This document shows, one piece after another, positions 1-64,000 of a stretch of 64,000 bases of DNA. The notes below the pieces were generated by a model. The model saw only the letters and a program-made list of their open reading frames with translations, was not told the origin of the DNA and made no database searches. The translations under genes and the position numbers were made by a program. Every line of letters begins with the position of its first letter. Within the stretch, counting starts at the first letter, position 1. The stretch comes from Actinomycetota bacterium (GTDB lineage: Bacteria > Actinomycetota > Actinomycetes > Mycobacteriales > Mycobacteriaceae). The stretch spans positions 1 through 64,000 of the forward strand of contig JAFDWN010000012.1 of the NCBI GenBank assembly GCA_018268465.1. The letters run 5' to 3'.

Positions 1-1343
1 TTCAGTCCGAATCGTAGGATTAGAACCTCACGCTCACGCGGAGTGAGCATAGACAGTACGCCACGAATGTCGTTAGACATCAGGCTCGCCTCAGTTGAGT
101 CCTCGGGGCGAGAAGAGTTCTCGTCCTCAACGATCTCCGAAAGTGAGTTGTCATCGTCTTCTCCGTATGGAGTATCGAGTGACAGAGGAGAACGGTTAGC
201 AGCGAGAATCTCTTTGATTTTCACTACAGACACATTCATTCCCTTCGCCAGATCCTCGAGATTGGGTCTGCGACCCATTTCTTGAGAGAGCTTGCGAGTT
301 ACTTTTCGCAGATTATTGATGGTCTCAACCATGTGGACAGGCACGCGAATTGTTCGTGACTTGTCGGCGATGGCGCGAGTGATACCCTGACGGATCCACC
401 ATGTTGCATAGGTCGAGAACTTGTAGCCACGCTCCGCATCGAATTTCTCCGCGGCGCGAATTAGACCGAGGTTGCCCTCTTGAATCAGGTCCAGGAACAG
501 CATGCCGCGGCCGGTGTAGCGCTTGGCGAGGCTGACGACGAGCCGGAGGTTGGCCTCGAGGAGGTGGTTCTTGGCCTTCTTGCCGTCCTGGGCGATCCAC
601 CACAGCTCACGCTTGAGCTTCATGTCGAGCTTGTCGCCGGAGTTGAGCTTCTCCTCGGCGAACAGGCCGGCCTCGATGCGCTTGGCCAGTTCGACTTCTT
701 CCTCGGCATTGAGCAGTGCGACCTTGCCGATCTGCTTGAGGTAGGCGCGCACCGAGTCGGCCGACGCCGTGAGCTCGGCATCCTTGCGGGCCTGTCGCAG
801 CGCTTCGGACTCCTCCTCATCCCACACGAAGTCGCCGGACGCCTTGTCCTTCTCCGAAGGCTCGGCGATACCGTCGTCGGCCGCGGGGGCCGCAGGGGTG
901 GCCGCGGCGGGCTGTCCGGCCGGGGTCTCGGCCGACCCCTCCTCGTCCTCGGCGTCCTCGGCGTCCTCGTCCTCGTCGCCGTCCTCATCGTCGTCCGAGT
1001 CCTCGCCGTCCAGATCGTCGAGGTCGAGGTCGGTGTCCTCGTCGGCGATGTCGTCGCCGGGCTCGGCCTCGAGGTCGTCGGTGCTGTCGAGGTCGTCGGT
1101 CACCACGTCGTCATCGGCGGCACCGGGCGCGCCGGCCTTGGTGCCGCGTCCGCGGGCCCCGGGCCCGTCGGCGCTGTCCTGCGAACGCGTCTTGGCGCCC
1201 CGGCCGGCGGCGGTCGCCTTGGCGGCGCGTTTGGCGGGCGCCGCACCGTTGCCGGGCTTGGCCGCGGCCTTCTTGGCAGGAGTCTTGGTGGCGGTTCGCT
1301 TCACCGGCTCATCGGTTGCCGGGCCTGCCTTAGTCGCTGCCAC
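1..1343 (-). CDS. sigA: Primary sigma factor SigA (RpoD/MysA), 3' end outside the window; C-terminal part looks foreign
   Basis: This encodes the housekeeping sigma-70 subunit that directs RNA polymerase to most promoters. I start at GTG 1343, preceded by GAAAGGG. Residues 1-130 are an Ala/Lys/Thr-rich tail and then a long Asp/Glu run, as in mycobacterial SigA. Regions 1.2 to 2.2 follow, including [17 protein letters not shown] and [14 protein letters not shown], and look fully mycobacterial. From about base 480 to the window edge, region 2.3 to 4 reads [15 protein letters not shown] and [15 protein letters not shown]. Mycobacterial SigA, as I remember it, has TIRIPVHMVEVINKL and LSEREAGVVRLRFGL there. 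Wobble GC is about 40-65% in the lines I counted in this part, against about 95% just upstream (601-660). The frame stays open across the junction. It is either a recombinant gene or a chimeric assembly joined at the conserved [12 protein letters not shown] segment. Confidence 0.9.
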
Positions 1344-1473
1344 GTACACCCTTTCGGTCTTGCGTATTCCGGTGGGCACGGGCATGCACCACCGAAGCGT
1401 CGGCTATGTCGAATGTCGGCGTTGATCTCAACTCGGATACTCACCGCTATTCGTTAGGCGGCCGCCGCGCTCC

Positions 1474-1479
1474 ATTGTA
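1474..1479 (-). promoter_or_regulatory. Putative -10 element of the sigA promoter (TACAAT)
   Basis: On the minus strand TACAAT lies in the 206-bp gap between ppgK and sigA. Transcription from it would give a leader of roughly 120 nt before GTG 1343. I see no convincing -35 hexamer 17 nt upstream. It is called from sequence resemblance only. Confidence 0.4.
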
Positions 1480-1549
1480 ACGACAGTGTGAGATAAAGCC
1501 GTGTCGAGCGGCAAATCCGGGCCGAAATTCGCGGTGGTACCCGGGAGTT

Positions 1550-2365
1550 TCAGCGCTGGGGCGCCGCGGTCGTGGCGTCGACGTCGGCGGCCATCGCCGC
1601 GCCGACGATGCCCGCGGTGTTCTGCAGGGCCGCCGCGACCACCGGTGTGCGGTTGGTGAGCAGCGGGATCCACTTCTCGGCCTTGCGGCTGATCCCGCCG
1701 CCCGCGATGAACAGATCAGGCCAGATCGCGTTCTCGATGGCGACCAGCACGCGCGTGACCTCCTCGGTCCACCGCTTGTAGGACCAGTCCTTTTTCTCCT
1801 TGACCGACGAAGCGGCCCGGTGCTCGGCCTCCATACCGCCGACCTCGATGTGCCCGAACTCCGTGTTGGGCAGGAGTATGCCGTGATGGATCACCGCCGA
1901 GCCGATTCCGGTGCCGAAGGTGAGCAGCACCACCACGCCCGGATGGTCCATACCCGCGCCGAACCGCTGTTCGGCCAGCCCGGCGGCATCGGCGTCGTTG
2001 AGCACGGTGACGGGTTGACCCCCCAGTTCGGCGGCGATCACATCCCTGGCGTTCGTGCCGATCCAGCCCTTGTCGACGTTGGCCGCGGTGCACACGATGC
2101 CGTCGGAAACGACGCCCGGATAGGTGACACCGACCTTGTCTGTCCAGCCGAACTCCCCGACCACCGCGGCAATGGTCTTGGCCACCGCCTCGGGCGTCGC
2201 GGGCTGCGGGGTCGCGAGCTTGAACCGTTCGCCGATCAGCTGACCGGTGTCGAGATCGACGACACCGCCCTTGACGCCGCTGCCGCCGACATCGACGCCG
2301 AATCCGCGGCGCTGCGGACCTCCGTTGGTGCTGGGATCTCCCGCGGGCGAATCTGCGGCGGTCAT
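1550..2365 (-). CDS. ppgK: Polyphosphate glucokinase PpgK (ROK family)
   Basis: This ROK-family kinase phosphorylates glucose to glucose-6-phosphate using inorganic polyphosphate (or ATP) in the cytoplasm. The 271-aa protein carries the N-terminal phosphate-binding motif GVDVGGSGVKGG (residues 23-34) and the sugar/catalytic segment NDADAAG (123-129), followed by a GTGIGSA phosphate loop. Length and order match actinobacterial PpgK. It sits directly upstream of sigA on the same strand and is divergent from suhB, the same arrangement as Rv2702 in M. tuberculosis. GAGGAG precedes the ATG at 2365. Identification is firm; the preferred phosphoryl donor is inferred from the family. Confidence 0.93.
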   Translation of the reverse strand: MTAADSPAGDPSTNGGPQRRGFGVDVGGSGVKGGVVDLDTGQLIGERFKLATPQPATPEAVAKTIAAVVGEFGWTDKVGVTYPGVVSDGIVCTAANVDKGWIGTNARDVIAAELGGQPVTVLNDADAAGLAEQRFGAGMDHPGVVVLLTFGTGIGSAVIHHGILLPNTEFGHIEVGGMEAEHRAASSVKEKKDWSYKRWTEEVTRVLVAIENAIWPDLFIAGGGISRKAEKWIPLLTNRTPVVAAALQNTAGIVGAAMAADVDATTAAPQR

Positions 2366-2513
2366 GTGCGCTCCTCTGCACCGGGCCTGCGGTCTGTACG
2401 GCGCCGAGTCGGTTGCTCAGCTTTCCTCACACTAGTAGCTCGGGATTACTTTGGTGTGCGTGCGGCCCAACCGCTCCGGCGACATTTCACCCCAAACATG
2501 TTGCGATACCACC

Positions 2514-3353
2514 GTGACGGATAACGAGACCGACCTGACCGAGCTGCGCTCCGTGGCCGAGAAACTGGCCGCCGAGGCCGCCGAGTTCGTGGTGCGGCGT
2601 CGCGGCGAGGTGTTCGGGGACCGCTCCGCCGCGGATGTGGACGCCACCGTGCGAACCAAGAGCACACCCACGGACCCGGTGACCATCGTCGACACCGAGA
2701 CCGAACGTCTGCTCCGGGAGCGGCTGGCGCAGCTGCGCCCCGGCGAACGGGTGCTCGGTGAGGAGGAGGGCGGCCGGGCCGAATTGCGGGAAGGTCGGCT
2801 CACCTGGGTCCTGGACCCGATCGACGGCACTGTGAACTTCGTCTACGGAATCGCCGCGTATGCCGTCTCGGTTGCCGTGCAGCTCGACGGGCGATCGGTG
2901 GCCGGCGCGGTGGCCGACGTGCCCGCAGGCGCGGTGTACTCCGCCGCGCTGGGGCAGGGTGCGCAGGTCAGCCGGCGGGGCGTCACGGCGGCGCTGAGGT
3001 GCAGCGACGCCGACGAGCTGTCGATGGCGCTGGTCGGCACGGGGTTCGCCTATTCGCCCGAGCGGCGCAGGGAGCAGGCCGAACTGCTCGCCAAGGTGCT
3101 GCCCGTCGTGCGCGACGTGCGCCGGATCGGCTCGTGCGCGCTGGACCTGTGCATGGTGGCCGCGGGTCAGCTCGACGGCTACTACGAGGACGGTGTGAAC
3201 GTGTGGGACTGGGCGGCCGGCGCACTGATCGCCGCGGAGGCCGGCGCGCAGGTGTGGTTGCCGCAGCGTGAAGGCGCGGTGGGCGGCGGCGGCCAGGTGG
3301 TCGCGGCGGCGCCGGGTGTCGCCGAGGCGCTGCGCGCCGCGCTGACCGTCTGA
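2514..3353 (+). CDS. suhB: Inositol-1-monophosphatase SuhB
   Basis: This is a Mg-dependent, Li-sensitive phosphatase that would convert inositol-1-phosphate to inositol for phosphatidylinositol, mannosides and mycothiol. The family metal site is visible as LDPIDGTVNF, and the C-terminal WDxAAG signature as VWDWAAGALIAAEAG. I choose GTG 2514 (protein VTDNETDL..., 279 aa) because similarity to the M. tuberculosis homologue begins there. An in-frame ATG at 2451 would add 21 residues unlike the family. The gene diverges from ppgK and ends 9 bp from the convergent cei gene. A GC-rich inverted repeat (CCGCC/GGCGG) around 3357-3376 could end transcription from both sides. Confidence 0.92.
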   Translation: MTDNETDLTELRSVAEKLAAEAAEFVVRRRGEVFGDRSAADVDATVRTKSTPTDPVTIVDTETERLLRERLAQLRPGERVLGEEEGGRAELREGRLTWVLDPIDGTVNFVYGIAAYAVSVAVQLDGRSVAGAVADVPAGAVYSAALGQGAQVSRRGVTAALRCSDADELSMALVGTGFAYSPERRREQAELLAKVLPVVRDVRRIGSCALDLCMVAAGQLDGYYEDGVNVWDWAAGALIAAEAGAQVWLPQREGAVGGGGQVVAAAPGVAEALRAALTV

Positions 3354-3362
3354 CCCCCGCCG

Positions 3363-4013
3363 TCAGCAGGCGGCGGTGTGGATCTTCGTCAGCAGGGCGG
3401 TGTCGGTGGGCTGGGTGGCATCGGGCCGCAGGCTTGCCAGCACCGCCTGGATGTCGTCACTGGTGGCCAACTCGCTGAAGTCGGTGCCGATCGCCAGGTC
3501 GACGCCACTGCCCTGCCTGTCGTCCTGGAACAGTTCGGTGCACGGCGCCACCAGCCAGACCGCGGCCGCGGCCGCCCGCCCATCGGGGCCGAAGCGGATC
3601 TGGCCGTGGCACTCCAGGCGCTGCGCAGCGTAGATCGCGTCGTTGGCCGCTTCCGGCGGCGGGAATCCGACGTCGCGCAGCTCGCCCGCGACTTCGGCGG
3701 CCTGACCGCCCTGTCCGCTCGCGTTGAGCACGCGGATCCGCACGTCGGCGAGTTTGGCGGGGGCGACATCGGTCATCGCGGTGCGGGCCACCTGCTCACC
3801 CAGCGTCGGCGCCGCGGGATCGGTCGCAGGCGGTGGGGGATTGCACACGGCCGCCTCGCGCACGTCGGGCGGACGGTTCAGCGCGAACACCCACACGACC
3901 GTCGTCGCGACGGCGAGCACCGCGATGAGGACGATTCCGGGCACCACGTTCCGTCGGCGGAACGGGCGTCCGTGCTTGTCGAACGCGGTGCCTTCGGTGA
4001 TATTCGCGACCAC
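3363..4013 (-). CDS. cei: Cell envelope integrity protein Cei (LytR_C domain)
   Basis: The 216-aa protein has a short basic cytoplasmic N-terminus, one membrane helix (about residues 24-46, VVPGIVLIAVLAVATTVVW) and an extracytoplasmic LytR C-terminal-type domain (VRIRVLNASGQGGQAAEVAGEL). LytR_C domains lie in the periplasm and are associated with cell-wall assembly. The M. tuberculosis homologue Rv2700 is known as Cei, needed for envelope integrity. Four cysteines in the outer part (CNPPP, LECHG, APCTE and the C-terminal Cys) could form disulfides. The start shown is GTG at 4013. It is divergent from the DUF4193 gene, with a CRP-like palindrome between them. Confidence 0.85.
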   Translation of the reverse strand: MVANITEGTAFDKHGRPFRRRNVVPGIVLIAVLAVATTVVWVFALNRPPDVREAAVCNPPPPATDPAAPTLGEQVARTAMTDVAPAKLADVRIRVLNASGQGGQAAEVAGELRDVGFPPPEAANDAIYAAQRLECHGQIRFGPDGRAAAAAVWLVAPCTELFQDDRQGSGVDLAIGTDFSELATSDDIQAVLASLRPDATQPTDTALLTKIHTAAC

Positions 4014-4063
4014 ACGTGCACTCTAAAGCCCCTGCCACCGGGGGCGTCGCGGCAACCCCACGG

Positions 4064-4087
4064 CCACTGTGATGTAAATCACAGTGG
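4064..4087. promoter_or_regulatory. CRP/FNR-type 24-bp palindrome between cei and the DUF4193 gene
   Basis: The arms CCACTGTGAT and ATCACAGTGG are exact reverse complements around GTAA. The core TGTGAT-N4-ATCACA fits the cAMP receptor protein consensus TGTGA-N6-TCACA shared by mycobacterial CRP. It is centred about 75 bp upstream of the predicted start of transcription of the DUF4193 gene and 62 bp upstream of the cei start codon, so it could serve either gene. Confidence 0.75.
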
Positions 4088-4115
4088 AACATGTGGCAAT
4101 ACGGGCACGAATCGT

Positions 4116-4144
4116 TTGGGGAATGCGTTCGACGCTGGTACAAA
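4116..4144 (+). promoter_or_regulatory. Putative promoter of the DUF4193 gene (TTGGGG-N17-TACAAA)
   Basis: A -35-like TTGGGG and a -10-like TACAAA are 17 bp apart, predicting a start near 4151 and a 5' leader of about 28 nt ending in the strong ribosome-binding site GGAGGGG (4164-4170). Confidence 0.5.
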
Positions 4145-4178
4145 GCTCAGCTGCAAGGTCTACGGAGGGGATAGGACG

Positions 4179-4481
4179 ATGGCTACCGACTACGACGCCC
4201 CGCGGCGCACTGAGACCGACGATGTTTCCGAGGACTCCCTCGAGGAGCTCAAGGCCCGTCGCAACGAAGCTCAGTCGGCGGTCGTCGACGTCGACGAATC
4301 AGAAACCGCGGAGTCGTTCGAACTGCCCGGCGCCGACCTGTCCGGTGAGGAACTGTCGGTGCGGGTCATTCCGAAGCAGGCCGACGAATTCACCTGCTCG
4401 AGTTGCTTCCTGGTGCATCACCGCAGTCGCCTGGCCAGTGAGAAGAACGGCATGATGATCTGCACCGACTGCGCGGCCTGA
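4179..4481 (+). CDS. DUF4193 protein with zinc-ribbon-like CxxC pairs
   Basis: This is a 100-aa acidic protein (homologue of Rv2699c) of unknown function. ATG 4179 is preceded by GGAGGGG, 8 nt away, one of the clearest ribosome-binding sites in the window. The N-terminal two thirds are rich in Asp/Glu/Ser and probably disordered. The C-terminus holds two CxxC pairs (FTCSSC and MICTDC) about 23 residues apart, a typical zinc-binding arrangement. It is short, soluble and strongly conserved in Actinobacteria. The upstream CRP-like palindrome suggests cAMP-linked control. It ends tail to tail with the DUF3093 gene inside a shared hairpin. Confidence 0.88.
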   Translation: MATDYDAPRRTETDDVSEDSLEELKARRNEAQSAVVDVDESETAESFELPGADLSGEELSVRVIPKQADEFTCSSCFLVHHRSRLASEKNGMMICTDCAA

Positions 4482-4497
4482 CGCCGGGGAGGCGTCA
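4479..4497. terminator. Hairpin carrying both stop codons of two convergent genes
   Basis: TGACGCC-GGGGA-GGCGTCA is a perfect 7-bp stem. Its first three bases are the TGA of the DUF4193 gene and its last three are the TGA of the DUF3093 gene on the other strand. There is no T-tract, as is usual in mycobacteria. Function as a bidirectional terminator is inferred. Confidence 0.5.
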
Positions 4498-4974
4498 ACC
4501 GCGCAGCGCGGCCAGCACCCGGTCGGGGTGGCGGGTGCTCACCAACCAGTACGGGGTGGGATCGTCCGGGTCGTCCAGAACCAGCAGCACCATCGGGCCG
4601 ATCCACGCCCGGTGCACGACGTATGCGGCCGGGTCGAGCTGGCGGCCCAGCGCCGCGGACTTTGCCGACCGGGGCACCTCCGCAGATCTGGCGATCACGC
4701 TGACCGGCAGGTGCGCTGCGCCCACCCACAACTCGGTGCCCTCGGGCGTGCCGCCGACGACCTGCAGTTCGGTCCTGCCCAGCAGCACCAGCACGACGGC
4801 GGCGACGGGCAGCAGGATGGCGAAGGGCAGCCAGTTGGGCAGGGATTGCACACCCTGGTTCACTTCGAGCGCTATGAGAGCGGCCAGGCCGAGCGCCGGT
4901 GGCCACCACCACCACGGCACCCACAGCCGCTCGTGGTAGCGCACCGTTCGGGTGGCTGCACGCGTGTCGGACAC
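4495..4974 (-). CDS. DUF3093 membrane protein
   Basis: This is a 159-aa protein of unknown function, homologous to Rv2698. Two hydrophobic helices follow a Trp-rich start ([12 protein letters not shown]): roughly residues 20-40 and 49-65. A soluble C-terminal domain includes [21 protein letters not shown] and [18 protein letters not shown], the hallmark of the family. I start at GTG 4974 (VSDTRAAT...), because the longer upstream open frame, which overlaps dut, lacks family similarity. It is divergent from dut with only 25 bp between start codons, so the two promoters must overlap. Confidence 0.85.
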
Positions 4975-4985
4975 GCGGCTCAGAG

Positions 4986-4991
4986 TAATCT
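4986..4991 (+). promoter_or_regulatory. Putative -10 element of dut (TAATCT), near-leaderless
   Basis: TAATCT ends 8 nt before the dut GTG at 5000. With the usual 6-8 nt to the start of transcription, the mRNA would begin at or within two bases of the start codon. No ribosome-binding site precedes the GTG, which agrees with leaderless translation. Confidence 0.45.
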
Positions 4992-4999
4992 GTGACGTC

Positions 5000-5464
5000 G
5001 TGTCCACTTCACTGGCGGTCGTGCGTCTGGACCGCGATCTGCCCATGCCCAGCCGGGCCCATGACGGCGACGCGGGGGTCGACCTGTTCGCGGCCCGGGA
5101 TGTCGAACTGGCACCGGGACGGCGGGAACTGGTGCCCACCGGTATCGCGGTCGCCATCCCGCACGGGATGGTGGGTCTGGTACATCCGCGGTCCGGTTTG
5201 GCTACACGCGTGGGACTTTCGATCGTCAACAGCCCGGGCACGATCGATGCAGGCTATCGCGGGGAGATCAAGGTCGCGCTGATCAATCTCGACCCGGAGA
5301 CGCCGATCGTCGTGCATCGTGGGGACCGGATCGCGCAATTGGTGGTGCAGCGCGTGGAACTACCCGAGCTGGTCGAGGTGACGTCGTTCGACGAAGCCGG
5401 TCTGGCTGACACATCCCGTGGCGACGGCGGCCACGGTTCCTCCGGCGGACATGCGAGTTTGTGA
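5000..5464 (+). CDS. dut: Deoxyuridine 5'-triphosphate nucleotidohydrolase (dUTPase)
   Basis: It hydrolyses dUTP to dUMP and pyrophosphate, keeping uracil out of DNA and supplying dUMP for thymidylate synthesis. The protein is 154 aa, the same as the M. tuberculosis trimeric enzyme. The family motifs appear in order: [44 protein letters not shown] and the C-terminal arm [11 protein letters not shown] that closes over the active site. GTG 5000 is chosen to match that length. Its stop codon overlaps the start of the next gene, indicating one transcript. Confidence 0.96.
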
Positions 5465-6231
5465 TGGCATTCGGAAGACGTAAAGACAACGACAGCCCCG
5501 GCGGGGCGGACGCGGCCGAGAATCCGGTCGACGCGGCGGGCGCCGACACGGGCGACGAGGCCGACGGGCCGTACGACATCGAGGATTTCGACGATCCAGA
5601 GGTGGCCGCGCAGGGCCGCCTGGACCTCGGTTCGGTGCTGATCCCCATGCCGGAGGCCGGCCAGGTGCAGGTCGAACTCAGCGAGGGCGGGGTGCCGAGC
5701 GCGGTGTGGGTGGTGACCGCCAACGGTCGGTTCACCGTCGCCGCGTACGCCGCCCCGAAATCGACCGGATTGTGGCGTGAGGTCGCATCCGAACTCGCCG
5801 ATTCGCTGCGCAAGGATGCGACCAACGTCCGCATCCAGGACGGTCCGTGGGGACGCGAGGTCGTCGGCAGTGCCCCGGCGCAGAACGGCGGCGTGGTGCG
5901 CTTCATCGGCGTCGACGGTTACCGCTGGATGATCCGTTGCGTGGTCAACGGGGTGGCGGACAGCATCGACGCGCTGGCCGGTGAGGCCCGCAATGCGTTG
6001 GCGGACACCGTCGTCCGGCGTGGCGATACCCCGCTGCCGGTTCGCACCCCGCTGCCGGTGCAGCTGCCGGAGCCGATGGCGGCGCAGTTACGCGCCGCCG
6101 CTGCCCAGGCCGCCGGGCAGGCCGGGCAGCCCGGGCAGGACGCGCCGCCGCCACAGCCGCCCGAGCCCGCCGCGCGCCGCAGCGCCCAGGGGTCGGCGAT
6201 GCAGCAGCTGCGCACCATCACCGGGGGCTGA
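5464..6231 (+). CDS. DUF3710 family protein
   Basis: This 255-aa soluble protein is conserved across Actinobacteria next to dut (Rv2696c homologue) and has no known function. It begins MAFGRRKD at ATG 5464, whose A is the last base of the dut stop codon; a GTG three bases earlier is an alternative start. Residues 5-45 are acidic and probably disordered. The central domain (RLDLGSVLIPMP ... VWVVTANGRFTVAAYAAPKS ... GVDGYRWMIRCVVNG) carries the family signature. The last 50 residues are Ala/Gln/Pro-rich. It ends 1 bp from the convergent hydrolase gene. Confidence 0.85.
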   Translation: MAFGRRKDNDSPGGADAAENPVDAAGADTGDEADGPYDIEDFDDPEVAAQGRLDLGSVLIPMPEAGQVQVELSEGGVPSAVWVVTANGRFTVAAYAAPKSTGLWREVASELADSLRKDATNVRIQDGPWGREVVGSAPAQNGGVVRFIGVDGYRWMIRCVVNGVADSIDALAGEARNALADTVVRRGDTPLPVRTPLPVQLPEPMAAQLRAAAAQAAGQAGQPGQDAPPPQPPEPAARRSAQGSAMQQLRTITGG

Positions 6232-6232
6232 C

Positions 6233-6958
6233 TCAGCGCGGCAGCGCCCGGGCCGGGTCGTCGGCCTCCCACAGCGCCGCCACACAGGCGGCGCCCAGCG
6301 CGGCGGGATCGGCGCCGATCTCGTCGAGGGTGACCGTGCGCAGCGCCGCCCGCGGTGCCGCCGACACCCATTCGATGCCCACCTCGAGTGGATGGATGGG
6401 ATCGTCGGTGGCTGCGGCGATCCCCAGCGGCGCCGTCAGCCCCTCCAGTTCCCCGAGGGTGGGCGCGTCGCAACCGGCGGCCTCGTCCATCGCGTCGGGC
6501 AATGCGGGCCACTGTCCCACCCACGACCGGGTCAGTTCGTCGGCCAGCCACGCCGGGCTGGACGCGCGCATCTGCGCCGTCGCGGCCACCAGGCCGTCAC
6601 GGCGCAGCTGGTGTGCCGATGCGCGGGCGGCCAGCGCCGCGGGTGCCCCGTCCGGCGCACCCGTCCACGGCGGTAGCGCGGCGAGAACCGCGACGGCGTG
6701 GCCGGGATGCGCCAGGGCCCAGCGCAGTGCCACGACCGCACCGATGGATACGCCGCCGACCGCGATGGGACCGCAGCGGCCCGCGTTGTCCAGGGCGTCG
6801 CGGTAGCCCTCGATCAGGCGTCCCGGATCGGGCGCGGGGGTGACGACCGCCGCCCCGACGTCGTGCAGCGCCGCGGAGAACGCCCGGTAGACGTAGTCGT
6901 CGTCGGACCCGGTGCCGGCCAGGAGCACGGTGGTGACGCCGCGAAGGTTGACAGCCAT
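6233..6958 (-). CDS. Alpha/beta-hydrolase-fold protein
   Basis: This 241-aa protein (Rv2695 homologue) has an alpha/beta-hydrolase core: strand-turn VLLAGTGSDDDYVYRAF, nucleophile elbow GGVSIGA (Ser flanked by small residues) and a late segment GIAAATDDPIHPLEVG that would supply the acid and histidine region. The substrate is unknown. The start is ATG 6958; GTG 6961, one codon upstream, is also possible. Its genomic partner is the OB-fold/DUF3159 pair divergently transcribed from 7114, as in M. tuberculosis. Confidence 0.75.
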   Translation of the reverse strand: MAVNLRGVTTVLLAGTGSDDDYVYRAFSAALHDVGAAVVTPAPDPGRLIEGYRDALDNAGRCGPIAVGGVSIGAVVALRWALAHPGHAVAVLAALPPWTGAPDGAPAALAARASAHQLRRDGLVAATAQMRASSPAWLADELTRSWVGQWPALPDAMDEAAGCDAPTLGELEGLTAPLGIAAATDDPIHPLEVGIEWVSAAPRAALRTVTLDEIGADPAALGAACVAALWEADDPARALPR

Positions 6959-7113
6959 CACATGATCGTGCCCGGTACGTCAACCACCCGTGCGGAATCG
7001 CCGTTCACCGGGCGGTATCGACCGTGCGACGCGCCGATGTGACATTGCGGAACGAACAGGTCTACCGTGGCGTTTGGTTGGGTGTACATCCACTAAAAGG
7101 TCTAGGAGAGACC

Positions 7114-7485
7114 ATGGCTACGGCCGAAGGGTATCTGCGTCGGCTGACCCGGCGCCTGACGGAGGACCCTGAGCAGCGCGACGTCGAAGAGCTCAGTGAC
7201 GAGGTCACCAATACCGGCGCGCAGAAGGCGATCGACTGTCAGCGGGGCCAGGAGGTCACGATGGTCGGCACACTGCGCAGCGTGGAGGCGAACGCCAAAG
7301 GCTGTGCGGGCGGCGTGCGCGCCGAACTGTTCGACGGCACCGACACGGTGCTGCTGGTCTGGCTCGGGCAGCGCCGCATCCCCGGTATCGAATCGGGCAC
7401 GAAGCTGCGGGTGCACGGCAGGGTCGGCAAACTCGACAGCGGCGCCAAGGCGATCTACAACCCGCATTACGAGATCCAGAAGTGA
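7114..7485 (+). CDS. OB-fold nucleic-acid-binding-like protein
   Basis: This is a 123-aa protein homologous to Rv2694c. The N-terminal helix (YLRRLTRRLTEDPEQ) is followed by a five-strand OB-fold pattern (EVTMVGTLRSVE ... VRAELFDGTDTVLLVWLG ... LRVHGRVGKL). OB folds of this type bind single-stranded nucleic acid or act as small accessory domains; no partner is known. ATG 7114 is preceded by AGGAGAG (7104-7110). A longer frame from 7024 exists but lacks family similarity. Its TGA overlaps the GTG of the next gene by 4 bp, so the two are translationally coupled. Confidence 0.82.
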   Translation: MATAEGYLRRLTRRLTEDPEQRDVEELSDEVTNTGAQKAIDCQRGQEVTMVGTLRSVEANAKGCAGGVRAELFDGTDTVLLVWLGQRRIPGIESGTKLRVHGRVGKLDSGAKAIYNPHYEIQK

Positions 7486-8135
7486 GCGACCCCGGAGCCG
7501 ACCGGGGCCAGACCACTGCCCGCGCGTTGCTGGACCAGATGGGCGGCGTCAAGGGTCTGATCTACTCGTCGCTGCCCGTCGTCGTGTTCGTGCCGGTGTC
7601 GTCGGCGTTCGGCTTGGTCCCCGCGGTGGGCGCGGCGCTGGGTGTGGCGGCGCTGATCCTGGTGTGGCGGCTGATCCGCCGCGAATCGACGCAACCGGCC
7701 ATTTCCGGGTTCATCGGTGTGGGCATCTGCGCACTCATCGCGTACCTGATGGGCGAATCCAAGGGCTATTTCCTGCTCGGCATCTGGATGTCGCTGGTCT
7801 GGGCGTCGGTATTCGGCCTGTCGGTGCTCATCCGCCGGCCCGTGGTCGGCTACATCTGGGGCTGGGTCAACGGCCACGACCGCGGCTGGCGGCAGGTCCG
7901 CAAGGCCGTCATCGCATTCGACGTCGCCACCCTGACCTGGGTGGCGGTGTTCGCGTCGCGCTTCGTGGTGCAGCACCACCTCTACGACGCGGATCAGACC
8001 GGCTGGCTGGGTGTGGCCCGCATCTCGATGGGCTGGCCGTTGACCGCGGTGGCCGCGCTGGTCACCTACCTCGCGATCAGAACCGCGCAGCGCGCGGTGC
8101 ACGCGCACCGCGATTCCGCCCCCGCCACCGCGTGA
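7482..8135 (+). CDS. DUF3159 integral membrane protein
   Basis: This is a 217-aa membrane protein (Rv2693c homologue) of unknown function. After a 25-residue soluble N-terminus (RALLDQMGGVKGLIYSSLP is characteristic) there are about five hydrophobic helices, with a charged loop containing WGWVNGHDRGWRQVRK. GTG 7482 overlaps the preceding stop codon. Association with an OB-fold protein and with the potassium-uptake regulators that follow on the opposite strand is conserved in mycobacteria, but no functional link is established. Confidence 0.85.
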   Translation: MSDPGADRGQTTARALLDQMGGVKGLIYSSLPVVVFVPVSSAFGLVPAVGAALGVAALILVWRLIRRESTQPAISGFIGVGICALIAYLMGESKGYFLLGIWMSLVWASVFGLSVLIRRPVVGYIWGWVNGHDRGWRQVRKAVIAFDVATLTWVAVFASRFVVQHHLYDADQTGWLGVARISMGWPLTAVAALVTYLAIRTAQRAVHAHRDSAPATA

Positions 8136-8151
8136 CCTGACCGGGCGGGGT

Positions 8152-8820
8152 TCAGCGCCCCTTGGGGTGCAGCAACAGCTCCTGCAGTTCGTCCTCGACC
8201 TCGGTGACCGCGACGAACAACAGTTCGTCGCCGCCTTCGAGCGGTTCGTCGCCCTCGGGCAGGATCACCCGGGGACCTCGCAGGATCGTCACCAGGGCGA
8301 CGTCGCGGGGCAACTCGAGCCGTTTGACCGGTTTACCGCCCCACGGTGTGTCGTCGGGCAGTGTGATCTCGACGAGGTTGGCCTGCCCCTTGCGGAACTC
8401 CATCAGCCGCACCAGATCACCGACGGCGACCGCCTCCTCCACCAGCGAGGCCAGCATCCGCGGTGTGGACACCGCGACGTCGACGCCCCAGTTCTCGTCG
8501 AAGAGCCACTCGTTGCGGGGATCGTTCACCCTGGCGACCACCCTGGGCACCGCGAACTCGGTTTTGGCGAGCAGGCTGACCACTACGTTGACCTTGTCGT
8601 CGCCCGTCGCGGCGATCACCACGTCGAAACCCTCCAGGCGCACCGATTCCAGAACGCTGATCTCGCACGCATCGCCGAGGCGCCAGCGCGCCGCGGGGAT
8701 CGCGTCCTCGTCGATATGGTCGGGATTGCGTTCGAGCAGGGTGATGTCATGGCCGTTGTCGACCAGCTCGCGGGCGATGGATCTGCCGACCGCCCCGGCT
8801 CCGGCGATTGCGACTTTCAC
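8152..8820 (-). CDS. ceoC: Potassium uptake regulator, TrkA/CeoC type (second of pair)
   Basis: This 222-aa cytoplasmic RCK protein would gate a Trk/Ktr potassium channel in response to NAD(H) or nucleotide binding. The N-terminal Rossmann fold starts MKVAIAGAGAVGRSIAREL (GxGxxG), with the acidic residue that ends strand 2 in LLERNPDH. A TrkA-C domain follows from about residue 140 (ANLVEITLPDDTPWGGKPVKRL ... GDELLFVAVTEVEDEL). GTG 8820 lies 10 bp after the ceoB stop, so both are on one mRNA. It is homologous to Rv2692. Confidence 0.9.
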   Translation of the reverse strand: MKVAIAGAGAVGRSIARELVDNGHDITLLERNPDHIDEDAIPAARWRLGDACEISVLESVRLEGFDVVIAATGDDKVNVVVSLLAKTEFAVPRVVARVNDPRNEWLFDENWGVDVAVSTPRMLASLVEEAVAVGDLVRLMEFRKGQANLVEITLPDDTPWGGKPVKRLELPRDVALVTILRGPRVILPEGDEPLEGGDELLFVAVTEVEDELQELLLHPKGR

Positions 8821-8830
8821 CTGTGCGCTC

Positions 8831-9499
8831 CTAGTCCTCGTCCTCGCTCGGGGGTAGCGCCGCGATGGCCAGCGCCTCGGCGATATGGCCCGATACGGCC
8901 GCCATATAGACCTGGTCACCGGCCTGGATGACCGTCTTCGCGTCGGGCAGCAGACCCCCACCGAACCGGATCAGGAACGCCACCCGGCCGCGGGTGGCGG
9001 CCTCCAGCTGGGTGATGCGGTGGCCCACCCAATCCTCATGCAGCGCCAGTTCGGCGACGCCGACATTGCCCGACGGGTCACGCCATTTGGTGGTCTCGGT
9101 CTCGCGGGTCAGCACGTTGAGAAGCCGGTCGGTGGTCCACGGCACCGTCGCGACCGTGGGGATGCCGAGCCGCTCGTAGACCGCGGCCCGTTTGGCGTCG
9201 TAGATACGGGCGACGACGCGCTCCACGCCGAAGGTCTCGCGCGCCACGCGCGCCGAGATGATGTTGGAGTTGTCGCCCGACGACACCGCCGCGAACGCTC
9301 CCGCCTCCTCGATTCCGGCCCGCAGCAACACCTCACGGTCGAATCCCATACCGACGACGGTCTCGCCGGGGAAATCGGGGCTCAGCCGGTGAAACGCGCC
9401 GCGGTCACGGTCGACGACGGCGACTTCGTGCCCGATCCGCGCCAGGCTGTCCGACAGCGACGCGCCGACCCGGCCGCATCCCATCACCACTACACGCAC
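8831..9499 (-). CDS. ceoB: Potassium uptake regulator, TrkA/CeoB type (first of pair)
   Basis: This 222-aa RCK protein is a paralogue of the next gene. GTG 9499 gives MRVVVMGCGRVGASLSDSL, a GxGxxG nucleotide-binding turn. Residues 60-110 hold the conserved core (VSSGDNSNIISARVARETF and YDAKRAAVYERLGIPTVATVPW), and a TrkA-C domain ends the protein. Two RCK proteins encoded together suggest a hetero-oligomeric gating ring; the channel gene is not in this window. It is divergent from the APC transporter gene, with 96 bp between start codons. The homologue is Rv2691. Confidence 0.9.
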   Translation of the reverse strand: MRVVVMGCGRVGASLSDSLARIGHEVAVVDRDRGAFHRLSPDFPGETVVGMGFDREVLLRAGIEEAGAFAAVSSGDNSNIISARVARETFGVERVVARIYDAKRAAVYERLGIPTVATVPWTTDRLLNVLTRETETTKWRDPSGNVGVAELALHEDWVGHRITQLEAATRGRVAFLIRFGGGLLPDAKTVIQAGDQVYMAAVSGHIAEALAIAALPPSEDED

Positions 9500-9581
9500 C
9501 TGACGGTCCTTTCCGGCAGCAACCCAGAAACTGTGATTCACCCTGCGCACTCGGAACGCTACAGCCATCGGCCACTGGGCT

Positions 9582-9587
9582 TACCCT
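9582..9587 (+). promoter_or_regulatory. Putative -10 element of the APC transporter gene (TACCCT)
   Basis: TACCCT matches TANNNT and ends 8 nt before GTG 9596, the same spacing as at dut. No ribosome-binding site is visible, so a leaderless or near-leaderless mRNA is likely. Confidence 0.35.
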
Positions 9588-9595
9588 TGGCTCTC

Positions 9596-11593
9596 GTGTC
9601 CAAGCTTTCGACCGCTGCGCGGCGGCTGCTGATCGGCAGGCCATTCCGCAGCGACAAGCTGTCCCACACCCTGTTGCCCAAGCGCATCGCGCTGCCCGTG
9701 TTCGCCTCCGACGCCTTGTCCTCGGTCGCGTACGCACCCGAGGAGATTTTCCTGGTGCTGTCGGTGGCCGGCCTGGCCGCGTACTCGATGGCGCCCTGGA
9801 TCGGCCTGGCGGTGGGGCTGGTGATGTTGATCGTCATCGCGAGCTACCGGCAGAACGTGCATGCGTATCCGTCGGGGGGTGGTGACTACGAGGTCGTCAC
9901 CACCAACCTCGGTCCCACGGCGGGGCTGACGGTGGCCAGTGCACTGCTCGTCGACTATGTGCTGACCGTCGCGGTGTCGATGGCCTCGGCGATGTCCAAC
10001 ATCGGTTCGGCGATCCCGTTCATCGCCCAGCACAAGGTCCTGTTCGCGGTCGCCGCCATCCTGGTGCTCGCTTCGCTGAATCTGCGCGGCATCCGTGAAT
10101 CCGGTACGGCGTTCGCGATTCCCACCTACGCGTTCATGATCGGTATCTACATCATGCTGGGCTGGGGGCTGTTCCAGATCTTCGTGCTGGGCACCCCGCT
10201 GCGGGCCGAGTCGGCCGACTTCGAGGTGGCCTCCGAACACGGCGACGTGCTCGGTTTCGCGATGGTGTTCCTGGTGGCCCGCGCGTTCTCGTCGGGCTGC
10301 GCGGCGCTGACCGGGGTCGAAGCCATCAGCAACGGTGTGCCCGCGTTCCGGAAACCCAAGTCGCGCAACGCCGCAACGACCCTGGCGCTGCTGGGGGCGA
10401 TCGCCGTCAGCCTGTTCCTCGGTATCATCGTGCTGGCCAAGGAGACCGGCGCCAAGATCGCCGAACGCCCCGCCGAACAGCTCATCGGTGCGCCGGAGGG
10501 CTATCACCAGAAAACGCTGATCGCGCAGCTGGCCGACGCCGTCTTCCACGACTTCCCGCTGGGTCTCTATCTCATCGCCGGGGTCACGGCCCTGATCCTG
10601 GTGCTGGCCGCCAACACCGCATTCAACGGTTTCCCGGTGCTGGGTTCGATTCTGGCCCAGGACCGCTACCTGCCCCGCCAGCTGCACACCCGCGGTGACC
10701 GGCTGGCGTTCTCCAACGGCATCCTGTTCCTCGCGTTCGCCGCGATCGCGTTCGTCATCGCGTTCCAGGCCGAGGTCACCGCCCTGATCCAGCTGTACAT
10801 CGTCGGGGTGTTCGTGTCGTTCACGCTGAGCCAGATCGGCATGGTGCGGCACTGGACGCGGTTGCTGCGCACGGAGACCGACGTCGTCGCCCGCCGTCGG
10901 ATGATTCGCTCGCGGGTCATCAACGCCATCGGGCTCACGGCGACAGGGACGGTGCTCGTCATCGTCGTGGTGACGAAGTTCCTTGCCGGCGCGTGGATCG
11001 CCATCCTGGCCATGTCCGTGCTCTTCGTGATCATGAAACTCATCCACAAGCACTACGACGCGGTCGCACGCGAACTCGAAGAGCAGCAGGAAGAGGAAGG
11101 GGACGTCGTCCTTCCGAGCCGCAATCATGCGATCGTGCTGGTGTCGAAACTGCATCTGCCGACGCTGCGCGCACTGGCCTATGCCCGGGCCACCCGCCCC
11201 GACGTGCTCGAAGCGATCACCGTCAGCGTCGACGACGCCGAAACCCGGGCGCTGGTGCACAAGTGGCAGGACAGCGATGTCACGGTGCCGCTCAAGGTGA
11301 TCGCGTCCCCGTACCGCGAAATCACCCGTCCGATACTGGACTACGTCAAACGCGTCAGCAAGGAATCGCCGCGTACTGTCGTGACGGTGTTCATCCCCGA
11401 GTACGTGGTGGGGCACTGGTGGGAACAGGTGCTGCACAATCAGAGTGCGTTGCGGCTGAAGGGCAGGCTGCTGTTCATGCCCAATGTGATGGTGACATCG
11501 GTGCCCTGGCAACTCAATTCGTCGGAACGGGTGAAGCTGACGCTGCCGCCCGGCACCGCGCCGGGCGACGCGCGGCGGGGATTCCTGGAATGA
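9596..11593 (+). CDS. APC-superfamily amino acid/potassium permease with cytoplasmic C-terminal domain
   Basis: This is a 665-aa homologue of Rv2690c. The soluble start (KLSTAARRLLIGRPF) leads into KRIALPVFASDALSSVAYAPEE, the first helix break typical of the KUP/APC-like family, followed by about twelve membrane helices to residue 480. The last 170 residues are soluble (SRNHAIVLVSKLHLPTLRALAYA ... VVTVFIPEYVVGHWWEQVLHNQ) and resemble a UspA-like regulatory domain. Substrate is unproven; divergent pairing with two potassium-uptake regulators makes potassium or an amino acid plausible. GTG 9596 is chosen from homology. Its stop overlaps the next ATG. Confidence 0.85.
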   Translation: MSKLSTAARRLLIGRPFRSDKLSHTLLPKRIALPVFASDALSSVAYAPEEIFLVLSVAGLAAYSMAPWIGLAVGLVMLIVIASYRQNVHAYPSGGGDYEVVTTNLGPTAGLTVASALLVDYVLTVAVSMASAMSNIGSAIPFIAQHKVLFAVAAILVLASLNLRGIRESGTAFAIPTYAFMIGIYIMLGWGLFQIFVLGTPLRAESADFEVASEHGDVLGFAMVFLVARAFSSGCAALTGVEAISNGVPAFRKPKSRNAATTLALLGAIAVSLFLGIIVLAKETGAKIAERPAEQLIGAPEGYHQKTLIAQLADAVFHDFPLGLYLIAGVTALILVLAANTAFNGFPVLGSILAQDRYLPRQLHTRGDRLAFSNGILFLAFAAIAFVIAFQAEVTALIQLYIVGVFVSFTLSQIGMVRHWTRLLRTETDVVARRRMIRSRVINAIGLTATGTVLVIVVVTKFLAGAWIAILAMSVLFVIMKLIHKHYDAVARELEEQQEEEGDVVLPSRNHAIVLVSKLHLPTLRALAYARATRPDVLEAITVSVDDAETRALVHKWQDSDVTVPLKVIASPYREITRPILDYVKRVSKESPRTVVTVFIPEYVVGHWWEQVLHNQSALRLKGRLLFMPNVMVTSVPWQLNSSERVKLTLPPGTAPGDARRGFLE

Positions 11594-12861
11594 GCGGCCC
11601 CGCACCGGATCCCCGCGCGGGCGAGCGGCGCCCGCCGGGGGAGGCCGACGATCCCGGGCCGCTGCCCACCGACCTGGTGCTGACCGTCGGCGCGCCCGCC
11701 AACGGCGGACGCTGTGTCGCCCGCCACGACGGCCGTGTGGTGTTCGTGCGGTACGCGCTGCCGGGGGAGACGGTGCGGACCCGGGTGGTCAGCGCCCACG
11801 GATCCTATTGGCACGCCGACGCCGTCGAGGTGATCGACGCCTCACCCGACCGCATCGACTCGCTGTGCCCGATCGCCGGGGCGGACGGGGCGGGCTGCTG
11901 CGATCTGGCGTTCGCCGACCCCGCCGCCGCGCGGCGGATCAAGGGCGCGGTGGTGGCCAACCAGTTGGCCCGGCTCGGCGGATACGACTGGCGCGACGAG
12001 GACACCGCGGTCGCCGACGAGGTCGGCACCACCGGGGCCACCGGGTGGCGCACCCGGGTGCGCCTGGACACCTCGGAAGCCGGGCGCGCGGGTTTTCACC
12101 GCTACCACAGTGCCGAACTGGTCGACGACCTGGCGTGCGCACAGCTGCCGCCGGGAATGCTCGACGGGCTGGGCGAGCGGACGTGGCCGCCGGGGGCGCA
12201 CCTGCACGTGGCGATCGACGGCGACGGGCAGCGACACGTGGTGCAGGCGGGTCCGCGGGTGGCGCGCCGCAAGTCGCTGACGCAGGTCGTCGAGGGCCGC
12301 TACGAGGCGGTGCAGCGCGTCGGTGAACGGGTGTGGCGGGTACCGGTGACGGCGTTCTGGCAGGCGCACCGCGATGCGCCCGCGCTCTACAGCCAACTCG
12401 TGGGCGGCTGGGCTGCGCTGCGGCCGGGTATGACGGCGTGGGACCTGTACGGCGGTGCCGGTGTGTTCGCCTCCGTGCTCGCGGAAAGCGTCGGCGATGG
12501 TGGGCGGGTCGTCACCGTGGACACCTCGCGGGGTGCGTCACGCGCGGCGCGCGCGACACTGGCCGACCTGCCGAGCGTCTCGGTGGTGACCGACTCGGTG
12601 CGCCGGGCGCTGGCGCAGGAACCGGTGCGCGCGGACGTCGCGGTGCTCGACCCGCCGCGGACCGGGGCGGGGCGCGAGGTGATCGACCTGCTGGCCGCGG
12701 CCGCCGTGCCGCGGGTGATCCACATCGGTTGCGAGGCCGCGTCATTCGCGCGGGACGTGGGGCTTTATCTGGGGCACGGCTACGCCGTCGAGGTACTGCG
12801 GGTGTTCGACTCGTTCCCGCTGACCCACCATGTGGAGTGCGTGGCGGTGCTGACGCGATGA
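11590..12861 (+). CDS. TrmA/RumA-type RNA (uracil-5-)-methyltransferase
   Basis: This is a 423-aa SAM-dependent RNA m5U methyltransferase homologue (Rv2689c). An N-terminal TRAM/OB-like domain (TVGAPANGGRCVARHDGRVVF) is followed by a cysteine group CPIAGADGAGCCDL that resembles the 4Fe-4S ligands of RumA. The SAM-binding motif is WDLYGGAGVFAS, and the catalytic region is LDPPRTGAG followed by HIGCEAASFARD, whose Cys aligns with the nucleophile. The target RNA (tRNA U54 or 23S U747/U1939) cannot be told from sequence. ATG 11590 overlaps the permease stop (ATGA), and its own stop overlaps the next ATG. Confidence 0.87.
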   Translation: MSGPAPDPRAGERRPPGEADDPGPLPTDLVLTVGAPANGGRCVARHDGRVVFVRYALPGETVRTRVVSAHGSYWHADAVEVIDASPDRIDSLCPIAGADGAGCCDLAFADPAAARRIKGAVVANQLARLGGYDWRDEDTAVADEVGTTGATGWRTRVRLDTSEAGRAGFHRYHSAELVDDLACAQLPPGMLDGLGERTWPPGAHLHVAIDGDGQRHVVQAGPRVARRKSLTQVVEGRYEAVQRVGERVWRVPVTAFWQAHRDAPALYSQLVGGWAALRPGMTAWDLYGGAGVFASVLAESVGDGGRVVTVDTSRGASRAARATLADLPSVSVVTDSVRRALAQEPVRADVAVLDPPRTGAGREVIDLLAAAAVPRVIHIGCEAASFARDVGLYLGHGYAVEVLRVFDSFPLTHHVECVAVLTR

Positions 12862-13295
12862 TCGGTGTGGCGCGCTACGCCACACTGTTCGTGCCGATGC
12901 TGTGGGTGGGGATGCTGGTGGGCATCTCGTTTCTGGAGGCGCCGTTGAGATTCCGCGCGCCGGGGGTAACTCTGACGATCGGCCTGGGCATCGGCCGGCT
13001 GGTGTTCCGGGCGCTCAACGCCGCCGAGGTCGCGCTGCTGGCCGTGCTGGTCGGTGCGGTGTTGGTGACGCGCCCCGATGCGCCCGCCGGGGTGCTGCTC
13101 GCGGCGACAGCGGGGGTGCTCGTCGTGCAGTTGGTGGGGGTGCGCCCGCCGCTGAACCGCAGGTCGGATCGGGTGCTGGCCGGCGAGCAGTTGCCGCGGT
13201 CGAAACCGCACCTGGCCTATGTCGGGCTCGAGGTGGTGAAAGTGGTTCTGCTGGTGGCATTGTCGATCGTGCTAGCCGGGCAGGCGTTGCGCTGA
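12858..13295 (+). CDS. Small four-helix membrane protein, function unknown
   Basis: The 145-aa protein has about four hydrophobic segments (residues 7-25, 38-70, 78-98 and 122-142) and a basic loop LNRRSDRVLAGEQLPRSKPH before the last helix. I do not recognise a characterised family with certainty. ATG 12858 overlaps the stop of the methyltransferase gene, so it is the third gene of a translationally coupled operon. Its 3' end overlaps the convergent monooxygenase gene by 24 bp. Confidence 0.7.
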   Translation: MIGVARYATLFVPMLWVGMLVGISFLEAPLRFRAPGVTLTIGLGIGRLVFRALNAAEVALLAVLVGAVLVTRPDAPAGVLLAATAGVLVVQLVGVRPPLNRRSDRVLAGEQLPRSKPHLAYVGLEVVKVVLLVALSIVLAGQALR

Positions 13296-14522
13296 ACAAC
13301 TGCGCAGGACCGCGTCGGGATCCGGTGGCGTCTCCAGTAGGCGCTGGATGGGCCGCAGGCCGGCTTCGACGCTGACCATCCGCATCGCCAGCTCGCGCGC
13401 CCACGCCAGGGCCCGGCTGCGGCGAAACGTCAGTCGCGCGAGGTGGCGTGAGTTCGTCTGCGCCGCTTCTACTCTGGGCCGTTGCAGTTGTTCGTAACCG
13501 CGCAGGGCCGCGGCGGCGCCGACGGTGTCCGCATGGCGCAGGGCGCGCGCGAGCACCCACGCGGACTCGATCGCCATCCCCGCGCCGACACCCGCGGTGG
13601 GCAGGAAACCGGCGGCGGCATCGCCGAGCAGCGCTGTGCGGGGTGTCGTCCAGCGGGCCGCGCGGCAGTCGGTCAGCGGCCAGTAGTAGGGATCGGGGTG
13701 GGCGGCGACGCAGGCGAGCGCACTGCCGACTCGGGGTGCCACGGTCCGCAGACGCGCCCGCACCCGGCCGGTGAATGCTTCTGGGCCGGCTGCGGTATCG
13801 CGGCGGGGGCCGCCGAGGAAGACGCCGGCGGCTCCGGCGACGGGGTAGCTGCCCAGCACGAACCCCGCGCCCCACAACTCTTCCATCAGATCGGCGTCCT
13901 CGGCCCGCTCGGGCCGCGGCGCCCACACCACCCAGCCGCCCCAACCCGTGTCGGTGATCTGCGGCGCGACCCCGCCGGGTACGAATCGGCGTGTGGCGGA
14001 GCCGATTCCGTCGGCGATGACGACCACGTCGAAATGCAGTCGCCGGGTCGTCCTACCGGTGGTCAGCGCTACCGGCGCCGATGATGCGCCCTCGTCCAGC
14101 GCGGTGACGGTGGTGGCGAACGCGACGTCGCAACCCTCCGCCGCCAGCACGTCGAGCAACGCACCCCGCGAGATTCCCCGGTAGTCGCCGAAGCGGCCCC
14201 TCAGGGTCGACACCGAATCCGTGCGCAGCAGCCGTCCCGTATGCGACCGCACCGCGTACCGATTCACCGGCACACTCGCCGCGCGGTAGCGGTCTGTGAC
14301 ACCGAGTTCGTCGAGCGCAGCGTCGGCCATCGGCATCAGGGCGAGCATGTAGCCCGCCGGGGTGGGCTCCGGTGCCCGCTCGATCAGCACCGGATGCCTG
14401 CCGGCGCGGCGGAGCAACTGGGCAACCGTGACGCCGGCGATTCCCGCGCCGACCACGAGGATCCGCAGGTCGTCGCCGGATGCGCGGGCGTATTGCTGTG
14501 CGACGCCGATGGGCCGGAGCAC
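13272..14522 (-). CDS. FAD-dependent monooxygenase (PHBH-fold)
   Basis: This 416-aa class A flavoprotein hydroxylase has a dinucleotide-binding turn VVGAGIAGVTVAQLLRRAG (about 23-41), the central DG segment VVVIADGIGSATR, and the flavin-ribityl motif LLGDAAAGFLPTAGVGAGM near residue 300. The substrate is unknown. It is divergent from a TetR-family gene, and a perfect 20-bp palindrome lies between them, so it is probably the regulator's target. A minus-strand TAGCGT around 14562-14567 could be its -10 element, about 40 nt before the start codon. Confidence 0.85.
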   Translation of the reverse strand: MLRPIGVAQQYARASGDDLRILVVGAGIAGVTVAQLLRRAGRHPVLIERAPEPTPAGYMLALMPMADAALDELGVTDRYRAASVPVNRYAVRSHTGRLLRTDSVSTLRGRFGDYRGISRGALLDVLAAEGCDVAFATTVTALDEGASSAPVALTTGRTTRRLHFDVVVIADGIGSATRRFVPGGVAPQITDTGWGGWVVWAPRPERAEDADLMEELWGAGFVLGSYPVAGAAGVFLGGPRRDTAAGPEAFTGRVRARLRTVAPRVGSALACVAAHPDPYYWPLTDCRAARWTTPRTALLGDAAAGFLPTAGVGAGMAIESAWVLARALRHADTVGAAAALRGYEQLQRPRVEAAQTNSRHLARLTFRRSRALAWARELAMRMVSVEAGLRPIQRLLETPPDPDAVLRSCSAQRLPG

Positions 14523-14573
14523 CTGGTCTCCTTCGTCGTCTTCTCGGCTTTGTCGACCGCGACGCTACCATTC

Positions 14574-14593
14574 TGTGGACCGGGTGGTCCACA
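14574..14593. promoter_or_regulatory. TetR operator candidate: 8-bp perfect inverted repeat
   Basis: TGTGGACC-GGGT-GGTCCACA has perfect arms of 8 bp. It lies between the divergent monooxygenase and TetR genes, directly upstream of the -10 element of the TetR gene (14597-14602), where bound repressor would cover the -35 region, and just upstream of the likely monooxygenase -10. Autoregulation plus control of the monooxygenase is inferred. Confidence 0.75.
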
Positions 14594-14596
14594 CTG

Positions 14597-14602
14597 TATT
14601 GT
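14597..14602 (+). promoter_or_regulatory. Putative -10 element of the TetR gene (TATTGT), leaderless
   Basis: TATTGT ends 7 nt before GTG 14610, placing the start of transcription at or next to the start codon. Confidence 0.45.
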
Positions 14603-14609
14603 TCCGCGG

Positions 14610-15230
14610 GTGTCCAGTGCACGGATCGGGCGCATGCCCGCCGCCCGTCGCTCGCTGTTGGTGCAGGCAGCAGCCCATGAGTTCGCCTCCAACGGCTATG
14701 TCAACGCGTCGCTGAACCGCATCATCGAAACCTGCGGAATGAGTAAGAGCTCGTTCTATTACGTCATTCCCTCCAAAAGTGATCTGTTCGATTTCGTGGT
14801 CGGGGATTTAATCGAACGGGTGCGGTCGATCGTCGATGTTCCGCGCCCGGAAACCTTCGCCGGCGACGACTTCTGGCCGGCGTTGGCGGACTTCTGCGCA
14901 CGCCTGCAGACCGTCGCCGAACGCGACGAGGCGTTCCTCACCCTGGGCAGGATGTTCTACTGCGACGCGCCGGAGTCCGCGACGGGGCCGGTGGCCGACA
15001 CGTGGGCAGCGGTCCGCGAATGGCTCTACGACCTGCTACGCACCGGACGGCGCTGCGGTGCGGTACGCGACGACCTGCCCGAAGCGCTGCAGCTGCGCGT
15101 GACACTGCGGATCCTGCAGGTCTTCGACGAGTGGACCGTCGCTCATCACGGCCAGCTCGATACCGGCGGACTGTCCGCCCTCGCCGAAGCGCAGTTCGCC
15201 ACCGTCCGGCGGGTCCTGCGGCCGGGGTGA
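14610..15230 (+). CDS. TetR/AcrR-family transcriptional regulator
   Basis: This is a 206-aa protein. The N-terminal helix-turn-helix is typical: [20 protein letters not shown], then [20 protein letters not shown] and [14 protein letters not shown]. Residues 70-206 form the ligand-binding helical domain, with no recognisable ligand class. GTG 14610 fits a leaderless promoter; ATG 14634 (eight codons later) is the alternative. The flanking palindrome and the divergent flavin monooxygenase suggest that it represses oxidation of an aromatic or xenobiotic compound until an inducer binds. Confidence 0.88.
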
Positions 15231-15372
15231 TCTGCGCAGAAGCGCGCCCCCGTACGGCGCTCGGAGATGTCGTTCGCCCGATGGTGGCGTCGGCGCTGAC
15301 CTGCTAATTTGGTCACCGGTGTGCCGGGAAGTCTGGTCGGCGATCGATCAACGCCGACCCCGGGGGTGCACG

Positions 15373-16695
15373 ATGAGTACTGAACGTGATCGGTCGGGAC
15401 GGCGGCTGCTGTCGCGGGGCACGTGGCCGGAGGCCAAGCGTTTTGCCGAGATCCTCCGCAAGGAGACCGTCGGCGGGGTGTTGCTGTTGTTCGCCGCGGG
15501 CGCGGCGATGGTGTGGGCCAATTCGCCGTGGTCGCAGACCTACCGCTCGATCTCCGAGTACACGATCGGGCCGGGGGCGCTGCACCTGAACCTCTCCTTG
15601 GCCACCTGGGCCGCCGACGGGTTGCTCGCCGTCTTCTTCTTCGTCGTGGGTCTGGAACTCAAACGTGAGTTCGTCGCCGGCGATCTGCGCGACCCGGCCC
15701 GTGCGGCGCTGCCCATCGCGGCGGCCGTCGGCGGCATGATCGTGCCCGCGGTGATCTTCATCGCCATCAATCTGTCCGCCGGTCATCCCGAGAACCTGGA
15801 CGGCTGGGCGGTGCCGATCGCCACCGACATCGCGTTCGCGCTGGCGGTGCTGGCGGTGCTGTCGACCCATCTGCCGACCGCGTTGCGCACGTTCCTGCTG
15901 ACGCTGGCGGTCGTGGACGACCTGCTGGCGATCACCGTGATCGCGGTGTTCTACACCGATCACCTGGCGCTGGGGCCGCTGGCACTGGCCCTCATCCCCG
16001 GAGCGCTGTTCGCGCTGGCCGTCCAGCGCGGCGTACGCAGCTGGTGGCTCCTGGTGCCCCTCGCCGTGACCACCTGGGCACTGGTGCACGCCAGCGGCGT
16101 GCACGCGACGGTTGCCGGCGTCCTGCTGGGCTTCACCGTGCCCGTGCTGAGCACGAGGTCGCGGGCCGCCGGGACCGCGCACCCCGTCCCGGTCGCCGAA
16201 CAGTTCGAGCACCGGCTGCGTCCGCTGTCGGCCGGCGTCGCCGTCCCGGTGTTCGCATTCTTCGCCGCCGGGGTGACGGTCGGCGGCTGGTCGGGCCTCG
16301 GCGACTCGCTGCTGCGTCCCGTCACCCTCGGGGTGCTGTTTGGTCTCGTTTTCGGCAAACCAATCGGGGTTCTGCTGACCACATTCCTGCTGGCCCGGTT
16401 CACCGGGGCGGAACTGGACGACGACCTGGCCTGGTGGGATGTGCTCGGCGTCTCACTTCTGGCCGGGATCGGCTTCACCGTGTCGCTCCTGATCGGTGAG
16501 CTGGCCTTCGGATACGGCACCCAGGCCGGCGCCGAGGTGAAGATCGGCGTGCTGTGCGGATCCGTTATCGCAGGTCTGCTTGCCGCAACCGTGCTGGTGG
16601 GGCGCAACAAGGCCTACCGTCGGATCGAGCAGATGGAGACTGCTGACACCGACCACGACGGCGTGCCCGACATCTACCAGGCTCAGCGGGACTGA
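15373..16695 (+). CDS. nhaA: Na+/H+ antiporter NhaA with an Asp-rich C-terminal tail
   Basis: NhaA exchanges one Na+ for two H+ across the cytoplasmic membrane, for sodium and pH homeostasis. The 440-aa protein has about twelve helices. Key residues are visible: the tandem Asp of the ion site in [16 protein letters not shown], the preceding [13 protein letters not shown], and the late [18 protein letters not shown] 15373 is preferred over an in-frame start 54 bp upstream; GGGGGTG precedes it. The C-terminus is unusual: [14 protein letters not shown] has the DxDxDG spacing of a calcium-binding loop. It is close upstream of dxs, but dxs appears to have its own promoter. Confidence 0.92.
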
Positions 16696-16711
16696 GCCAG
16701 CCATCCGTGCG

Positions 16712-16717
16712 TACACT
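16712..16717 (+). promoter_or_regulatory. Leaderless promoter -10 of dxs (TACACT)
   Basis: TACACT is followed by exactly 6 nt and then ATG 16724, so the A of the start codon would be the first transcribed base, the canonical mycobacterial leaderless layout. It lies just after the nhaA stop. Confidence 0.6.
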
Positions 16718-16723
16718 GTCGGA

Positions 16724-18655
16724 ATGCTTGAACAGATCCGCGGTCCCGCTGATCTGCAGCACCTGTCTCAGTCCCAGCTAACTGATCTGGCCGCTGAGAT
16801 CCGTCAGTTCCTGATCCACAAGGTCGCTGCAACCGGTGGGCATCTCGGCCCCAATCTGGGTGTCGTCGAGCTCACGCTCGCGTTGCACCGGGTGTTCGAC
16901 TCCCCGCACGATCCGATCGTCTTCGACACCGGTCACCAGGCGTACGTGCACAAGATGGTGACGGGGCGTTGCCACGACTTCGACACGTTGCGGATGAAGG
17001 ACGGGCTGTCGGGGTATCCGTCCCGCGCCGAGAGCGAACACGACTGGGTGGAATCCAGCCACGCCAGCTCCGCGCTGTCCTATGCGGACGGGCTGGCGAA
17101 GGCCTTCGAACTCACCGGACACCGCAACAGGCATGTGGTCGCGGTGGTCGGTGACGGGGCCCTGACGGGCGGTATGTGCTGGGAGGCGCTGAACAACATC
17201 GCGGCCGCCAGTCGGCCCGTGGTGATCGTCGTCAACGACAACGGCCGCAGCTACGCGCCGACCATCGGCGGCTTCGCCGACCACCTTGCGACCCTGCGGC
17301 TGCAACCCGGCTACGAGAAACTGCTGGAAGAGGGCCGCAAAGCGGTTCGCGGGCTGCCCGTCATCGGCGAGTTCTGCTACCAGTGCATGCACAGCATCAA
17401 GGCCGGCATCAAGGATGCGCTGGCCCCCCAGGTGATGTTCACCGACCTCGGCCTGAAGTACGTCGGTCCCATCGACGGCCACGACGAGCACGCGGTCGAG
17501 GTGGCGCTGCGCAACGCCCGCGGCTTCAACGCGCCGGTGATCGTGCACGTCGTCACCCGTAAGGGCATGGGCTACTCGCACGCCGAGAACGACGAAGCCG
17601 AGCAGATGCACTCCACCGGGGTGATCGACCCGCAGACCGGGCAGGCCACCACGGTGCCCGCACCCGGTTGGACCGCGGAGTTCTCCAAGGCACTCATCCG
17701 GCACGCCGCCAAACGGCGCGACGTGGTGGCCATCACCGCGGCGATGCCGGGCCCGACCGGCCTGAGCGCGTTCCGTGACCGCTTTCCCGACCGCTTCTTC
17801 GACGTCGGCATCGCCGAACAGCACGCGATGACGTCGGCGGCCGGCCTGGCGATGGGTGGCCTGCACCCCGTGGTGGCCATCTATTCGACGTTCCTCAACC
17901 GGGCGTTCGACCAGATCATGATGGACGTCGCGCTGCACAAGCTGCCGGTGACCATCGTCCTGGATCGGTCCGGGGTCACCGGCTCGGACGGCGCGAGCCA
18001 CAACGGGATGTGGGATCTGTCGATGCTGGGGATCGTGCCGGGTATGCGGGTCGCCGCGCCCCGCGACGGCGCCCGGCTGCGGGAGGAACTCGGCGAGGCG
18101 CTCGACGTCGCCGACGGCCCGACGGCCATCCGGTTCCCCAAGGGCGACGTCGGGGCCGATATTCCGGCCGTCGAACGCCGTGACGGAGTCGACATCCTCG
18201 CCGTCCCGGATACCGGACTCGGCGACGACGTGCTGCTGGTGGCGGTCGGCCCGTTCGCGTCCATGGCGCTGACGGCGGCGGGTCGGCTCCGTAACCAGGG
18301 CATCGGTGTGACGGTCGTCGACCCGCGCTGGGTGATCCCCGTTCCCGAGGCGATCGTCGGGCTGGCCCGGCGGCACAAACTGGTGGTGACCGTCGAGGAC
18401 AACGGGGTGCACGGCGGGATCGGCTCATCGGTGTCGGCGGCGCTGCGCCACGCCGAGATCGATGTGCCCTGTCGCGACGTCGGGTTGCCCCAGGAGTTCC
18501 GGTCGCACGCGTCGCGCGGGGAGATTCTGGCCGCCGTCGGGTTGACCGACCGCAACATCGCCCGCCAGATCACCGGCTGGGTGGCCGCACTGGGACCCGA
18601 TACGTCGGCGATCGGTCAGCGGGGTGAGGAAGCCACCGAGATCGGCCTGGACTGA
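16724..18655 (+). CDS. dxs: 1-deoxy-D-xylulose-5-phosphate synthase (Dxs)
   Basis: It condenses pyruvate and glyceraldehyde-3-phosphate with thiamine diphosphate, the first step of the MEP isoprenoid pathway. The 643-aa protein has the family features in order: [19 protein letters not shown], the ThDP motif [18 protein letters not shown], the second-domain [17 protein letters not shown] with its catalytic Glu, [19 protein letters not shown], and a C-terminal transketolase domain with PLP-like DPRWV. Length and sequence match Rv2682c. ATG 16724 fits the leaderless promoter exactly. A long hairpin follows the stop. Confidence 0.96.
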
Positions 18656-18669
18656 CCGCCGAACCAGCC

Positions 18670-18724
18670 GAACCAGAAGCCTGGGTCGCTAAGCGCGCGG
18701 CTTAGCGACCCAGACTTCTGGTTC
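18670..18724. terminator. Long bidirectional hairpin between dxs and rnd
   Basis: A 55-bp inverted repeat has a left arm GAACCAGAAG-C-CTGGGTCGCTAAGC and a right arm GCTTAGCGACCCAG-A-CTTCTGGTTC around GCGCG. This gives 24 paired bases with one C/A mismatch. There is no T-tract. It starts 15 bp after the dxs stop, and its right half encodes the last residues of rnd. Terminator function for both convergent genes is inferred. Confidence 0.7.
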
Positions 18725-19987
18725 GCCGCTGGTGAGCGCCTTCGCCAGTACCGGCACGTCCAGTTCGCGCTGCCAGCCCCGGGCGCCGGCCTGCGTCAGG
18801 AAATCGTCGATCGCCGCGGCGGTGTCGCCGGCCGGCTGCCAATCCCAGCAGAGCCGCCGAAGCGTATCCGGGCTCAGCAGATTCTCGGCGGGCACCGTCA
18901 CCCGCTGCGACAGTTCACCCATCGCCGCCCGCGCGGCCTCCAACCGGACCGCCGCCTCGGGTTTGCGCCGCGCCCACCGCGCCGCCGGTGGCGGACCGTT
19001 GGACGGTTCCTGCGACGTCGGGGGATTGGCGTCGCGGCGGGCGCGTTCCAGCGCGTCCAGCCAGACCTGGGCGCTGCGGCGCTGCCGGGACCCGCCGAAC
19101 ACCGGCAGTGCGGTGAGCTTCTCGATCGTGTCCGGGTCGGCGGTGGCGGCACTGATGATCGCAGCATCGGGCAGGATCCGCCCCGGCGCGATGTCGCGAC
19201 GCCGGGCGATGGCGTCGCGCGCCGTCCACAATTCGCGGACGGCGGCCAGCGCGCGGGCGTTCCGGACCTTGTGGATACCCGAGGTCCTGCGCCAGCGGTC
19301 CCGCCGGGTCGGCGGCGCGGTGTAGGTGCGCAGATACTCGAATTCCTCGGCCGCCCAATCGGATTTGCCCTGGGTATTGAGCTCCGCGGCGATCGCCGCG
19401 CGCAGCTCCAGCAGCACCTCGACGTCCAGTGCGGCGTAATTGAGCCATTCGGGCGGCAGCGGCCGCCGCGACCAGTCCGCGGCGCCGTGACCCTTCATCA
19501 GCTGGAGGTCGAGAAGTTTCTGCACCATCGCCGCCAGATTGACCCGCTCGAAACCCGCGAGACGGCCCGCCAATTCGGTGTCGTAGAGCCGCGGCGGCGT
19601 CATGCCGATTTCGGCCAGGCACGGCAGATCCTGGTCGGCCGCGTGCAGAACCCACTCGTCGGTGGACAGCACCCGCGCCACGGGGGCCAGGGCAGCCACC
19701 GGATCCTCGCCGTGGCTGACGGGGTCGATCAGCACCGTTCCCGCGCCGGCGCGGCGCACCTGGATCAGGTAGGCCCGGCTGGAGTAACGGAATCCCGACG
19801 CGCGTTCCGCATCGACCGCGAAGGCGCCGGTGCCAGTTGCGAGAAGTGCTGCCGCGCCGGCGATTTCGCTGGGCGTCACCGATAGGGCGGGCACCCCGTC
19901 CACGGGTGCGAGCAGTGGTGTGGCGGTCGGCTCCGCGTCCTGTTCGTCGTGGGCCGGTGGCGCCCCGGGTGTCGGTTCCTCGGTCAT
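18689..19987 (-). CDS. rnd: Ribonuclease D (DEDDy 3'-5' exonuclease with HRDC domains)
   Basis: This 432-aa protein (Rv2681 homologue) trims the 3' ends of tRNA and other stable RNAs. The exonuclease motifs are visible: FAVDAERASG (Exo I, Asp and Glu), VLHAADQDLPCL (Exo II Asp) and LNYAALDVEVLLEL (Exo III, Tyr and Asp). About residues 215-300 form an HRDC domain (VRELWTARDAIARRRDIAPGRI), with a second, weaker one at the C-terminus. The last twelve codons lie inside the long hairpin shared with dxs. The DUF3000 gene starts upstream on the same strand and ends 1 bp before this start. Confidence 0.9.
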   Translation of the reverse strand: MTEEPTPGAPPAHDEQDAEPTATPLLAPVDGVPALSVTPSEIAGAAALLATGTGAFAVDAERASGFRYSSRAYLIQVRRAGAGTVLIDPVSHGEDPVAALAPVARVLSTDEWVLHAADQDLPCLAEIGMTPPRLYDTELAGRLAGFERVNLAAMVQKLLDLQLMKGHGAADWSRRPLPPEWLNYAALDVEVLLELRAAIAAELNTQGKSDWAAEEFEYLRTYTAPPTRRDRWRRTSGIHKVRNARALAAVRELWTARDAIARRRDIAPGRILPDAAIISAATADPDTIEKLTALPVFGGSRQRRSAQVWLDALERARRDANPPTSQEPSNGPPPAARWARRKPEAAVRLEAARAAMGELSQRVTVPAENLLSPDTLRRLCWDWQPAGDTAAAIDDFLTQAGARGWQRELDVPVLAKALTSGEPEVWVAKPRA

Positions 19988-19988
19988 C

Positions 19989-20570
19989 TCAGGCGCGGGT
20001 ACGGGAGCTCAGATCGGTGACCCCCGCCGGCGGAAGACCGGCTGCGTGCTCGAGCACCTCACAGAATGCCTCCACGTGCGGACCCAGCTCGAGTGTCGTC
20101 GCGGTCCACGACGCGCGCAGCTCCAGTTGATGGGCGCGGGGCGGTCCGGATATGTCGCCGTAGCGCACCGAGGTGGTGGCGGTTACGGTGCCGCCCAGCG
20201 CCGTGACGTGTTCGGAACGGGTGTCCAGAGCGTCGACCAGCCAGCTCCACGCCACCTCGGGCAGCAGTGGGTCGACGGCCTCGCTGGAGTCCAGGTCGGC
20301 CTGGATATAGGCGACCAGGCGCATCGTGCCGTCCCAGGCTTCCGCACCTTCGGGGTCGTGCAGCAGGATGAGTCTGCCGAACGCGTCCCCGTCGGACCGC
20401 TCGGGTACGACGGCGGTCTCGGGATGCCGGACCTCCGCACCGAGCGCGTAGCTGTACGGCGCCAGCCGCTGCGGTGGGCGGATCGGCCCTAGCTCGATCT
20501 CCGGCCGCACGGTGGTGGCGTTCATCGCCGCCACCGCCGCCTGAAATTGAGCCGGTTCGGCGGATGTCAC
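19989..20570 (-). CDS. DUF3000 family protein
   Basis: This is a 193-aa actinobacterial protein of unknown function (Rv2680 homologue). Family segments include RPPQRLAPYSYALGAEV, GRLILLHDPEGAEAWDGTMRLVAYIQADL and the C-terminal ELRASWT. I start at GTG 20570 (VTSAEPAQFQ), since the longer frame reaching 21128 is antisense to hemE and unlike the family. It is the first gene of a two-gene unit with rnd (1-bp gap), which hints at a role in RNA metabolism, but this is only neighbourhood evidence. Confidence 0.85.
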   Translation of the reverse strand: MTSAEPAQFQAAVAAMNATTVRPEIELGPIRPPQRLAPYSYALGAEVRHPETAVVPERSDGDAFGRLILLHDPEGAEAWDGTMRLVAYIQADLDSSEAVDPLLPEVAWSWLVDALDTRSEHVTALGGTVTATTSVRYGDISGPPRAHQLELRASWTATTLELGPHVEAFCEVLEHAAGLPPAGVTDLSSRTRA

Positions 20571-20578
20571 ATCGTTTG

Positions 20579-20584
20579 ACGCTA
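20579..20584 (-). promoter_or_regulatory. Putative -10 element of the DUF3000-rnd unit (TAGCGT)
   Basis: On the minus strand TAGCGT ends 8 nt before GTG 20570, the near-leaderless spacing also seen at dut. The 198-bp gap up to hemE holds nothing else that I can support. Confidence 0.35.
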
Positions 20585-20768
20585 GCTGATCTGCCCGAAC
20601 ATGTGTGCAGGCGCGCCGATCATGGCGGGAAAGGCCGGTGAACGGCCCGGGCGCGGTTCTCGTCATGCGCGACGGGCCGCGGGCGGCGTCCGGTGCACCC
20701 GGATACCCCGCGGGGTCACCCCAGTGCCCCGGCACCTCGCAGGGGCGCGCGTGGCAGCATAGGGACCG

Positions 20769-21830
20769 ATGAGTAACCGTCGTGAACTGCCCGAATCGCC
20801 GTACCTCGCCGCGGCGCGGGGCGCCAAACCCGGCCGGGTGCCGGTGTGGTTCATGCGCCAGGCCGGGCGGTCGTTGCCCGAGTACCGAGCGCTGCGCGCC
20901 CAGCACCGCATGCTGGAGGCCTGCTTCGATCCCGAACTGGTCTGCGAGATCACCCTGCAGCCCGTGCGCAGGCACGGTGTCGACGCGGCGATCCTGTTCT
21001 CCGACATCGTGGTGCCGCTGCGGGCCGCCGGGATCCAATTGGACATCGTCCCCGATGTCGGCCCCGTGATCGAACACCCGGTGCGCAGCGTCGACGACGC
21101 CAGGGCAATCAAAGCACTTGAACCGCAACAGGTTTCACCTATCACCGACGCGGTGGGCCTGCTGGTCTCGGCGCTGGGGGACGTTCCGCTGATCGGGTTC
21201 GCCGGGGCTCCGTTCACCCTGGCGTCCTATCTGGTCGAAGGCGGTCCGAGTCGCCACCACGAACGCACCAAGGCGATGATGCTGGGCGAACCCGACACCT
21301 GGCACGCGCTGATGAGCGCACTCACCGACATCACGATCGCCTTCCTGCAAACCCAGGTCGACGCCGGCGTCGACGCCATTCAGCTGTTCGACTCCTGGGC
21401 GGGAACGCTGTCGCTGGCCGATTACCGCAGCCATGTGCTGCCGCACAGCACCCGGGTGTTCGAGACGCTGGCCGCGGCCGGCATTCCGATGACGCATTTC
21501 GGTGTCGGGACCGCGGAGTTGCTCGGCGCGATGTCCGAGGCCGTCCCCGCCGGCGCCGCCGCGGTGGTCGGCGTGGACTGGCGGACGTCGCTGAGCGACG
21601 CGGCCGCGCGGATCCGGCCGGGCGTCGCCGTGCAGGGCAACCTGGATCCGGTGGTGCTGCTGGCGGGCTGGCCGGTGGCCGAGCGTGCCGCCCGGGCGGT
21701 CGTCGAGGACGGCAGACGCGCGGTCGACGCAGGCGCCGCCGGACACGTGTTCAATCTCGGCCACGGCGTGCTGCCCGCCACCGATCCGGGTGTGATCACC
21801 GACATCGTGGCGCTGGTGCATTCCCAGTGA
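20769..21830 (+). CDS. hemE: Uroporphyrinogen decarboxylase HemE
   Basis: It removes four carboxyl groups from uroporphyrinogen III to give coproporphyrinogen III. The 353-aa protein has the N-terminal signature [16 protein letters not shown] (with the conserved Arg and Gln), the second family signature [16 protein letters not shown], and the substrate-binding Asp in QLFDSWAG. Length is normal. Its stop overlaps the GTG of hemY by 4 bp, so the two enzymes of the coproporphyrin-dependent heme branch are coupled. Confidence 0.96.
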
Positions 21831-23194
21831 GTCGGTCGTACTGCGTTGTCGGCGGCGGCATCTCAGGCCTCGTCACGGCGTACCGGCTGCGGGTGTCGGC
21901 GGGGCCCGACGCGTCGATCACCCTGTTCGACCCGGCCGACCGGCTCGGCGGGATTCTGCGTACCGAACGGGTGGGCGGCCAGCCGATGGACGTCGGCGCC
22001 GAGGCATTCGTCGCGCGCCGCCCCGAGGTGTCGGCGTTGCTCGCCGAACTCGGCCTGGCCGCCAAGCAGATCGGGACCACCGGCGCGCGCCCGCTGATCT
22101 ACAGCCGCCGCCGGCTGCACCAGCTGCCGCGCGACACCCTCAACGGCATTCCCTCGCAGGCGTCCGCGCTGGTGGGGCTGGTCGACGACGCCACCATCGC
22201 GTGGATGCTCGACGAGCGCACCCGGCCGTTTCGGTGGCAGCCCGGCTCGGATACGACGGTCGGGCAGCTGGTCGGCGAGCGCTTCGGCGATCAGGTCGTG
22301 GCCCGCTCGGTCGACCCGCTGCTGGCGGGGGTGTACGCCGGGTCGGCCGCCACCATCGGGCTGCGCTCGGCGGCGCCGACGCTGGCGGCGGTGCTCGACG
22401 GCGGCGCCAGAAATCTGACTGACGCGGTGCGCGAGGCGCTGGCGGCGTCGGGCCCGCCGCCGGCCGACGGATCGGTGTTCGGCGCGGTCGAGGGCGGTTA
22501 CACGGTGCTGCTCGACGAATTGCGCCGCCGCGCCGATGTCCGCTGGGCACAGGTGGCCGTCGAGCGGATCGACCGCGCGCCGCGCGGCTGGGAGGTCGTC
22601 GACGACGAGGGTATCCGGTGGCCGGCCGACGCGGTCGTGCTGGCGGTGCCCGCACCCCGGCTGCCTCGGCTCATCGAGCACCTCGCCCCGCGCACCGCCG
22701 CGGCGGCACGCCGCATCCCGGTCGCCTCGGCCGCCGTGGTGGCACTGGCGCTGCCCGGCGGCACGCCGCTGCCGTCGCAGTCCGGTGTGCTGGTCGCCGC
22801 CGGCGAACCGCTGCACGCCAAGGCGGTGACCCTGTCGTCGCGCAAATGGGGCCCGCGCGGCAACGTCGAACTGGTGCGGTTGTCCTTCGGGCGCTTCGGC
22901 GACGACCTGGCCCGCCGCGCCGGCGACGACGATCTGCTGTCCTGGGCGTCGCGCGACCTGGCCACGGTGTTCGGCATCGCGGTCGAACCGGTCGACTGCC
23001 ACGTCCAGCGCTGGATCGACGCCATGCCGCAGTACGGGCCGGGCCACGCGCAGCTGATCGCCGAACTTCGCGCCGGGCTGCCACCCACCCTGGCGGTGGC
23101 CGGCGGATACCTGGACGGCATCGGGGTGCCCGCCTGTGTCGCGTCGGCGACCCGCGCCGCCGCGGCGGTGTGCCTGGCGGGCGCCACGGGATAG
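21827..23194 (+). CDS. hemY: Coproporphyrinogen III / protoporphyrinogen oxidase HemY (CgoX type)
   Basis: This FAD-dependent oxidase, in Actinobacteria, makes coproporphyrin III from coproporphyrinogen III. The 455-aa protein begins with the dinucleotide fold [17 protein letters not shown] and the acidic strand-2 end [15 protein letters not shown]. The middle shows [24 protein letters not shown], typical of the family. The C-terminal FAD contact is in [27 protein letters not shown] 21827 overlaps the hemE stop. With chdC 78 bp downstream it completes the coproporphyrin route except for ferrochelatase, which is not in the window. Confidence 0.94.
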
Positions 23195-23272
23195 ATCCGC
23201 CCGCCGCGGCGGGCAGATCGCGCCCCGGGAGGCGGGGAATCGGGCCGAGGGCGGCGTGGCACGATGGGTGCC

Positions 23273-23965
23273 ATGGCCAAGCTCGACTTCAACACGCTCA
23301 ATTCGATGACCCGGTACATGATGATCTCGGTGTTCGCCGTGCAGCCGGGTGAGTTGGATGAGGACCGCGGCGAGGTCGTCGACGCCACCGCCACATTCCT
23401 CAAGCAGGTCGAGGAGGGCGGGGTCACCGTCCGGGGCCTCTATGACGTCGCCGGCATGCGCGCCGACGCGGACTTCATGATCTGGACCCACGCCGAGCGG
23501 GTCGAGGACCTGCAGGCCGCGTACTCGGCGTTCCGGCGCACCCCGCTCGGCCAGGTCAGCGACCCGGTGTGGAGCGCGGTGGCGCTACACCGTCCCGCCG
23601 AGTTCAACAAGAGCCACATCCCGGCGTTCATCGCCGGTGAGGCACCCGGGGACTATGTGTGCGTCTACCCCTTCGTGCGGTCGCTGGAGTGGTATCTGCT
23701 GCCCGAGGACGAACGCCGCACGATGCTCGTCGAACACGGCATGGCGGGCCGTGACTATCCGGACGTCCGTGCCAATACCGTGCCCGCGTTCGCGCTGGGT
23801 GACTACGAGTGGATCCTGGCGTTCGAGGGCCCCGACCTGACCCGCATCGTGGAACTGATGTGGAAACTGCGCTACACCGAGGCGCGCCGGCACGCCCGTG
23901 AGGAGACGCCGTTCTTCACCGGGCCCCGGGTCGGGGTGGAGGACCTCGTCGCGAGGTTGCCCTGA
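23273..23965 (+). CDS. chdC: Coproheme decarboxylase ChdC (HemQ, chlorite-dismutase-like fold)
   Basis: It converts coproheme to heme b using hydrogen peroxide, the last step of the actinobacterial pathway. The 230-aa protein contains the family core [43 protein letters not shown], the segment VCVYPFVRS with the catalytic Tyr, and [18 protein letters not shown] with the heme-pocket residues. ATG 23273 (MAKLDFN) fits the homologue Rv2676c; an ATG three codons earlier is possible. It is the third gene after hemE and hemY and very likely shares their transcript. Confidence 0.93.
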
Positions 23966-24017
23966 GCCGCGGCCGGATGGGCCGCCGGCGCCGAGGCGGG
24001 CAACCCGGGGTGGCGAA

Positions 24018-25457
24018 TCAGCGGTCGCGCCCGAGGTGCACGAGCGCTGCGGCGGCGGCGTTGGCGCCGCACATGCCGTGCGCGCCGGGTCCCGGCGGTG
24101 TCGCCGCCGAGCAAATGTACATCCCGGGCACGCCAATGCTGTATGGCGACAGTGTGATTCGCGGCCCGAACACCAGCTGGCGGATATCCTTGGCGCCGGT
24201 CATTATGTCGCCGCCCACGAAGTTCGGATTGTAGGTCGCCAGCTGGGTGGCCGAGCGCACCGTGTGGCCGACGATCCGGTCCCGAAAGCCGGGCGCGAAC
24301 CGTTCGATCTGGGCGATGATCGCCGCCGTAGCGTCGCCGGTGTAGCCGTTGGGGACGTGCGCATAGCTCCACACCGGATGGACAGAGCCGGCCGATCGCT
24401 GCGGATCGGCCAGGTACTGCTGCCCGACGAGGACGAACGGGCGATCGGGCATGCGGCCGGCGTGGATCTGGCGCTCGGTGGCCGCCAGCTCCGCATACGT
24501 GCCCGCGAGGTGGACGGTGCCCGCCCGGTGAGCGTGCGGGTTCGTCCACGGCACCCCGCCTTCGACGGCGAAGTCGACCTTGAATGCGCCGGGTCCGCGC
24601 CGGAACCCGGTGAAGGCGCGGGCTATCCGGCCCGGCAGCCGGTCGCCGAGGATGCCAGCGACGGCGCCGGGCGCCAGATCGAACATGGTGATGTCCGACC
24701 GGGGCAACTGTGACATCGACTGCACCCGCACGCCCGTCTCGATCTTGCCGCCGAGGTCGATGAGCAGTGCGGCAAGCGCGTCGGCGATCGAGCGTGAGCC
24801 GCCCGCGGCCACCGCCCATCCGTGCCGGTGCCCTGCGGTGATGATGCCCAGGCCGATGGCGGCGGTCATCGGATAGTGCAACGGCCGGAACGCGTGCGCC
24901 GCGACGCCTCCGAAGAGCGCGCGCCCCGCCTCGGTGCGGAACAGCCTGGCAAACGCCGAGCCGGGGAGCGGCGCGGGCAGCCCGAACCTCGCCAGCGTCA
25001 GCGGGTGATGGGGCGGGCGCAGCATCGGCCGCATGATGTCCCGGGCCAGGGCTTCGTAGCGGGCGGAAGGTCCGCCGAACGCCGCCCGCCAGCGCGACCC
25101 GTCGCGGCCGAGTCCCGCGGCGGTGTCCGCCACGGACCGGTACAGGACTCCCGCGTGTCCGTCGTCGAGCGGGTGTACGCAGTCGATCTCGGGCCATCGC
25201 CACTGCAGGCCGTAGCGATCCAGCCCCATGCCGGCGAGGAAAGGCGAGCCGACGGCCATGGGGTGGATCGCCGAGCAGTGGTCGTGCAGCAGTCCGGGGA
25301 GGATCGCCTCGCTGCTGCGGGTGCCGCCGCCGATCTCATCGGCCGCCTCCAGCACCGTGACGTCGAGGCCGTTGGTGGCCAGGGTGACGGCGGCCGCCAG
25401 CCCGTTGGGTCCGCTGCCCACCACGACCGCAGTGTCGGTGCGGGTGCCGCGGTTCAT
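24018..25457 (-). CDS. Phytoene-desaturase-like FAD oxidoreductase
   Basis: This 479-aa protein of the NAD(P)/FAD amine-oxidase superfamily begins VVVGSGPNGLAAAVTLATNG with strand-2 Glu in VLEAADEIGGGTRS, the pattern of carotenoid-desaturase/isomerase-like enzymes. The C-terminal FAD motif is MYICSAATPPGPGAHGMCGANAA, with the PGPGxHGxxG form of this subfamily. The substrate is unknown. ATG 25457 overlaps the stop of the DUF3556 gene (ATGA), so it is the last gene of a three-gene operon that starts with an acyl-CoA-ligase-like enzyme. A role in modifying a lipid or polyisoprenoid is my inference. Confidence 0.83.
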   Translation of the reverse strand: MNRGTRTDTAVVVGSGPNGLAAAVTLATNGLDVTVLEAADEIGGGTRSSEAILPGLLHDHCSAIHPMAVGSPFLAGMGLDRYGLQWRWPEIDCVHPLDDGHAGVLYRSVADTAAGLGRDGSRWRAAFGGPSARYEALARDIMRPMLRPPHHPLTLARFGLPAPLPGSAFARLFRTEAGRALFGGVAAHAFRPLHYPMTAAIGLGIITAGHRHGWAVAAGGSRSIADALAALLIDLGGKIETGVRVQSMSQLPRSDITMFDLAPGAVAGILGDRLPGRIARAFTGFRRGPGAFKVDFAVEGGVPWTNPHAHRAGTVHLAGTYAELAATERQIHAGRMPDRPFVLVGQQYLADPQRSAGSVHPVWSYAHVPNGYTGDATAAIIAQIERFAPGFRDRIVGHTVRSATQLATYNPNFVGGDIMTGAKDIRQLVFGPRITLSPYSIGVPGMYICSAATPPGPGAHGMCGANAAAAALVHLGRDR

Positions 25458-27253
25458 GCCAGGGCTCCGCGGCCGCGTTCCTGCGAGTTGCGTGCTGGCC
25501 CCGCCAGCGACCAGCTGACCTGTGTGGGGATCGGGCCGTTGGGCAGCCACGGCTGCTCCTTGACGGCGTCGGCGACCTTCCAGCTGCCGCGTTCGATCAC
25601 CCCGAGCGCCGCGTCGATCAGCTGGTAACGCTGGATGCCGCTGCCGAACGCCTCCGATTCCACCCAGGCGACTACACATTCGCCCGGCTCGAAACGCGCC
25701 TCGGCCTGCACGGCGCGGATGAAGTTCGCGTCGTGGAGGTGGCCGTCGCCGAAATTGAATCCGATCAGCGAATTGCACAGCATCTCGCCCTCCCGCACCG
25801 TCCGGGTGTCCAGATCGGGCAGGTGCCTGAGCAACAGGGAGAACAGCCCGCGGCCCTGACTGTGCATGCTTCGCCATGCGATCGTCTTCTGCAGGGTGAT
25901 CTCCGCCCACTGTGGTTCGTAGCCGACCGCGACGAACTGGTCGACCTGGTTCGAGGCCGACCGGGTGACGTTGTCGAGCTTGGCCTCGGCGCCCGGCGTG
26001 AACGTCCACAGCGCGGACGCCCAGTTCCCCGCATACTGCCGCATCGCGGGCAGGAACGACACCTTGTCCGGCCGGACGTTACCCACAACGGGGTAGAAGA
26101 GCAGAGCGACCGCGATCGCCACCGTCAGCCACGGTGAGGACATGTCCGTGATCCCATAGCCCTGCCCGTTCGGGAAGCCGAGGAAGAGGAACACCGTCGT
26201 GTAGGCGAAGACGACGTTCCATTCCAGCGGTACGGCCAGCGGAAAGGTCGAAATGATGAAGAGGTGGAAGCACACCATCAGCAGGGCGGCGGCGAGCGTC
26301 AATCGGTTGTCGGTGGACAACAACAGGACCAGCGGCGCGACGATTTCCACGAAGGTGCCGTTGACGTGCGCCATCAGGTGGGCGGTGCGGGATGGGCGCA
26401 TGTCGTGCGGGAAGTCGCGGTAGTGCGCCCGCTTGAGCCACCTGAACGGCACCGCCGGACTGTTGCTCACCATCGGCGCAATGACGTTGGAGAAGTGTCT
26501 GCCGAACTTCGAGAAGCCGGCGCCGACCCACACGACGACGATGAGCATCTTGAGCGCGACGATCATGTCCGTGAACGGCAGCACCGTGAAGAAGATCAGT
26601 GCGGGCAGATACTGTTCGCCGCGAGCGGCCAGGAACAGGATCTTGTCCCGCAGGCCGGCCACGATCAACAGCGCGATCGGCGCCCCGATCAGCACCGGGT
26701 TCACCAGGCCGGAAGTGTTGTCCGGCATGGCCTTTGCCAGCGAAGCGCTGGGTGCGCCGGGTAGCGCCAGCGCGACCACCAGGCTGACCAGCAGCGCCAG
26801 GTACACCAGGACGTCGAACCAGGTGCGCCGGTCGCCTCCGGTCAGGGGCACCCAACGCCACGGTCGCAGCCGGATGGTCCCCGGTCGTATCCAGAACAGG
26901 ATGCCGCCGGTCATCGGTTTCACCTTGCCCGCCAGCGGACCCCAGGAACCGGCGACGCCGATCGCCTCCAGCAGCACGGTCCAGAGGATGATCTTCTGGT
27001 ACACGATCGGCTGGTTCCACCAGTCCTGCACGTGCCAGAAGGCGGGCAGGCCGGATGTCGCCGTGGCGACGGTGATCCCGCCGAGCGTGAAGAAGCCGAC
27101 CAGTTTGACGATGTAGACGACGTGCACCAGACGCGGCGAGCCGAAGCCGTTCTCGGCCCAATCGGCGCCGAGTATCCGGACCCGCTCCATGAGCGGCTTG
27201 CGCAGGAACGTGTCGGGGTCGACGCACGGCAGGTGCGGTGTGGTGAATCCCAT
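25454..27253 (-). CDS. DUF3556 multi-spanning membrane protein
   Basis: This is a 599-aa membrane protein of a family known mainly from mycobacteria and relatives; its function is unknown. After PHLPCVDPDTFLRKPLMER it has about ten hydrophobic helices to residue 400. A soluble C-terminal part follows (YEPQWAEITLQKTIAWRSMH, FNFGDGHLHDANFIRAVQAEARFEPGECVVAWVESE). The helix that carries HFSNVIAPMVSNSP resembles HTTM/vitamin-K-carboxylase-like membrane proteins, a weak resemblance only. It lies 33 bp after the ligase gene and is coupled to the FAD oxidoreductase by a 4-bp overlap. Confidence 0.85.
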   Translation of the reverse strand: MGFTTPHLPCVDPDTFLRKPLMERVRILGADWAENGFGSPRLVHVVYIVKLVGFFTLGGITVATATSGLPAFWHVQDWWNQPIVYQKIILWTVLLEAIGVAGSWGPLAGKVKPMTGGILFWIRPGTIRLRPWRWVPLTGGDRRTWFDVLVYLALLVSLVVALALPGAPSASLAKAMPDNTSGLVNPVLIGAPIALLIVAGLRDKILFLAARGEQYLPALIFFTVLPFTDMIVALKMLIVVVWVGAGFSKFGRHFSNVIAPMVSNSPAVPFRWLKRAHYRDFPHDMRPSRTAHLMAHVNGTFVEIVAPLVLLLSTDNRLTLAAALLMVCFHLFIISTFPLAVPLEWNVVFAYTTVFLFLGFPNGQGYGITDMSSPWLTVAIAVALLFYPVVGNVRPDKVSFLPAMRQYAGNWASALWTFTPGAEAKLDNVTRSASNQVDQFVAVGYEPQWAEITLQKTIAWRSMHSQGRGLFSLLLRHLPDLDTRTVREGEMLCNSLIGFNFGDGHLHDANFIRAVQAEARFEPGECVVAWVESEAFGSGIQRYQLIDAALGVIERGSWKVADAVKEQPWLPNGPIPTQVSWSLAGPARNSQERGRGALA

Positions 27254-27286
27254 CGAAGTATCTCCTGTGCGGTCGGTCGTGGCTGC

Positions 27287-28759
27287 TCAGGCGACGGGTG
27301 CCGACACGGCTGCCAGCTCGCGCAGTGTGGGTTTGTGGTGTTTCCCGACGGAGTTCCTGGGCAGTTCGTCGAGGATCGTGATGGCAACGGGGAGTTTGTA
27401 TTTCGCCAGGTGCATACGTAGGTGCCCGAGGATCCCGTCCGGGGTGAGCGCGACGCCGGGGCTCAGTGCCACGAAGAGCACCGGTTCCTCGCCGTATACC
27501 GCACTCGGCCGGCCGACGACGGCCGCCTCGGCAACCCCGGACAACCGGTACACGGCCGCCTCGATCTCTTTCGGATAGATGTTCTCGCCGCCGCGGATGA
27601 TCATGTCCTTGGCCCGGTCGACCAGCACGAGGTAGCCGTCGTCGTCGAAACGGCCGATATCGCCGGTATGCAGCCATCCGTTCACGACGGTCCGGGCCGT
27701 CTCCTCGGGACGGTTCAGATAGCCGCGCATGACGTTGGGGCCCTGAATCAACACCTCACCGGTCTCACCGTCGGCCACCGCTGCTCCGGCCGCGTCGGCG
27801 ATGCGGATCTGCTGGCCTGCCAATGGGAGACCGACCGTCCCCGGTTTGCGCTTGCCGTACAGCGGGTTTGCCGCGCTGGCACAGGTACCTTCGGACAGCC
27901 CGTAGCCCTCGACTATCGGGATGCCGTATCGGGTTTCGAACCTGTCGAGCAGTTCCACGCTGGCCGGGGCGGCGCCGCAGACGGCGAATCGCACCGCCGA
28001 CGTGTCCGGGCGGACATCCGCCGGAAGGTCGGTGAGCATCGTGTAGATAGCGGGCACCGCCGAGAAGTACGTCGCTCCGCTGCGCTCGAGGCGGCCGAAG
28101 AAGGTTGCCGGGCTGAACCTGCCCGCAATCGTCGCGCGCCCGCCGGCCAGCAACGGAGACAGCGCGCTGACCACGATGCCGTTGACGTGAAAGAGGGGCA
28201 GGATCAGCAGGCTGTGGTCGGCGGCAGTGAGGGCGAATGCGTCGATCATCATGGCGCACATGGCGTTCAGGTTCGCGTGGTCGAGCATCACGCCCTTGGG
28301 GCGGCCGGTGGTCCCGCTTGTGTAGACGAGCAGCGCCAGTTCGGTGCCCGAAGCCGGCGACGGTGAATCGGCGGGTTCGGGATACGAGTTCAGTTCGGCG
28401 GCGGTGACGGCTACCGGTCCCGGGACTTCGGGCCGGGTGTGCTCTGCCACCACCAGCACGCGGGCGGCAGCATCGCCGACCTGATACGTCACCTCAGCCG
28501 GCGTCATGGCCGGGTTGACCGGCGTGACCGCCGCGCCCAGCCGCCACGCGGCGAAAAACGTCGTCACCAGCGCGACGGTGTTGGGCAGCATGACCGCTAC
28601 CACGTCACCCGGCCCGACGCCGTGGGCCCGCAGTGCACCCGCGCCGCGCCGCACGGCATCGGCGAATTGAGCGTTGGTGAGGTCGGTGGCGTCGTCGGCG
28701 ATGCAGAGCACGGCGGGATCGCGCCGGCTGCGGATGTCGGGCAGTTCGCGGAGGTGCAT
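27287..28759 (-). CDS. Class I adenylate-forming enzyme (fatty-acyl-CoA ligase type)
   Basis: This 490-aa AMP-forming ligase would activate a carboxylic acid to acyl-AMP and then acyl-CoA. Motifs in order: the P-loop-like LLVYTSGTTGRPKGVMLDH, the core GYGLSEGTCASAANP, and the hinge region LHTGDIGRFDDDGYLVLVDR with RGGENIYPKEIE. The C-terminal catalytic Lys is in PRNSVGKHHKPTL, an unusual variant because most ligases have GK followed by Ile/Val-Leu/Arg. ATG 28759 is preferred over a start ten codons upstream. It is the first gene of the operon and is divergent from a PucR-type regulator, 156 bp away. Confidence 0.88.
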   Translation of the reverse strand: MHLRELPDIRSRRDPAVLCIADDATDLTNAQFADAVRRGAGALRAHGVGPGDVVAVMLPNTVALVTTFFAAWRLGAAVTPVNPAMTPAEVTYQVGDAAARVLVVAEHTRPEVPGPVAVTAAELNSYPEPADSPSPASGTELALLVYTSGTTGRPKGVMLDHANLNAMCAMMIDAFALTAADHSLLILPLFHVNGIVVSALSPLLAGGRATIAGRFSPATFFGRLERSGATYFSAVPAIYTMLTDLPADVRPDTSAVRFAVCGAAPASVELLDRFETRYGIPIVEGYGLSEGTCASAANPLYGKRKPGTVGLPLAGQQIRIADAAGAAVADGETGEVLIQGPNVMRGYLNRPEETARTVVNGWLHTGDIGRFDDDGYLVLVDRAKDMIIRGGENIYPKEIEAAVYRLSGVAEAAVVGRPSAVYGEEPVLFVALSPGVALTPDGILGHLRMHLAKYKLPVAITILDELPRNSVGKHHKPTLRELAAVSAPVA

Positions 28760-28915
28760 GGCTTGTCCTGGCGGTCGGCGGGGAAGCAATGCGATCGACG
28801 GTAGAAAGTAGTGACCGGTGCCACATCATGGCCAACCGACGAACTCCCGTCACAACATTGTCTTCCGGAGACAAACCGGTTTCCGAAATGCTGGTGCCGT
28901 CGGGTGCGGGCACTT

Positions 28916-30238
28916 ATGGTCGCGGGTATGGTCCACCGTCGCGTCCGCTATGACGAGCGTGAAGTCGGCGAGCACGCCGCCACCGTCATCGCGCGACTGG
29001 GTGCCCGACTCACCGACCTCGCTCGCGGTATCCAGCTGACCCTGGCCGCCGATATCGCCGAATTGCGCACCGACCCCCACCTCGTGGAGCTGCTCGGTGC
29101 CAGCGTCGAGGGCAACATCGAAACCATCTTCGGCGCCCTGCAGTATGAGATTCCCATCGACCGCGTCGAACCACCCACCGCTGCAATGGAATACGCGCGT
29201 CGACTGGCGCAGCACGGGATTCCCGCGAATGCGCTGGTGCGTGCCTACCGACTCGGCCAGCAGGCGCTGCTGGACATGATCCTCACCGATATCCGGGCGT
29301 CGGAGATGGATCCGGAACTCGCGCTGCGCGTATTCGAGCGGATCACGGCAACCAGCTTCCGCTACATCGACTGGATATCCCAGCAGGTCGTCGAGACCTA
29401 TGAGATCGAGCGCGATCGCTGGCTGGAGAACCGCAACAGTGTGCGCGCCGTGCAGGTACGCGAACTTCTCGACGCGGAGGACATCGACGTCGATGCGGTG
29501 AGCGAGGCGATCAGATACCCGCTCAGGCGAATTCACCTCGCCCTGATCGTGTGGTACCCCCACGGCGACGGTTCGGGCAACCAGCTCGGCGCGCTGGAGC
29601 GATTTGTCCGCGACGTCGCCGGATGCGTGCCGGCACAGGGTGCGTCGTTGTTCGTGGCCGCCGATCGCGTGACTGGGTGGGGATGGATCCCGTTGGGCGC
29701 GGATGTCACCGACGACGCGGTCGCCCGCGTGCGCGGCTTCACCGCGGACCGCCGGGACGCGCCCTGCGTCACGGCGGGTAGGCCATTGCCGGGTGCGGAG
29801 GGCTTCCGCCGGTCACACCGGCTGGCGCACCACGCGCGCGCCGTCGCGGTCGCCGCGGGAGTGCCCGTCGGTCACCTCACCGCCGCCGATGATCCCGGCC
29901 TCGCCGCGGCCGCGCTGCTGGGGCGCGCGGACCTGCCAGAAGCACGTGCCTGGGTACGGGAAACCCTGGGCCCGTTGGCCGGTGACACCGACAACGACGC
30001 CCGACTGCGGCAGACGCTGCGGGTGTTCCTGCGCGACGGATCCAGCTACAAAGCGGCCGCCGAGGAGCTCAACCTGCACTTCAACTCCGTCAAGTACCGG
30101 GTGAATCGCGCGGTGGAGCGACGCGGGCGCCCGATCGCCGGTGACCGGCTCGACGTCGAACTTGCACTGCTCCTGTGCCAATGGTTCGGGGCGGCGATGG
30201 TCGGGCCCGAAGTGGGCGAACACACGTCGAAGGCCTGA
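28916..30238 (+). CDS. PucR/CdaR-type transcriptional regulator
   Basis: This 440-aa protein has the RsbT-co-antagonist-like N-terminal helical domain common in mycobacterial PucR proteins (ARRLAQHGIPANALVRAYRLGQQALLDM, ITATSFRYIDWISQQVVETYE), a middle GGDEF-like CdaR segment, and a C-terminal PucR helix-turn-helix: LRQTLRVFLRDGSSYKAAAE then LNLHFNSVKYRVNRAVERRG. The N-terminal domain probably senses a metabolite. ATG 28916 is chosen; ATG 28928 is four codons later. Divergent position makes it the likely regulator of the ligase-DUF3556-oxidoreductase operon. I see no clear operator between them. Confidence 0.85.
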   Translation: MVAGMVHRRVRYDEREVGEHAATVIARLGARLTDLARGIQLTLAADIAELRTDPHLVELLGASVEGNIETIFGALQYEIPIDRVEPPTAAMEYARRLAQHGIPANALVRAYRLGQQALLDMILTDIRASEMDPELALRVFERITATSFRYIDWISQQVVETYEIERDRWLENRNSVRAVQVRELLDAEDIDVDAVSEAIRYPLRRIHLALIVWYPHGDGSGNQLGALERFVRDVAGCVPAQGASLFVAADRVTGWGWIPLGADVTDDAVARVRGFTADRRDAPCVTAGRPLPGAEGFRRSHRLAHHARAVAVAAGVPVGHLTAADDPGLAAAALLGRADLPEARAWVRETLGPLAGDTDNDARLRQTLRVFLRDGSSYKAAAEELNLHFNSVKYRVNRAVERRGRPIAGDRLDVELALLLCQWFGAAMVGPEVGEHTSKA

Positions 30239-30259
30239 CGGCCCCGGCGCCCCGCGAGG

Positions 30260-30676
30260 TCACGTCGCCGTGGGTACCAGCCGCAACGAGATCGAGTTGA
30301 TGCAGTAGCGCTGATCGGTCGGCGTCGGATAACCCTCACCGGAGAACACGTGCCCGAGGTGGCTGTGGCAGTTGGCGCACAGCACCTCGACTCGGCGCAT
30401 ACCCAGGGAGTCGTCGAAACGTAAAATCACGGCGTCGGAATTCGCCGGATCGAAGAAAGACGGCCAGCCGCAATGGGATTCGAACTTCTCGCTACTGCGG
30501 AACAACTCGGCGCCGCATGCCCGGCACTCGTAGACACCCTCGGTGTCGGTGTCGGTGTATTCGCCGGTGAACGGCGACTCGGTGCCCGCGCGCCGCAGCA
30601 CGGCGAACTCCTGCGGGGTGAGCTTCTGGCGCCACTGGTCGTCGGTAAGCGTGAGTTTGGCACCGGGCAGGGTCAT
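30260..30676 (-). CDS. msrB: Peptide-methionine (R)-S-oxide reductase MsrB
   Basis: It repairs oxidised methionine (R-sulfoxide) in proteins. The 138-aa protein contains the two zinc CxxC pairs (ECRACGAELF and LCANCHSHLGHVF), the substrate-pocket segment HCGWPSFFDP, and the catalytic Cys near the end in RYCINSISLRLVP. Length and motifs are standard, and the homologue is Rv2674. It ends 21 bp from the stop of the PucR-type gene and diverges from the DUF2252 remnant. Confidence 0.95.
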   Translation of the reverse strand: MTLPGAKLTLTDDQWRQKLTPQEFAVLRRAGTESPFTGEYTDTDTEGVYECRACGAELFRSSEKFESHCGWPSFFDPANSDAVILRFDDSLGMRRVEVLCANCHSHLGHVFSGEGYPTPTDQRYCINSISLRLVPTAT

Positions 30677-30732
30677 ACCACCACGTTATCGCTTTCGCTA
30701 TTGAAGCGCCCCGTTGTCACTATCGTTTACCC

Positions 30733-31221
30733 ATGCCCGACCGCGCACTGCGGGACCGCCTGATCGAACTCGAGAACCCCGCCACCGACCTCGATCGGGG
30801 TCGGGCCCTGCGCAAAAGGACACCGCGGCGTTCCCTTGCGCGGCTGACCCCGTCGCCGCGCGCGGCGGTGGAGATCCTGCTCGACCAGAACGAGACTCGA
30901 CTGCCCGAATTGGTGCCGTTGCGGTTCGCGCGCATGCTCGCCGATCCCTTCGCGTTCTACCGAGGGACGGCCGCCGTGATGGCGGCCGACCTGGCGGCCG
31001 GACCGAGCAGCGGCATCGACGTCATGTGCTGCGGCGACGCGCATCTGGGGAGTGCCCATGCCTCGGTGTTGCGCGGCTACGTCGGCACCAGTGATGCCGT
31101 GGCCAACGCGATCATCGAATGGTCGTTCGCCTACGCGGACAAGTCGCTGGACGACTTCCACCAGCTGCAGGCCGCGGCCCGCGCCCGCGACATCGACGTG
31201 GCGGAATCACCCGCCCGGTGA
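30733..31221 (+). pseudogene. DUF2252 gene with a large in-frame internal deletion
   Basis: The open frame encodes 162 aa. Residues 1-106 match the start of DUF2252 proteins (RKRTPRRSLARL, FYRGTAAVMAADLA, CCGDAHLG). Residues 107-162 match their very end (SAHASVLRGYVGTSDA ... WSFAYADKSLDDFHQL). Compared with the intact paralogue at 50221-51642 (473 aa), about 290 residues between the HLG motif and the C-terminal GYVGTSD block are missing. The junction is near base 31050. Most of the kinase-like core is therefore absent and the product is very probably inactive, though the frame is still open. Confidence 0.75.
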
Positions 31222-31229
31222 CCTGGCCG

Positions 31230-32537
31230 TCAGCGGGCGGCGTCCACCGGCGCCCCGCCGGGCGTCTTCGCCGCCATCCACGGCGGGTCGATGCCCTCGC
31301 CGAGGCGGCCGTCGGCCTTGGCGTCCAGGTAGCGGAAATACAGCACGGCGAAGACCACCACCAGCATCAGCGACCAGCCGTAGGTGATCTTCATGTACTC
31401 CAGGAAGCGTCCCGTCGTCGGCCAACGCCACAGCAGCCAGCGGTCCATCGTCATGAACCCGTACACGGCCAGCCAGGCCGGCCAGTTGCGCAGCACGGAA
31501 TTGGGCAGCACGACCGTCATCAGGAACGGGAACAGCATCATCGAGTAGTAGGCCTGTCCGAGGGACAGCACCAGGAACGACGCGATGAGCAGTACCCCCG
31601 AGGATGTCAGCATCCAGAACAGGGGGTCGCGGGTGCGGTAGTGGCGGTACAGCAGCCACAGCGAGGCCACCGCCAACACGGCGAAGAGCACCCGCAACGC
31701 CAGGATCAGCCACATCGGCAACCCGTAGTAGAGGCCGTTGCCCAGAATCGAACTGTTGAAGTAGTCGCGGGTGGCGAATATGTAGGGCACGGTGCGGTGC
31801 ACGAAGTTCATCGGGTCGACGATCAGCGGCAGCGCGGCCAGGTTGAACACCAGCGGTACCGCGAACGCGGTCATCAGTGCTCGCCACTGACGGTTGAGCA
31901 GCGGCAGCAGCAGCAGCGGCGCCAGTGACGGTTTGATCACCAGGGTGAGGCCGACCGCGGCGCCCGCCAGCCACTGGTGGTTGACCTTGCCGTCCAGCAG
32001 CCAGCGGAAGAACAACACCTCGAGCAGCAGCATGACGCCGTTGATGTTGGTGAAGACCAGGGTGTTGGTGACCGATTCGGTGCAGAACATGGCCAGCAGC
32101 AGCGCGGGCGCCGCCACCGACGCCAGCGAGAACTTGAACAGCCGCAACAGGAAGTACGCCGCCAGCACGATCGCCACCGTGTTGAGCACGATGAACCAGT
32201 TCCGCGACGCGTCCTCGGGCACATACCCGAACGGGGCCAGCAGCAGCGTCCCGCCGGGCGGATACAGATAGTGCGGGTCGACGTGGGCGAAGTTCTCGTC
32301 GTAGACCGGCAGACCCAGCTTCATGCGGACCACGGCGCGGTATACGGGGGCGAAGTCGTTGGTGATGTAACCGTTGGTGGCCAGGATGTAGCTGCGATGG
32401 ATGATCGACAGGATGGCCAGCGGCCACAGCACCGAGCGCAGCACGGTGGCCGTGCTCGGAGGTGCGGTGCGGGGTCCGAACGTACTCAACAATCCGTCAC
32501 GAATCGAGCCAACTCCCGCCACGAGCGCACCGTACAC
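31230..32537 (-). CDS. aftC: Arabinofuranosyltransferase AftC (GT87-type membrane glycosyltransferase)
   Basis: AftC uses decaprenyl-phospho-arabinose to add alpha-1,3 branches to the arabinan of arabinogalactan and lipoarabinomannan, on the outer face of the membrane. The 435-aa protein has about ten helices. The first extracellular loop carries the acidic motif TNGYITNDFAPVYRAV, the metal/donor site of GT-C enzymes, followed by DPHYLYPPGGTLLLAPFGY. Later motifs NTLVFTNINGVMLLLEVLF and RDYFNSSILGNGLYYGLP match Rv2673. GTG 32537 is set by homology. The start codon is 20 bp after the stop of the lipoprotein gene on the same strand. Confidence 0.92.
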   Translation of the reverse strand: MYGALVAGVGSIRDGLLSTFGPRTAPPSTATVLRSVLWPLAILSIIHRSYILATNGYITNDFAPVYRAVVRMKLGLPVYDENFAHVDPHYLYPPGGTLLLAPFGYVPEDASRNWFIVLNTVAIVLAAYFLLRLFKFSLASVAAPALLLAMFCTESVTNTLVFTNINGVMLLLEVLFFRWLLDGKVNHQWLAGAAVGLTLVIKPSLAPLLLLPLLNRQWRALMTAFAVPLVFNLAALPLIVDPMNFVHRTVPYIFATRDYFNSSILGNGLYYGLPMWLILALRVLFAVLAVASLWLLYRHYRTRDPLFWMLTSSGVLLIASFLVLSLGQAYYSMMLFPFLMTVVLPNSVLRNWPAWLAVYGFMTMDRWLLWRWPTTGRFLEYMKITYGWSLMLVVVFAVLYFRYLDAKADGRLGEGIDPPWMAAKTPGGAPVDAAR

Positions 32538-32557
32538 TGCGAGCCGCCGGTCGGCGT

Positions 32558-34129
32558 TCAGGCGGGGCAGTAGGTGTCGGTCTCGGGCAGCGCGCCCGTG
32601 TCGAGGTAGCCGAGCACCGGCGGCAGCGCGCACGGCGAGTAGATGCTGGCTCCGTGTCCGATGCCCTGCCACATCGCCCGTTTGCTGGATGTGCCGGCGT
32701 TGATGACGGTCGCGGCGACCGCGGCCACCCCCTCGTTGCCGACGATCGGGTCGTTCTGGACACCAAGGAGCATCACGGGGATCTTCAGGTCCTTGGGCTC
32801 CTGCGGGGCCGATCCGCTCGGCCAGTTCAGGCATTTCACCAGGTCGAGCGCGCCAACAGCGCCGAACTGCGGGTAGAGCTTGCCCCAGGCGACGACGAGT
32901 TCTCGGACCCGGTCGGGGGTGGGCCGGTTCAGGGCGTCGCTGCAGCTGTTGACGAACTGGCCGTCGGTCTGCCGCAGCGTCTCGGCCTGCCGGACGAGGT
33001 CGGTGATGGGATTCGCGTCACCGTCCCGCGCGACGGCCAGCGTCCTGGCCAGCTCGTCGGTGGCCGCCACCCGATCGCCGCGCGGGAAGGCCAGGGCGGT
33101 GGAGATCGCTTCGGCGAGGGTCGCCACCGACGCCCCGCCCGGGCCGCGGCCGGCGCGCGCGTCGGCCAGCAGCGTGTCGACGGCCGCTTTCGGATCCGGG
33201 CCGAGCGGGCAGCTGGCCGCCGCGCACTGCGCGGCGAATGCGTCCAGCGCGGCCTGTTCACCCTTGACGCGCTGCTCGGCGACCGCCTCGGCGTTGACGC
33301 CCAGTGGCAGCGGCGAGTCGAGCACCAGCCGCGAGACCTTGTTCGGGTGGGAGCCCGCGTACGCCAGCGCCACCTGCGCGCCGTTGCCCACGCCGAGCAA
33401 CGCCAGGGTGGGGACGTCCCAGGTGCTGCGGAGGCGTTCGAGATCTTCGGCGGCGTGGGAGTTGTCGTAGGCCGAGTCGCCGGGCGCGATGGTGTCGGTG
33501 CAGCTGGTGGTCGCGGCCATGGTGATGGCGCCGAGGTTGGCGACGGGGTCGTCCCCGGACTGGAATTGCGCCTGGTCGAGCATTTCCTGGCGGTCGTAGT
33601 AGTCGCGGCAGTCCAGCGCCCCGGACATGCCGATACCGCGCCGGTCCACAGCCACGATCGGGTGGCTCTTGAGGACGTCGGCGCCCGCGCGGGACACCCA
33701 CACCGGCAGCTGCACCGAGGTGGGCACGTCGCTGCCGGTGGTCATCACCAGCGGGCCGGCGTCCGCCGGAGTCTGGGCCGACCGTGCCCGGACCACACCG
33801 ATGCTGACGATGCCGCTGGCGCCGTTGATCGGGTCCAGGTCGGCGTCGTAGCTCGCGCAGTCGAGCATCACGCCGGGCACCGGGTCGGTTCCGGCGTCGT
33901 CGAACACGCGGGACGTGCAATCACGCCATGTCAGATCGTTCTTGGGCGCCTCGATGGGTGGGGGTCCGGTGGGCGCTTCGGTCTTCTCGGGTTCGCCCTG
34001 CGGTCCGGCGCCGGTATCGGTGGCATACCGCGGGTTGGCTGCCAGCCCGGGTGCGCAGCCGGCCAGCACGGTCGACAGCACAACAGTCGCCACACTCAGG
34101 GCCCGGAGTTGCTGACGATGCCGACGCAT
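32558..34129 (-). CDS. Lipoprotein of the alpha/beta-hydrolase (TAP-like peptidase) family with an altered nucleophile elbow
   Basis: This 523-aa exported protein (Rv2672 homologue) has an N-terminal signal with the lipobox LAGC (Cys25). The hydrolase fold is recognisable: VAVDRRGIGMSGALDC, LVLDSPLPLG, and the C-terminal TAP-like domain LKIPVMLLGVQNDPIVGNEG ... MWQGIGHGASIYSPC supplying Asp and His. The nucleophile elbow reads LLGVGNGAQVAL (GVGNG, 246-250), with Gly where GxSxG proteins have Ser. Either the active Ser lies elsewhere or this is a non-catalytic binding protein. It is followed directly by aftC, which places it in an envelope-biogenesis neighbourhood. Confidence 0.85.
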   Translation of the reverse strand: MRRHRQQLRALSVATVVLSTVLAGCAPGLAANPRYATDTGAGPQGEPEKTEAPTGPPPIEAPKNDLTWRDCTSRVFDDAGTDPVPGVMLDCASYDADLDPINGASGIVSIGVVRARSAQTPADAGPLVMTTGSDVPTSVQLPVWVSRAGADVLKSHPIVAVDRRGIGMSGALDCRDYYDRQEMLDQAQFQSGDDPVANLGAITMAATTSCTDTIAPGDSAYDNSHAAEDLERLRSTWDVPTLALLGVGNGAQVALAYAGSHPNKVSRLVLDSPLPLGVNAEAVAEQRVKGEQAALDAFAAQCAAASCPLGPDPKAAVDTLLADARAGRGPGGASVATLAEAISTALAFPRGDRVAATDELARTLAVARDGDANPITDLVRQAETLRQTDGQFVNSCSDALNRPTPDRVRELVVAWGKLYPQFGAVGALDLVKCLNWPSGSAPQEPKDLKIPVMLLGVQNDPIVGNEGVAAVAATVINAGTSSKRAMWQGIGHGASIYSPCALPPVLGYLDTGALPETDTYCPA

Positions 34130-34180
34130 GGGACCACAGTAGCGATTGGCTGCGACGGTCCCGCCGGACCGCGTGGGCCC

Positions 34181-34954
34181 TCAGCCGTGCCGGATGTAGC
34201 GGGTATAGAGATAGCCGTCGTCGTCGGACAGCACGTGGGCGCGACGCATCCGGGTGTGCACCGCGCCCGCCCCCGTCGCGATCCGCGACGCCGCGCCACC
34301 GACGAGGACCGGTGCGATCGTCAGGCAGAGTTCGTCGAGGAGTCCGTCGGCTATCAGCAGGCCCATCAGATGCGGGCCGCCCTCGGCGAGGACGCGGAAG
34401 AGCTTGCGCATGGCCAGCGCAGCCAGGACGCGGGCGGGGTCCACGGCGCCGGGGTCGGTCGCCGACGCGTCGATGACCTCGGCGACGCCACCGAGCCGGT
34501 GTCGGGCGTCGGCCACCGAGCGTGTGCAGGTCAGGATCAGCGGCGCCACCGCGCTGAGGGTGAACAGCCTGCCGTCCGGGTCGAGATCGGCGGAGCGTGT
34601 GACGACCGCGATGGGCGGCACCTCCGCCTGGCCGCGGCGTTGTCGTGCCTGGCGTTGCGCGACGGACAGCTGGGCACCGGCGTAGTTCTCCGCGCGCACG
34701 GTGGCGGCGCCGACGATGACGACGTCGGCCGCCCCGCGCATCAGGGCGAACACGGCACGGTCACCGGGCCCGCCCAGCCCGCCGGAGAGTCCGCCGTCGG
34801 TGGCGCCGCCGTCGAGGCTGGTGATCATGTTGCCGCGCACCCAGCATGCCCGGAGGCCGTCGGGGTAGGCGTACCACGCGGTCAGCCGGTCGTCGTCGGC
34901 CACGGTGGTGGGACCGAACTCTGTGAGGTATGTCCCAGCGGGGGTATCGGACAT
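34181..34954 (-). CDS. RibD C-terminal/dihydrofolate-reductase-like reductase (Rv2671 type)
   Basis: This 257-aa protein has the RibD_C fold: ACWVRGNMITSLDGGAT at the start of the NADPH site, DRAVFALMRGAADVVIVGAATVRAE, and LFRVLAEGGPHLMGLLIADGLLDELCLTIAP. The M. tuberculosis homologue Rv2671 reduces dihydrofolate or related pterins in vitro and, when overproduced, can replace DHFR; the native substrate is uncertain. ATG 34954 is chosen from family length. It lacks the N-terminal deaminase domain of true RibD. It is divergent from zapE, with 34 bp between starts. Confidence 0.85.
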   Translation of the reverse strand: MSDTPAGTYLTEFGPTTVADDDRLTAWYAYPDGLRACWVRGNMITSLDGGATDGGLSGGLGGPGDRAVFALMRGAADVVIVGAATVRAENYAGAQLSVAQRQARQRRGQAEVPPIAVVTRSADLDPDGRLFTLSAVAPLILTCTRSVADARHRLGGVAEVIDASATDPGAVDPARVLAALAMRKLFRVLAEGGPHLMGLLIADGLLDELCLTIAPVLVGGAASRIATGAGAVHTRMRRAHVLSDDDGYLYTRYIRHG

Positions 34955-34976
34955 GAGGTCGATTGCAGCACGCCGA

Positions 34977-34982
34977 TACGCT
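34977..34982 (+). promoter_or_regulatory. Leaderless promoter -10 of zapE (TACGCT)
   Basis: TACGCT is followed by exactly 6 nt and ATG 34989, giving a first transcribed base at the A of the start codon. The element lies between the two divergent start codons. Confidence 0.55.
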
Positions 34983-34988
34983 GCGTGC

Positions 34989-36047
34989 ATGCATGGGTCC
35001 AGCGGCGCAGGCCACCTCGTCGACCGGCATCCCACGGTCACCCCGGAGCGGCTCATCGCGCAGCTGATCCCGCCGCCGACGTTCGCCGACGTCAGCTTCG
35101 ACAGTTACCGGCCCGACCCGGCCGAGCCGACGCAGGGCGCTGCGGTCGGATTCTGCCGACGGTTCTGCGAGGAGGCCGCCAAGCGGCGCGAAGGTAAGCG
35201 CAAGATGTTCGGCAAGCGGGAGGTGCTGCCCGGCGTCGGTCTCTATCTCGACGGCGGGTTCGGCGTCGGGAAGACCCATTTGCTCGCGTCGTCCTACTAC
35301 CAGCTCGCCGCGCCGCACGGCGGCGGGCCGGCCTTCAAGACCGCCTTCGCGACGTTCGGGGAGCTCACCCAGCTGGCGGGGGTGTTCGGATTCGTCGAGT
35401 GCATCGAGCTCCTCGGTGACTACGTCGTGGTCTGCATCGACGAGTTCGAACTCGACGATCCCGGCAACACCACCCTCGTCTCGCGGCTGCTGTCGCAGCT
35501 CGTCGAACGCGGTGTCTCGGTGGCCGCGACGTCGAACACGCTGCCCGAACAACTCGGTGAGGGACGCTTCGCCGCGCAGGATTTCATGCGTGAAATCCAC
35601 ACGCTGGCACAGATTTTCACCACCGTGCGGATCGAAGGCCCCGACTATCGGCACCGCGGCCTGCCGCCTGCGCCGCAGCCGCCGACCGACGCGGAGGTCG
35701 GCGAGCGCGCGGCGGCCGTCGAGGGCGCCACCCTCGACGACTTCGATGCCCTGTGCGCGCACCTGGCGACGATGCATCCGTCTCGCTACCTGACCCTGAT
35801 CGAGGGGGTGCGTGCGGTGTTCGTCACCGGTGTGCACCCGATCGACGACCAGAACGTCGCATTGCGCCTGGTGTCGCTCACCGACCGCCTCTACGACGCC
35901 GGCATCCCGATCGTCTCCTCGGGGGCCAAGGTGGACACCATTTTCAGCGACGAGATGCTCGCGGGCGGTTTCCGCAAGAAGTACCTGCGCGCCACGTCTC
36001 GGCTGCTGGCCTTGACCGCGGCGGGGCAGCAGGTCGGCGCCGGTTAG
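34989..36047 (+). CDS. zapE: AFG1/ZapE-type AAA ATPase
   Basis: This 352-aa ATPase belongs to the family of E. coli ZapE, which acts at the division ring under low oxygen or heat, and of yeast Afg1. Walker A is GLYLDGGFGVGKTHLLAS (about residues 86-103), Walker B is VVVCIDEFELDD, and the sensor/arginine-finger region is SVAATSNTLPEQLGEGRF. The N-terminal segment FDSYRPDPAEPTQ is a family hallmark. The homologue is Rv2670c. ATG 34989 coincides with the predicted leaderless start. Its stop overlaps the end of the convergent acetyltransferase gene by 4 bp. Confidence 0.9.
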   Translation: MHGSSGAGHLVDRHPTVTPERLIAQLIPPPTFADVSFDSYRPDPAEPTQGAAVGFCRRFCEEAAKRREGKRKMFGKREVLPGVGLYLDGGFGVGKTHLLASSYYQLAAPHGGGPAFKTAFATFGELTQLAGVFGFVECIELLGDYVVVCIDEFELDDPGNTTLVSRLLSQLVERGVSVAATSNTLPEQLGEGRFAAQDFMREIHTLAQIFTTVRIEGPDYRHRGLPPAPQPPTDAEVGERAAAVEGATLDDFDALCAHLATMHPSRYLTLIEGVRAVFVTGVHPIDDQNVALRLVSLTDRLYDAGIPIVSSGAKVDTIFSDEMLAGGFRKKYLRATSRLLALTAAGQQVGAG

Positions 36048-36592
36048 AGCGGCCTGACCATCACGTAGTCGTGCTCGACGGCGCTGCCCAGCCGAAACGT
36101 CTTGGTCCCGGTGACGGCGAAGCCGTGTTTGGCGTAGAAGCGTTGCGCGCGGGCGTTGAGCTGGTTGACGCCCAGCCACACGCACGCGGCGCCCGATCGG
36201 CGCGCGGATTCCAGTGCGGCGGTCATCAGGGCACTCGATGCGCCGGCGCCGTGCGCGTCGGGCAGCACGTACATCTTGGAGAGCTCCGCGGCCGGGTGCG
36301 CGGTGACCGCGCGCTGGACGTCCTCATCGTCGGGTACGCCCCGGATGAGCATCGCGTAGCCGACCGCCCGCCCGCCATCGCGTGCCAGGAGCACCGCACG
36401 GTCGGGGTCGGTGAGATATCCGGCGAACCGTGCCGCGGAGAGGTTTTCGGCGATGAACGCGGCGACGTTTTCGGTGGTGGCCGACGGGGGGCAGGCCAGC
36501 GGGAAGGTTCGCGCTGCGACGTCGGCGAGTTCGGCCAGGTCGTCGGGGACCGCTCCGGCGACGTCCACGGCCGGTGTCACCGCAGGCCCCAT
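36044..36592 (-). CDS. GNAT-family N-acetyltransferase
   Basis: This 182-aa protein has the acetyl-CoA-binding motif A as LSKMYVLPDAHGAGASSALMTAALESARR (V then GxGxxS/G, the usual Q/RxxGxG/A in degenerate form) and motif B as LGVNQLNARAQRFYAKHGFAVTGTKTF. The N-terminal domain starts AVPDDLAELADVAARTFPLACPP. Substrate unknown; the homologue is Rv2669. It runs convergent with zapE. The start at 36592 is GTG or ATG-like within a GC-rich stretch and could be up to six codons later. Confidence 0.83.
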   Translation of the reverse strand: MGPAVTPAVDVAGAVPDDLAELADVAARTFPLACPPSATTENVAAFIAENLSAARFAGYLTDPDRAVLLARDGGRAVGYAMLIRGVPDDEDVQRAVTAHPAAELSKMYVLPDAHGAGASSALMTAALESARRSGAACVWLGVNQLNARAQRFYAKHGFAVTGTKTFRLGSAVEHDYVMVRPL

Positions 36593-36694
36593 CGGGCGGG
36601 TGTCGCGACGGGGACGGCGTCCCGGCTGCCTGGCGCGTCAGTTCGCATGGTCCTCCTCGCTGTGCCTCGCATGATGGCACACCGGGGAGGTGGG

Positions 36695-37120
36695 TCAGGC
36701 GGCCCAGGGGCCTACGCCGCCGACCTTGTCGATGCGGATGTGGGTGAGGTATCCCGGCGGCGGATTGTCCGGCGGGAAGGGAACTCCCGGCGGGACCCGG
36801 GTCGCGGCCAGCTTGCGCAGGAGGTCCGGTGCGCCGCCGTCGGTGATGTACGCGGTGCCCTGGATCGCCAGATACGGCGTCATCGGCTGGCCATGTCCCG
36901 GTGGTGCGGCGATCGTGACGGCGACGCGCGCATCGCGGCGGATGTTGCGGACCTTCTTGTGTTCGGAGAGGTGCGCGACCACCAGCTCGTCGCCGTCAGG
37001 AGTGGAGTCCAGCGCCATCCACACCATGGTGACCTGCGGGCTGCCGTCGGGGTTGATGGTGACCAGGGTGGCGTCGCTGGCCGTTTCGACCAGCTGGCGG
37101 GCGGCGTCGTCGAGTTTCAT
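36695..37120 (-). CDS. PPOX-class F420- or flavin-dependent protein
   Basis: This 141-aa split-beta-barrel protein of the pyridoxamine-oxidase-like family, common in mycobacteria, typically binds F420 or FMN. Typical segments: DATLVTINPDGSPQVTMVWM, DELVVAHLSEHKKVRNIRRDARVAVTI and YLAIQGTAYITDGGAPDLLRKLA. Family members reduce a range of compounds, but this one's substrate is not predictable. It is an isolated gene, between the acetyltransferase and ogt genes on the same strand. Confidence 0.82.
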   Translation of the reverse strand: MKLDDAARQLVETASDATLVTINPDGSPQVTMVWMALDSTPDGDELVVAHLSEHKKVRNIRRDARVAVTIAAPPGHGQPMTPYLAIQGTAYITDGGAPDLLRKLAATRVPPGVPFPPDNPPPGYLTHIRIDKVGGVGPWAA

Positions 37121-37157
37121 GTGAGGTTCTACGGCGCCGCATGCCGTTTCATTCCCC

Positions 37158-37751
37158 TCAGAGCGCCTCCAGCTCGAGCAGCTGCGACTTGGCGGTTGTC
37201 CCGCCCACGTACTGGCCGGTGGATCCGTCCGAACGCACGACCCGGTGGCACGGGATGACGACGGGCAGCGGGTTGTGCGCGCACGCGGTACCCACCGCCC
37301 GGACGGCTCGCGGGTTGCCGACCGCGGCGGCGACCGTCGCGTAGGTTTCGCGCATCCCGTAGCCGATGTCGCGGAGGTGTTCGACGACGGTGCGGCGGAA
37401 GCCCACCGCCAGGCGCAGGTCCACCGGGACGTCGAATGCGGTGCGGCGCTTGGCGAAGTACTCGTCGATCTGGCGCGCGGCGGGATCGAGGCGGGCGGGG
37501 GCGCGCAGGATGCGCGGGCTGACCGACGCCGCCAGGCCGTCCAGGACGGCGGTGTGATTCTCGACGGCGTAGGCGACGCGCAGCAGGCCGGTGGGGGTGG
37601 CGGCGAGCAGCAGGACGCCGACCGGGGTGTCGACGGTGCGGTAGGCGACGTCGAGTACGCCTGCGGCGTCGGCGGTCTTCACGAGGCGCCGGTGCAGTGC
37701 GGCCAGTACGGCGTCATCGGTATCGTCCTCGCGGAAAATGTTGGTGCTCAT
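37158..37751 (-). CDS. ogt: Methylated-DNA-[protein]-cysteine S-methyltransferase (Ogt/MGMT)
   Basis: This is a suicide repair protein that takes the alkyl group from O6-alkylguanine. The 197-aa protein has an N-terminal RNase-H-like domain (VLDVAYRTVDTPVGVLLLAATPTGL ... ARQIDEYFAKRRTAFDVPVDL) and the C-terminal DNA-binding domain with YATVAAAVGNPRAVRAVG, the active site IPCHRVVRSDG and GGTTAKSQLLELE. ATG 37751 overlaps the stop of the sigma-factor gene (ATGA), so the two are translationally coupled: a sigma factor made together with an alkylation-repair protein. Confidence 0.9.
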   Translation of the reverse strand: MSTNIFREDDTDDAVLAALHRRLVKTADAAGVLDVAYRTVDTPVGVLLLAATPTGLLRVAYAVENHTAVLDGLAASVSPRILRAPARLDPAARQIDEYFAKRRTAFDVPVDLRLAVGFRRTVVEHLRDIGYGMRETYATVAAAVGNPRAVRAVGTACAHNPLPVVIPCHRVVRSDGSTGQYVGGTTAKSQLLELEAL

Positions 37752-38227
37752 GGTTGTTCGTCCTCGGAATAGATCTTGCGCAGAGTTTTGATGCCGTCGG
37801 CGGCGGCGCGGCGCGCGGCGTCGGGGGAGTTGCCCAGCAGTGCGGCGATCTCGGCGTACGGCAGTCCGGCGATGTGGTGGTAGGCGACGGCCTGACGTTG
37901 TTTGTTCGGTAGTCGGGCCATGGCCGCCCACACGTCGGAGTCGCGCGCGGCCGGGTCGGCGCCCGCGGCCGTGCTTTCGGGCAGGCACGCGGTGGGCACC
38001 GGTGTGCGTGAGCGTGCCCGGCCGACGTCGAGCGCGCGGCGATGCGCGATGGTGACCAGCCACGCCTCCACGTTGGCCCCGGCCGGGAGGTCGGGGTAGG
38101 CGCGCAGCGCCGAGAGGAACGTCTCCGACCAGGCGTCGTCGGCGTCGATCGGGCCGACGACGGCGCGGCAGACACGCAGCACCGTGGCGCCGTGTTCGGC
38201 CACGACTTCCTCGAACGGTTTCACCAT
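37748..38227 (-). CDS. ECF-type RNA polymerase sigma factor
   Basis: This 159-aa sigma-70-family regulator has region 2 (FEEVVAEHGATVLRVCRAVVG, DADDAWSETFLSALRAYPDL, VEAWLVTIAHRRALDVGRA, the last covering -10 recognition) and region 4 (WAAMARLPNKQRQAVAYHHI, GLPYAEIAALLGNSPDAARRAAADG), with a variable linker. There is no anti-sigma gene beside it. It is the first gene of a two-gene unit with ogt, so induction by alkylation is a reasonable hypothesis. The start at ATG 38227 is well placed; no promoter is clear enough to call. Confidence 0.86.
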   Translation of the reverse strand: MVKPFEEVVAEHGATVLRVCRAVVGPIDADDAWSETFLSALRAYPDLPAGANVEAWLVTIAHRRALDVGRARSRTPVPTACLPESTAAGADPAARDSDVWAAMARLPNKQRQAVAYHHIAGLPYAEIAALLGNSPDAARRAAADGIKTLRKIYSEDEQP

Positions 38228-38271
38228 CACAGTCTGTAGACGCCGCGCGGGGTGCCGATGTGAGATCGCGG

Positions 38272-38988
38272 TCAGCTGTCGGTGAGGGATTCGAGCGCCG
38301 CGGCGAGGTCGCCCTCGGCACGGCCCTTGTCGAAGCCCAGCCGGTGCAGCGGGCCGTCGGGTTCCTCCGCTTCGAGCAGGGCGAGCAGGATGTGCTCGGT
38401 GCCCACGTAGTTGTGGCCGAGGCGCAGTGCCTGGCGGAACGTCAATTCCAGCACCTTGCGCGCCTGGCCGCTGAACGGGATGAGTACCGGGGTCGCGTCC
38501 GTGCGGGGTGGGAGGGTGACTGCGGCGCGAACCGTGCCGGCGTCGGCACCCTGCCCGGTCAGCAGGCGCACGGCCAGCGAATGGGGGTCGGCGACCAGGG
38601 CCAGCGTCAGGTGCTCGGACCGGATCTCGTCGTTGCCGGCCTCGTGGGCGAGATTCTGGGCGGCGACGACGACGTTGCGGGCCCGGGGGGTGAAGCGGCC
38701 GAAGCCGGCGTTGGCATCCAGCGCGGCCTCGACGTTGTCGGCTTTCGGGACGAATCGCTTCTGGGCGGCCTGTTTGGTGACGCCCATGCTCTTGCCGATG
38801 TCGGTCCACGACGCACCCGACCGGCGGGCCTGGTCGACGAAATGACCGATGAGATGGTCGGCGAGCTCGCCGAGGTGTTCGGCGGCCAGCACGGCGTCGC
38901 TCAGTTGGTCGAGTGCCCCGGAGCGCACCTGCTTGATCGCATCGATGAGATCGTCGAGGCGGATGGGGTAGGCGATGGGCTGCGACAT
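38272..38988 (-). CDS. clpC2: ClpC2: Clp-N-domain protein with its own helix-turn-helix
   Basis: This 238-aa protein (Rv2667 homologue) combines an N-terminal DNA-binding-like part with a Clp-N repeat domain and has no ATPase modules. SGASWTDIGKSMGVTKQAAQ (about 56-75) is a helix-turn-helix. From about residue 100 the Clp-N domain begins with FTPRARNVVVAAQNLAHEA, the segment that in ClpC1 binds cyclomarin-type peptides, and its second repeat is PFSGQARKVLELTFRQALRL ... GTEHILLALLE. From memory, ClpC2 has been reported to bind ClpC1-targeting natural products and protect the cell. ATG 38988 lies 7 nt after a perfect promoter that sits inside two palindromes. Confidence 0.88.
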   Translation of the reverse strand: MSQPIAYPIRLDDLIDAIKQVRSGALDQLSDAVLAAEHLGELADHLIGHFVDQARRSGASWTDIGKSMGVTKQAAQKRFVPKADNVEAALDANAGFGRFTPRARNVVVAAQNLAHEAGNDEIRSEHLTLALVADPHSLAVRLLTGQGADAGTVRAAVTLPPRTDATPVLIPFSGQARKVLELTFRQALRLGHNYVGTEHILLALLEAEEPDGPLHRLGFDKGRAEGDLAAALESLTDS

Positions 38989-38991
38989 GTC

Positions 38992-39036
38992 GTCAACTGT
39001 AGGTTGACGGGTCAGTGCGGTCAACGTCGGGTTGAC
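38992..39036 (-). promoter_or_regulatory. clpC2 promoter embedded in two GTCAAC-N5-GTTGAC operators
   Basis: Two copies of the palindrome GTCAAC-N5-GTTGAC occur at 38992-39008 and 39020-39036, 28 bp apart. On the minus strand a near-consensus promoter TTGACC (39019-39024) - 17 bp - TACAGT (38996-39001) uses the proximal arm of the outer palindrome as -35 and the centre of the inner one as -10. ATG 38988 follows 7 nt later (leaderless). Protein bound to both sites would block polymerase; ClpC2 itself carries a helix-turn-helix. Confidence 0.8.
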
Positions 39037-39135
39037 GGCGGTGTGGTGGCGAATTGTCCCGGCGCCGGGGTGAATGGGTGGCGAATTCCACGCATGCACT
39101 TCCAGCAAAGGTCTGCACGCGGGGGCTTTCTGTCG

Positions 39136-39141
39136 TAATCT
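39136..39141 (+). promoter_or_regulatory. Putative -10 element of the DUF732 gene (TAATCT)
   Basis: TAATCT predicts a start of transcription near 39148 and a 25-nt leader containing the strong ribosome-binding site AGGAGG (39163-39168), 4 nt before ATG 39173. Confidence 0.5.
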
Positions 39142-39172
39142 GCCATTCCACAGTCAGTCCACAGGAGGCACA

Positions 39173-39481
39173 ATGCGCGGCATGTTCGTGTGTTCGGCAC
39201 TGGCGGCCGGTGCCGCCCTCGCAACAGTGTTGGCGGCGCCCGCGCAGGCCGACGAAATCGACGACATCTTCATCAGCGTGCTCGATGATGAGGGGATTCC
39301 CTACACCTCGCCCGGCGACGCGATCACCGTCGCCAATGCGGTGTGCGACTACCTCGCCGACGGAAATTCCTTGGAGGACGCGACCGTCGAAGTGATGAAC
39401 GAGAGCGGTCTCGGCATCACCGACAGCGGATTCTTCGTGGGCGCATCGACCGCTGCGTACTGCTCCGAGTATTCGCCGTAG
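39173..39481 (+). CDS. Secreted DUF732 protein
   Basis: This 102-aa exported protein has a Sec signal peptide MRGMFVCSALAAGAALATVL ending in APAQA-DE, so cleavage after residue 26 or so is likely. The mature part holds the DUF732 core: helix DDIFISVLDDEGIPYTSPGD, AITVANAVCDYLADG, and a terminal AAYCSEYSP. The two Cys (in NAVCDY and AAYCSE) probably form a disulfide. DUF732 proteins are small secreted mycobacterial proteins without a known activity. AGGAGG lies upstream. Confidence 0.88.
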   Translation: MRGMFVCSALAAGAALATVLAAPAQADEIDDIFISVLDDEGIPYTSPGDAITVANAVCDYLADGNSLEDATVEVMNESGLGITDSGFFVGASTAAYCSEYSP

Positions 39482-39906
39482 CTAAGACCTAGCCGGCGAA
39501 GAGGAGCGGCCGTAATTACGTCGTTGTCGTATTCTCCGGCGACGTTCGTCGCGCGTCGTGCGTTCCTCGCGGAGGCTGTGCCCGGCTCAGCGCGGCTCGC
39601 CGTCAGGCGATATGGACGCGACCCTCGTTGTCGTCACCTGGGCACGGGCCGACGCCACCGGCGGCTTTGCGTGCTTTACGTCGGCGTTGGATGCGTTGAC
39701 GCTGAGCCCTGTCGACAGGCACGGTTTCGTCGCAACAATTGCGCAGTCGACGTGGGATGACCCGGGGCAGTGGCGGTACACCCAGGCGTTGGGCAGGGGG
39801 AGCCGCTGGGCACAACCCTCACCGACGGTGACGCCCGGAGCCCGCGCGCCACCGAGGTTTCATCTCGACCGGCCCGCGGCCCAGGGCCCGTCACCGGTCA
39901 GGTGAA
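39482..39906. other. 425-bp stretch without a supported gene
   Basis: The longest plus-strand frame (ATG 39612 to 39905, beginning MDATLVVVTWARADATGG) has a composition that drifts to Pro/Arg/Ala at its end, no ribosome-binding site and no family resemblance. A shorter minus-strand frame is equally unconvincing. I would leave it as intergenic or decayed sequence. Confidence 0.4.
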
Positions 39907-40017
39907 TTACTTCTTCTTGTTTGAACCCGGCGTGGCATTCGGTGCGGGCTTGGCCTTGGTCTGCGGTTCGGCCTTGTTGGGTCCACGCGGAGCGGTCTGC
40001 TTCTTATCGTCAGCCAT
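39907..40017 (-). CDS. Small Lys/Pro-rich protein (36 aa)
   Basis: The product begins MADDKKQTAPRGPNKAEPQT and ends GSNKKK, a highly charged, probably disordered peptide. The ATG at 40017 is preceded by GAGGAA, and TATCTA lies a little further upstream as a possible -10. No known domain. It is short enough to be missed by gene callers. The support is the signal arrangement and codon choice, not homology. Confidence 0.45.
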   Translation of the reverse strand: MADDKKQTAPRGPNKAEPQTKAKPAPNATPGSNKKK

Positions 40018-40218
40018 TTCCTCATGGTAGATACGAGCGGGTTGTGGGGAATGGGAAACGGCCCGCTCTGTGTGATGAGAATGCCGGGCGGTCGGTCGCG
40101 GCTCGGGGCCCGCATGATGTCGACCCGAAAGGGCCGGCGGGGCGTAGGGGCGGATGCCGCGGGTGGGAAGCTGGTGCAGGACGGGCCGCGATGGCACTAC
40201 TGTGACCTGCGTCGAACG

Positions 40219-40293
40219 TGGTGCGCGATACTGGGATTGAACCAGTGACCTCTTCCGTGTCAGGGAAGCGCTCTCCCGCTGAGCTAATCGCGC
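40219..40293 (-). tRNA. tRNA-Val (anticodon GAC)
   Basis: 75 nt including an encoded CCA. The acceptor stem is GCGCGAT/ATCGCGC with discriminator A, the anticodon loop CTGACAC is closed by CTTCC/GGAAG, and the T loop is GGTTCAATCCC. It is the last of three minus-strand tRNAs. Confidence 0.95.
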
Positions 40294-40304
40294 GGGATAC
40301 CTCT

Positions 40305-40378
40305 TGGAGGTGGAGACGGGAATCGAACCCGTGTGCACGGCTTTGCAGGCCGTTGCCTCACCACTCGGCCACTCCACC
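40305..40378 (-). tRNA. tRNA-Cys (anticodon GCA)
   Basis: 74 nt with an encoded CCA. The acceptor stem is GGTGGAG/CTCCACC, discriminator T, anticodon loop CTGCAAA on a CGGC/GCCG stem, and T loop GGTTCGATTCC. It is separated by 11 bp from the tRNA-Val and by 26 bp from the tRNA-Gly. Confidence 0.95.
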
Positions 40379-40404
40379 GCTGGGGTTGATGCGACTGCAC
40401 CTCG

Positions 40405-40477
40405 AGCGGATGACGGGATTCGAACCCGCGACCCTCACCTTGGCAAGGTGATGCGCTACCAACTGCGCTACATCCGC
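40405..40477 (-). tRNA. tRNA-Gly (anticodon GCC)
   Basis: 73 nt; the CCA end is not encoded. The acceptor stem is GCGGATG/CATCCGC, the anticodon loop TTGCCAA is closed by CACC/GGTG, and the T loop is GGTTCGAATCC. It is the first gene of the Gly-Cys-Val tRNA cluster. Confidence 0.95.
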
Positions 40478-40514
40478 GCGCCACGGGCGAGATCGTCGTC
40501 CGTCGCGATGCACG

Positions 40515-40544
40515 ACGATAGTCGACGGACGCGCCGCGGCACAA
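40515..40544 (-). promoter_or_regulatory. Promoter of the Gly-Cys-Val tRNA cluster (TTGTGC-N18-TATCGT)
   Basis: On the minus strand -35 TTGTGC (40539-40544) and -10 TATCGT (40515-40520) are 18 bp apart and predict a start about 30 nt upstream of tRNA-Gly. Confidence 0.5.
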
Positions 40545-40724
40545 ATCCCCACCTCGACCCGCGGGAACGCGGCGGCCGGCGGTTGCGGGGGTGGCCGGTC
40601 GGGTCGCGCACGGCGGAGCTCGACCGGTGGCGACGGCGGACGACAGGAGCTGCGGGCTGCACTGCTCGGCGATCACCACCGTGCGCATGCGGGCGGGGAT
40701 TCGGGTGTGAACGCCGGTCCGTGC

Positions 40725-40730
40725 TAGTCT
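40725..40730 (+). promoter_or_regulatory. Putative -10 element of tRNA-Val(CAC) (TAGTCT)
   Basis: TAGTCT lies about 47 bp upstream of the tRNA on the plus strand; a start near 40737 would leave a 40-nt leader to be processed. Confidence 0.4.
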
Positions 40731-40776
40731 TCGACGTCGTTCGGCCCGTTCGATTCACACATCGTGCGGCATCCCC

Positions 40777-40851
40777 GGTCTCGTAGCTCAGTGGGAGAGC
40801 GTCCGCCTCACACGCGGAAGGTCGCTGGTTCGAACCCAGCCGGGACCACCA
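40777..40851 (+). tRNA. tRNA-Val (anticodon CAC)
   Basis: 75 nt with encoded CCA. The acceptor stem is GGTCTCG/CGGGACC with one G-T pair, the anticodon loop CTCACAC is closed by TCCGC/GCGGA, and the T loop is GGTTCGAACCC. The fic gene ends 95 bp downstream on the opposite strand. Confidence 0.95.
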
Positions 40852-40945
40852 CATGCTCAAGGCGATCGAGCAGGCGGTGCACGAGCTCGAGCGGCTGCTC
40901 GGTGAAACCCTGGGTCGTGGGTACGTCGGGGGGTTGTTCGCGCGA

Positions 40946-42154
40946 TCAAGACGGTTGCGCGCGCCGACCGGCCCGAACAGCGAATGCGTCGAGGGCGCTC
41001 AGGACTTCCGGTGCGCGCCAGGCTCTATTGCGGGCGCGGTCCGTGAACTCGACGATGATGTCGGCCTCTGCCAGTGGGTCAATATAGCGGCGCGCGTTGC
41101 CGGTGCTGATATCCAGCTCTCGCTCGAGGAGTTTGGCGTTCAAGACGGGGTAGGTGATCAGTAGGTCGGCGACGCGGTGCACGGCGGAGTCGCGTCGAGC
41201 GGTTATTCTTGAATCCCATTCTGCGCGTATCGATCTCAGTTCCTCGACGAGTTGGCGGCCGTTGGTGACGGCCAGCAGCGATGCTTCGGAGAGGCGCTCG
41301 ACGATCGCAGCGGGATCCGCGTCGCGGTAGCGCTCGAGGGCCGCAAAGTAGGCGTCGGTGTTGGTCAACAGCCCTGCCGAGACGGGGACGGTGATCTGGC
41401 GGGTTAGTCGTTTGTGGCGCAGCATCGCTTGAATCAGCGCTCGTCCGGTGCGTCCGTTGCCGTCGGTGAACGGGTGAATGGTTTCGAACTGTGCGTGAGC
41501 GATGGCGACGTGGGGGAGTGTGGGCACGTCGGCGCGGCAGGTGAAGTCGATCAGGTCGGTGATCGACTCGTGGATTCGGGTGTGGTGAGGGGCGATGTAG
41601 TCCGCACCGCGAGGGCCGAAGTTTCCGCCGCCGATCCACCCTTGTGCCCTGCGCCAGCGTCCGGCTGAGCCGGGGTCGCTGTCGCGCATCAGCGCGCGGT
41701 GCATGGCCAGGATGGCGTTGCCGTCGAGTCGGTCAGCCAGAGCAACTGCTGCTTTCATCGCCTCGGTGTTGGACACGATCTGGGCGGCGTTGCGTCGACC
41801 GGTGCTACCGAGGGCTTCGGCTTCAGCGATGGCCCGCGCCGAGGCGGTCAAGTTTTCGATGTTGCAGCTGGCCGCTGATTCGGATCGAAGCAGGACCGCA
41901 GCGAAGGGGGCGATTTGGTCGCCGAGTTCGGCGTCGAACCGGGTGATCTCGTTGCTTGCTTCTTCGGCGTCGGCCAGAACAGCCGCGGGAAGAGCGACGG
42001 TCAGTTCAGCGATCGCGGCGGGGATCGCGGCGGCATAGTCTCCCGCCTGCCGCTGGGCTGCGCGGAGGTCCGCCAATCCGTAGCCCGCCTCTGCGGGGGC
42101 GTCCCACGTCAGCGTTTCGTATCCGATCGCGGTTCTGGCATTAACCGATGCCAT
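40946..42154 (-). CDS. Fic-domain protein with N-terminal inhibitory motif and C-terminal winged helix
   Basis: Fic enzymes transfer AMP (or a related group) to target proteins. The 402-aa protein has a Fic_N-type N-terminus, the motif SCNIEN (96-101), which fits the inhibitory S/TxxxEN helix that blocks ATP, and the complete active-site motif HPFTDGNGRTGR (227-238). After residue 330 a winged-helix-like part follows (HRVADLLITYPVLNAKLLER, ELDISTGNARRYIDPLAEAD). That layout is typical of chromosomal class II Fic proteins that may control their own promoter. ATG 42154 is chosen; the upstream in-frame GTG/ATG is also possible. GC looks lower than in neighbours, suggesting acquisition beside the tRNA gene. 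Confidence 0.9.
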   Translation of the reverse strand: MASVNARTAIGYETLTWDAPAEAGYGLADLRAAQRQAGDYAAAIPAAIAELTVALPAAVLADAEEASNEITRFDAELGDQIAPFAAVLLRSESAASCNIENLTASARAIAEAEALGSTGRRNAAQIVSNTEAMKAAVALADRLDGNAILAMHRALMRDSDPGSAGRWRRAQGWIGGGNFGPRGADYIAPHHTRIHESITDLIDFTCRADVPTLPHVAIAHAQFETIHPFTDGNGRTGRALIQAMLRHKRLTRQITVPVSAGLLTNTDAYFAALERYRDADPAAIVERLSEASLLAVTNGRQLVEELRSIRAEWDSRITARRDSAVHRVADLLITYPVLNAKLLERELDISTGNARRYIDPLAEADIIVEFTDRARNRAWRAPEVLSALDAFAVRAGRRAQPS

Positions 42155-42194
42155 GGGCCAAGATAGCATCACTTATACAATTAACTGATGCCAT
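42140..42194 (-). repeat. Direct repeat of the fic start region flanking its -10 element
   Basis: On the minus strand ATGGCATC[A/G]GTTAAT occurs twice, at 42180-42194 and 42140-42154, 40 bp apart with one mismatch. The downstream copy is codons 1-5 of fic. Between them lie TATAAG (42172-42177) and TATCTT (42160-42165), possible -10 elements. The upstream ATG opens a 17-codon frame in another phase that ends just inside fic. It could be an operator pair or a recent tandem duplication. Confidence 0.6.
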
Positions 42195-42427
42195 CATCGC
42201 GGGCGGCATCATTTCGAACGCCGTTCACGCCAGGGCGGAAAGTCGCCAGAAAGCCGCCGCGTTCTTGGTCGCCGACAGCCGGGTTAAATGGGGCCAAAAT
42301 CGGGCCGAACCTTCAGACCGTTGCTCGGAAGGATCTCATTCGGTCGGACCGGGCCGCCGGCAGGTGTCCCAACAGCCGCGACCGGCGACACCACCCTGAG
42401 GGTCGTGCCGCCGGGAACCGACGTTCG

Positions 42428-42655
42428 CTAGCCGACCGGCTGCCCCGCGGCGAGTGCCTTGACGTCGGCAGGGTGAATCGGCCGTCCGCCGATCCCCCAG
42501 TCGCCGCCTGCGACCTCCTCGACCACCACCCAGGTGACCGGCCGCAGGTTCTCACCCTCGATCTCCACCATGGCATCGGTGAGTTTTCGCACGATGTCTT
42601 CCTTCTGCGCGGCGGAGAACACGCCTTGGATGACTTTCACATTGACCAATGGCAT
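42428..42655 (-). CDS. 4-oxalocrotonate tautomerase-like protein
   Basis: This 75-aa protein starts MPLVNVKVIQGVFSAAQKED, so Pro1 after Met removal would be the general base of a tautomerase. KLTDAMVEIEGENLRPVTWVV contains the usual helix and strand; a basic residue (Arg at NLRPV) is available at the position often used for substrate binding. The physiological substrate is unknown. ATG 42655 is preferred because it puts Pro second; GAGAAGG lies upstream. It stands alone between fic and the hydrolase-glycosyltransferase gene. Confidence 0.82.
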   Translation of the reverse strand: MPLVNVKVIQGVFSAAQKEDIVRKLTDAMVEIEGENLRPVTWVVVEEVAGGDWGIGGRPIHPADVKALAAGQPVG

Positions 42656-42865
42656 TCCGGTTACCTTCTCTGATTCTGTTGCCGGCCAATCGAATAGCCG
42701 ACAGGATTTGACGACGACGCGGGTCACGTGTCGCGGTGGACTGGTGTCCGTGTGTGCACCTCACCATGGTCGCGCTGGTTCGTGCTGCCCCGAATCCGGT
42801 GGCCCACCTAGCGTTTTCCCGTGCCGCTTGCCCCGTCTCGCAGGTGCGGGCGACCACGCGTACCT

Positions 42866-45001
42866 TCAGAGGAGCTCGGCGAGCATCGCCGCCACCCGGG
42901 CCGCCCCGTCGGTCTCGACCGGGCGGCGCGACGATGTTCCTGCCGACGCTTCGGCCACCATCGCCTGCGCCAGCTGATCGGGATCGGCGGCGTCGGCATA
43001 GCTCATCGCCCGACCCGCGCCGTACTGCTGCAAGCGATGCCGAACGTGAAAGTTCTGCTCGAAGTGATGCTCAAGCGGCACGTAGATGAAAGGCGTACCC
43101 GCGGCGGTGAGTTCCATACAGGTGCTCAAGCCGCCCTGGACCACCGCGACATCGCACGCCGCCAGATACTGATCGAGATCGGGCAGGAAGCCACGCACGT
43201 GGACCCCGTTGCGTCGCGGCAGCGCAGCGGGATCGATACGTGGCCCCGTGACGAGCAGGAACTGCAGTGCGGGCATGAGCCGGCGCGCGATCGGCACCGC
43301 ATCGAGGACGCGACGCAACAACGGTTCCCCGACGGCGGTTCCGCCGACGGTGACCACGCACAGCCGCTGGTCCGGCCTCAGCCCCAGCCGCCTTCGTAGA
43401 GTGGTGCGTTCGGGTGCCGACGGTGGCAGCCCACCGACGACGTAGCCCGAGAACTCGAAGTTCTGCTCGGTCCACTCGCGGATACTCGGCAACCCCGGCC
43501 CGAACCGATCGGCGACGACATCGGCGGGATTGCCGACGAAGATCGAGCGATCCCGCAGCCGCGGGAAGCGAGCCCGGTGCTCGATCATCTCGCTGTTGTA
43601 GTCCGCGGTGAGTGCCGCCTCTTTTTCCCCGCCGTCGGGCATCGGCAGGTAGCCGACGAAGTCGGTCAGCCAGGCGAAGGCGAACCGCTTCAGCTCAGGG
43701 TTCTCGTGCAGGAAGTAGTCGACCTCCCACGCTTCGTCGCCGATCACCAGATCGGGCATGTCGGTTCGGGTCACCTCGTCGAACAGCATGAAGTTGGTGA
43801 CGAGGATCTCGTCCATCCGGCGCAGCGCCTCGAAGGCGTGCAGATCGTGTTCGCCGGCTTCGGCCTCGAAGTGCCCGGACTCGGTGAGCAGGTGATGAGA
43901 TGCCGGGTGCACGCGTTCACCGGCGGCCTCCAGCACCCTGGTGACGGGGTGTTGTGCGAGCCATTGGATGTCCAGATCGGTTCGGGCCCCGCGTAATTGC
44001 TGCGCGATCGCGACGTCGCGACGGGCGTGGCCCAGGCCGATCGGCGAGCATAGATACAACACGCGGCGACGTCGTCGCAACGCGCGGGTCCAGGTGATCT
44101 GCCGCGGAGGGGGAGGGGCCACCGCGTCGACGAACTCGCGGATCACTGCGTTGATGAGGACCGGGTCGCGGCCGGGGAGGCCATGGCCGGCCTCCGCGAC
44201 GAGGGTGAGGTGACCACCGGTCAGTTCGGCCAGACGTTCCCCGATGGCCGACCTTCGCAGTCGGTCGTCCGTCCCGTGCACCACATGAACCGGACATCGC
44301 ACGTTCGGCGCGATGTCGTCGATCAGCTCGATCGGCGCCTCTGCTCCCAGCCGTGCAGCGGTGGTGTCGACGAATGTCTGCGCGTCGCTCTCCGCCGACC
44401 AGGCCAGGGCGTCCTCGATCTGCTTGGTGGAGTGCGGCTCGGAGAACATCTCGGTGAAGTAGAACTCGCGAAAATCGGCCAGATCACCATGCAGCCAGTT
44501 GTGCCGGGTGTATTTCTGCCATCCCTGCGGATCGTCGAACGTCCTTTGCCAGCGCGCGAGTTCGATATCCGGGCGGGTGATCTGCAGCCCGCACGCCGGG
44601 GCGATCGCGACGATGCCCAGTGCCCGCTCGGGATGCGCCGCCGCCAGGTGGACCGCCCAGGTGGCACCGCAGGAAAAGCCGACCAGCACTGCGCGGTCGG
44701 TCTGTGTGGCGTCGAGAACCGCGAGTGCGTCGGCCGCGAACTCGCGATCGGCGAACGCTGCGGCGCCTCGCGGCCGGCCGGACAGGCCCGCGCCGCGGCC
44801 GTCGAACGTGATGACCCGATAGTGCCGGGCCAGGAATGCTACTTGGGCCTTCCAGAACCGCGACGGCACGACCGACCAGGTCGGTAGCAGCATGACCGTT
44901 GTGGCGGCGTCACCGTAGACGTCGAAGTGCAGCGAGACGCCGTCGCGGCTCGCTGCACCTGAGCGGTCCGGCAGGCGCGCGGGCCGCTGTTCGGCCTTCA
45001 C
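42866..45001 (-). CDS. Fusion of an alpha/beta hydrolase and a UGT-like glycosyltransferase
   Basis: One 711-aa frame encodes two enzymes. Residues 1-295 form an alpha/beta hydrolase: TFDGRGAGLSG, nucleophile elbow GFSCGA (Ser110), acid region HGTDDRL (about 246) and EAGHGLPGRDP (His273). A short Arg-rich linker (about 306-314) leads to a GT-B glycosyltransferase: VLYLCSPIGLGHARRDVAIA at its N-terminal domain, VVTVGGTAVGEPLLRRVL and VVQGGLSTCMELTAAGTPFI with HHFEQNFHVRHRLQ as the nucleotide-sugar site. It is the second gene of an operon with a methyltransferase (27-bp gap). Substrates are unknown; coupled hydrolysis and glycosylation of a small molecule or lipid is inferred. Confidence 0.85.
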   Translation of the reverse strand: MKAEQRPARLPDRSGAASRDGVSLHFDVYGDAATTVMLLPTWSVVPSRFWKAQVAFLARHYRVITFDGRGAGLSGRPRGAAAFADREFAADALAVLDATQTDRAVLVGFSCGATWAVHLAAAHPERALGIVAIAPACGLQITRPDIELARWQRTFDDPQGWQKYTRHNWLHGDLADFREFYFTEMFSEPHSTKQIEDALAWSAESDAQTFVDTTAARLGAEAPIELIDDIAPNVRCPVHVVHGTDDRLRRSAIGERLAELTGGHLTLVAEAGHGLPGRDPVLINAVIREFVDAVAPPPPRQITWTRALRRRRRVLYLCSPIGLGHARRDVAIAQQLRGARTDLDIQWLAQHPVTRVLEAAGERVHPASHHLLTESGHFEAEAGEHDLHAFEALRRMDEILVTNFMLFDEVTRTDMPDLVIGDEAWEVDYFLHENPELKRFAFAWLTDFVGYLPMPDGGEKEAALTADYNSEMIEHRARFPRLRDRSIFVGNPADVVADRFGPGLPSIREWTEQNFEFSGYVVGGLPPSAPERTTLRRRLGLRPDQRLCVVTVGGTAVGEPLLRRVLDAVPIARRLMPALQFLLVTGPRIDPAALPRRNGVHVRGFLPDLDQYLAACDVAVVQGGLSTCMELTAAGTPFIYVPLEHHFEQNFHVRHRLQQYGAGRAMSYADAADPDQLAQAMVAEASAGTSSRRPVETDGAARVAAMLAELL

Positions 45002-45028
45002 CTACCTATGGTCGCCCATCGTCGCGGT

Positions 45029-46105
45029 TTAGGGCCGGACCTCGAACACATTGTTGAACGGTGTCTGCGCGGCGAGCCGGAAACGGGTGAATCCGGCCGC
45101 CGCCACGACGTCGCGGATGCGTGCCGGGCCCGCCTGCGTTCCCAACGCCAGTCCGACCGGCTGCGACAGCGACGACGGGGTGCACAGCAAGGTCGAGAAT
45201 CCGTAGTAGGCGCGCCCCACCGGGTGCAGGTTGTCCTCGACGTGGTCGCCGGCAATCGGTTCGACGATCATCCAGGTGCCGTCGTCGGCGATCACCTCCC
45301 GGACATGCCGGGCGGCGCCGACGGGATCGCCCATGTCGTGCAGACAGTCGAACATGGTGACCAGGTCGTAGGGGCCGCCGGTGAAGGCGTCGGCATCGGC
45401 GGTCTCGAATTCGATCCGAGCGGTCGAACCCGTCCGGGACGCACGGGTCCGCGCCGTGGCGATCGATCCCGAATGGCAGTCGGTGCCACGTACTCGCGAG
45501 TTCGGAAAGGACTGGGCCATCAGAATTGTCGATGCGCCATGCCCGCAGCCCACATCGGCGACCGAGGCCCCGGCGCTCAGCTTGTCGACGACACCGTCGA
45601 GGGCGGGCAACCAGTCCGAGACCAGATGCGCGGTGTAGGTCGGCGCGAAGAACCGTTCGCAGCCCACGTGCACGTCGGAGTTGTGATCGCCCCAGCCGAC
45701 CCCGTCGCCGGTGCGGGCGACGTCCAGGATCCTGGCCGAGTCGCATACGGTTCCGTGCGCGATCTGGAACAGGCCGCCGACGAACGCCGGACTGTTCTCG
45801 TCGGTCAGGGCGATGGCGTGCTCGGGCGGCAACTCGTATCGACCGGTCGACGGATCGTAGGTGACGAACGATCCCGCGGCCTGCGCATTGAGCCATTCCC
45901 GCGCGTAGTGCTGATCGGTATCGGTTCGCTCGGCCAGTTCGGCAGCCGTGCTGGGCCCGTGGTCGGCCAAACTTCGGTAGTAGCCGAGGCGGTCACCCAT
46001 CACGACCAGTGCGCCGTTGAGGACGGCGCCGACCTCTTCGACCGCTTTGAAGACGAAGGCCATCAGTTTGTCGGTGTCGACTGCCGGTGCAGTGGTGGTG
46101 TCCAT
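45029..46105 (-). CDS. SAM-dependent class I methyltransferase with N-terminal winged helix
   Basis: This 358-aa protein has a dimerisation/winged-helix part (LGYYRSLADHGPSTAAELAER, YAREWLNAQAAGSFVTYD) followed by a Rossmann methyltransferase domain: SVADVGCGHGASTILMAQSF (motif I), RGTDCHSGSIATARTRA (motif II) and DLVTMFDCLHDMGDP (motif IV). This is the layout of O- or C-methyltransferases of secondary metabolism. ATG 46105 follows GAAAGGA. It is the promoter-proximal gene of a unit with the hydrolase-glycosyltransferase fusion and is divergent from the LuxR regulator (93 bp). Confidence 0.85.
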   Translation of the reverse strand: MDTTTAPAVDTDKLMAFVFKAVEEVGAVLNGALVVMGDRLGYYRSLADHGPSTAAELAERTDTDQHYAREWLNAQAAGSFVTYDPSTGRYELPPEHAIALTDENSPAFVGGLFQIAHGTVCDSARILDVARTGDGVGWGDHNSDVHVGCERFFAPTYTAHLVSDWLPALDGVVDKLSAGASVADVGCGHGASTILMAQSFPNSRVRGTDCHSGSIATARTRASRTGSTARIEFETADADAFTGGPYDLVTMFDCLHDMGDPVGAARHVREVIADDGTWMIVEPIAGDHVEDNLHPVGRAYYGFSTLLCTPSSLSQPVGLALGTQAGPARIRDVVAAAGFTRFRLAAQTPFNNVFEVRP

Positions 46106-46186
46106 GAGGTGTCCTTTCTCGACACCGCCACCGTCGCAGCCCAGGGCACCCCTCCGAATCAGGTGACCCCCCCGGTAATTCTCTCC

Positions 46187-46192
46187 TACGAT
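46187..46192 (+). promoter_or_regulatory. Leaderless promoter -10 of the LuxR regulator gene (TACGAT)
   Basis: TACGAT is followed by exactly 6 nt and ATG 46199, so transcription would start on the A of the start codon, as at dxs and zapE. Confidence 0.55.
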
Positions 46193-46198
46193 CAGTCG

Positions 46199-48946
46199 AT
46201 GCTGGTCGGTCGCGAACCCGAGCAGCAGCGGATCGCGACGCTGGTTGCCGGAGCGCGGGTGCGCCAAAGCGGCGTACTGGTCATCTCGGGCGAGGCGGGG
46301 ATCGGGAAGACCGCGCTGCTGGAGGACGCGGCGCGCACCGGCGGCGAGATGCAGGTGCTGCGGGCCTCCGGAAGCGAGTTCGAAGTCGGGCTCGGCTTTG
46401 CCGGTCTGCACCAACTGCTACGGCCGGCCCTCGGGTTTCTCGACCACCTGCCCGAGCAGCTCCGCGATGCGCTCGAAGTCGCGCTCACCCTGCGCAGCGG
46501 TCCCGCGCCGGAGCGGTTCGCGGTCGGGGTCGCGACGCTCAGTCTGTTGAGCCGCTGCGCCGAAGACCGTCCGCTGCTGCTCCTCGTCGACGACGCGCAC
46601 CTGCTGGACCCGGCGACCGCGGAGACCATCCGATTCGTCGCGCGCCGTCTCGTCGCCGACCCGATCGCGCTCCTGGTGTTCTTGCGGCCGGAACCCGATG
46701 CCATCCTCAACACCGCGGATCTGCCCAGGTTGGAACTGACCGGCGTGGCAGTCGATGCGGCGCGGGCCTTGATCGCCACCGGGCACGGCGCATCGTCGGC
46801 ACCCGAGAATGTCGTGGTCCTGCATCGGGTGACTGCCGGTAATCCGCTTGCGCTCCTGGAGCTTTCGCGCGACCTCGACAGCGTCGCACGGCTGCCCCGC
46901 GAACTGCCGGTCACCGTTCCCGAAGCCGTCGCCCGGGCCTTCGGCGGTCGGGTGTCGTCGCTGACGGAGTCCGCGAGACGCGTACTGCTGATCGCAGCCA
47001 TCGCGGACGGCGATCTGCGTACGACCGCGCAAGCAGCGGCGGCGCTGGGGTGCACAGTGGAGGAACTGGTGCAGGCCGAGGCGATCGGTCTGCTGCGTCT
47101 GGTCGGCGACCGCGCGCTGTTCCGGCACCCGCTGGTTAGCCCGGCAATCTACTCGACCGCCACGCCCGGCCTGCGCCGCGACGTGCACCGCGCCGTCGCC
47201 GCTGCCCTGCCGGACACCTCGGACGACCTGCGGGCGTGGCACCTCAGCCAGGCCTGCATCGGTCCGGATGACGACGTCGCCGACGCTCTCGCCGCGGTGG
47301 CCGACCGCGCATGCGCGCGAGGGGCGCACGGGGCGGCGGTGGCCGCGCTGGCCCGCTCTGCCGAACTGACGATCCGCGACGGGCTGCGGGCGACCCGGAT
47401 GCTCAGCGCCGGCGAGACGGCGTGGCTTGCCGGACAGCCCGCCAGGGCCGACGCGCTCCTGGAGAAGGCGACCGCGCTCACGGCCGACCGCGCCACCCTC
47501 GCCGAGATCGCCGAGCTGCGGGGAAATCTGGCCCTGCTGTCGGGATCGTTGGGCGAAGGTCGTGAAATGTTGCTTCGCGCAGCAGAACTCAGTGTTGCGT
47601 CGGAACCCGATGCCGCGGTGATGCGACTGGCCGACCTGATCTCCGGCTGCTTCTACCAATGTGACACCGCCGCCGCGCTGGATGCCGCCGACCGAGTGGA
47701 GCGACTCATCGACAGCTGCAGGACGGATGTTTCGCGCATCCGCGGCCAGATGGCGATCGGCGTGGCCCGCGTGCTCGCCGGCGCCCCGGGTGTGCAGTGG
47801 ATTCGCGCGGCGGTCGAGGCGTTGACGAACCATCCCGATCTCCCCATGGACCCCCGCCGTCCGCACTGGCAGGTGATCGGCACCCTGTTTCTCCGGGAGG
47901 CGGGCTCGGGCCGCGACCTCATGACCCGGGCCATCAACGACGACCGCAGCAGGACGGCACTCGGGGCGCTGCCCACGCTCCTGTTTCACACCGCGCGGGA
48001 CGACGCGACAACCGACCGCTGGGCGTCGGGTATGGCCGCCTACGACGAGGGGATCGCCCTGGCGCGAGAAACCGGCCAAACCACCGACCTGGCCGTATCA
48101 CTGGCGGGGCTGGCCTGGTTGCAGGCCAGGATGGGTCGGGTCGAGGAGTGTCAGGCCAACGCCCGCGAAGCACTCACCCTTGCCGACAATCACGGCATCA
48201 CCCTGGCCACGCTGTGGGCCCTGTTCGCACTGGGCGATCTGCATCTGGCCACGGGGGATGCACCCGCCGCCGCGGACTGGTTCCAGCGTCTGCGACACAC
48301 GCTGCACCAGATCGCCTTCCTGGACGTCGATCTCGCACCCGGGCCTGAGCTCGCCGAGGCGCAACTGCGCAACGGCGACGTGTCCGGCTCGGCGGACACC
48401 GCCCGTGAATACCTGACTCAGGCCACCGCCAAGGGCCAGCCGTGGGCGCTGGCGCGCGCCTATCGCGCGGCCGCGCTGACCTGTGCCGAGGCGACCGAAC
48501 GAACATCACTGTTCGAACGAGCGCTCGAACTGCACAGCGGCAGCCCGGATTTGTTCGAAGAGGCTCGCACGCGTCTTGCCTACGGGGCGACGTTGCGCCG
48601 CAACCGCAGCAGGGTGGCTGCCCGGCCTCAACTCCGCCTGGCGCTGGCGGCGTTCGAGCGGCTCGGGGCGCGTCCCTGGGCCGATCTGGCGGCGACGGAG
48701 CTCGACGCGACGGGGGAGAAGGTCCGCCGGGGACGCGACGGCTACCTCGGAGTCCTCACGTCCCAAGAGATCCGCATCGCCCGGATGCTCAGCGACGGAC
48801 GCACGACGAAGGAAACGGCGGTGGCCCTGTTCCTGAGCCCCAAGACCGTCGAATACCACCTGCGTCACGTGTACCAGAAGCTGCAGATCCGCTCGCGGGA
48901 AGAATTGAGCTCGGCGATGGCGCTCGAGGCGCACGAGGAACGGTAA
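46199..48946 (+). CDS. Large ATP-binding LuxR-family regulator (LAL/MalT type)
   Basis: This 915-aa STAND-type regulator begins LVGREPEQQRIATLVAGARV; Walker A is GVLVISGEAGIGKTALLEDA and Walker B is RPLLLLVDDAHLLDP. Residues 300-820 are helical TPR-like repeats that would bind an inducer or partner. The C-terminal LuxR helix-turn-helix is LTSQEIRIARMLSDGRTTKE then ALFLSPKTVEYHLRHVYQKL. Such proteins oligomerise with ATP and a ligand to activate nearby metabolic genes. The divergent methyltransferase and hydrolase-glycosyltransferase genes are the obvious targets, and the following alpha/beta hydrolase may be another. Confidence 0.88.
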   Translation: MLVGREPEQQRIATLVAGARVRQSGVLVISGEAGIGKTALLEDAARTGGEMQVLRASGSEFEVGLGFAGLHQLLRPALGFLDHLPEQLRDALEVALTLRSGPAPERFAVGVATLSLLSRCAEDRPLLLLVDDAHLLDPATAETIRFVARRLVADPIALLVFLRPEPDAILNTADLPRLELTGVAVDAARALIATGHGASSAPENVVVLHRVTAGNPLALLELSRDLDSVARLPRELPVTVPEAVARAFGGRVSSLTESARRVLLIAAIADGDLRTTAQAAAALGCTVEELVQAEAIGLLRLVGDRALFRHPLVSPAIYSTATPGLRRDVHRAVAAALPDTSDDLRAWHLSQACIGPDDDVADALAAVADRACARGAHGAAVAALARSAELTIRDGLRATRMLSAGETAWLAGQPARADALLEKATALTADRATLAEIAELRGNLALLSGSLGEGREMLLRAAELSVASEPDAAVMRLADLISGCFYQCDTAAALDAADRVERLIDSCRTDVSRIRGQMAIGVARVLAGAPGVQWIRAAVEALTNHPDLPMDPRRPHWQVIGTLFLREAGSGRDLMTRAINDDRSRTALGALPTLLFHTARDDATTDRWASGMAAYDEGIALARETGQTTDLAVSLAGLAWLQARMGRVEECQANAREALTLADNHGITLATLWALFALGDLHLATGDAPAAADWFQRLRHTLHQIAFLDVDLAPGPELAEAQLRNGDVSGSADTAREYLTQATAKGQPWALARAYRAAALTCAEATERTSLFERALELHSGSPDLFEEARTRLAYGATLRRNRSRVAARPQLRLALAAFERLGARPWADLAATELDATGEKVRRGRDGYLGVLTSQEIRIARMLSDGRTTKETAVALFLSPKTVEYHLRHVYQKLQIRSREELSSAMALEAHEER

Positions 48947-49154
48947 CCCGCACCGTTGGGTGGCACACACGGTCGTAGTGGCCGGTACCCCCGATGAGAC
49001 CCTCACGGTGGCGGTGGCATTGGTCCGCGAGGCCGGCGTCACCCGCGGCGCCCGACGTGCCCGACGTCGCGCGCGGTCCATATCGTCCCAAGGCGGTACC
49101 GGCGGTACTGTGTATTCGGGTGTTCGAGCATCCCAACTGTCTGGAGGGTGGCCC

Positions 49155-50027
49155 GTGAGTGACTTGAAGTACCTCGAACTGCACGGTAACCGCGTCGCGT
49201 ACCGCGATTCGGGCCACGGGGAGGCGTTGTTGCTGATCCACGGCATGGCCGCCAGTTCGGCGACGTGGCGATCGGTGACACCGCAGCTGGCCAAGAAGTA
49301 CCGCGTCGTGGCACCGGACCTGATCGGGCACGGCCAGTCGGACAAGCCGCGCGGCGACTACTCGCTCGGCGCATTCGCGGTGTGGCTGCGCGACTTCCTC
49401 GACGAACTCGGCATCAGCCGTGTCACCGTGGTGGGCCAATCGCTCGGTGGCGGCGTTGCGATGCAGTTCGTCTACCAGCACCCCGACTACTGCGAGCGGC
49501 TCGTCCTGATCAGCAGTGGCGGACTCGGCCCGGATGTCGGTTTCATCCTGCGACTGCTATCCGCCCCGGGTGCGGAGTTCGTCCTGCCGATCGTCGCCCC
49601 CAAACCGGTGCTCCAGGTCGGCAACAAGGTGAAGTCGTGGCTGAGCGGGGTCGGCATCCAGTCGCCACGCGGTGCGGAAGTGTGGAGCGCCTACTGCTCA
49701 CTGTCGGACGCCCAGACCCGGCAGTCCTTCCTGCGCACGCTGCGTTCGGTGGTCGACTACCGCGGCCAGGCCGTCAGCGCGCTCAGCCGGCTGCAGCTGC
49801 AGGCGGGCCTGCCGGTGATGACGATCTGGGGAGAAAAGGACGACATCATCCCCGTCGAACACGCCTACGCAGCGCAGGCCGCACGCGAGGGCAGCCGGGT
49901 CGAGGTGCTGCCCGGCGTCGGGCACTTCGCCCAGGTCGAAGCACCCATGGCGGTCGTCGACCTCATCGAGGAGTTCATCGCCACCACCGGCGCCGCCGAC
50001 ATCCCCAGCCAGCAGTCCACCCACTGA
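49155..50027 (+). CDS. Alpha/beta hydrolase
   Basis: This 290-aa hydrolase is related to esterases, epoxide hydrolases and C-C hydrolases. The triad is complete: oxyanion HGMAAS after LLLIHG, nucleophile elbow VVGQSLGGGVAMQF (Ser), acid in TIWGEKDDIIPVEH and base in LPGVGHFAQVEAP. A cap region (about residues 135-205) determines substrate, which I cannot predict. GTG 49155 has GGAGGG 6 nt upstream; the longer frame from 48960 is Arg-rich and implausible. It lies 208 bp after the LuxR gene on the same strand. Confidence 0.85.
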   Translation: MSDLKYLELHGNRVAYRDSGHGEALLLIHGMAASSATWRSVTPQLAKKYRVVAPDLIGHGQSDKPRGDYSLGAFAVWLRDFLDELGISRVTVVGQSLGGGVAMQFVYQHPDYCERLVLISSGGLGPDVGFILRLLSAPGAEFVLPIVAPKPVLQVGNKVKSWLSGVGIQSPRGAEVWSAYCSLSDAQTRQSFLRTLRSVVDYRGQAVSALSRLQLQAGLPVMTIWGEKDDIIPVEHAYAAQAAREGSRVEVLPGVGHFAQVEAPMAVVDLIEEFIATTGAADIPSQQSTH

Positions 50028-50220
50028 CCGGATCGCGGTCAGGCCGGTTCCCGAACCGCCGGCCGCCGGCCCCGACGACACCTCGCAAAGTCCCGCCCGC
50101 GCAAGCGTGCAGGCGCGACAATGGACCAGCTGTGGACCAGCCGTCAGGGAGGGGCCGTCATCGCATGCGCAGAGTCACCGGTTGGACACGCCACCATTTC
50201 GCGCCGCGGCAGGGGCCGCG

Positions 50221-51642
50221 GTGACAACCGCGCACCCACCCCGCGGCCACACCGTGCTGGCCGAAACCGACAGCGGCGCCTACCACTCCCTGCGCCAACG
50301 GCCCGTCACCCGCGCCGAACGCTATGCGATCGGCAAGAGCCTGCGCGATCGGGTGCCGCGGCGGTCGCTGGCGGATTGGGCGCCGCCACCGGGACGGCCC
50401 GATCCCGTCGAGCTGATCCAGGTCAGCCATCAGGGCCGGCTCGACCGCCTGATCCCGATCCGGGTCGGGCGGATGATCGCCTCGCCGTACGGCTTCCTGC
50501 GCGGCACCGCGGTGGTCATGGCCGAAGACGTCGCCACCTTGCCGTCCACGGGCATCACTCCCGTCGTCTGCGGCGACTCTCACCTGGGCAATTTCGGGTT
50601 CTACGCCTCGCCCGAACGCGACCTGGTGATCGACCTCAACGATTTCGACGAGGCACACCCCGGCGGGTGGGAGTGGGATCTGCGCCGCCTCGTGGCCAGT
50701 ATCTGGGTGGCCGGACGGCAGAACGGGGCCAATGAGGAGCAGTGCGGCGCATCCGCGCGCTCCTGCGTCGCCGCCTACCGCTCGGAGCTGCGCCGCCTCG
50801 CCGACGAACCGCTGTTCTCCCGATCCTTCACCCGCCTCGACGTCGACCGGCTGGCCGCCGAGACGGCCGGACCTCTCAGCGAGGAGGTGGCACGGTCGGC
50901 CAGGCGTGCCCGCAACCGCACCAGCGACCGCGCGCTGCCCCGGTTCACCCGCGAAGTCCACGGGGTTCGCCACATCGTCGAGGAACCGCCGCTGATCACC
51001 CGCCTGCCCGAGCAGGAGGCCGAAGCGCTCGCCGAGGCCCTTGACGACTACCTGCAGACGCTGGCCACCCACTGGCGGCGGGTCCTGGGTGGCTACACCC
51101 TCGTCGACGTCGCCCACAAAGTGGTCGGCGTCGGCAGCGTCGGCCTGCGCGCGTACGTGGCGCTACTGGAAGGGTCCTCGGCCGAGGACGTCGTCTTCCT
51201 GCAACTCAAACAGGCCCGCCGGTCCGTGCTGGCGCGCTACGTGCACGGCGAATCGGCCTGGCACGCCCATCAGGGGCAGCGTGTCGTCGAATACCAGCAG
51301 GCACTGCAAACGGTCAGCGACCCGCTGCTCGGCTGGACCAGCATGGACGGCCTGCAGTACTACGTGCGGCAGTTCCGCAACATGAAGGGCACCGTCCCGT
51401 TGGACGCCATGGACCCCGACGCCCTCACCGACTACGCCGGCGTGGTCGGCCAGCTGCTGGCCAAAGGCCACGCCCGCACCAGCGGCGCATCGATGATCGC
51501 GGGTTACCTGGGCCGCTCGGACCGCGTCGACGAGGCATTGTGCGTATTCGCGCGGCGCTACGCCGACCAGACCGAAGCCGACCACGCGGCACTGGTCGCC
51601 GCCGTCGACCGCGGATTGCTGCCCGTGGAACGCGGGGTGTGA
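50221..51642 (+). CDS. DUF2252 family protein (intact)
   Basis: This 473-aa protein of unknown function is distantly kinase-like, an inference from the family. Conserved blocks: RVGRMIASPYGFLRGTAVVMAED, VVCGDSHLGNFGFYASPER, VIDLNDFDEAHPGGWEWDLRRL (His/Asp motifs resembling an aminoglycoside-phosphotransferase catalytic loop), VVGVGSVGLRAYVALLEG and the end GYLGRSDRVDEALCVFARRYADQ. It provides the full-length comparison for the deleted copy at 30733-31221. GTG 50221 is a best guess; the 193 bp before it hold nothing I can support. Confidence 0.87.
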   Translation: MTTAHPPRGHTVLAETDSGAYHSLRQRPVTRAERYAIGKSLRDRVPRRSLADWAPPPGRPDPVELIQVSHQGRLDRLIPIRVGRMIASPYGFLRGTAVVMAEDVATLPSTGITPVVCGDSHLGNFGFYASPERDLVIDLNDFDEAHPGGWEWDLRRLVASIWVAGRQNGANEEQCGASARSCVAAYRSELRRLADEPLFSRSFTRLDVDRLAAETAGPLSEEVARSARRARNRTSDRALPRFTREVHGVRHIVEEPPLITRLPEQEAEALAEALDDYLQTLATHWRRVLGGYTLVDVAHKVVGVGSVGLRAYVALLEGSSAEDVVFLQLKQARRSVLARYVHGESAWHAHQGQRVVEYQQALQTVSDPLLGWTSMDGLQYYVRQFRNMKGTVPLDAMDPDALTDYAGVVGQLLAKGHARTSGASMIAGYLGRSDRVDEALCVFARRYADQTEADHAALVAAVDRGLLPVERGV

Positions 51643-51652
51643 CCCGCCGGCA

Positions 51653-52423
51653 TCACGAGTAGGCGTCGATCCCCAGTTTGACTGCCAGGCACAGCCCCGC
51701 CACGCCGATGAGGATGCGCAACGGTGTCGCCGGCGAGTGCCGCACTACCACCGGCCCGAGCCGCGAGCCGATCAGACAGCCGATCCCCAGCGGTACCACG
51801 GCCAGCCAGTCAACCGGGGCGAGAAACGCAAATGCCACCGCGGCAACGGAATTCGAGATGCCGAGCATGACGTTCTTGGCCGCGTTGGCGTGCGCCAGGG
51901 TCGCACCCCCGGCGCGCAGCAGCAACGCGAGCAGCACCACACCGGCGGCGGCGCCGAAATACCCCGCGTACACCCCGACCAGGAAGATCGCCGCACCCTC
52001 CAGCAGCACCACCGCCCGGCGTTTGCGCGGTTTGGCGCCGTCCAGCGCGCGGCGGGGCAGCACGATCGTCAGCGACGCCAGCGCGATCAGGATCGGGACC
52101 AGCTTCTCGAATCCGCTCGCCGGGGTAAGCAACAGTAGGCCCGCGCCCGCGGCCCCGCCGAGCACCATGAGCGGGACGGTCCGCACCAGCCACGGTCCCT
52201 GGCCGCGCAGTTCGGGCCGCGAACCCGCGATCGAGCCGACCCCGTTGAACACCAGCGCGACGGTGTTGGTGACGTTGGCGGCCACCGGCGGCAGTCCCAC
52301 GGCCAGCAGAGCGGGGTAGGTCGTCAGCGATGCCAGTCCCGCGATGCTGCCCACCAGACCGCCCCCGACGCCGGCCAACAACAGGATCGCGGCATTCCAC
52401 CACGTCATCGGTGATCGGGACAT
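51653..52423 (-). CDS. TauE/SafE-family membrane transporter
   Basis: This 256-aa sulfite/sulfonate-exporter-type permease has about eight helices. The two family repeats are seen as LLAGVGGGLVGSIAGLASLTTYPAL ... PPVAANVTNTVALVFNGVGS in the first half and VGVYAGYFGAAAGVVLLALLL ... LAHANAAKNVMLGISNSVAAVAF in the second. Substrate is probably an organic or sulfur anion; this is not provable here. ATG 52423 is chosen, with another ATG five codons on. It converges with the DUF2252 gene (10-bp gap). Confidence 0.85.
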   Translation of the reverse strand: MSRSPMTWWNAAILLLAGVGGGLVGSIAGLASLTTYPALLAVGLPPVAANVTNTVALVFNGVGSIAGSRPELRGQGPWLVRTVPLMVLGGAAGAGLLLLTPASGFEKLVPILIALASLTIVLPRRALDGAKPRKRRAVVLLEGAAIFLVGVYAGYFGAAAGVVLLALLLRAGGATLAHANAAKNVMLGISNSVAAVAFAFLAPVDWLAVVPLGIGCLIGSRLGPVVVRHSPATPLRILIGVAGLCLAVKLGIDAYS

Positions 52424-52536
52424 CCGGCGGAACGCGGCACGATTGCCCAGTCTGTCATCCGCTCCGCGGCGGCTCCCAGGCGGTGAACGACACACCGCGT
52501 GCCGACCTCACCGCCGCAACGCCGGCGCTCCCGCGG

Positions 52537-53358
52537 TCAGCGCCGCACCACCAGCGCCGACGACTCTCCGCGGCGCAGCGGGTGATGGCTGTGATGCCCC
52601 TCGGGGCGCCCGACGATCTGCGCGATATGCCCGGCCTCCGACTCGCCGACGACGGCCAGCAGAATCTGCTCGTCTTGGTGTCTGACGAAGTGCGCGACGT
52701 CGGCTCCGTCGTCGACCGGGTAGACCCGGACATCCGGATATCGCTCGCGCCACATGGTGATCGCGTGGTCGAGGGCACTGCGCGCCTTCTCGGTGGGCCG
52801 GCGTCGATCGCCGAGGGCCAGCACCGGAGCGCCGCGCAGCCGGGCTTCCCGCATCGCCTGCTCGACGACGCCGTCCTGGTGAGGTTCGGCGTTGATCGCC
52901 ACCACGATCCAGTTGACGTCGGGATCCGGTGCACCGTCGCGCGGCCGGATGATGGCCACCGGGCACCGCGCCCGCTCGGCGAGCTCGGCGGCCGTCGACC
53001 CGACGATGGCGCGGGCGTAGCCGTTGATCCCGACCGAGCCGACGCAGATCAGTGCGGCGCCCTCGGACTGCGCGACCAGGGTGGGCCCCGCGGGGCCCGA
53101 GAGCATCGCGGTCTGCACCCGGACCGGACCGCCCGCCGCCTCCACCGCGGCGCGCGCGGCGCCCAGCGCCGCCTTCGCCCGCGCGACCTCCGCGTCGTAA
53201 TCCGCGGCGCACGGGTGGTTGGCGGCGATCACGTAGACCAGGCGCAGGGGTAGCGAGCGGCTGGTCGCCTCGTCGACCGCCCACAGCGCGGCACCGATCC
53301 CGGCGTCGGAACCGTCGACGCCGACGATCACCGCCGGTGACGTGCTGCCGTCGTCCAT
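52537..53358 (-). CDS. Universal stress protein, tandem UspA domains
   Basis: This 273-aa protein has two Usp domains. The first is canonical (VIVGVDGSDAGIGAALWAVDE and the ATP-loop-like VGSVGINGYARAIVGSTAAELAERARCPVAII). The second (from about residue 148) is diverged and lacks a clear GxxG-N9-GS loop. Tandem Usp proteins in mycobacteria bind ATP and accumulate in hypoxia or stationary phase; Rv2623 is the model. It lies 63 bp after the second Usp gene on the same strand and may share its promoter. Confidence 0.87.
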   Translation of the reverse strand: MDDGSTSPAVIVGVDGSDAGIGAALWAVDEATSRSLPLRLVYVIAANHPCAADYDAEVARAKAALGAARAAVEAAGGPVRVQTAMLSGPAGPTLVAQSEGAALICVGSVGINGYARAIVGSTAAELAERARCPVAIIRPRDGAPDPDVNWIVVAINAEPHQDGVVEQAMREARLRGAPVLALGDRRRPTEKARSALDHAITMWRERYPDVRVYPVDDGADVAHFVRHQDEQILLAVVGESEAGHIAQIVGRPEGHHSHHPLRRGESSALVVRR

Positions 53359-53421
53359 GCCGAACTCCGATCCAATCGGGGAAACCCTTACTGCACAGGG
53401 GATTTCATGGGGAAGTCGGGC

Positions 53422-54303
53422 TCAGCGACTGCGCACCACGACTACGGGCGCCTTGGCCTGATGCACCACGCCGGCGCTGACCGAACCCAGCAGCATCCCG
53501 GTGAACCCGCCACGGCCGTGGCTGCCGACGACGACGAGCTGGGCGTTTTCGGATGCTTCGATCAGCCAGTGCACCGGCCGGTTGTAGACGATGCGCCGCT
53601 CCACCGTCACGTCGGGGTACTTCTCCTGCCAGCCCGCAAGCCGTTCGGCCAGTATCTCGTTCCCGTCCTCCTCGAATTGCCGCCAATCCATCCCGGCGGT
53701 GGGCACGGCGCCGAAATCGCTCCACGCATGCAGCGCGACGAGTCCGACGCCGCGCCGTGACGCTTCGTCGAACGCCAGCGCGGTCGCCGCTTCGGAAGCC
53801 GGGGAACCGTCGACGCCCAGCAGCACGGGCCGTGCGGTGTCCTCGTCGCCGACGCCGGCGCGGATGACCACGGTGGGGCAGTGCGCGTGGCGGACCAGGG
53901 CGCTGCTGACCGAACCCAGGACCGCACGACCGACGGCGCCGAGTCCGCGGCTGCCGACCACCACCATCCGGGCCTTGCCGGACGCGTCGACCAGTGCGGG
54001 TACGACGGCGGAGTCCTGGATCTCGACGTGGATCGGGGGCTGCTCCGCACTGGACAGGACCGATTGCACCGTCTTCTGCGCCTGGTCGATGACGTCCTTG
54101 GCGTTGTCCTGCTGCCACTGGTAGAAGCCGGATTCCAGAGTGGCCACGGGCCAGCTCACGATCACCGGGGCCACGACATGCAGCAGGGTCAGACGGGTGT
54201 GCTGCAGAGCCGCTTCACGTGCAGCCCAGCGCACCGCGGCGTCGGATTCCGGCGATCCGTCGACGGCCACCAGAATGCCGTATTGATCGGGGGATTCGGA
54301 CAT
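53422..54303 (-). CDS. Universal stress protein, tandem UspA domains (ATP-binding type)
   Basis: This 293-aa protein has two complete Usp domains, each with the ATP-binding pattern: GILVAVDGSPESDAAVRWA with VVVGSRGLGAVGRAVLGSVSSALVRHAHCPTVVI, and VLLGVDGSPASEAATALA with VVVGSHGRGGFTGMLLGSVSAGVVHQAKAPVVVV. It closely resembles the DosR-controlled Rv2623/Rv1996 type. ATG 54303 is preferred to a start 21 codons upstream. Its 287-bp upstream region contains two DosR-like palindromes, shared with the divergent wax-ester/triacylglycerol synthase gene. Confidence 0.9.
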   Translation of the reverse strand: MSESPDQYGILVAVDGSPESDAAVRWAAREAALQHTRLTLLHVVAPVIVSWPVATLESGFYQWQQDNAKDVIDQAQKTVQSVLSSAEQPPIHVEIQDSAVVPALVDASGKARMVVVGSRGLGAVGRAVLGSVSSALVRHAHCPTVVIRAGVGDEDTARPVLLGVDGSPASEAATALAFDEASRRGVGLVALHAWSDFGAVPTAGMDWRQFEEDGNEILAERLAGWQEKYPDVTVERRIVYNRPVHWLIEASENAQLVVVGSHGRGGFTGMLLGSVSAGVVHQAKAPVVVVRSR

Positions 54304-54393
54304 TTCGCACTCCTTTGTGCCCAGGGTCGGCGCGGTCTGCACGCCGGCCATCCGTTCCCCTCCCACGCTAGGCCGCGGGGGCCGGGCGGAGTC

Positions 54394-54409
54394 AGGGCCT
54401 TTGGTCCCC
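54394..54409. promoter_or_regulatory. DosR-box-like site A
   Basis: AGGGCCTTTGGTCCCC has GGGNC and GGTCCC halves around TTT, close to the mycobacterial DosR consensus GGGACTTNNGNCCC. It lies about 90 bp from the Usp start codon and 185 bp from the acyltransferase start. Confidence 0.55.
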
Positions 54410-54485
54410 GGAGCGAAGCCGGTGGTCCCGAACCGTCGCCACCGTGCGCCCGGCCGGCGGGGCGGTCCCCGCCGCGCCCGTCACG

Positions 54486-54502
54486 GAAGGACCAAAGTCA
54501 CC
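54486..54502. promoter_or_regulatory. DosR-box-like site B
   Basis: Read on the minus strand, GGTGACTTTGGTCCTTC shares the ACTTTGGTCC core with the DosR consensus and with sites A and C. It is about 90 bp upstream of ATG 54591. Confidence 0.5.
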
Positions 54503-54590
54503 GCGATGCCCCGCGTTGGGCTCTCGGCCGACCACACGGGTCCCTGATGGACTGAGGTGATCCAGTTCACGCCAACGGGTCGGGGACATC

Positions 54591-56018
54591 ATGGCCGAGT
54601 TCATGCGCAACAGCGACGCTTTCGCCTGGTCGATGGAGCACGATCCCCGGCTGCGGTCGACGATCGTGAGCATCGTCCTGCTCGACCGCGCCCCCGACTG
54701 GCAGCACATGGTCGACAGGTTCGACCGGATCAGCAGGATCGTCCCGATGTTCCGGCAGCGTGTCCTGCCCTCGCCGATGCTGGCTCCGCCGCGGTGGGAG
54801 TCCGCCCCGGACTTCGACCTCGAATTCCACGTGCGGCGCGTCGCCGTGCCGGCCGACCTCGAGAGGGGAGAAGAGAGTCCGCCCGGCGAGCGCGCCCGCC
54901 GCGAACGCGAATTCGTCCTCGGCATGGCCCGGGTGGCGGCGATGGCCGACTTCGACAGGGCCAGGCCGCTGTGGGAGGTCACGCTCATCGAAGGCTTCGC
55001 CGGTGGCGGCGCCGCGCTGCTGTGCAAACTGCATCACGCCCTCACCGACGGCATCGGCGCCGTCGAGATCGCCCGGAATCTCTACGACTCGACCGCTCGA
55101 CTCCGGGACCTCCCGCCGCTGCCCGACGCGCCGGCGGCGGCCGCGGCCGGGCCGCTCGATACGGTGCGCGACACCCTGACCTATCAGGCGGGGCTGGCCG
55201 TAACGGCGGTGACGGGTGCGCTCGCCGCGGTTCCAGCGCTGGTCGGCAACGTCCGCCACCCGGTCGGTGCTGCCACGGCGGCCTGGAACGCGGCGGCCTC
55301 GATCTACCGGACGATGCGACCCCTCACCCGGCCGGGCTCGCCGATCATGCGGGACCGCACCCTGCGGCGCCGGGTGGGGACCCACGAGGTGCCCAAGGAT
55401 CTGTTGCAGCGGGCCGGGCACGCCGGCGGCGGGTCGATCAACGACGCATTCCTCGCCGCGGTCGCCGGCGGAATCCGCCTGTATCACGAGAAGCACGATG
55501 TCGGCGTCGGCGATCTCATCGTCACCATGCCGATCAGTCTGCGCACCGACGACGACCCGATCGGCGGGAACAGGGTCACCCTCATGCGGTTCGGCGTGCC
55601 CGCCGCGATCGCCGATGCGGCGCAGCGTATTCGGGCCGTTCACCAGCAGACGGGCGCCGTGCGCGGCGAGAAGTCGCTGCCCTACACCCAACTCATCGCC
55701 GGTGCACTCAACGTGATGCCCCGCTGGTATGTCGGGTCAGTATTGTGCAACGTCGACGTCGTGGCCAGTGACGTCCCGGGATTCCCGGCACCGGTGTATC
55801 TGAGCGGGTCAAAAGTACTGGGGCAGTTCGCGTTCGCGCCCACGATCGGCGCGGCGGTCAACGTGACGTTACTGTCCTACGCCGATACCTGCGAACTCGG
55901 CGTCAACGCCGACGCGGGTGCGATACCGGACTTCGACGTGTTCCTGGAATGCCTGGCTGCCGGTTTCGACGAGGTGCTCGCGCTGGCGCGGCCACCGCGC
56001 GATGCGCGGCCCGGGTGA
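54591..56018 (+). CDS. Wax ester synthase / diacylglycerol acyltransferase (WS/DGAT, Tgs type)
   Basis: This 475-aa acyltransferase would make triacylglycerol or wax ester from acyl-CoA and diacylglycerol or a fatty alcohol. The catalytic motif HHALTDG (148-154) follows RPLWEVTLIEGF, and PLWEV is itself a family marker. The C-terminal domain shows SINDAFLAAVAGGIRLY, MPISLRTDDDPIGGNRVTLM and NVDVVASDVPGFPAPVYLSG, all WS/DGAT signatures. It is divergent from the universal stress protein gene with DosR-like sites between, as with tgs1 and Rv3131 in M. tuberculosis. Lipid storage under low oxygen is the likely role. Confidence 0.92.
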   Translation: MAEFMRNSDAFAWSMEHDPRLRSTIVSIVLLDRAPDWQHMVDRFDRISRIVPMFRQRVLPSPMLAPPRWESAPDFDLEFHVRRVAVPADLERGEESPPGERARREREFVLGMARVAAMADFDRARPLWEVTLIEGFAGGGAALLCKLHHALTDGIGAVEIARNLYDSTARLRDLPPLPDAPAAAAAGPLDTVRDTLTYQAGLAVTAVTGALAAVPALVGNVRHPVGAATAAWNAAASIYRTMRPLTRPGSPIMRDRTLRRRVGTHEVPKDLLQRAGHAGGGSINDAFLAAVAGGIRLYHEKHDVGVGDLIVTMPISLRTDDDPIGGNRVTLMRFGVPAAIADAAQRIRAVHQQTGAVRGEKSLPYTQLIAGALNVMPRWYVGSVLCNVDVVASDVPGFPAPVYLSGSKVLGQFAFAPTIGAAVNVTLLSYADTCELGVNADAGAIPDFDVFLECLAAGFDEVLALARPPRDARPG

Positions 56019-56025
56019 GACGCCG

Positions 56026-56934
56026 CTAGGACGCATGAACCCGGGTGCCCGCCTCGCCCTCGACGATGTCGGCGATCTGGGTGAGTGACCCGATCACGGC
56101 CTGGTTGCCGGTGCGTCGCGCGAAGCCGCACGCCGCGTCGACTTTCGGGCCCATCGATCCGGCGGGGAACCGCAGCGCGGCGAGTTCGGCGGCGGCCACC
56201 CGCCCCAGCTTGCGCTGAGCCGGTAGCCCCCAGTCCAGGTAGACGCCGTCCACGTCGGTCGCGATCACGAGCAGATCGGCATCGAGTTGCTCGGCCAGCA
56301 GTGCCGACGCCAGGTCCTTGTCGATCACCGCTTCGACGCCGTGCAGCCTGCCGTGTTCGTCGTACATCGTCGGGATGCCGCCGCCTCCCGCGCACACGAC
56401 GATCGTGCCCCGTTCGACGAGAGTGCGGATCGGACGGATCTCGAAGATCCGCTGGGGTTTCGGGCTTGCGACCACCCGGCGGAACATGTCGCCGTCCGGC
56501 GCGACGCTCCACCCGCTGGCCGCCGCGAGACGCTCGGCGGTGGCGCGGTCGTACACCGGGCCGATCGGTTTGGTGGGGTGCGCGAAGGCCGGGTCGTCCG
56601 GGTCGACCTCGATCATGGTCAGCAACGTCGCGATCGGCTGCTCGGGTGGCAGGACGTTGCCGAGCTCCTGTTCGATGACGTAGCCGATCATCGCCTCGGT
56701 CTGCGCCCCGAGGACGTCCAGCGGGTAGGGCGCGACGGCGGTGTACGCCTGGGCCTGCAGGGCCAGCAACCCCACCTGGGGCCCGTTACCGTGGGCGACG
56801 ACGATTTCGTTGCCGGGCGCCACCGCCGCGATCCGCTCCGCGGCGAGTCTGATGTTGGCCCGCTGATTCTCGGCCGTCATCGGCTGACCGCGCCGGAGCA
56901 GGGCGTTGCCGCCCAGCGCGATGACGATGCGCAC
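56026..56934 (-). CDS. arcC: Carbamate kinase ArcC
   Basis: It transfers phosphate from carbamoyl phosphate to ADP, yielding ATP, carbon dioxide and ammonia: the energy-conserving last step of the arginine deiminase pathway. The 302-aa protein has [16 protein letters not shown] at its start, [39 protein letters not shown] and [16 protein letters not shown], with [28 protein letters not shown], all carbamate-kinase hallmarks. It is the last gene of the arc operon and starts 2 bp after the arcB stop. It is convergent with the acyltransferase gene (7-bp gap). Confidence 0.95.
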
Positions 56935-56936
56935 GG

Positions 56937-57941
56937 TCAGCTCAGTGCGGCCACGAGGACCGCCTTGATGGTGTGCATCCTGTTCTCCGCCTGTTCGAAA
57001 GCGATGTTCGCGGGCCCTTCGAAGACGTCCTCGGTGACCTCGATGCCGTCGGCGAGGTGCGGGTAGGACGCGGCGATCTGTGCGCCGACGGCGGTCTCGG
57101 CGTTGTGGAAGGCGGGCAGACAGTGCATGAACTTCACCCGCGGACTCCCCGCGGCCGCCATGAGCGCGCGATTCACCTGGAAGGGCAGCAGGGCGTCGAT
57201 CCGTTCACCCCAGGTGTCCAGTGGCTCGCCCATCGACACCCACACGTCGGTGTAGATGAAATCCACGCCGGCGACCGCCTTCACCGGGTCGTCGGTGACG
57301 GTGATGCGCGCGCCCGACGCGGCGCCGAACTCCTGACACATCGACAGGTGGTCCTCGTGCGGCCACAGATCGTGCGGAGCCCCGATGCGCACATCCATGC
57401 CGAGCTTCGCCCCGACCAGCAGCAGCGAATTCGCGACGTTGTTTCGGCCGTCCCCGACGAAGGCGAAAGCGATGTCGGTCAAGGGTTTCGGGCAGTGCTC
57501 GGTCATGGTCATGACGTCGGCCAGCATCTGTGTGGGGTGGAATTCGTCGGTCAGCCCGTTGAAGACGGGGACGCCGGCGTACTGCGCGAGTTCCTCCACG
57601 ATCTCCTGGGCCGCACCGCGGTACTCGATGGCGTCGTACATCCGGCCGAGCACCCGCGCGGTGTCCTTCATCGACTCCTTGTGCCCGATCTGCGACGAGG
57701 CGGGGTCGATGTAGGTGACGTGCGCACCCTCGTCGTGGGCGGCGACCTCGAAAGCGCAGCGGGTCCGCGTCGAGGTCTTCTCGAAGATCAGGGCGATGTT
57801 CTTGCCTGCGAGACTGTTGCGTTGAGCACCGGAATACTTGGCGCGCTTGAGATCTCGGGAGAGGTCCAGCAGATAGTGCAGATCGCGGTCAGTGTGGTGC
57901 ACGAGACTGAGCAAGCTGCGGTTGCGATTGTTGTAGGCCAT
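56937..57941 (-). CDS. arcB: Ornithine carbamoyltransferase, catabolic (ArcB)
   Basis: It splits citrulline with phosphate into ornithine and carbamoyl phosphate. The 334-aa protein has the carbamoyl-phosphate motif [12 protein letters not shown] (53-64), the HPTQ motif in [15 protein letters not shown], the ornithine loop around VSMGEP, and HCLPA near residue 273. The catabolic role is inferred from its position between arcA and arcC and from the longer length than biosynthetic ArgF (about 307 aa in M. tuberculosis). It lies 24 bp after arcA, which suggests one transcript. Confidence 0.94.
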
Positions 57942-57965
57942 GATGGGGATCGTCCTCGTTGCGGG

Positions 57966-59234
57966 TCAGGTGTAGAGCGGATCGCGGAGAATCGGGCAGG
58001 TCATACACCGCCCACCGCCGCGGCCCCGGCCGAGTTCGCTGGCGGTGATGGTGACGACCTCGACCCCGGCCTTGCGCAGGGCGGTGTTGGTCAGGATGTT
58101 GCGGTCGTAGGCGACGACGACGCCGGGTTGCAGTGCCACCACGTTGTTGCCGTCGTCCCACTGCTCACGCTGCACGCCGTACACGTCACCGGCGGTGGTG
58201 ACCACCCGGAACCGCACACCCAGCGCCTCGCCGAGGGTGTCGACCAGACCCTTGGGCTCGCGGCGGATGTCCAGACCGGACGGTGACGTGTCGTCGGGGC
58301 GCAGGCTGAACGGAACGATGCCGTCCACCACGGGTGCGTATGCCGTGACGAGGTCGTAGTCGCAGAAGGTGAACACCGTGTCGAGGTGCATCGCGGCGCG
58401 CGAGCGGGGGAGTCCGGCGACGATCACCCGCTCCGCCGCCCCAGCCGCGAACAGGTTGTGCGCCACCTGGGTGATCGCCTGGTGCGACGAGCGCTCGCCC
58501 ATACCGATGACCACGACGCCCTTACCGACGGGCATCACGTCACCGCCCTCGAGGGTGGCCGCGCCGCGGTCGCGGGACTTCCCGTCGAGGTCGCCCAGCC
58601 ACACGTCGAACTTCTCGTCGGCGAACGCCGGATGGAACCGGTACACCGCGGAGGTCAGCAGCGTCTCCTGCCGGCGCGCCGGCCAGTACATCGGGTTCAG
58701 CGTCACCCCGTGGAAGATCCAGGAACTGTTGTCGCGCATGAACTGTGTGTTCGGCAGCGGTCGCAGGAGGAAGCCGGCGGGATCCAGTTCGCGAAACGCT
58801 GCGAGGAAACCACCGCCGGCATCGACGGGCACATCCTGGTAGGAGACGCCGCCGATGAGCAGTTCGGCCAGGCGGGCCGCGGGCAGTTCACCCAGCCACG
58901 CCCGGATCTCGTGGCGCAACCCGGACCCGACGAGATCGTCGGTGACCTTGCGGTCCAGCAGCCAATCCCTCGCCTCGGCCAGCTCGAGGACATCGGCCAG
59001 CAGGTCCTGCAGGTCGAGGACTTCGACACCGCGGTCGACGATCTTGGCGACGAAGTCGAAGTGGTCGCGGCGGGCCTGCTGCAGCCAGATGACATCGTCG
59101 AACAACAATTCGTGGCAGTTCTCCGGAGTCAGCCGCTGGTGGGCGAGTCCCGGTGCGCTCACCAGGGTTCGGCGCAGACGCCCGGCCTCCGACCACACGC
59201 CCAGGCGCGATGCGGTCCCTTCGATGGGGTCCAT
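57966..59234 (-). CDS. arcA: Arginine deiminase ArcA
   Basis: It hydrolyses arginine to citrulline and ammonia. The 422-aa protein has the guanidino-modifying fold with [61 protein letters not shown] with the following [17 protein letters not shown], and the C-terminal catalytic Cys in GRCMTCPI. Length and motifs match bacterial ArcA. ATG 59234 is chosen; there is a 20-bp gap from arcD. It is the second gene of arcD-arcA-arcB-arcC. Confidence 0.95.
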
Positions 59235-59254
59235 GGGGCTCGAACCTTTCTCGG

Positions 59255-60733
59255 TCACAGCACCGACAGGTTGCCGGTGGCCAGGAGCGCGACGGCGGCC
59301 GCCGAGGCCAACGCCACCGCGCCGACGATCGCCCACTCGGGTTTGGTGAACACCGGGAGTTGGTTTTCCCGGCGGGCCCACACGTACAGGCCGGTGCCGG
59401 CGAGATAGAACAGCGCCGCGATGAGCAGGTACTGCAACCCGCCCGCGTAGACCAGCCAGACCGCGTAGGCCAGTGCGACCGACCCGACGACCAGGTCGCG
59501 GACCCGGCCGCCGCCGGACTCGTAGGTCTCGCCGCGCACCGCCAGCAGCACCTGGTAGGCCGCCGACCACAGGTACGGCAGCAGGATCAGCGACGTCGCC
59601 AGGTACACCAGGTTCGTGTAGGTGCTGGCATTGGCCAGCGTCCACAGCAGCAGCGCCTGGACACACAGGTTGGTCAGCCACAGCGCGTTCGCCGGTGCGC
59701 CGTGGGAGTTTTCGCGGGCCAGCGCCGTGGGCATGACGTGCTCCAGCGCGGGTAGGCGCAGGATCTCCACGCAGAGCATCACCCAGGCGATCAGCGCACC
59801 GAGCAGTGAGATGATCAGCCCGCCGGAGATGAACGCCGCACCCCAGCTGCCGACCTCGTGCTCGAGGAGGCCTGCCATGGACGGGTCGGGTAGCCCGGCC
59901 AGATCCGCTTGGGCCATCAGGCCGTACGACAGCAGGTTCACCAGCAGCAGCAGCGCCAGCACCCCGGCGAAGCCGATCACCGTGGCCCGCCCGACGTCGC
60001 GGCGGCTGGCCGCGCGCTGGGAATAGACTGCCGCGCCCTCGATCCCGATGAACACCCAGACCGTCACCAACATCATGTTCTTGACCTGGGACAGCGTGTC
60101 GCCGAGCGGGGCGCCGTCGACAAGGGTGGTCGTGCTCCAGAAGTCCGCGGTGAACAGCCCGGCCTTGAATCCCACCGCGGCGATGGCGATGAACGTCAGG
60201 ATGGGCACCACTTTGGCGACGGTGACCACGACGTTGACGAACGCCGCGGTCTGGATGCCGCGCAGGGTCATCGCGTGCACGGTCCACAGCAGTATCGACG
60301 CGCCGGCGATCGCGGGAACCGTTGCGCCACCCTCGAATCCGGGGAAGAAGTAACCCAGTGTGGCGAACAACAGCACGAGGTAGGCGACGTTGCCCACCCA
60401 GGCCGACATCCAGTAGCCGAACGCCGACGTGAAGCCGATGTAGTTCCCGAAACCCGCTCGGGCGTAGCCGTAGACACCGCCGTCGACGTCCGGCTTGCGC
60501 GAGGCCAGGGTCTGGAACACGAACGCCAGGGTCAACATGCCGACACCGGTGACCAGCCAGCCGATCAGCAGCGGTCCCGGCGCGGCACTGCCCGCCATCT
60601 GGGACGGCAGCGCGAAGATGCCGCTGCCGATCATGGAGCCGACGACGATCGCGGTCAGAGCGGCGAGACCCAATCCGGGGGTGACGCGCTGCCGGCGTGC
60701 CTGAGTGGGCTTCGGAATGACGGAATGTGGCAT
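59255..60733 (-). CDS. arcD: Arginine/ornithine antiporter (ArcD-type APC permease)
   Basis: It would import arginine in exchange for ornithine, with no net energy cost. The 492-aa protein has about twelve to thirteen helices. [19 protein letters not shown] is the APC substrate-backbone-binding break in helix 1, [19 protein letters not shown] follows it, and [19 protein letters not shown] contains the helix-6 signature. ATG 60733 is preferred to a start 12 codons upstream. It is the first gene of the arc operon. A DosR-like site lies about 90 bp upstream, and a GAF-ANTAR gene is transcribed toward it from 218 bp away. Confidence 0.9.
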
Positions 60734-60818
60734 CGTTGCCTCCCAACGTCGGTGCGTGACGGCGGACACACCGTCCTGCGCGTCATGACGGTAGGTGTGA
60801 CGGCGGTCTCACCCGCAG

Positions 60819-60831
60819 AGGCTTTGGTCCC
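60819..60831. promoter_or_regulatory. DosR-box-like site C upstream of the arc operon
   Basis: AGGCTTTGGTCCC shares CTTTGGTCC with sites A and B in the Usp/acyltransferase intergenic region. It is centred about 90 bp upstream of the arcD start codon. Confidence 0.45.
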
Positions 60832-60951
60832 ACATCGACGGCTGCAGGTCCCTACCCGCCGCGCGACCGGAAACTCGGCAGCGGCTCCGATCGAGGGCGA
60901 GCAGCCCGCGGACCTGTCGGGCTGGGACGCAACGGCTTCGGTGGACCGGAG

Positions 60952-61659
60952 TTATCCGGTGGCCGACTGCGCCTGGGCGATCAGGTCGGTCGCGATGTGG
61001 AACAGGGGCACGTTCGAATCCTGGGAGAGCTTGCGCAGCAGGGCGAACGCCTGGACCGCGTCGACCCCGTAACGTTCCATGATCATGCCCTTGGCCTGGC
61101 CGATGGTGTCGCGACTGGACAGGGCCTGACGGAACTGCTCGTCGCGGCGCGCGGAGTTCCACGCGACCGACGAGTGACTGGCGAAGATCAGGCCGATCTC
61201 GCGTGTCTGCGGCCCGAACGCGTGCGGTGTCTCGGCATAGACGTTCAGGGCGCCCATCGTCTCGCCGGCGATGAACAGCTGAAACGCCATGATGGTGCGA
61301 ATCGGGGTCTGCTCCAAGACGTCCCGGCGATACAGCGGGAACCGTTCGTCGGTCTCCAGGTCCGCGACGTGGATCGTCATCTCCTCCCACGCCGCCGTCA
61401 GACAGGGGCCTTCCCGGTGCCGCTGCTGGATCTCGTCGAGGAGTACCGGCCACTTGTGACTGGCGGCGGGGGTGTCGATCTGCTTGGCGTTGCGGGTCAC
61501 GGTGACGCCCGCGTACTGCGCGCCGGGAATCTCCACCGCGGCGTGTTCGACCAGTTCGGCGATGACCGTGTCGGCATCCGCGTCGGGCCTGCTGTGCAAC
61601 TCGTGCACAATCTCCGCGATGCGCAGATGGGTGGATTCCACCCCGGCAGGATCGTTCAC
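60952..61659 (-). CDS. GAF-ANTAR regulator (RNA-binding antiterminator type)
   Basis: This 235-aa protein has an N-terminal GAF sensor domain (about 25-165: AAVEIPGAQYAGVTVTRNAK ... FQLFIAGETMGALNVYAE) and a C-terminal ANTAR domain: RDTIGQAKGMIMERYGVDAVQAFALLRKLSQ, where AKGxLM and the following helix are the RNA-contact pattern. ANTAR proteins bind paired hairpins in nascent leaders and prevent termination. The 218-bp leader region of the arc operon lies just downstream on the same strand, so the operon is a candidate target or partner. GTG 61659 is chosen because the upstream frame is Arg/Pro-rich. Confidence 0.88.
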   Translation of the reverse strand: MNDPAGVESTHLRIAEIVHELHSRPDADADTVIAELVEHAAVEIPGAQYAGVTVTRNAKQIDTPAASHKWPVLLDEIQQRHREGPCLTAAWEEMTIHVADLETDERFPLYRRDVLEQTPIRTIMAFQLFIAGETMGALNVYAETPHAFGPQTREIGLIFASHSSVAWNSARRDEQFRQALSSRDTIGQAKGMIMERYGVDAVQAFALLRKLSQDSNVPLFHIATDLIAQAQSATG

Positions 61660-61727
61660 CGGCTCATCCGATCGTCGTGCTCGGCTAGGTTGCTTAAATC
61701 TACGCGCTGCGCAGAGCGGAGGTACCG

Positions 61728-62843
61728 GTGGCGAACGCGGCAGAGCATCCACGTCGGGCGCGACACGGCGCCTTCACCCGCAGCGCGACCGGGCCCAGCG
61801 CCGCCGAAGCGTTCGTCCTCATCGCGATCGCGACCATCCTGCTCACCCGCGGCTATCTGGCATTGACCGGATATCCGCAGGTCGGCGGGGGCAACCTGCA
61901 TATCGCCCACGCGCTGTGGGGTGGAGCGCTGATGATGCTGGCACTGCTCATCGGCTGGTTGGTGCTGGGTCTGGGTGCGCGCATCGTCGCCGTGGTGGTT
62001 GGCGGAGTCGGATTCGGGCTGTTTCTCGACGAGGTCGGCAAGTTCGTCACCAAGGACAACGACTACTTCTACGGTCCGGCCGCCGAGATCATGTACATCC
62101 TCGTCGTGATCATCCTGGTCGGCGCGCGGGTGGTCCGCGACTTCCGCCCGCTCAGCCCGCAGGAATGCCTGGCGTCGGCGGCCGCGATCGCCGCCGACGG
62201 GGTGGCCCGCGGACTCGCGCAGCGCCGCCGGGACCTCGGGCTGGCGCTCGTCGAACGCGCCAGGGCCGGCGGCGCCGACCGCGCCGACGTGGGGCACGTC
62301 CGGGCCCTGGTCCTGGCCGCGGATCACGCGCCCGACCGGCTCTACCGGCTGCAGCAGCAGGCGTCGCGGCTGGTCCCGGGGTTCTTCCGCAGCCCGCGCT
62401 GGATACCGGTGGTCGGCTGGCTGATGGTGGCCGGGTCGGTGGGCGGGTTGTTCTTCGGTGCGCTCGGCATCGCGCTCGGTGGCTACTTCTACCAGGACAC
62501 CCACGTCCGATTCGAACTGGACGGGGCGAGTCCGGCGTCGGTGATCCTGCTGGTGAGCGCTGCCCTGACCTCCGGCTTCGCGGTGCCCGCGATGATCGCG
62601 CGGCGGCGCGTCGACAGCGTGTGGCCGTTGCGCTGGCTGCGCAACGCCGCGCTGGTCTTCACCTTCCTCAACGCGTTGGTGGACTTCGCCACCCAAGGGT
62701 TCGCCGCGCTGATCAACCTGTCACTCGGCCTGTTCACCCTGGCGATCCTGTCCTACCACCTCGGGCTGGCGGTGCAGGCCGAGGCCGGCCGGAGTCTGGA
62801 CGGAACACAGGAGCACCCCCAACCGGTCACGGAAGCCTCGTAG
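61728..62843 (+). CDS. Membrane protein, function unknown (about seven helices)
   Basis: The 371-aa protein has helices at about residues 29-47, 58-82, 84-104 and 115-135, a long soluble loop (about 140-210: QECLASAAAIAADGVARGLAQ ... VGHVRALVLAADHAPDRLYRL), and further helices at about 225-255 and 275-345. Between the third and fourth helices is FLDEVGKFVTKDNDYFYGPA, with acidic/basic residues that might be functional. I recognise no named family. The GTG at 61728 lies close to the divergent GAF-ANTAR gene (68 bp). Its 3' end overlaps the next gene by 17 bp tail to tail. Confidence 0.72.
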   Translation: MANAAEHPRRARHGAFTRSATGPSAAEAFVLIAIATILLTRGYLALTGYPQVGGGNLHIAHALWGGALMMLALLIGWLVLGLGARIVAVVVGGVGFGLFLDEVGKFVTKDNDYFYGPAAEIMYILVVIILVGARVVRDFRPLSPQECLASAAAIAADGVARGLAQRRRDLGLALVERARAGGADRADVGHVRALVLAADHAPDRLYRLQQQASRLVPGFFRSPRWIPVVGWLMVAGSVGGLFFGALGIALGGYFYQDTHVRFELDGASPASVILLVSAALTSGFAVPAMIARRRVDSVWPLRWLRNAALVFTFLNALVDFATQGFAALINLSLGLFTLAILSYHLGLAVQAEAGRSLDGTQEHPQPVTEAS

Positions 62844-63729
62844 CCGGTACCTCGTCGTGGCCGGCGAGGAATTCGCGCAGGGTGGCGAACCCGCCGTGAC
62901 GCCAGGCCGCGATCGCCCAGACCGCCACGATGATCGGTATCGGCCCGAACGCCGCCCACCAGCGTGCGTCCGGCGGGATCAGCCCGGCGATCAGCTGCGC
63001 CCGCGGCACCCCGTCCACGTTCGCGGGCAGCCACTCGTGCAGCAGGATGGCCAGCATCCTGGTGATCTCGAAGGGCCCGATGGTCGTCGCCACAGCCCAG
63101 CTCAGGCAGGCGATGAGCAGCGCCCACGGCCACGCCAGCATCAGCGACTGGTCGTCCACGATGTCGGCGGCCGACCGGATCGACTCCGCGACGAACGCGA
63201 ACCCGAGGGCCACCAGCAGCACCCCGACCTGCGCCGCGAGCAGGTCCTCGATCACCGAGTTGGCTTCCTCGTCGCCGTAGCGGGTGGGCAGCCCGATCGC
63301 CAGTGACAGCAGACCGGCCACCAGCGCCAGCAGGGTGATATGCGAGGTGGCGTCGCTGACGCGGCGGAAGGAATCGGTCAGGATGCGCACCACCAGTTGC
63401 GACGACGCCGCCGGGCCGGTGCGGTAGAGCACCATCACCACCAGCCCGGAGAACACGATCGCGGTCAGCCACGCCACCACCGCCGTGCACACGATGGCCA
63501 GCGCGAGCGACCCGATGAGCGGCACCAGCACGGCGTCGGTGTCACCACCGGTGCGCACCACCAGCAACGGCACCAGACCGACGGCCAGCACACCGGCCGC
63601 CCGGACCGCCAGCGGAAACGTGAAGGCGGTGATATCGCCCGCGTCGAAGTCGGGATCGCGCCGACGGATCGCGCCGATCTCGGCGCCGAGCACCGAGCGG
63701 GCGCGGCGGAGCGACATTCTGCCTGGCAC
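62827..63729 (-). CDS. Membrane protein, function unknown (about six helices)
   Basis: This 300-aa protein has a charged N-terminus (LRRARSVLGAEIGAIRRRDPDFDAGD) before FTFPLAVRAAGVLAVGLVPLL, about six hydrophobic helices, and a periplasmic or cytoplasmic loop PANVDGVPRAQLIAGLIPPDARWW. No conserved catalytic motif is seen and no family is recognised. The first codon may be GTG 63729 or the ATG four codons on (63717). It is preceded on the same strand by the DUF1990 gene, with a 30-bp gap, so they may be cotranscribed. Confidence 0.68.
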   Translation of the reverse strand: MPGRMSLRRARSVLGAEIGAIRRRDPDFDAGDITAFTFPLAVRAAGVLAVGLVPLLVVRTGGDTDAVLVPLIGSLALAIVCTAVVAWLTAIVFSGLVVMVLYRTGPAASSQLVVRILTDSFRRVSDATSHITLLALVAGLLSLAIGLPTRYGDEEANSVIEDLLAAQVGVLLVALGFAFVAESIRSAADIVDDQSLMLAWPWALLIACLSWAVATTIGPFEITRMLAILLHEWLPANVDGVPRAQLIAGLIPPDARWWAAFGPIPIIVAVWAIAAWRHGGFATLREFLAGHDEVPATRLP

Positions 63730-63759
63730 AGCCCGAATCCTAGGGAGCCGCCGCGCCGA

Positions 63760-64000
63760 CTACAGGGACCTCACGTATCGGCGGGTCATGGCGTGCTGCG
63801 CCAGCCTCGTGACCGGCGCGAGCAGTCTGCTCCACCAGGCCGCATGCCGGGAGAACGCGCTCACCTGCGCGAACACCTCGTCGGTGGCCGGGTCGTAACG
63901 CACCGCGAACAACTCCTCGCCCGTTTCGCCGTGGCCGGGCAAGGTGCCGTAGGCGAAACCCCGCCGGTCGGGCTCGTCGAGGACGTAGACCACCCGGCAC
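63760..64000 (-). CDS. DUF1990 (UPF0548) family protein, N-terminus outside the window
   Basis: Only the last 80 residues are present. RRGFAYGTLPGHGETGEELF, VFAQVSAFSRHAAWWSRLLA and VTRLAQHAMTRRY are the C-terminal signature of DUF1990 proteins, which have no known function and occur in Actinobacteria and plants. The frame is open to the window edge, so the gene continues beyond base 64000. It ends 30 bp before the membrane protein gene. Confidence 0.85.
   Translation of the reverse strand, partial: CRVVYVLDEPDRRGFAYGTLPGHGETGEELFAVRYDPATDEVFAQVSAFSRHAAWWSRLLAPVTRLAQHAMTRRYVRSL

Follow-up and report, generated by a model that had tools for sequence, protein, structure and literature searches.

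The window analysed here, 64,000 nucleotides at its full length, is C3:1-64000, the first 64,000 bases of a contig of 96,948 bp (C3), and its base 1 is therefore the contig terminus. The terminus lies within a sigA gene, whose frame (3..1349, minus strand) leaves the contig at window base 1 without a stop codon; we place the gene start near 1343, assuming the usual start of mycobacterial SigA. The neighbours of sigA on C3 are a polyphosphate-glucose phosphotransferase (polyphosphate glucokinase), an inositol monophosphatase-like gene, which scores under the NCBIfam cut-offs, and the envelope integrity protein Cei. The glucokinase adjoins sigA in 22 of the 24 genus-mate loci; at the remaining two, a contig end interrupts the locus at that point. 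Judged by these genes, the host genus is probably Mycobacterium or a close relative. The assembly as a whole comprises 6,875,363 bases in 72 contigs, with a completeness of 99.87 and a contamination of 5.86. Read towards the contig terminus, the sigA frame consists of three pieces and two junctions:

687..1343, minus strand: 5' portion of sigA from the host, covering the variable N-terminus as well as region 1.2, assigned by DNA identity to genus mates and by the neighbouring gene
662..686, minus strand: junction 1, 25 nt that encode AKRIEAGL, with one base over, and recur unchanged in genes of both neighbouring sources
486..661, minus strand: actinobacterial but non-mycobacterial middle piece, running from the end of region 1.2 into region 2 and assigned by identity to another family of the same class (f20)
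484..488, minus strand: junction 2, the low-GC switch inside the conserved LIQEGNLGL stretch, placed by codon alignment
1..485, minus strand: fragment of a Melainabacteria-type rpoD (rest of region 2, region 3 and the first residues of region 4), assigned by identity to the order and ended by the contig

The DNA of each piece was compared with 24 genus mates, three genomes of the f20 family and eight genomes of the Melainabacteria-type order, which we take to be Obscuribacterales. The three pieces match three different groups of organisms: the front (687-893) matches the genus mates at 82–88% identity (24/24), the middle (486-661) matches f20 at 90–91% (3/3), and the tail (1-485) matches the melainabacterial set at 81–92% (8 genomes). 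Identities to the other groups were 66–72% (f20, 3 genomes) and 53–61% (melainabacterial set) for the front, 66–77% (genus mates) and 52–59% (melainabacterial set) for the middle, and 62–67% (genus mates) and 64–65% (f20) for the tail; neither the middle nor the tail resembles any of the 24 genus mates. When 396 genomes of the phylum were searched with the protein of 438-698, the three f20 genomes had 93–98% identity and the nine genus mates in the sample 75–77%. The middle piece also has the length of the f20 gene, which is four codons shorter at this place than the genus-mate genes (261 versus 273 nt matched). The initial annotation had read SigA as typically mycobacterial up to a switch to low GC and had assumed two source organisms. 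That reading fails for 486-661, which is high in GC but matches f20; there are thus two switches in sigA, one more than had been recognized, and three sources (the genus mates, f20 and the Melainabacteria-type order).

The tail protein (3-341) is up to 99% identical to proteins of the order, and 45 of its 53 genomes match at E ≤ 1e-40; the closest genome by DNA reaches 91% over 497 bp. The genome of Candidatus Melainabacteria bacterium isolate Amazon FNV 2010 23, reached via 13 loci that were traced to genomes out of the best 80 of at least 590 matching stretches, gave a protein match of 81%, and in a sample of 194 genomes from the Melainabacteria phylum it was the only one to match the tail at E ≤ 1e-40. 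Two other origins of the tail were considered and rejected. Among viral contigs there were 10 pattern matches, but no relative was confirmed among them. For a clostridial source, the best 80 of at least 590 stretches from genome contigs reached at best 62% protein identity and came from mixed phyla.

The GC profile follows the second of the two switches. The GC content at third codon positions (GC3) was 0.97, 0.97 and 0.93 in the three overlapping windows of 90 bp that span 689 to 480; it was 0.73, 0.70, 0.57, 0.50, 0.47, 0.47 and 0.67 in the subsequent windows down to base 60. Over the final 489 nt of the frame, GC3 is 0.56, versus 0.90 for the remainder. Codon alignment with reference genes places the change to low GC at ~485/486, which lies within the earlier placement at 475-490. 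The GC of the middle piece resembles that of the host, so the GC shift by itself reveals only part of the chimera. At junction 1, the 25-nt stretch is unchanged in two of the six genus mates displayed in the codon alignment (L091 and L095) and in two of the three f20 genes (L140 and L142). At junction 2, the references have only ~5 nt in common, although they are relatives and not the true donor strains. The exact 29-mer spanning junction 2 occurs in one of 394 genomes of the class, namely the host itself, and one further genome carries it with one mismatch. The reading frame stays open over both joins, as is expected when homologous genes are joined in register.

As a sigma factor, the composite frame is incomplete. 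It contains the Pfam regions 1.2, 2 and 3, and Sigma70_r4 has no match in it, so that it lacks the full set of regions 1.2, 2, 3 and 4 of a complete SigA/RpoD. Its score against the NCBIfam model of actinobacterial SigA (NF004560) is 487.9 bits versus a cut-off of 711, partly because the frame is truncated. The peptides of regions 3 and 4 that had been flagged as non-mycobacterial are indeed present and differ from those of the genus mates. Among PDB chains, the SigA chain 5tw1_F is the best match (E 6.6e-90) of 480-1349, a range that takes in the middle piece; the best match of the tail is 7ckq_F (1.4e-26), with 5tw1_F only at 3.6e-20.

The 3' end of the host sigA is found elsewhere in the assembly, at the very start of another contig (C19). 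C19 begins with MVEVINKLGRIQREL, and its bases 2-475 continue the host gene, which ends at base 475. The encoded piece of 157 residues matches Pfam regions 3 and 4 and has 98.7–100% protein identity to all 24 genus mates, reaching 100% in 15. The points that correspond to the C3 and C19 breaks are 345 nt apart in 24/24 genus mates. All 24 genus-mate sigA genes read have a normal start of region 4, the one at L112 being ~14 residues short. The front on C3 with its glucokinase and the 3' piece on C19 show that the host sigA is split over two contig ends; the gene is broken across its most conserved part, and its two pieces lie unjoined. Instead of the second, complete mycobacterial sigA that the initial annotation had suggested looking for, the assembly contains the missing 3' part of the host gene, on C19. 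C19 also carries a sigB-like gene, which we infer to be sigB, starting ~6.2 kb beyond the end of sigA. Directly after the host sigA, C19:610-3540 (L007) encodes a protein of 976 aa that matches the NCBIfam hypothetical-protein families PRK12438 and PRK00068 and has a paralogue at C18:13941-16739 (57% identical). The first 300 residues of this protein were found at 0/24 genus-mate loci, where the flanks extend only ~1.4 kb or less past sigA.

The start of C3 also stands out among the 144 termini of the 72 contigs. Its terminal 470 bp have a GC content of 0.517, the lowest of all termini (the second lowest is 0.579), and the difference from the adjoining 1,530 bp is the biggest drop observed (-0.166; mean of the 144 termini -0.015, sd 0.037). 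No comparable low-GC tail was seen in the GC of the other termini, a comparison that a tail of host-like GC would escape. Open frames were inspected at 10 other termini and at the C19 start; as GC was compared at all termini and frames only at these, some chimeric ends may have gone unnoticed if their GC is host-like. A comparison of terminal 25-mers between termini gave two matches among the 144, neither of them at the C3 or C19 start. Milder GC drops of 9–10 points occur at the C39 end, C13 end, C33 start and C62 end, and the C13 and C14 ends share a nearly identical 43-residue frame, which suggests a repeat. One copy of rpoC was found in the assembly; with a single rpoC and no second terminus of comparably low GC, nothing points to a substantial amount of further DNA from the low-GC donor, which speaks against the chimera. 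A 16S rRNA gene was not found in the assembly by a search that was positive in just 9 of 14 control genomes. The 16S and rpoC results fit a metagenome-assembled genome, without proving one; the contig count, the contamination and, weakly, the 16S result favour a chimeric contig end.

A three-way mosaic from three source groups thus occupies a contig end, and the host 3' end lies apart from it. Bases 1 to ~686 of C3 are almost certainly an inter-species chimeric contig end, that is, an assembly artefact, and it probably arose in the assembly of a presumably mixed community. The assembler, working on mixed DNA, would have departed from the host sigA at the conserved AKRIEAGL stretch and followed ~175-200 bp of the homologous gene from another high-GC actinobacterium. 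At the conserved LIQEGNLGL it would then have switched into a low-GC Melainabacteria-type rpoD until the contig stopped, and the real host 3' end would have been assembled separately as the beginning of C19. The organism itself would have no chimeric sigma factor. A chimera of the assembly explains why the mosaic lies at a contig terminus, draws on three sources and has its joins in conserved sequence, and why the host 3' end lies elsewhere. The initial annotation had likewise favoured an assembly chimera joined in the most conserved part of sigA, and the DNA identity of the foreign pieces (90–92% at best), the contig terminus and the separate host 3' end bear it out. The co-occurrence of such organisms is plausible. 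One study of a drinking-water system dominated by Mycobacterium reports that Candidatus Obscuribacter exceeded 1% in one or more of the water samples (PMC12947685); nothing links that study to this assembly.

Junction 2 is the weakest point of a join through shared k-mers. The lack of a long block common to the references there would fit a physical origin of at least one join in the library, by template switching or a chimeric fragment in amplification, instead of in the assembler. We consider this improbable, as two serial joins at matching gene positions, one of them with 25 shared nt, better fit k-mer joins than random ligation. Still less credible is a real double recombination, in which pieces from two other bacteria took the place of the 3' portion of the host gene to give a hybrid primary sigma factor. 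The joins do lie where the sequence is conserved, a requirement of homologous recombination, and the frame is open across both, but an open frame is expected from any in-register homologous join. Moreover, the start of another contig of this assembly carries a host-type 3' end with the sigB-like gene after it, and on C3 no host sequence reappears between the foreign sequence and the contig terminus. Recombination would also need two donors, one of another phylum, within one essential gene, and it has no counterpart of the middle or tail in any genus mate. It is very improbable that a mosaic sigA, recombined with two foreign rpoD genes, is present in a living mycobacterium-like organism, whether beside its own gene or replacing it. 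Least probable of all is a second, acquired rpoD-like gene of the host starting on C3, since the front is a genus-type sigA N-terminus beside its usual neighbour and the C3 match is the only one of four in the genome to cover the N-terminus, even though further sigma-70 genes exist (the sigB-like gene of C19 and, more distant, a gene on C71).

If the mosaic sigA were real, the promoter contacts of regions 3 and 4 would change, and a hybrid primary sigma factor would be of great importance; the evidence points the other way. The chimeric contig end is most likely an ordinary artefact that matters only as quality control. Phylogenies, like claims that sigma factors recombine, would be led astray by a sigA fragment taken from the C3 end, and any use of the C3 sigA should exclude bases 1 to ~686.

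All three C3 pieces look like genuine parts of genes for SigA/RpoD primary sigma factors; in contrast to such genes, the composite fits no single organism and ends before region 4 is complete. Inter-species chimeric contig ends have been described in metagenome assemblies of a mock community containing Salmonella and E. coli (PMC8172020). Similar sequences of different organisms were reported there to be joined at a contig end, as in C3. However, two closely related genomes were involved in that case, whereas at the C3 terminus three sources follow one another in a single gene, and one belongs to another phylum.
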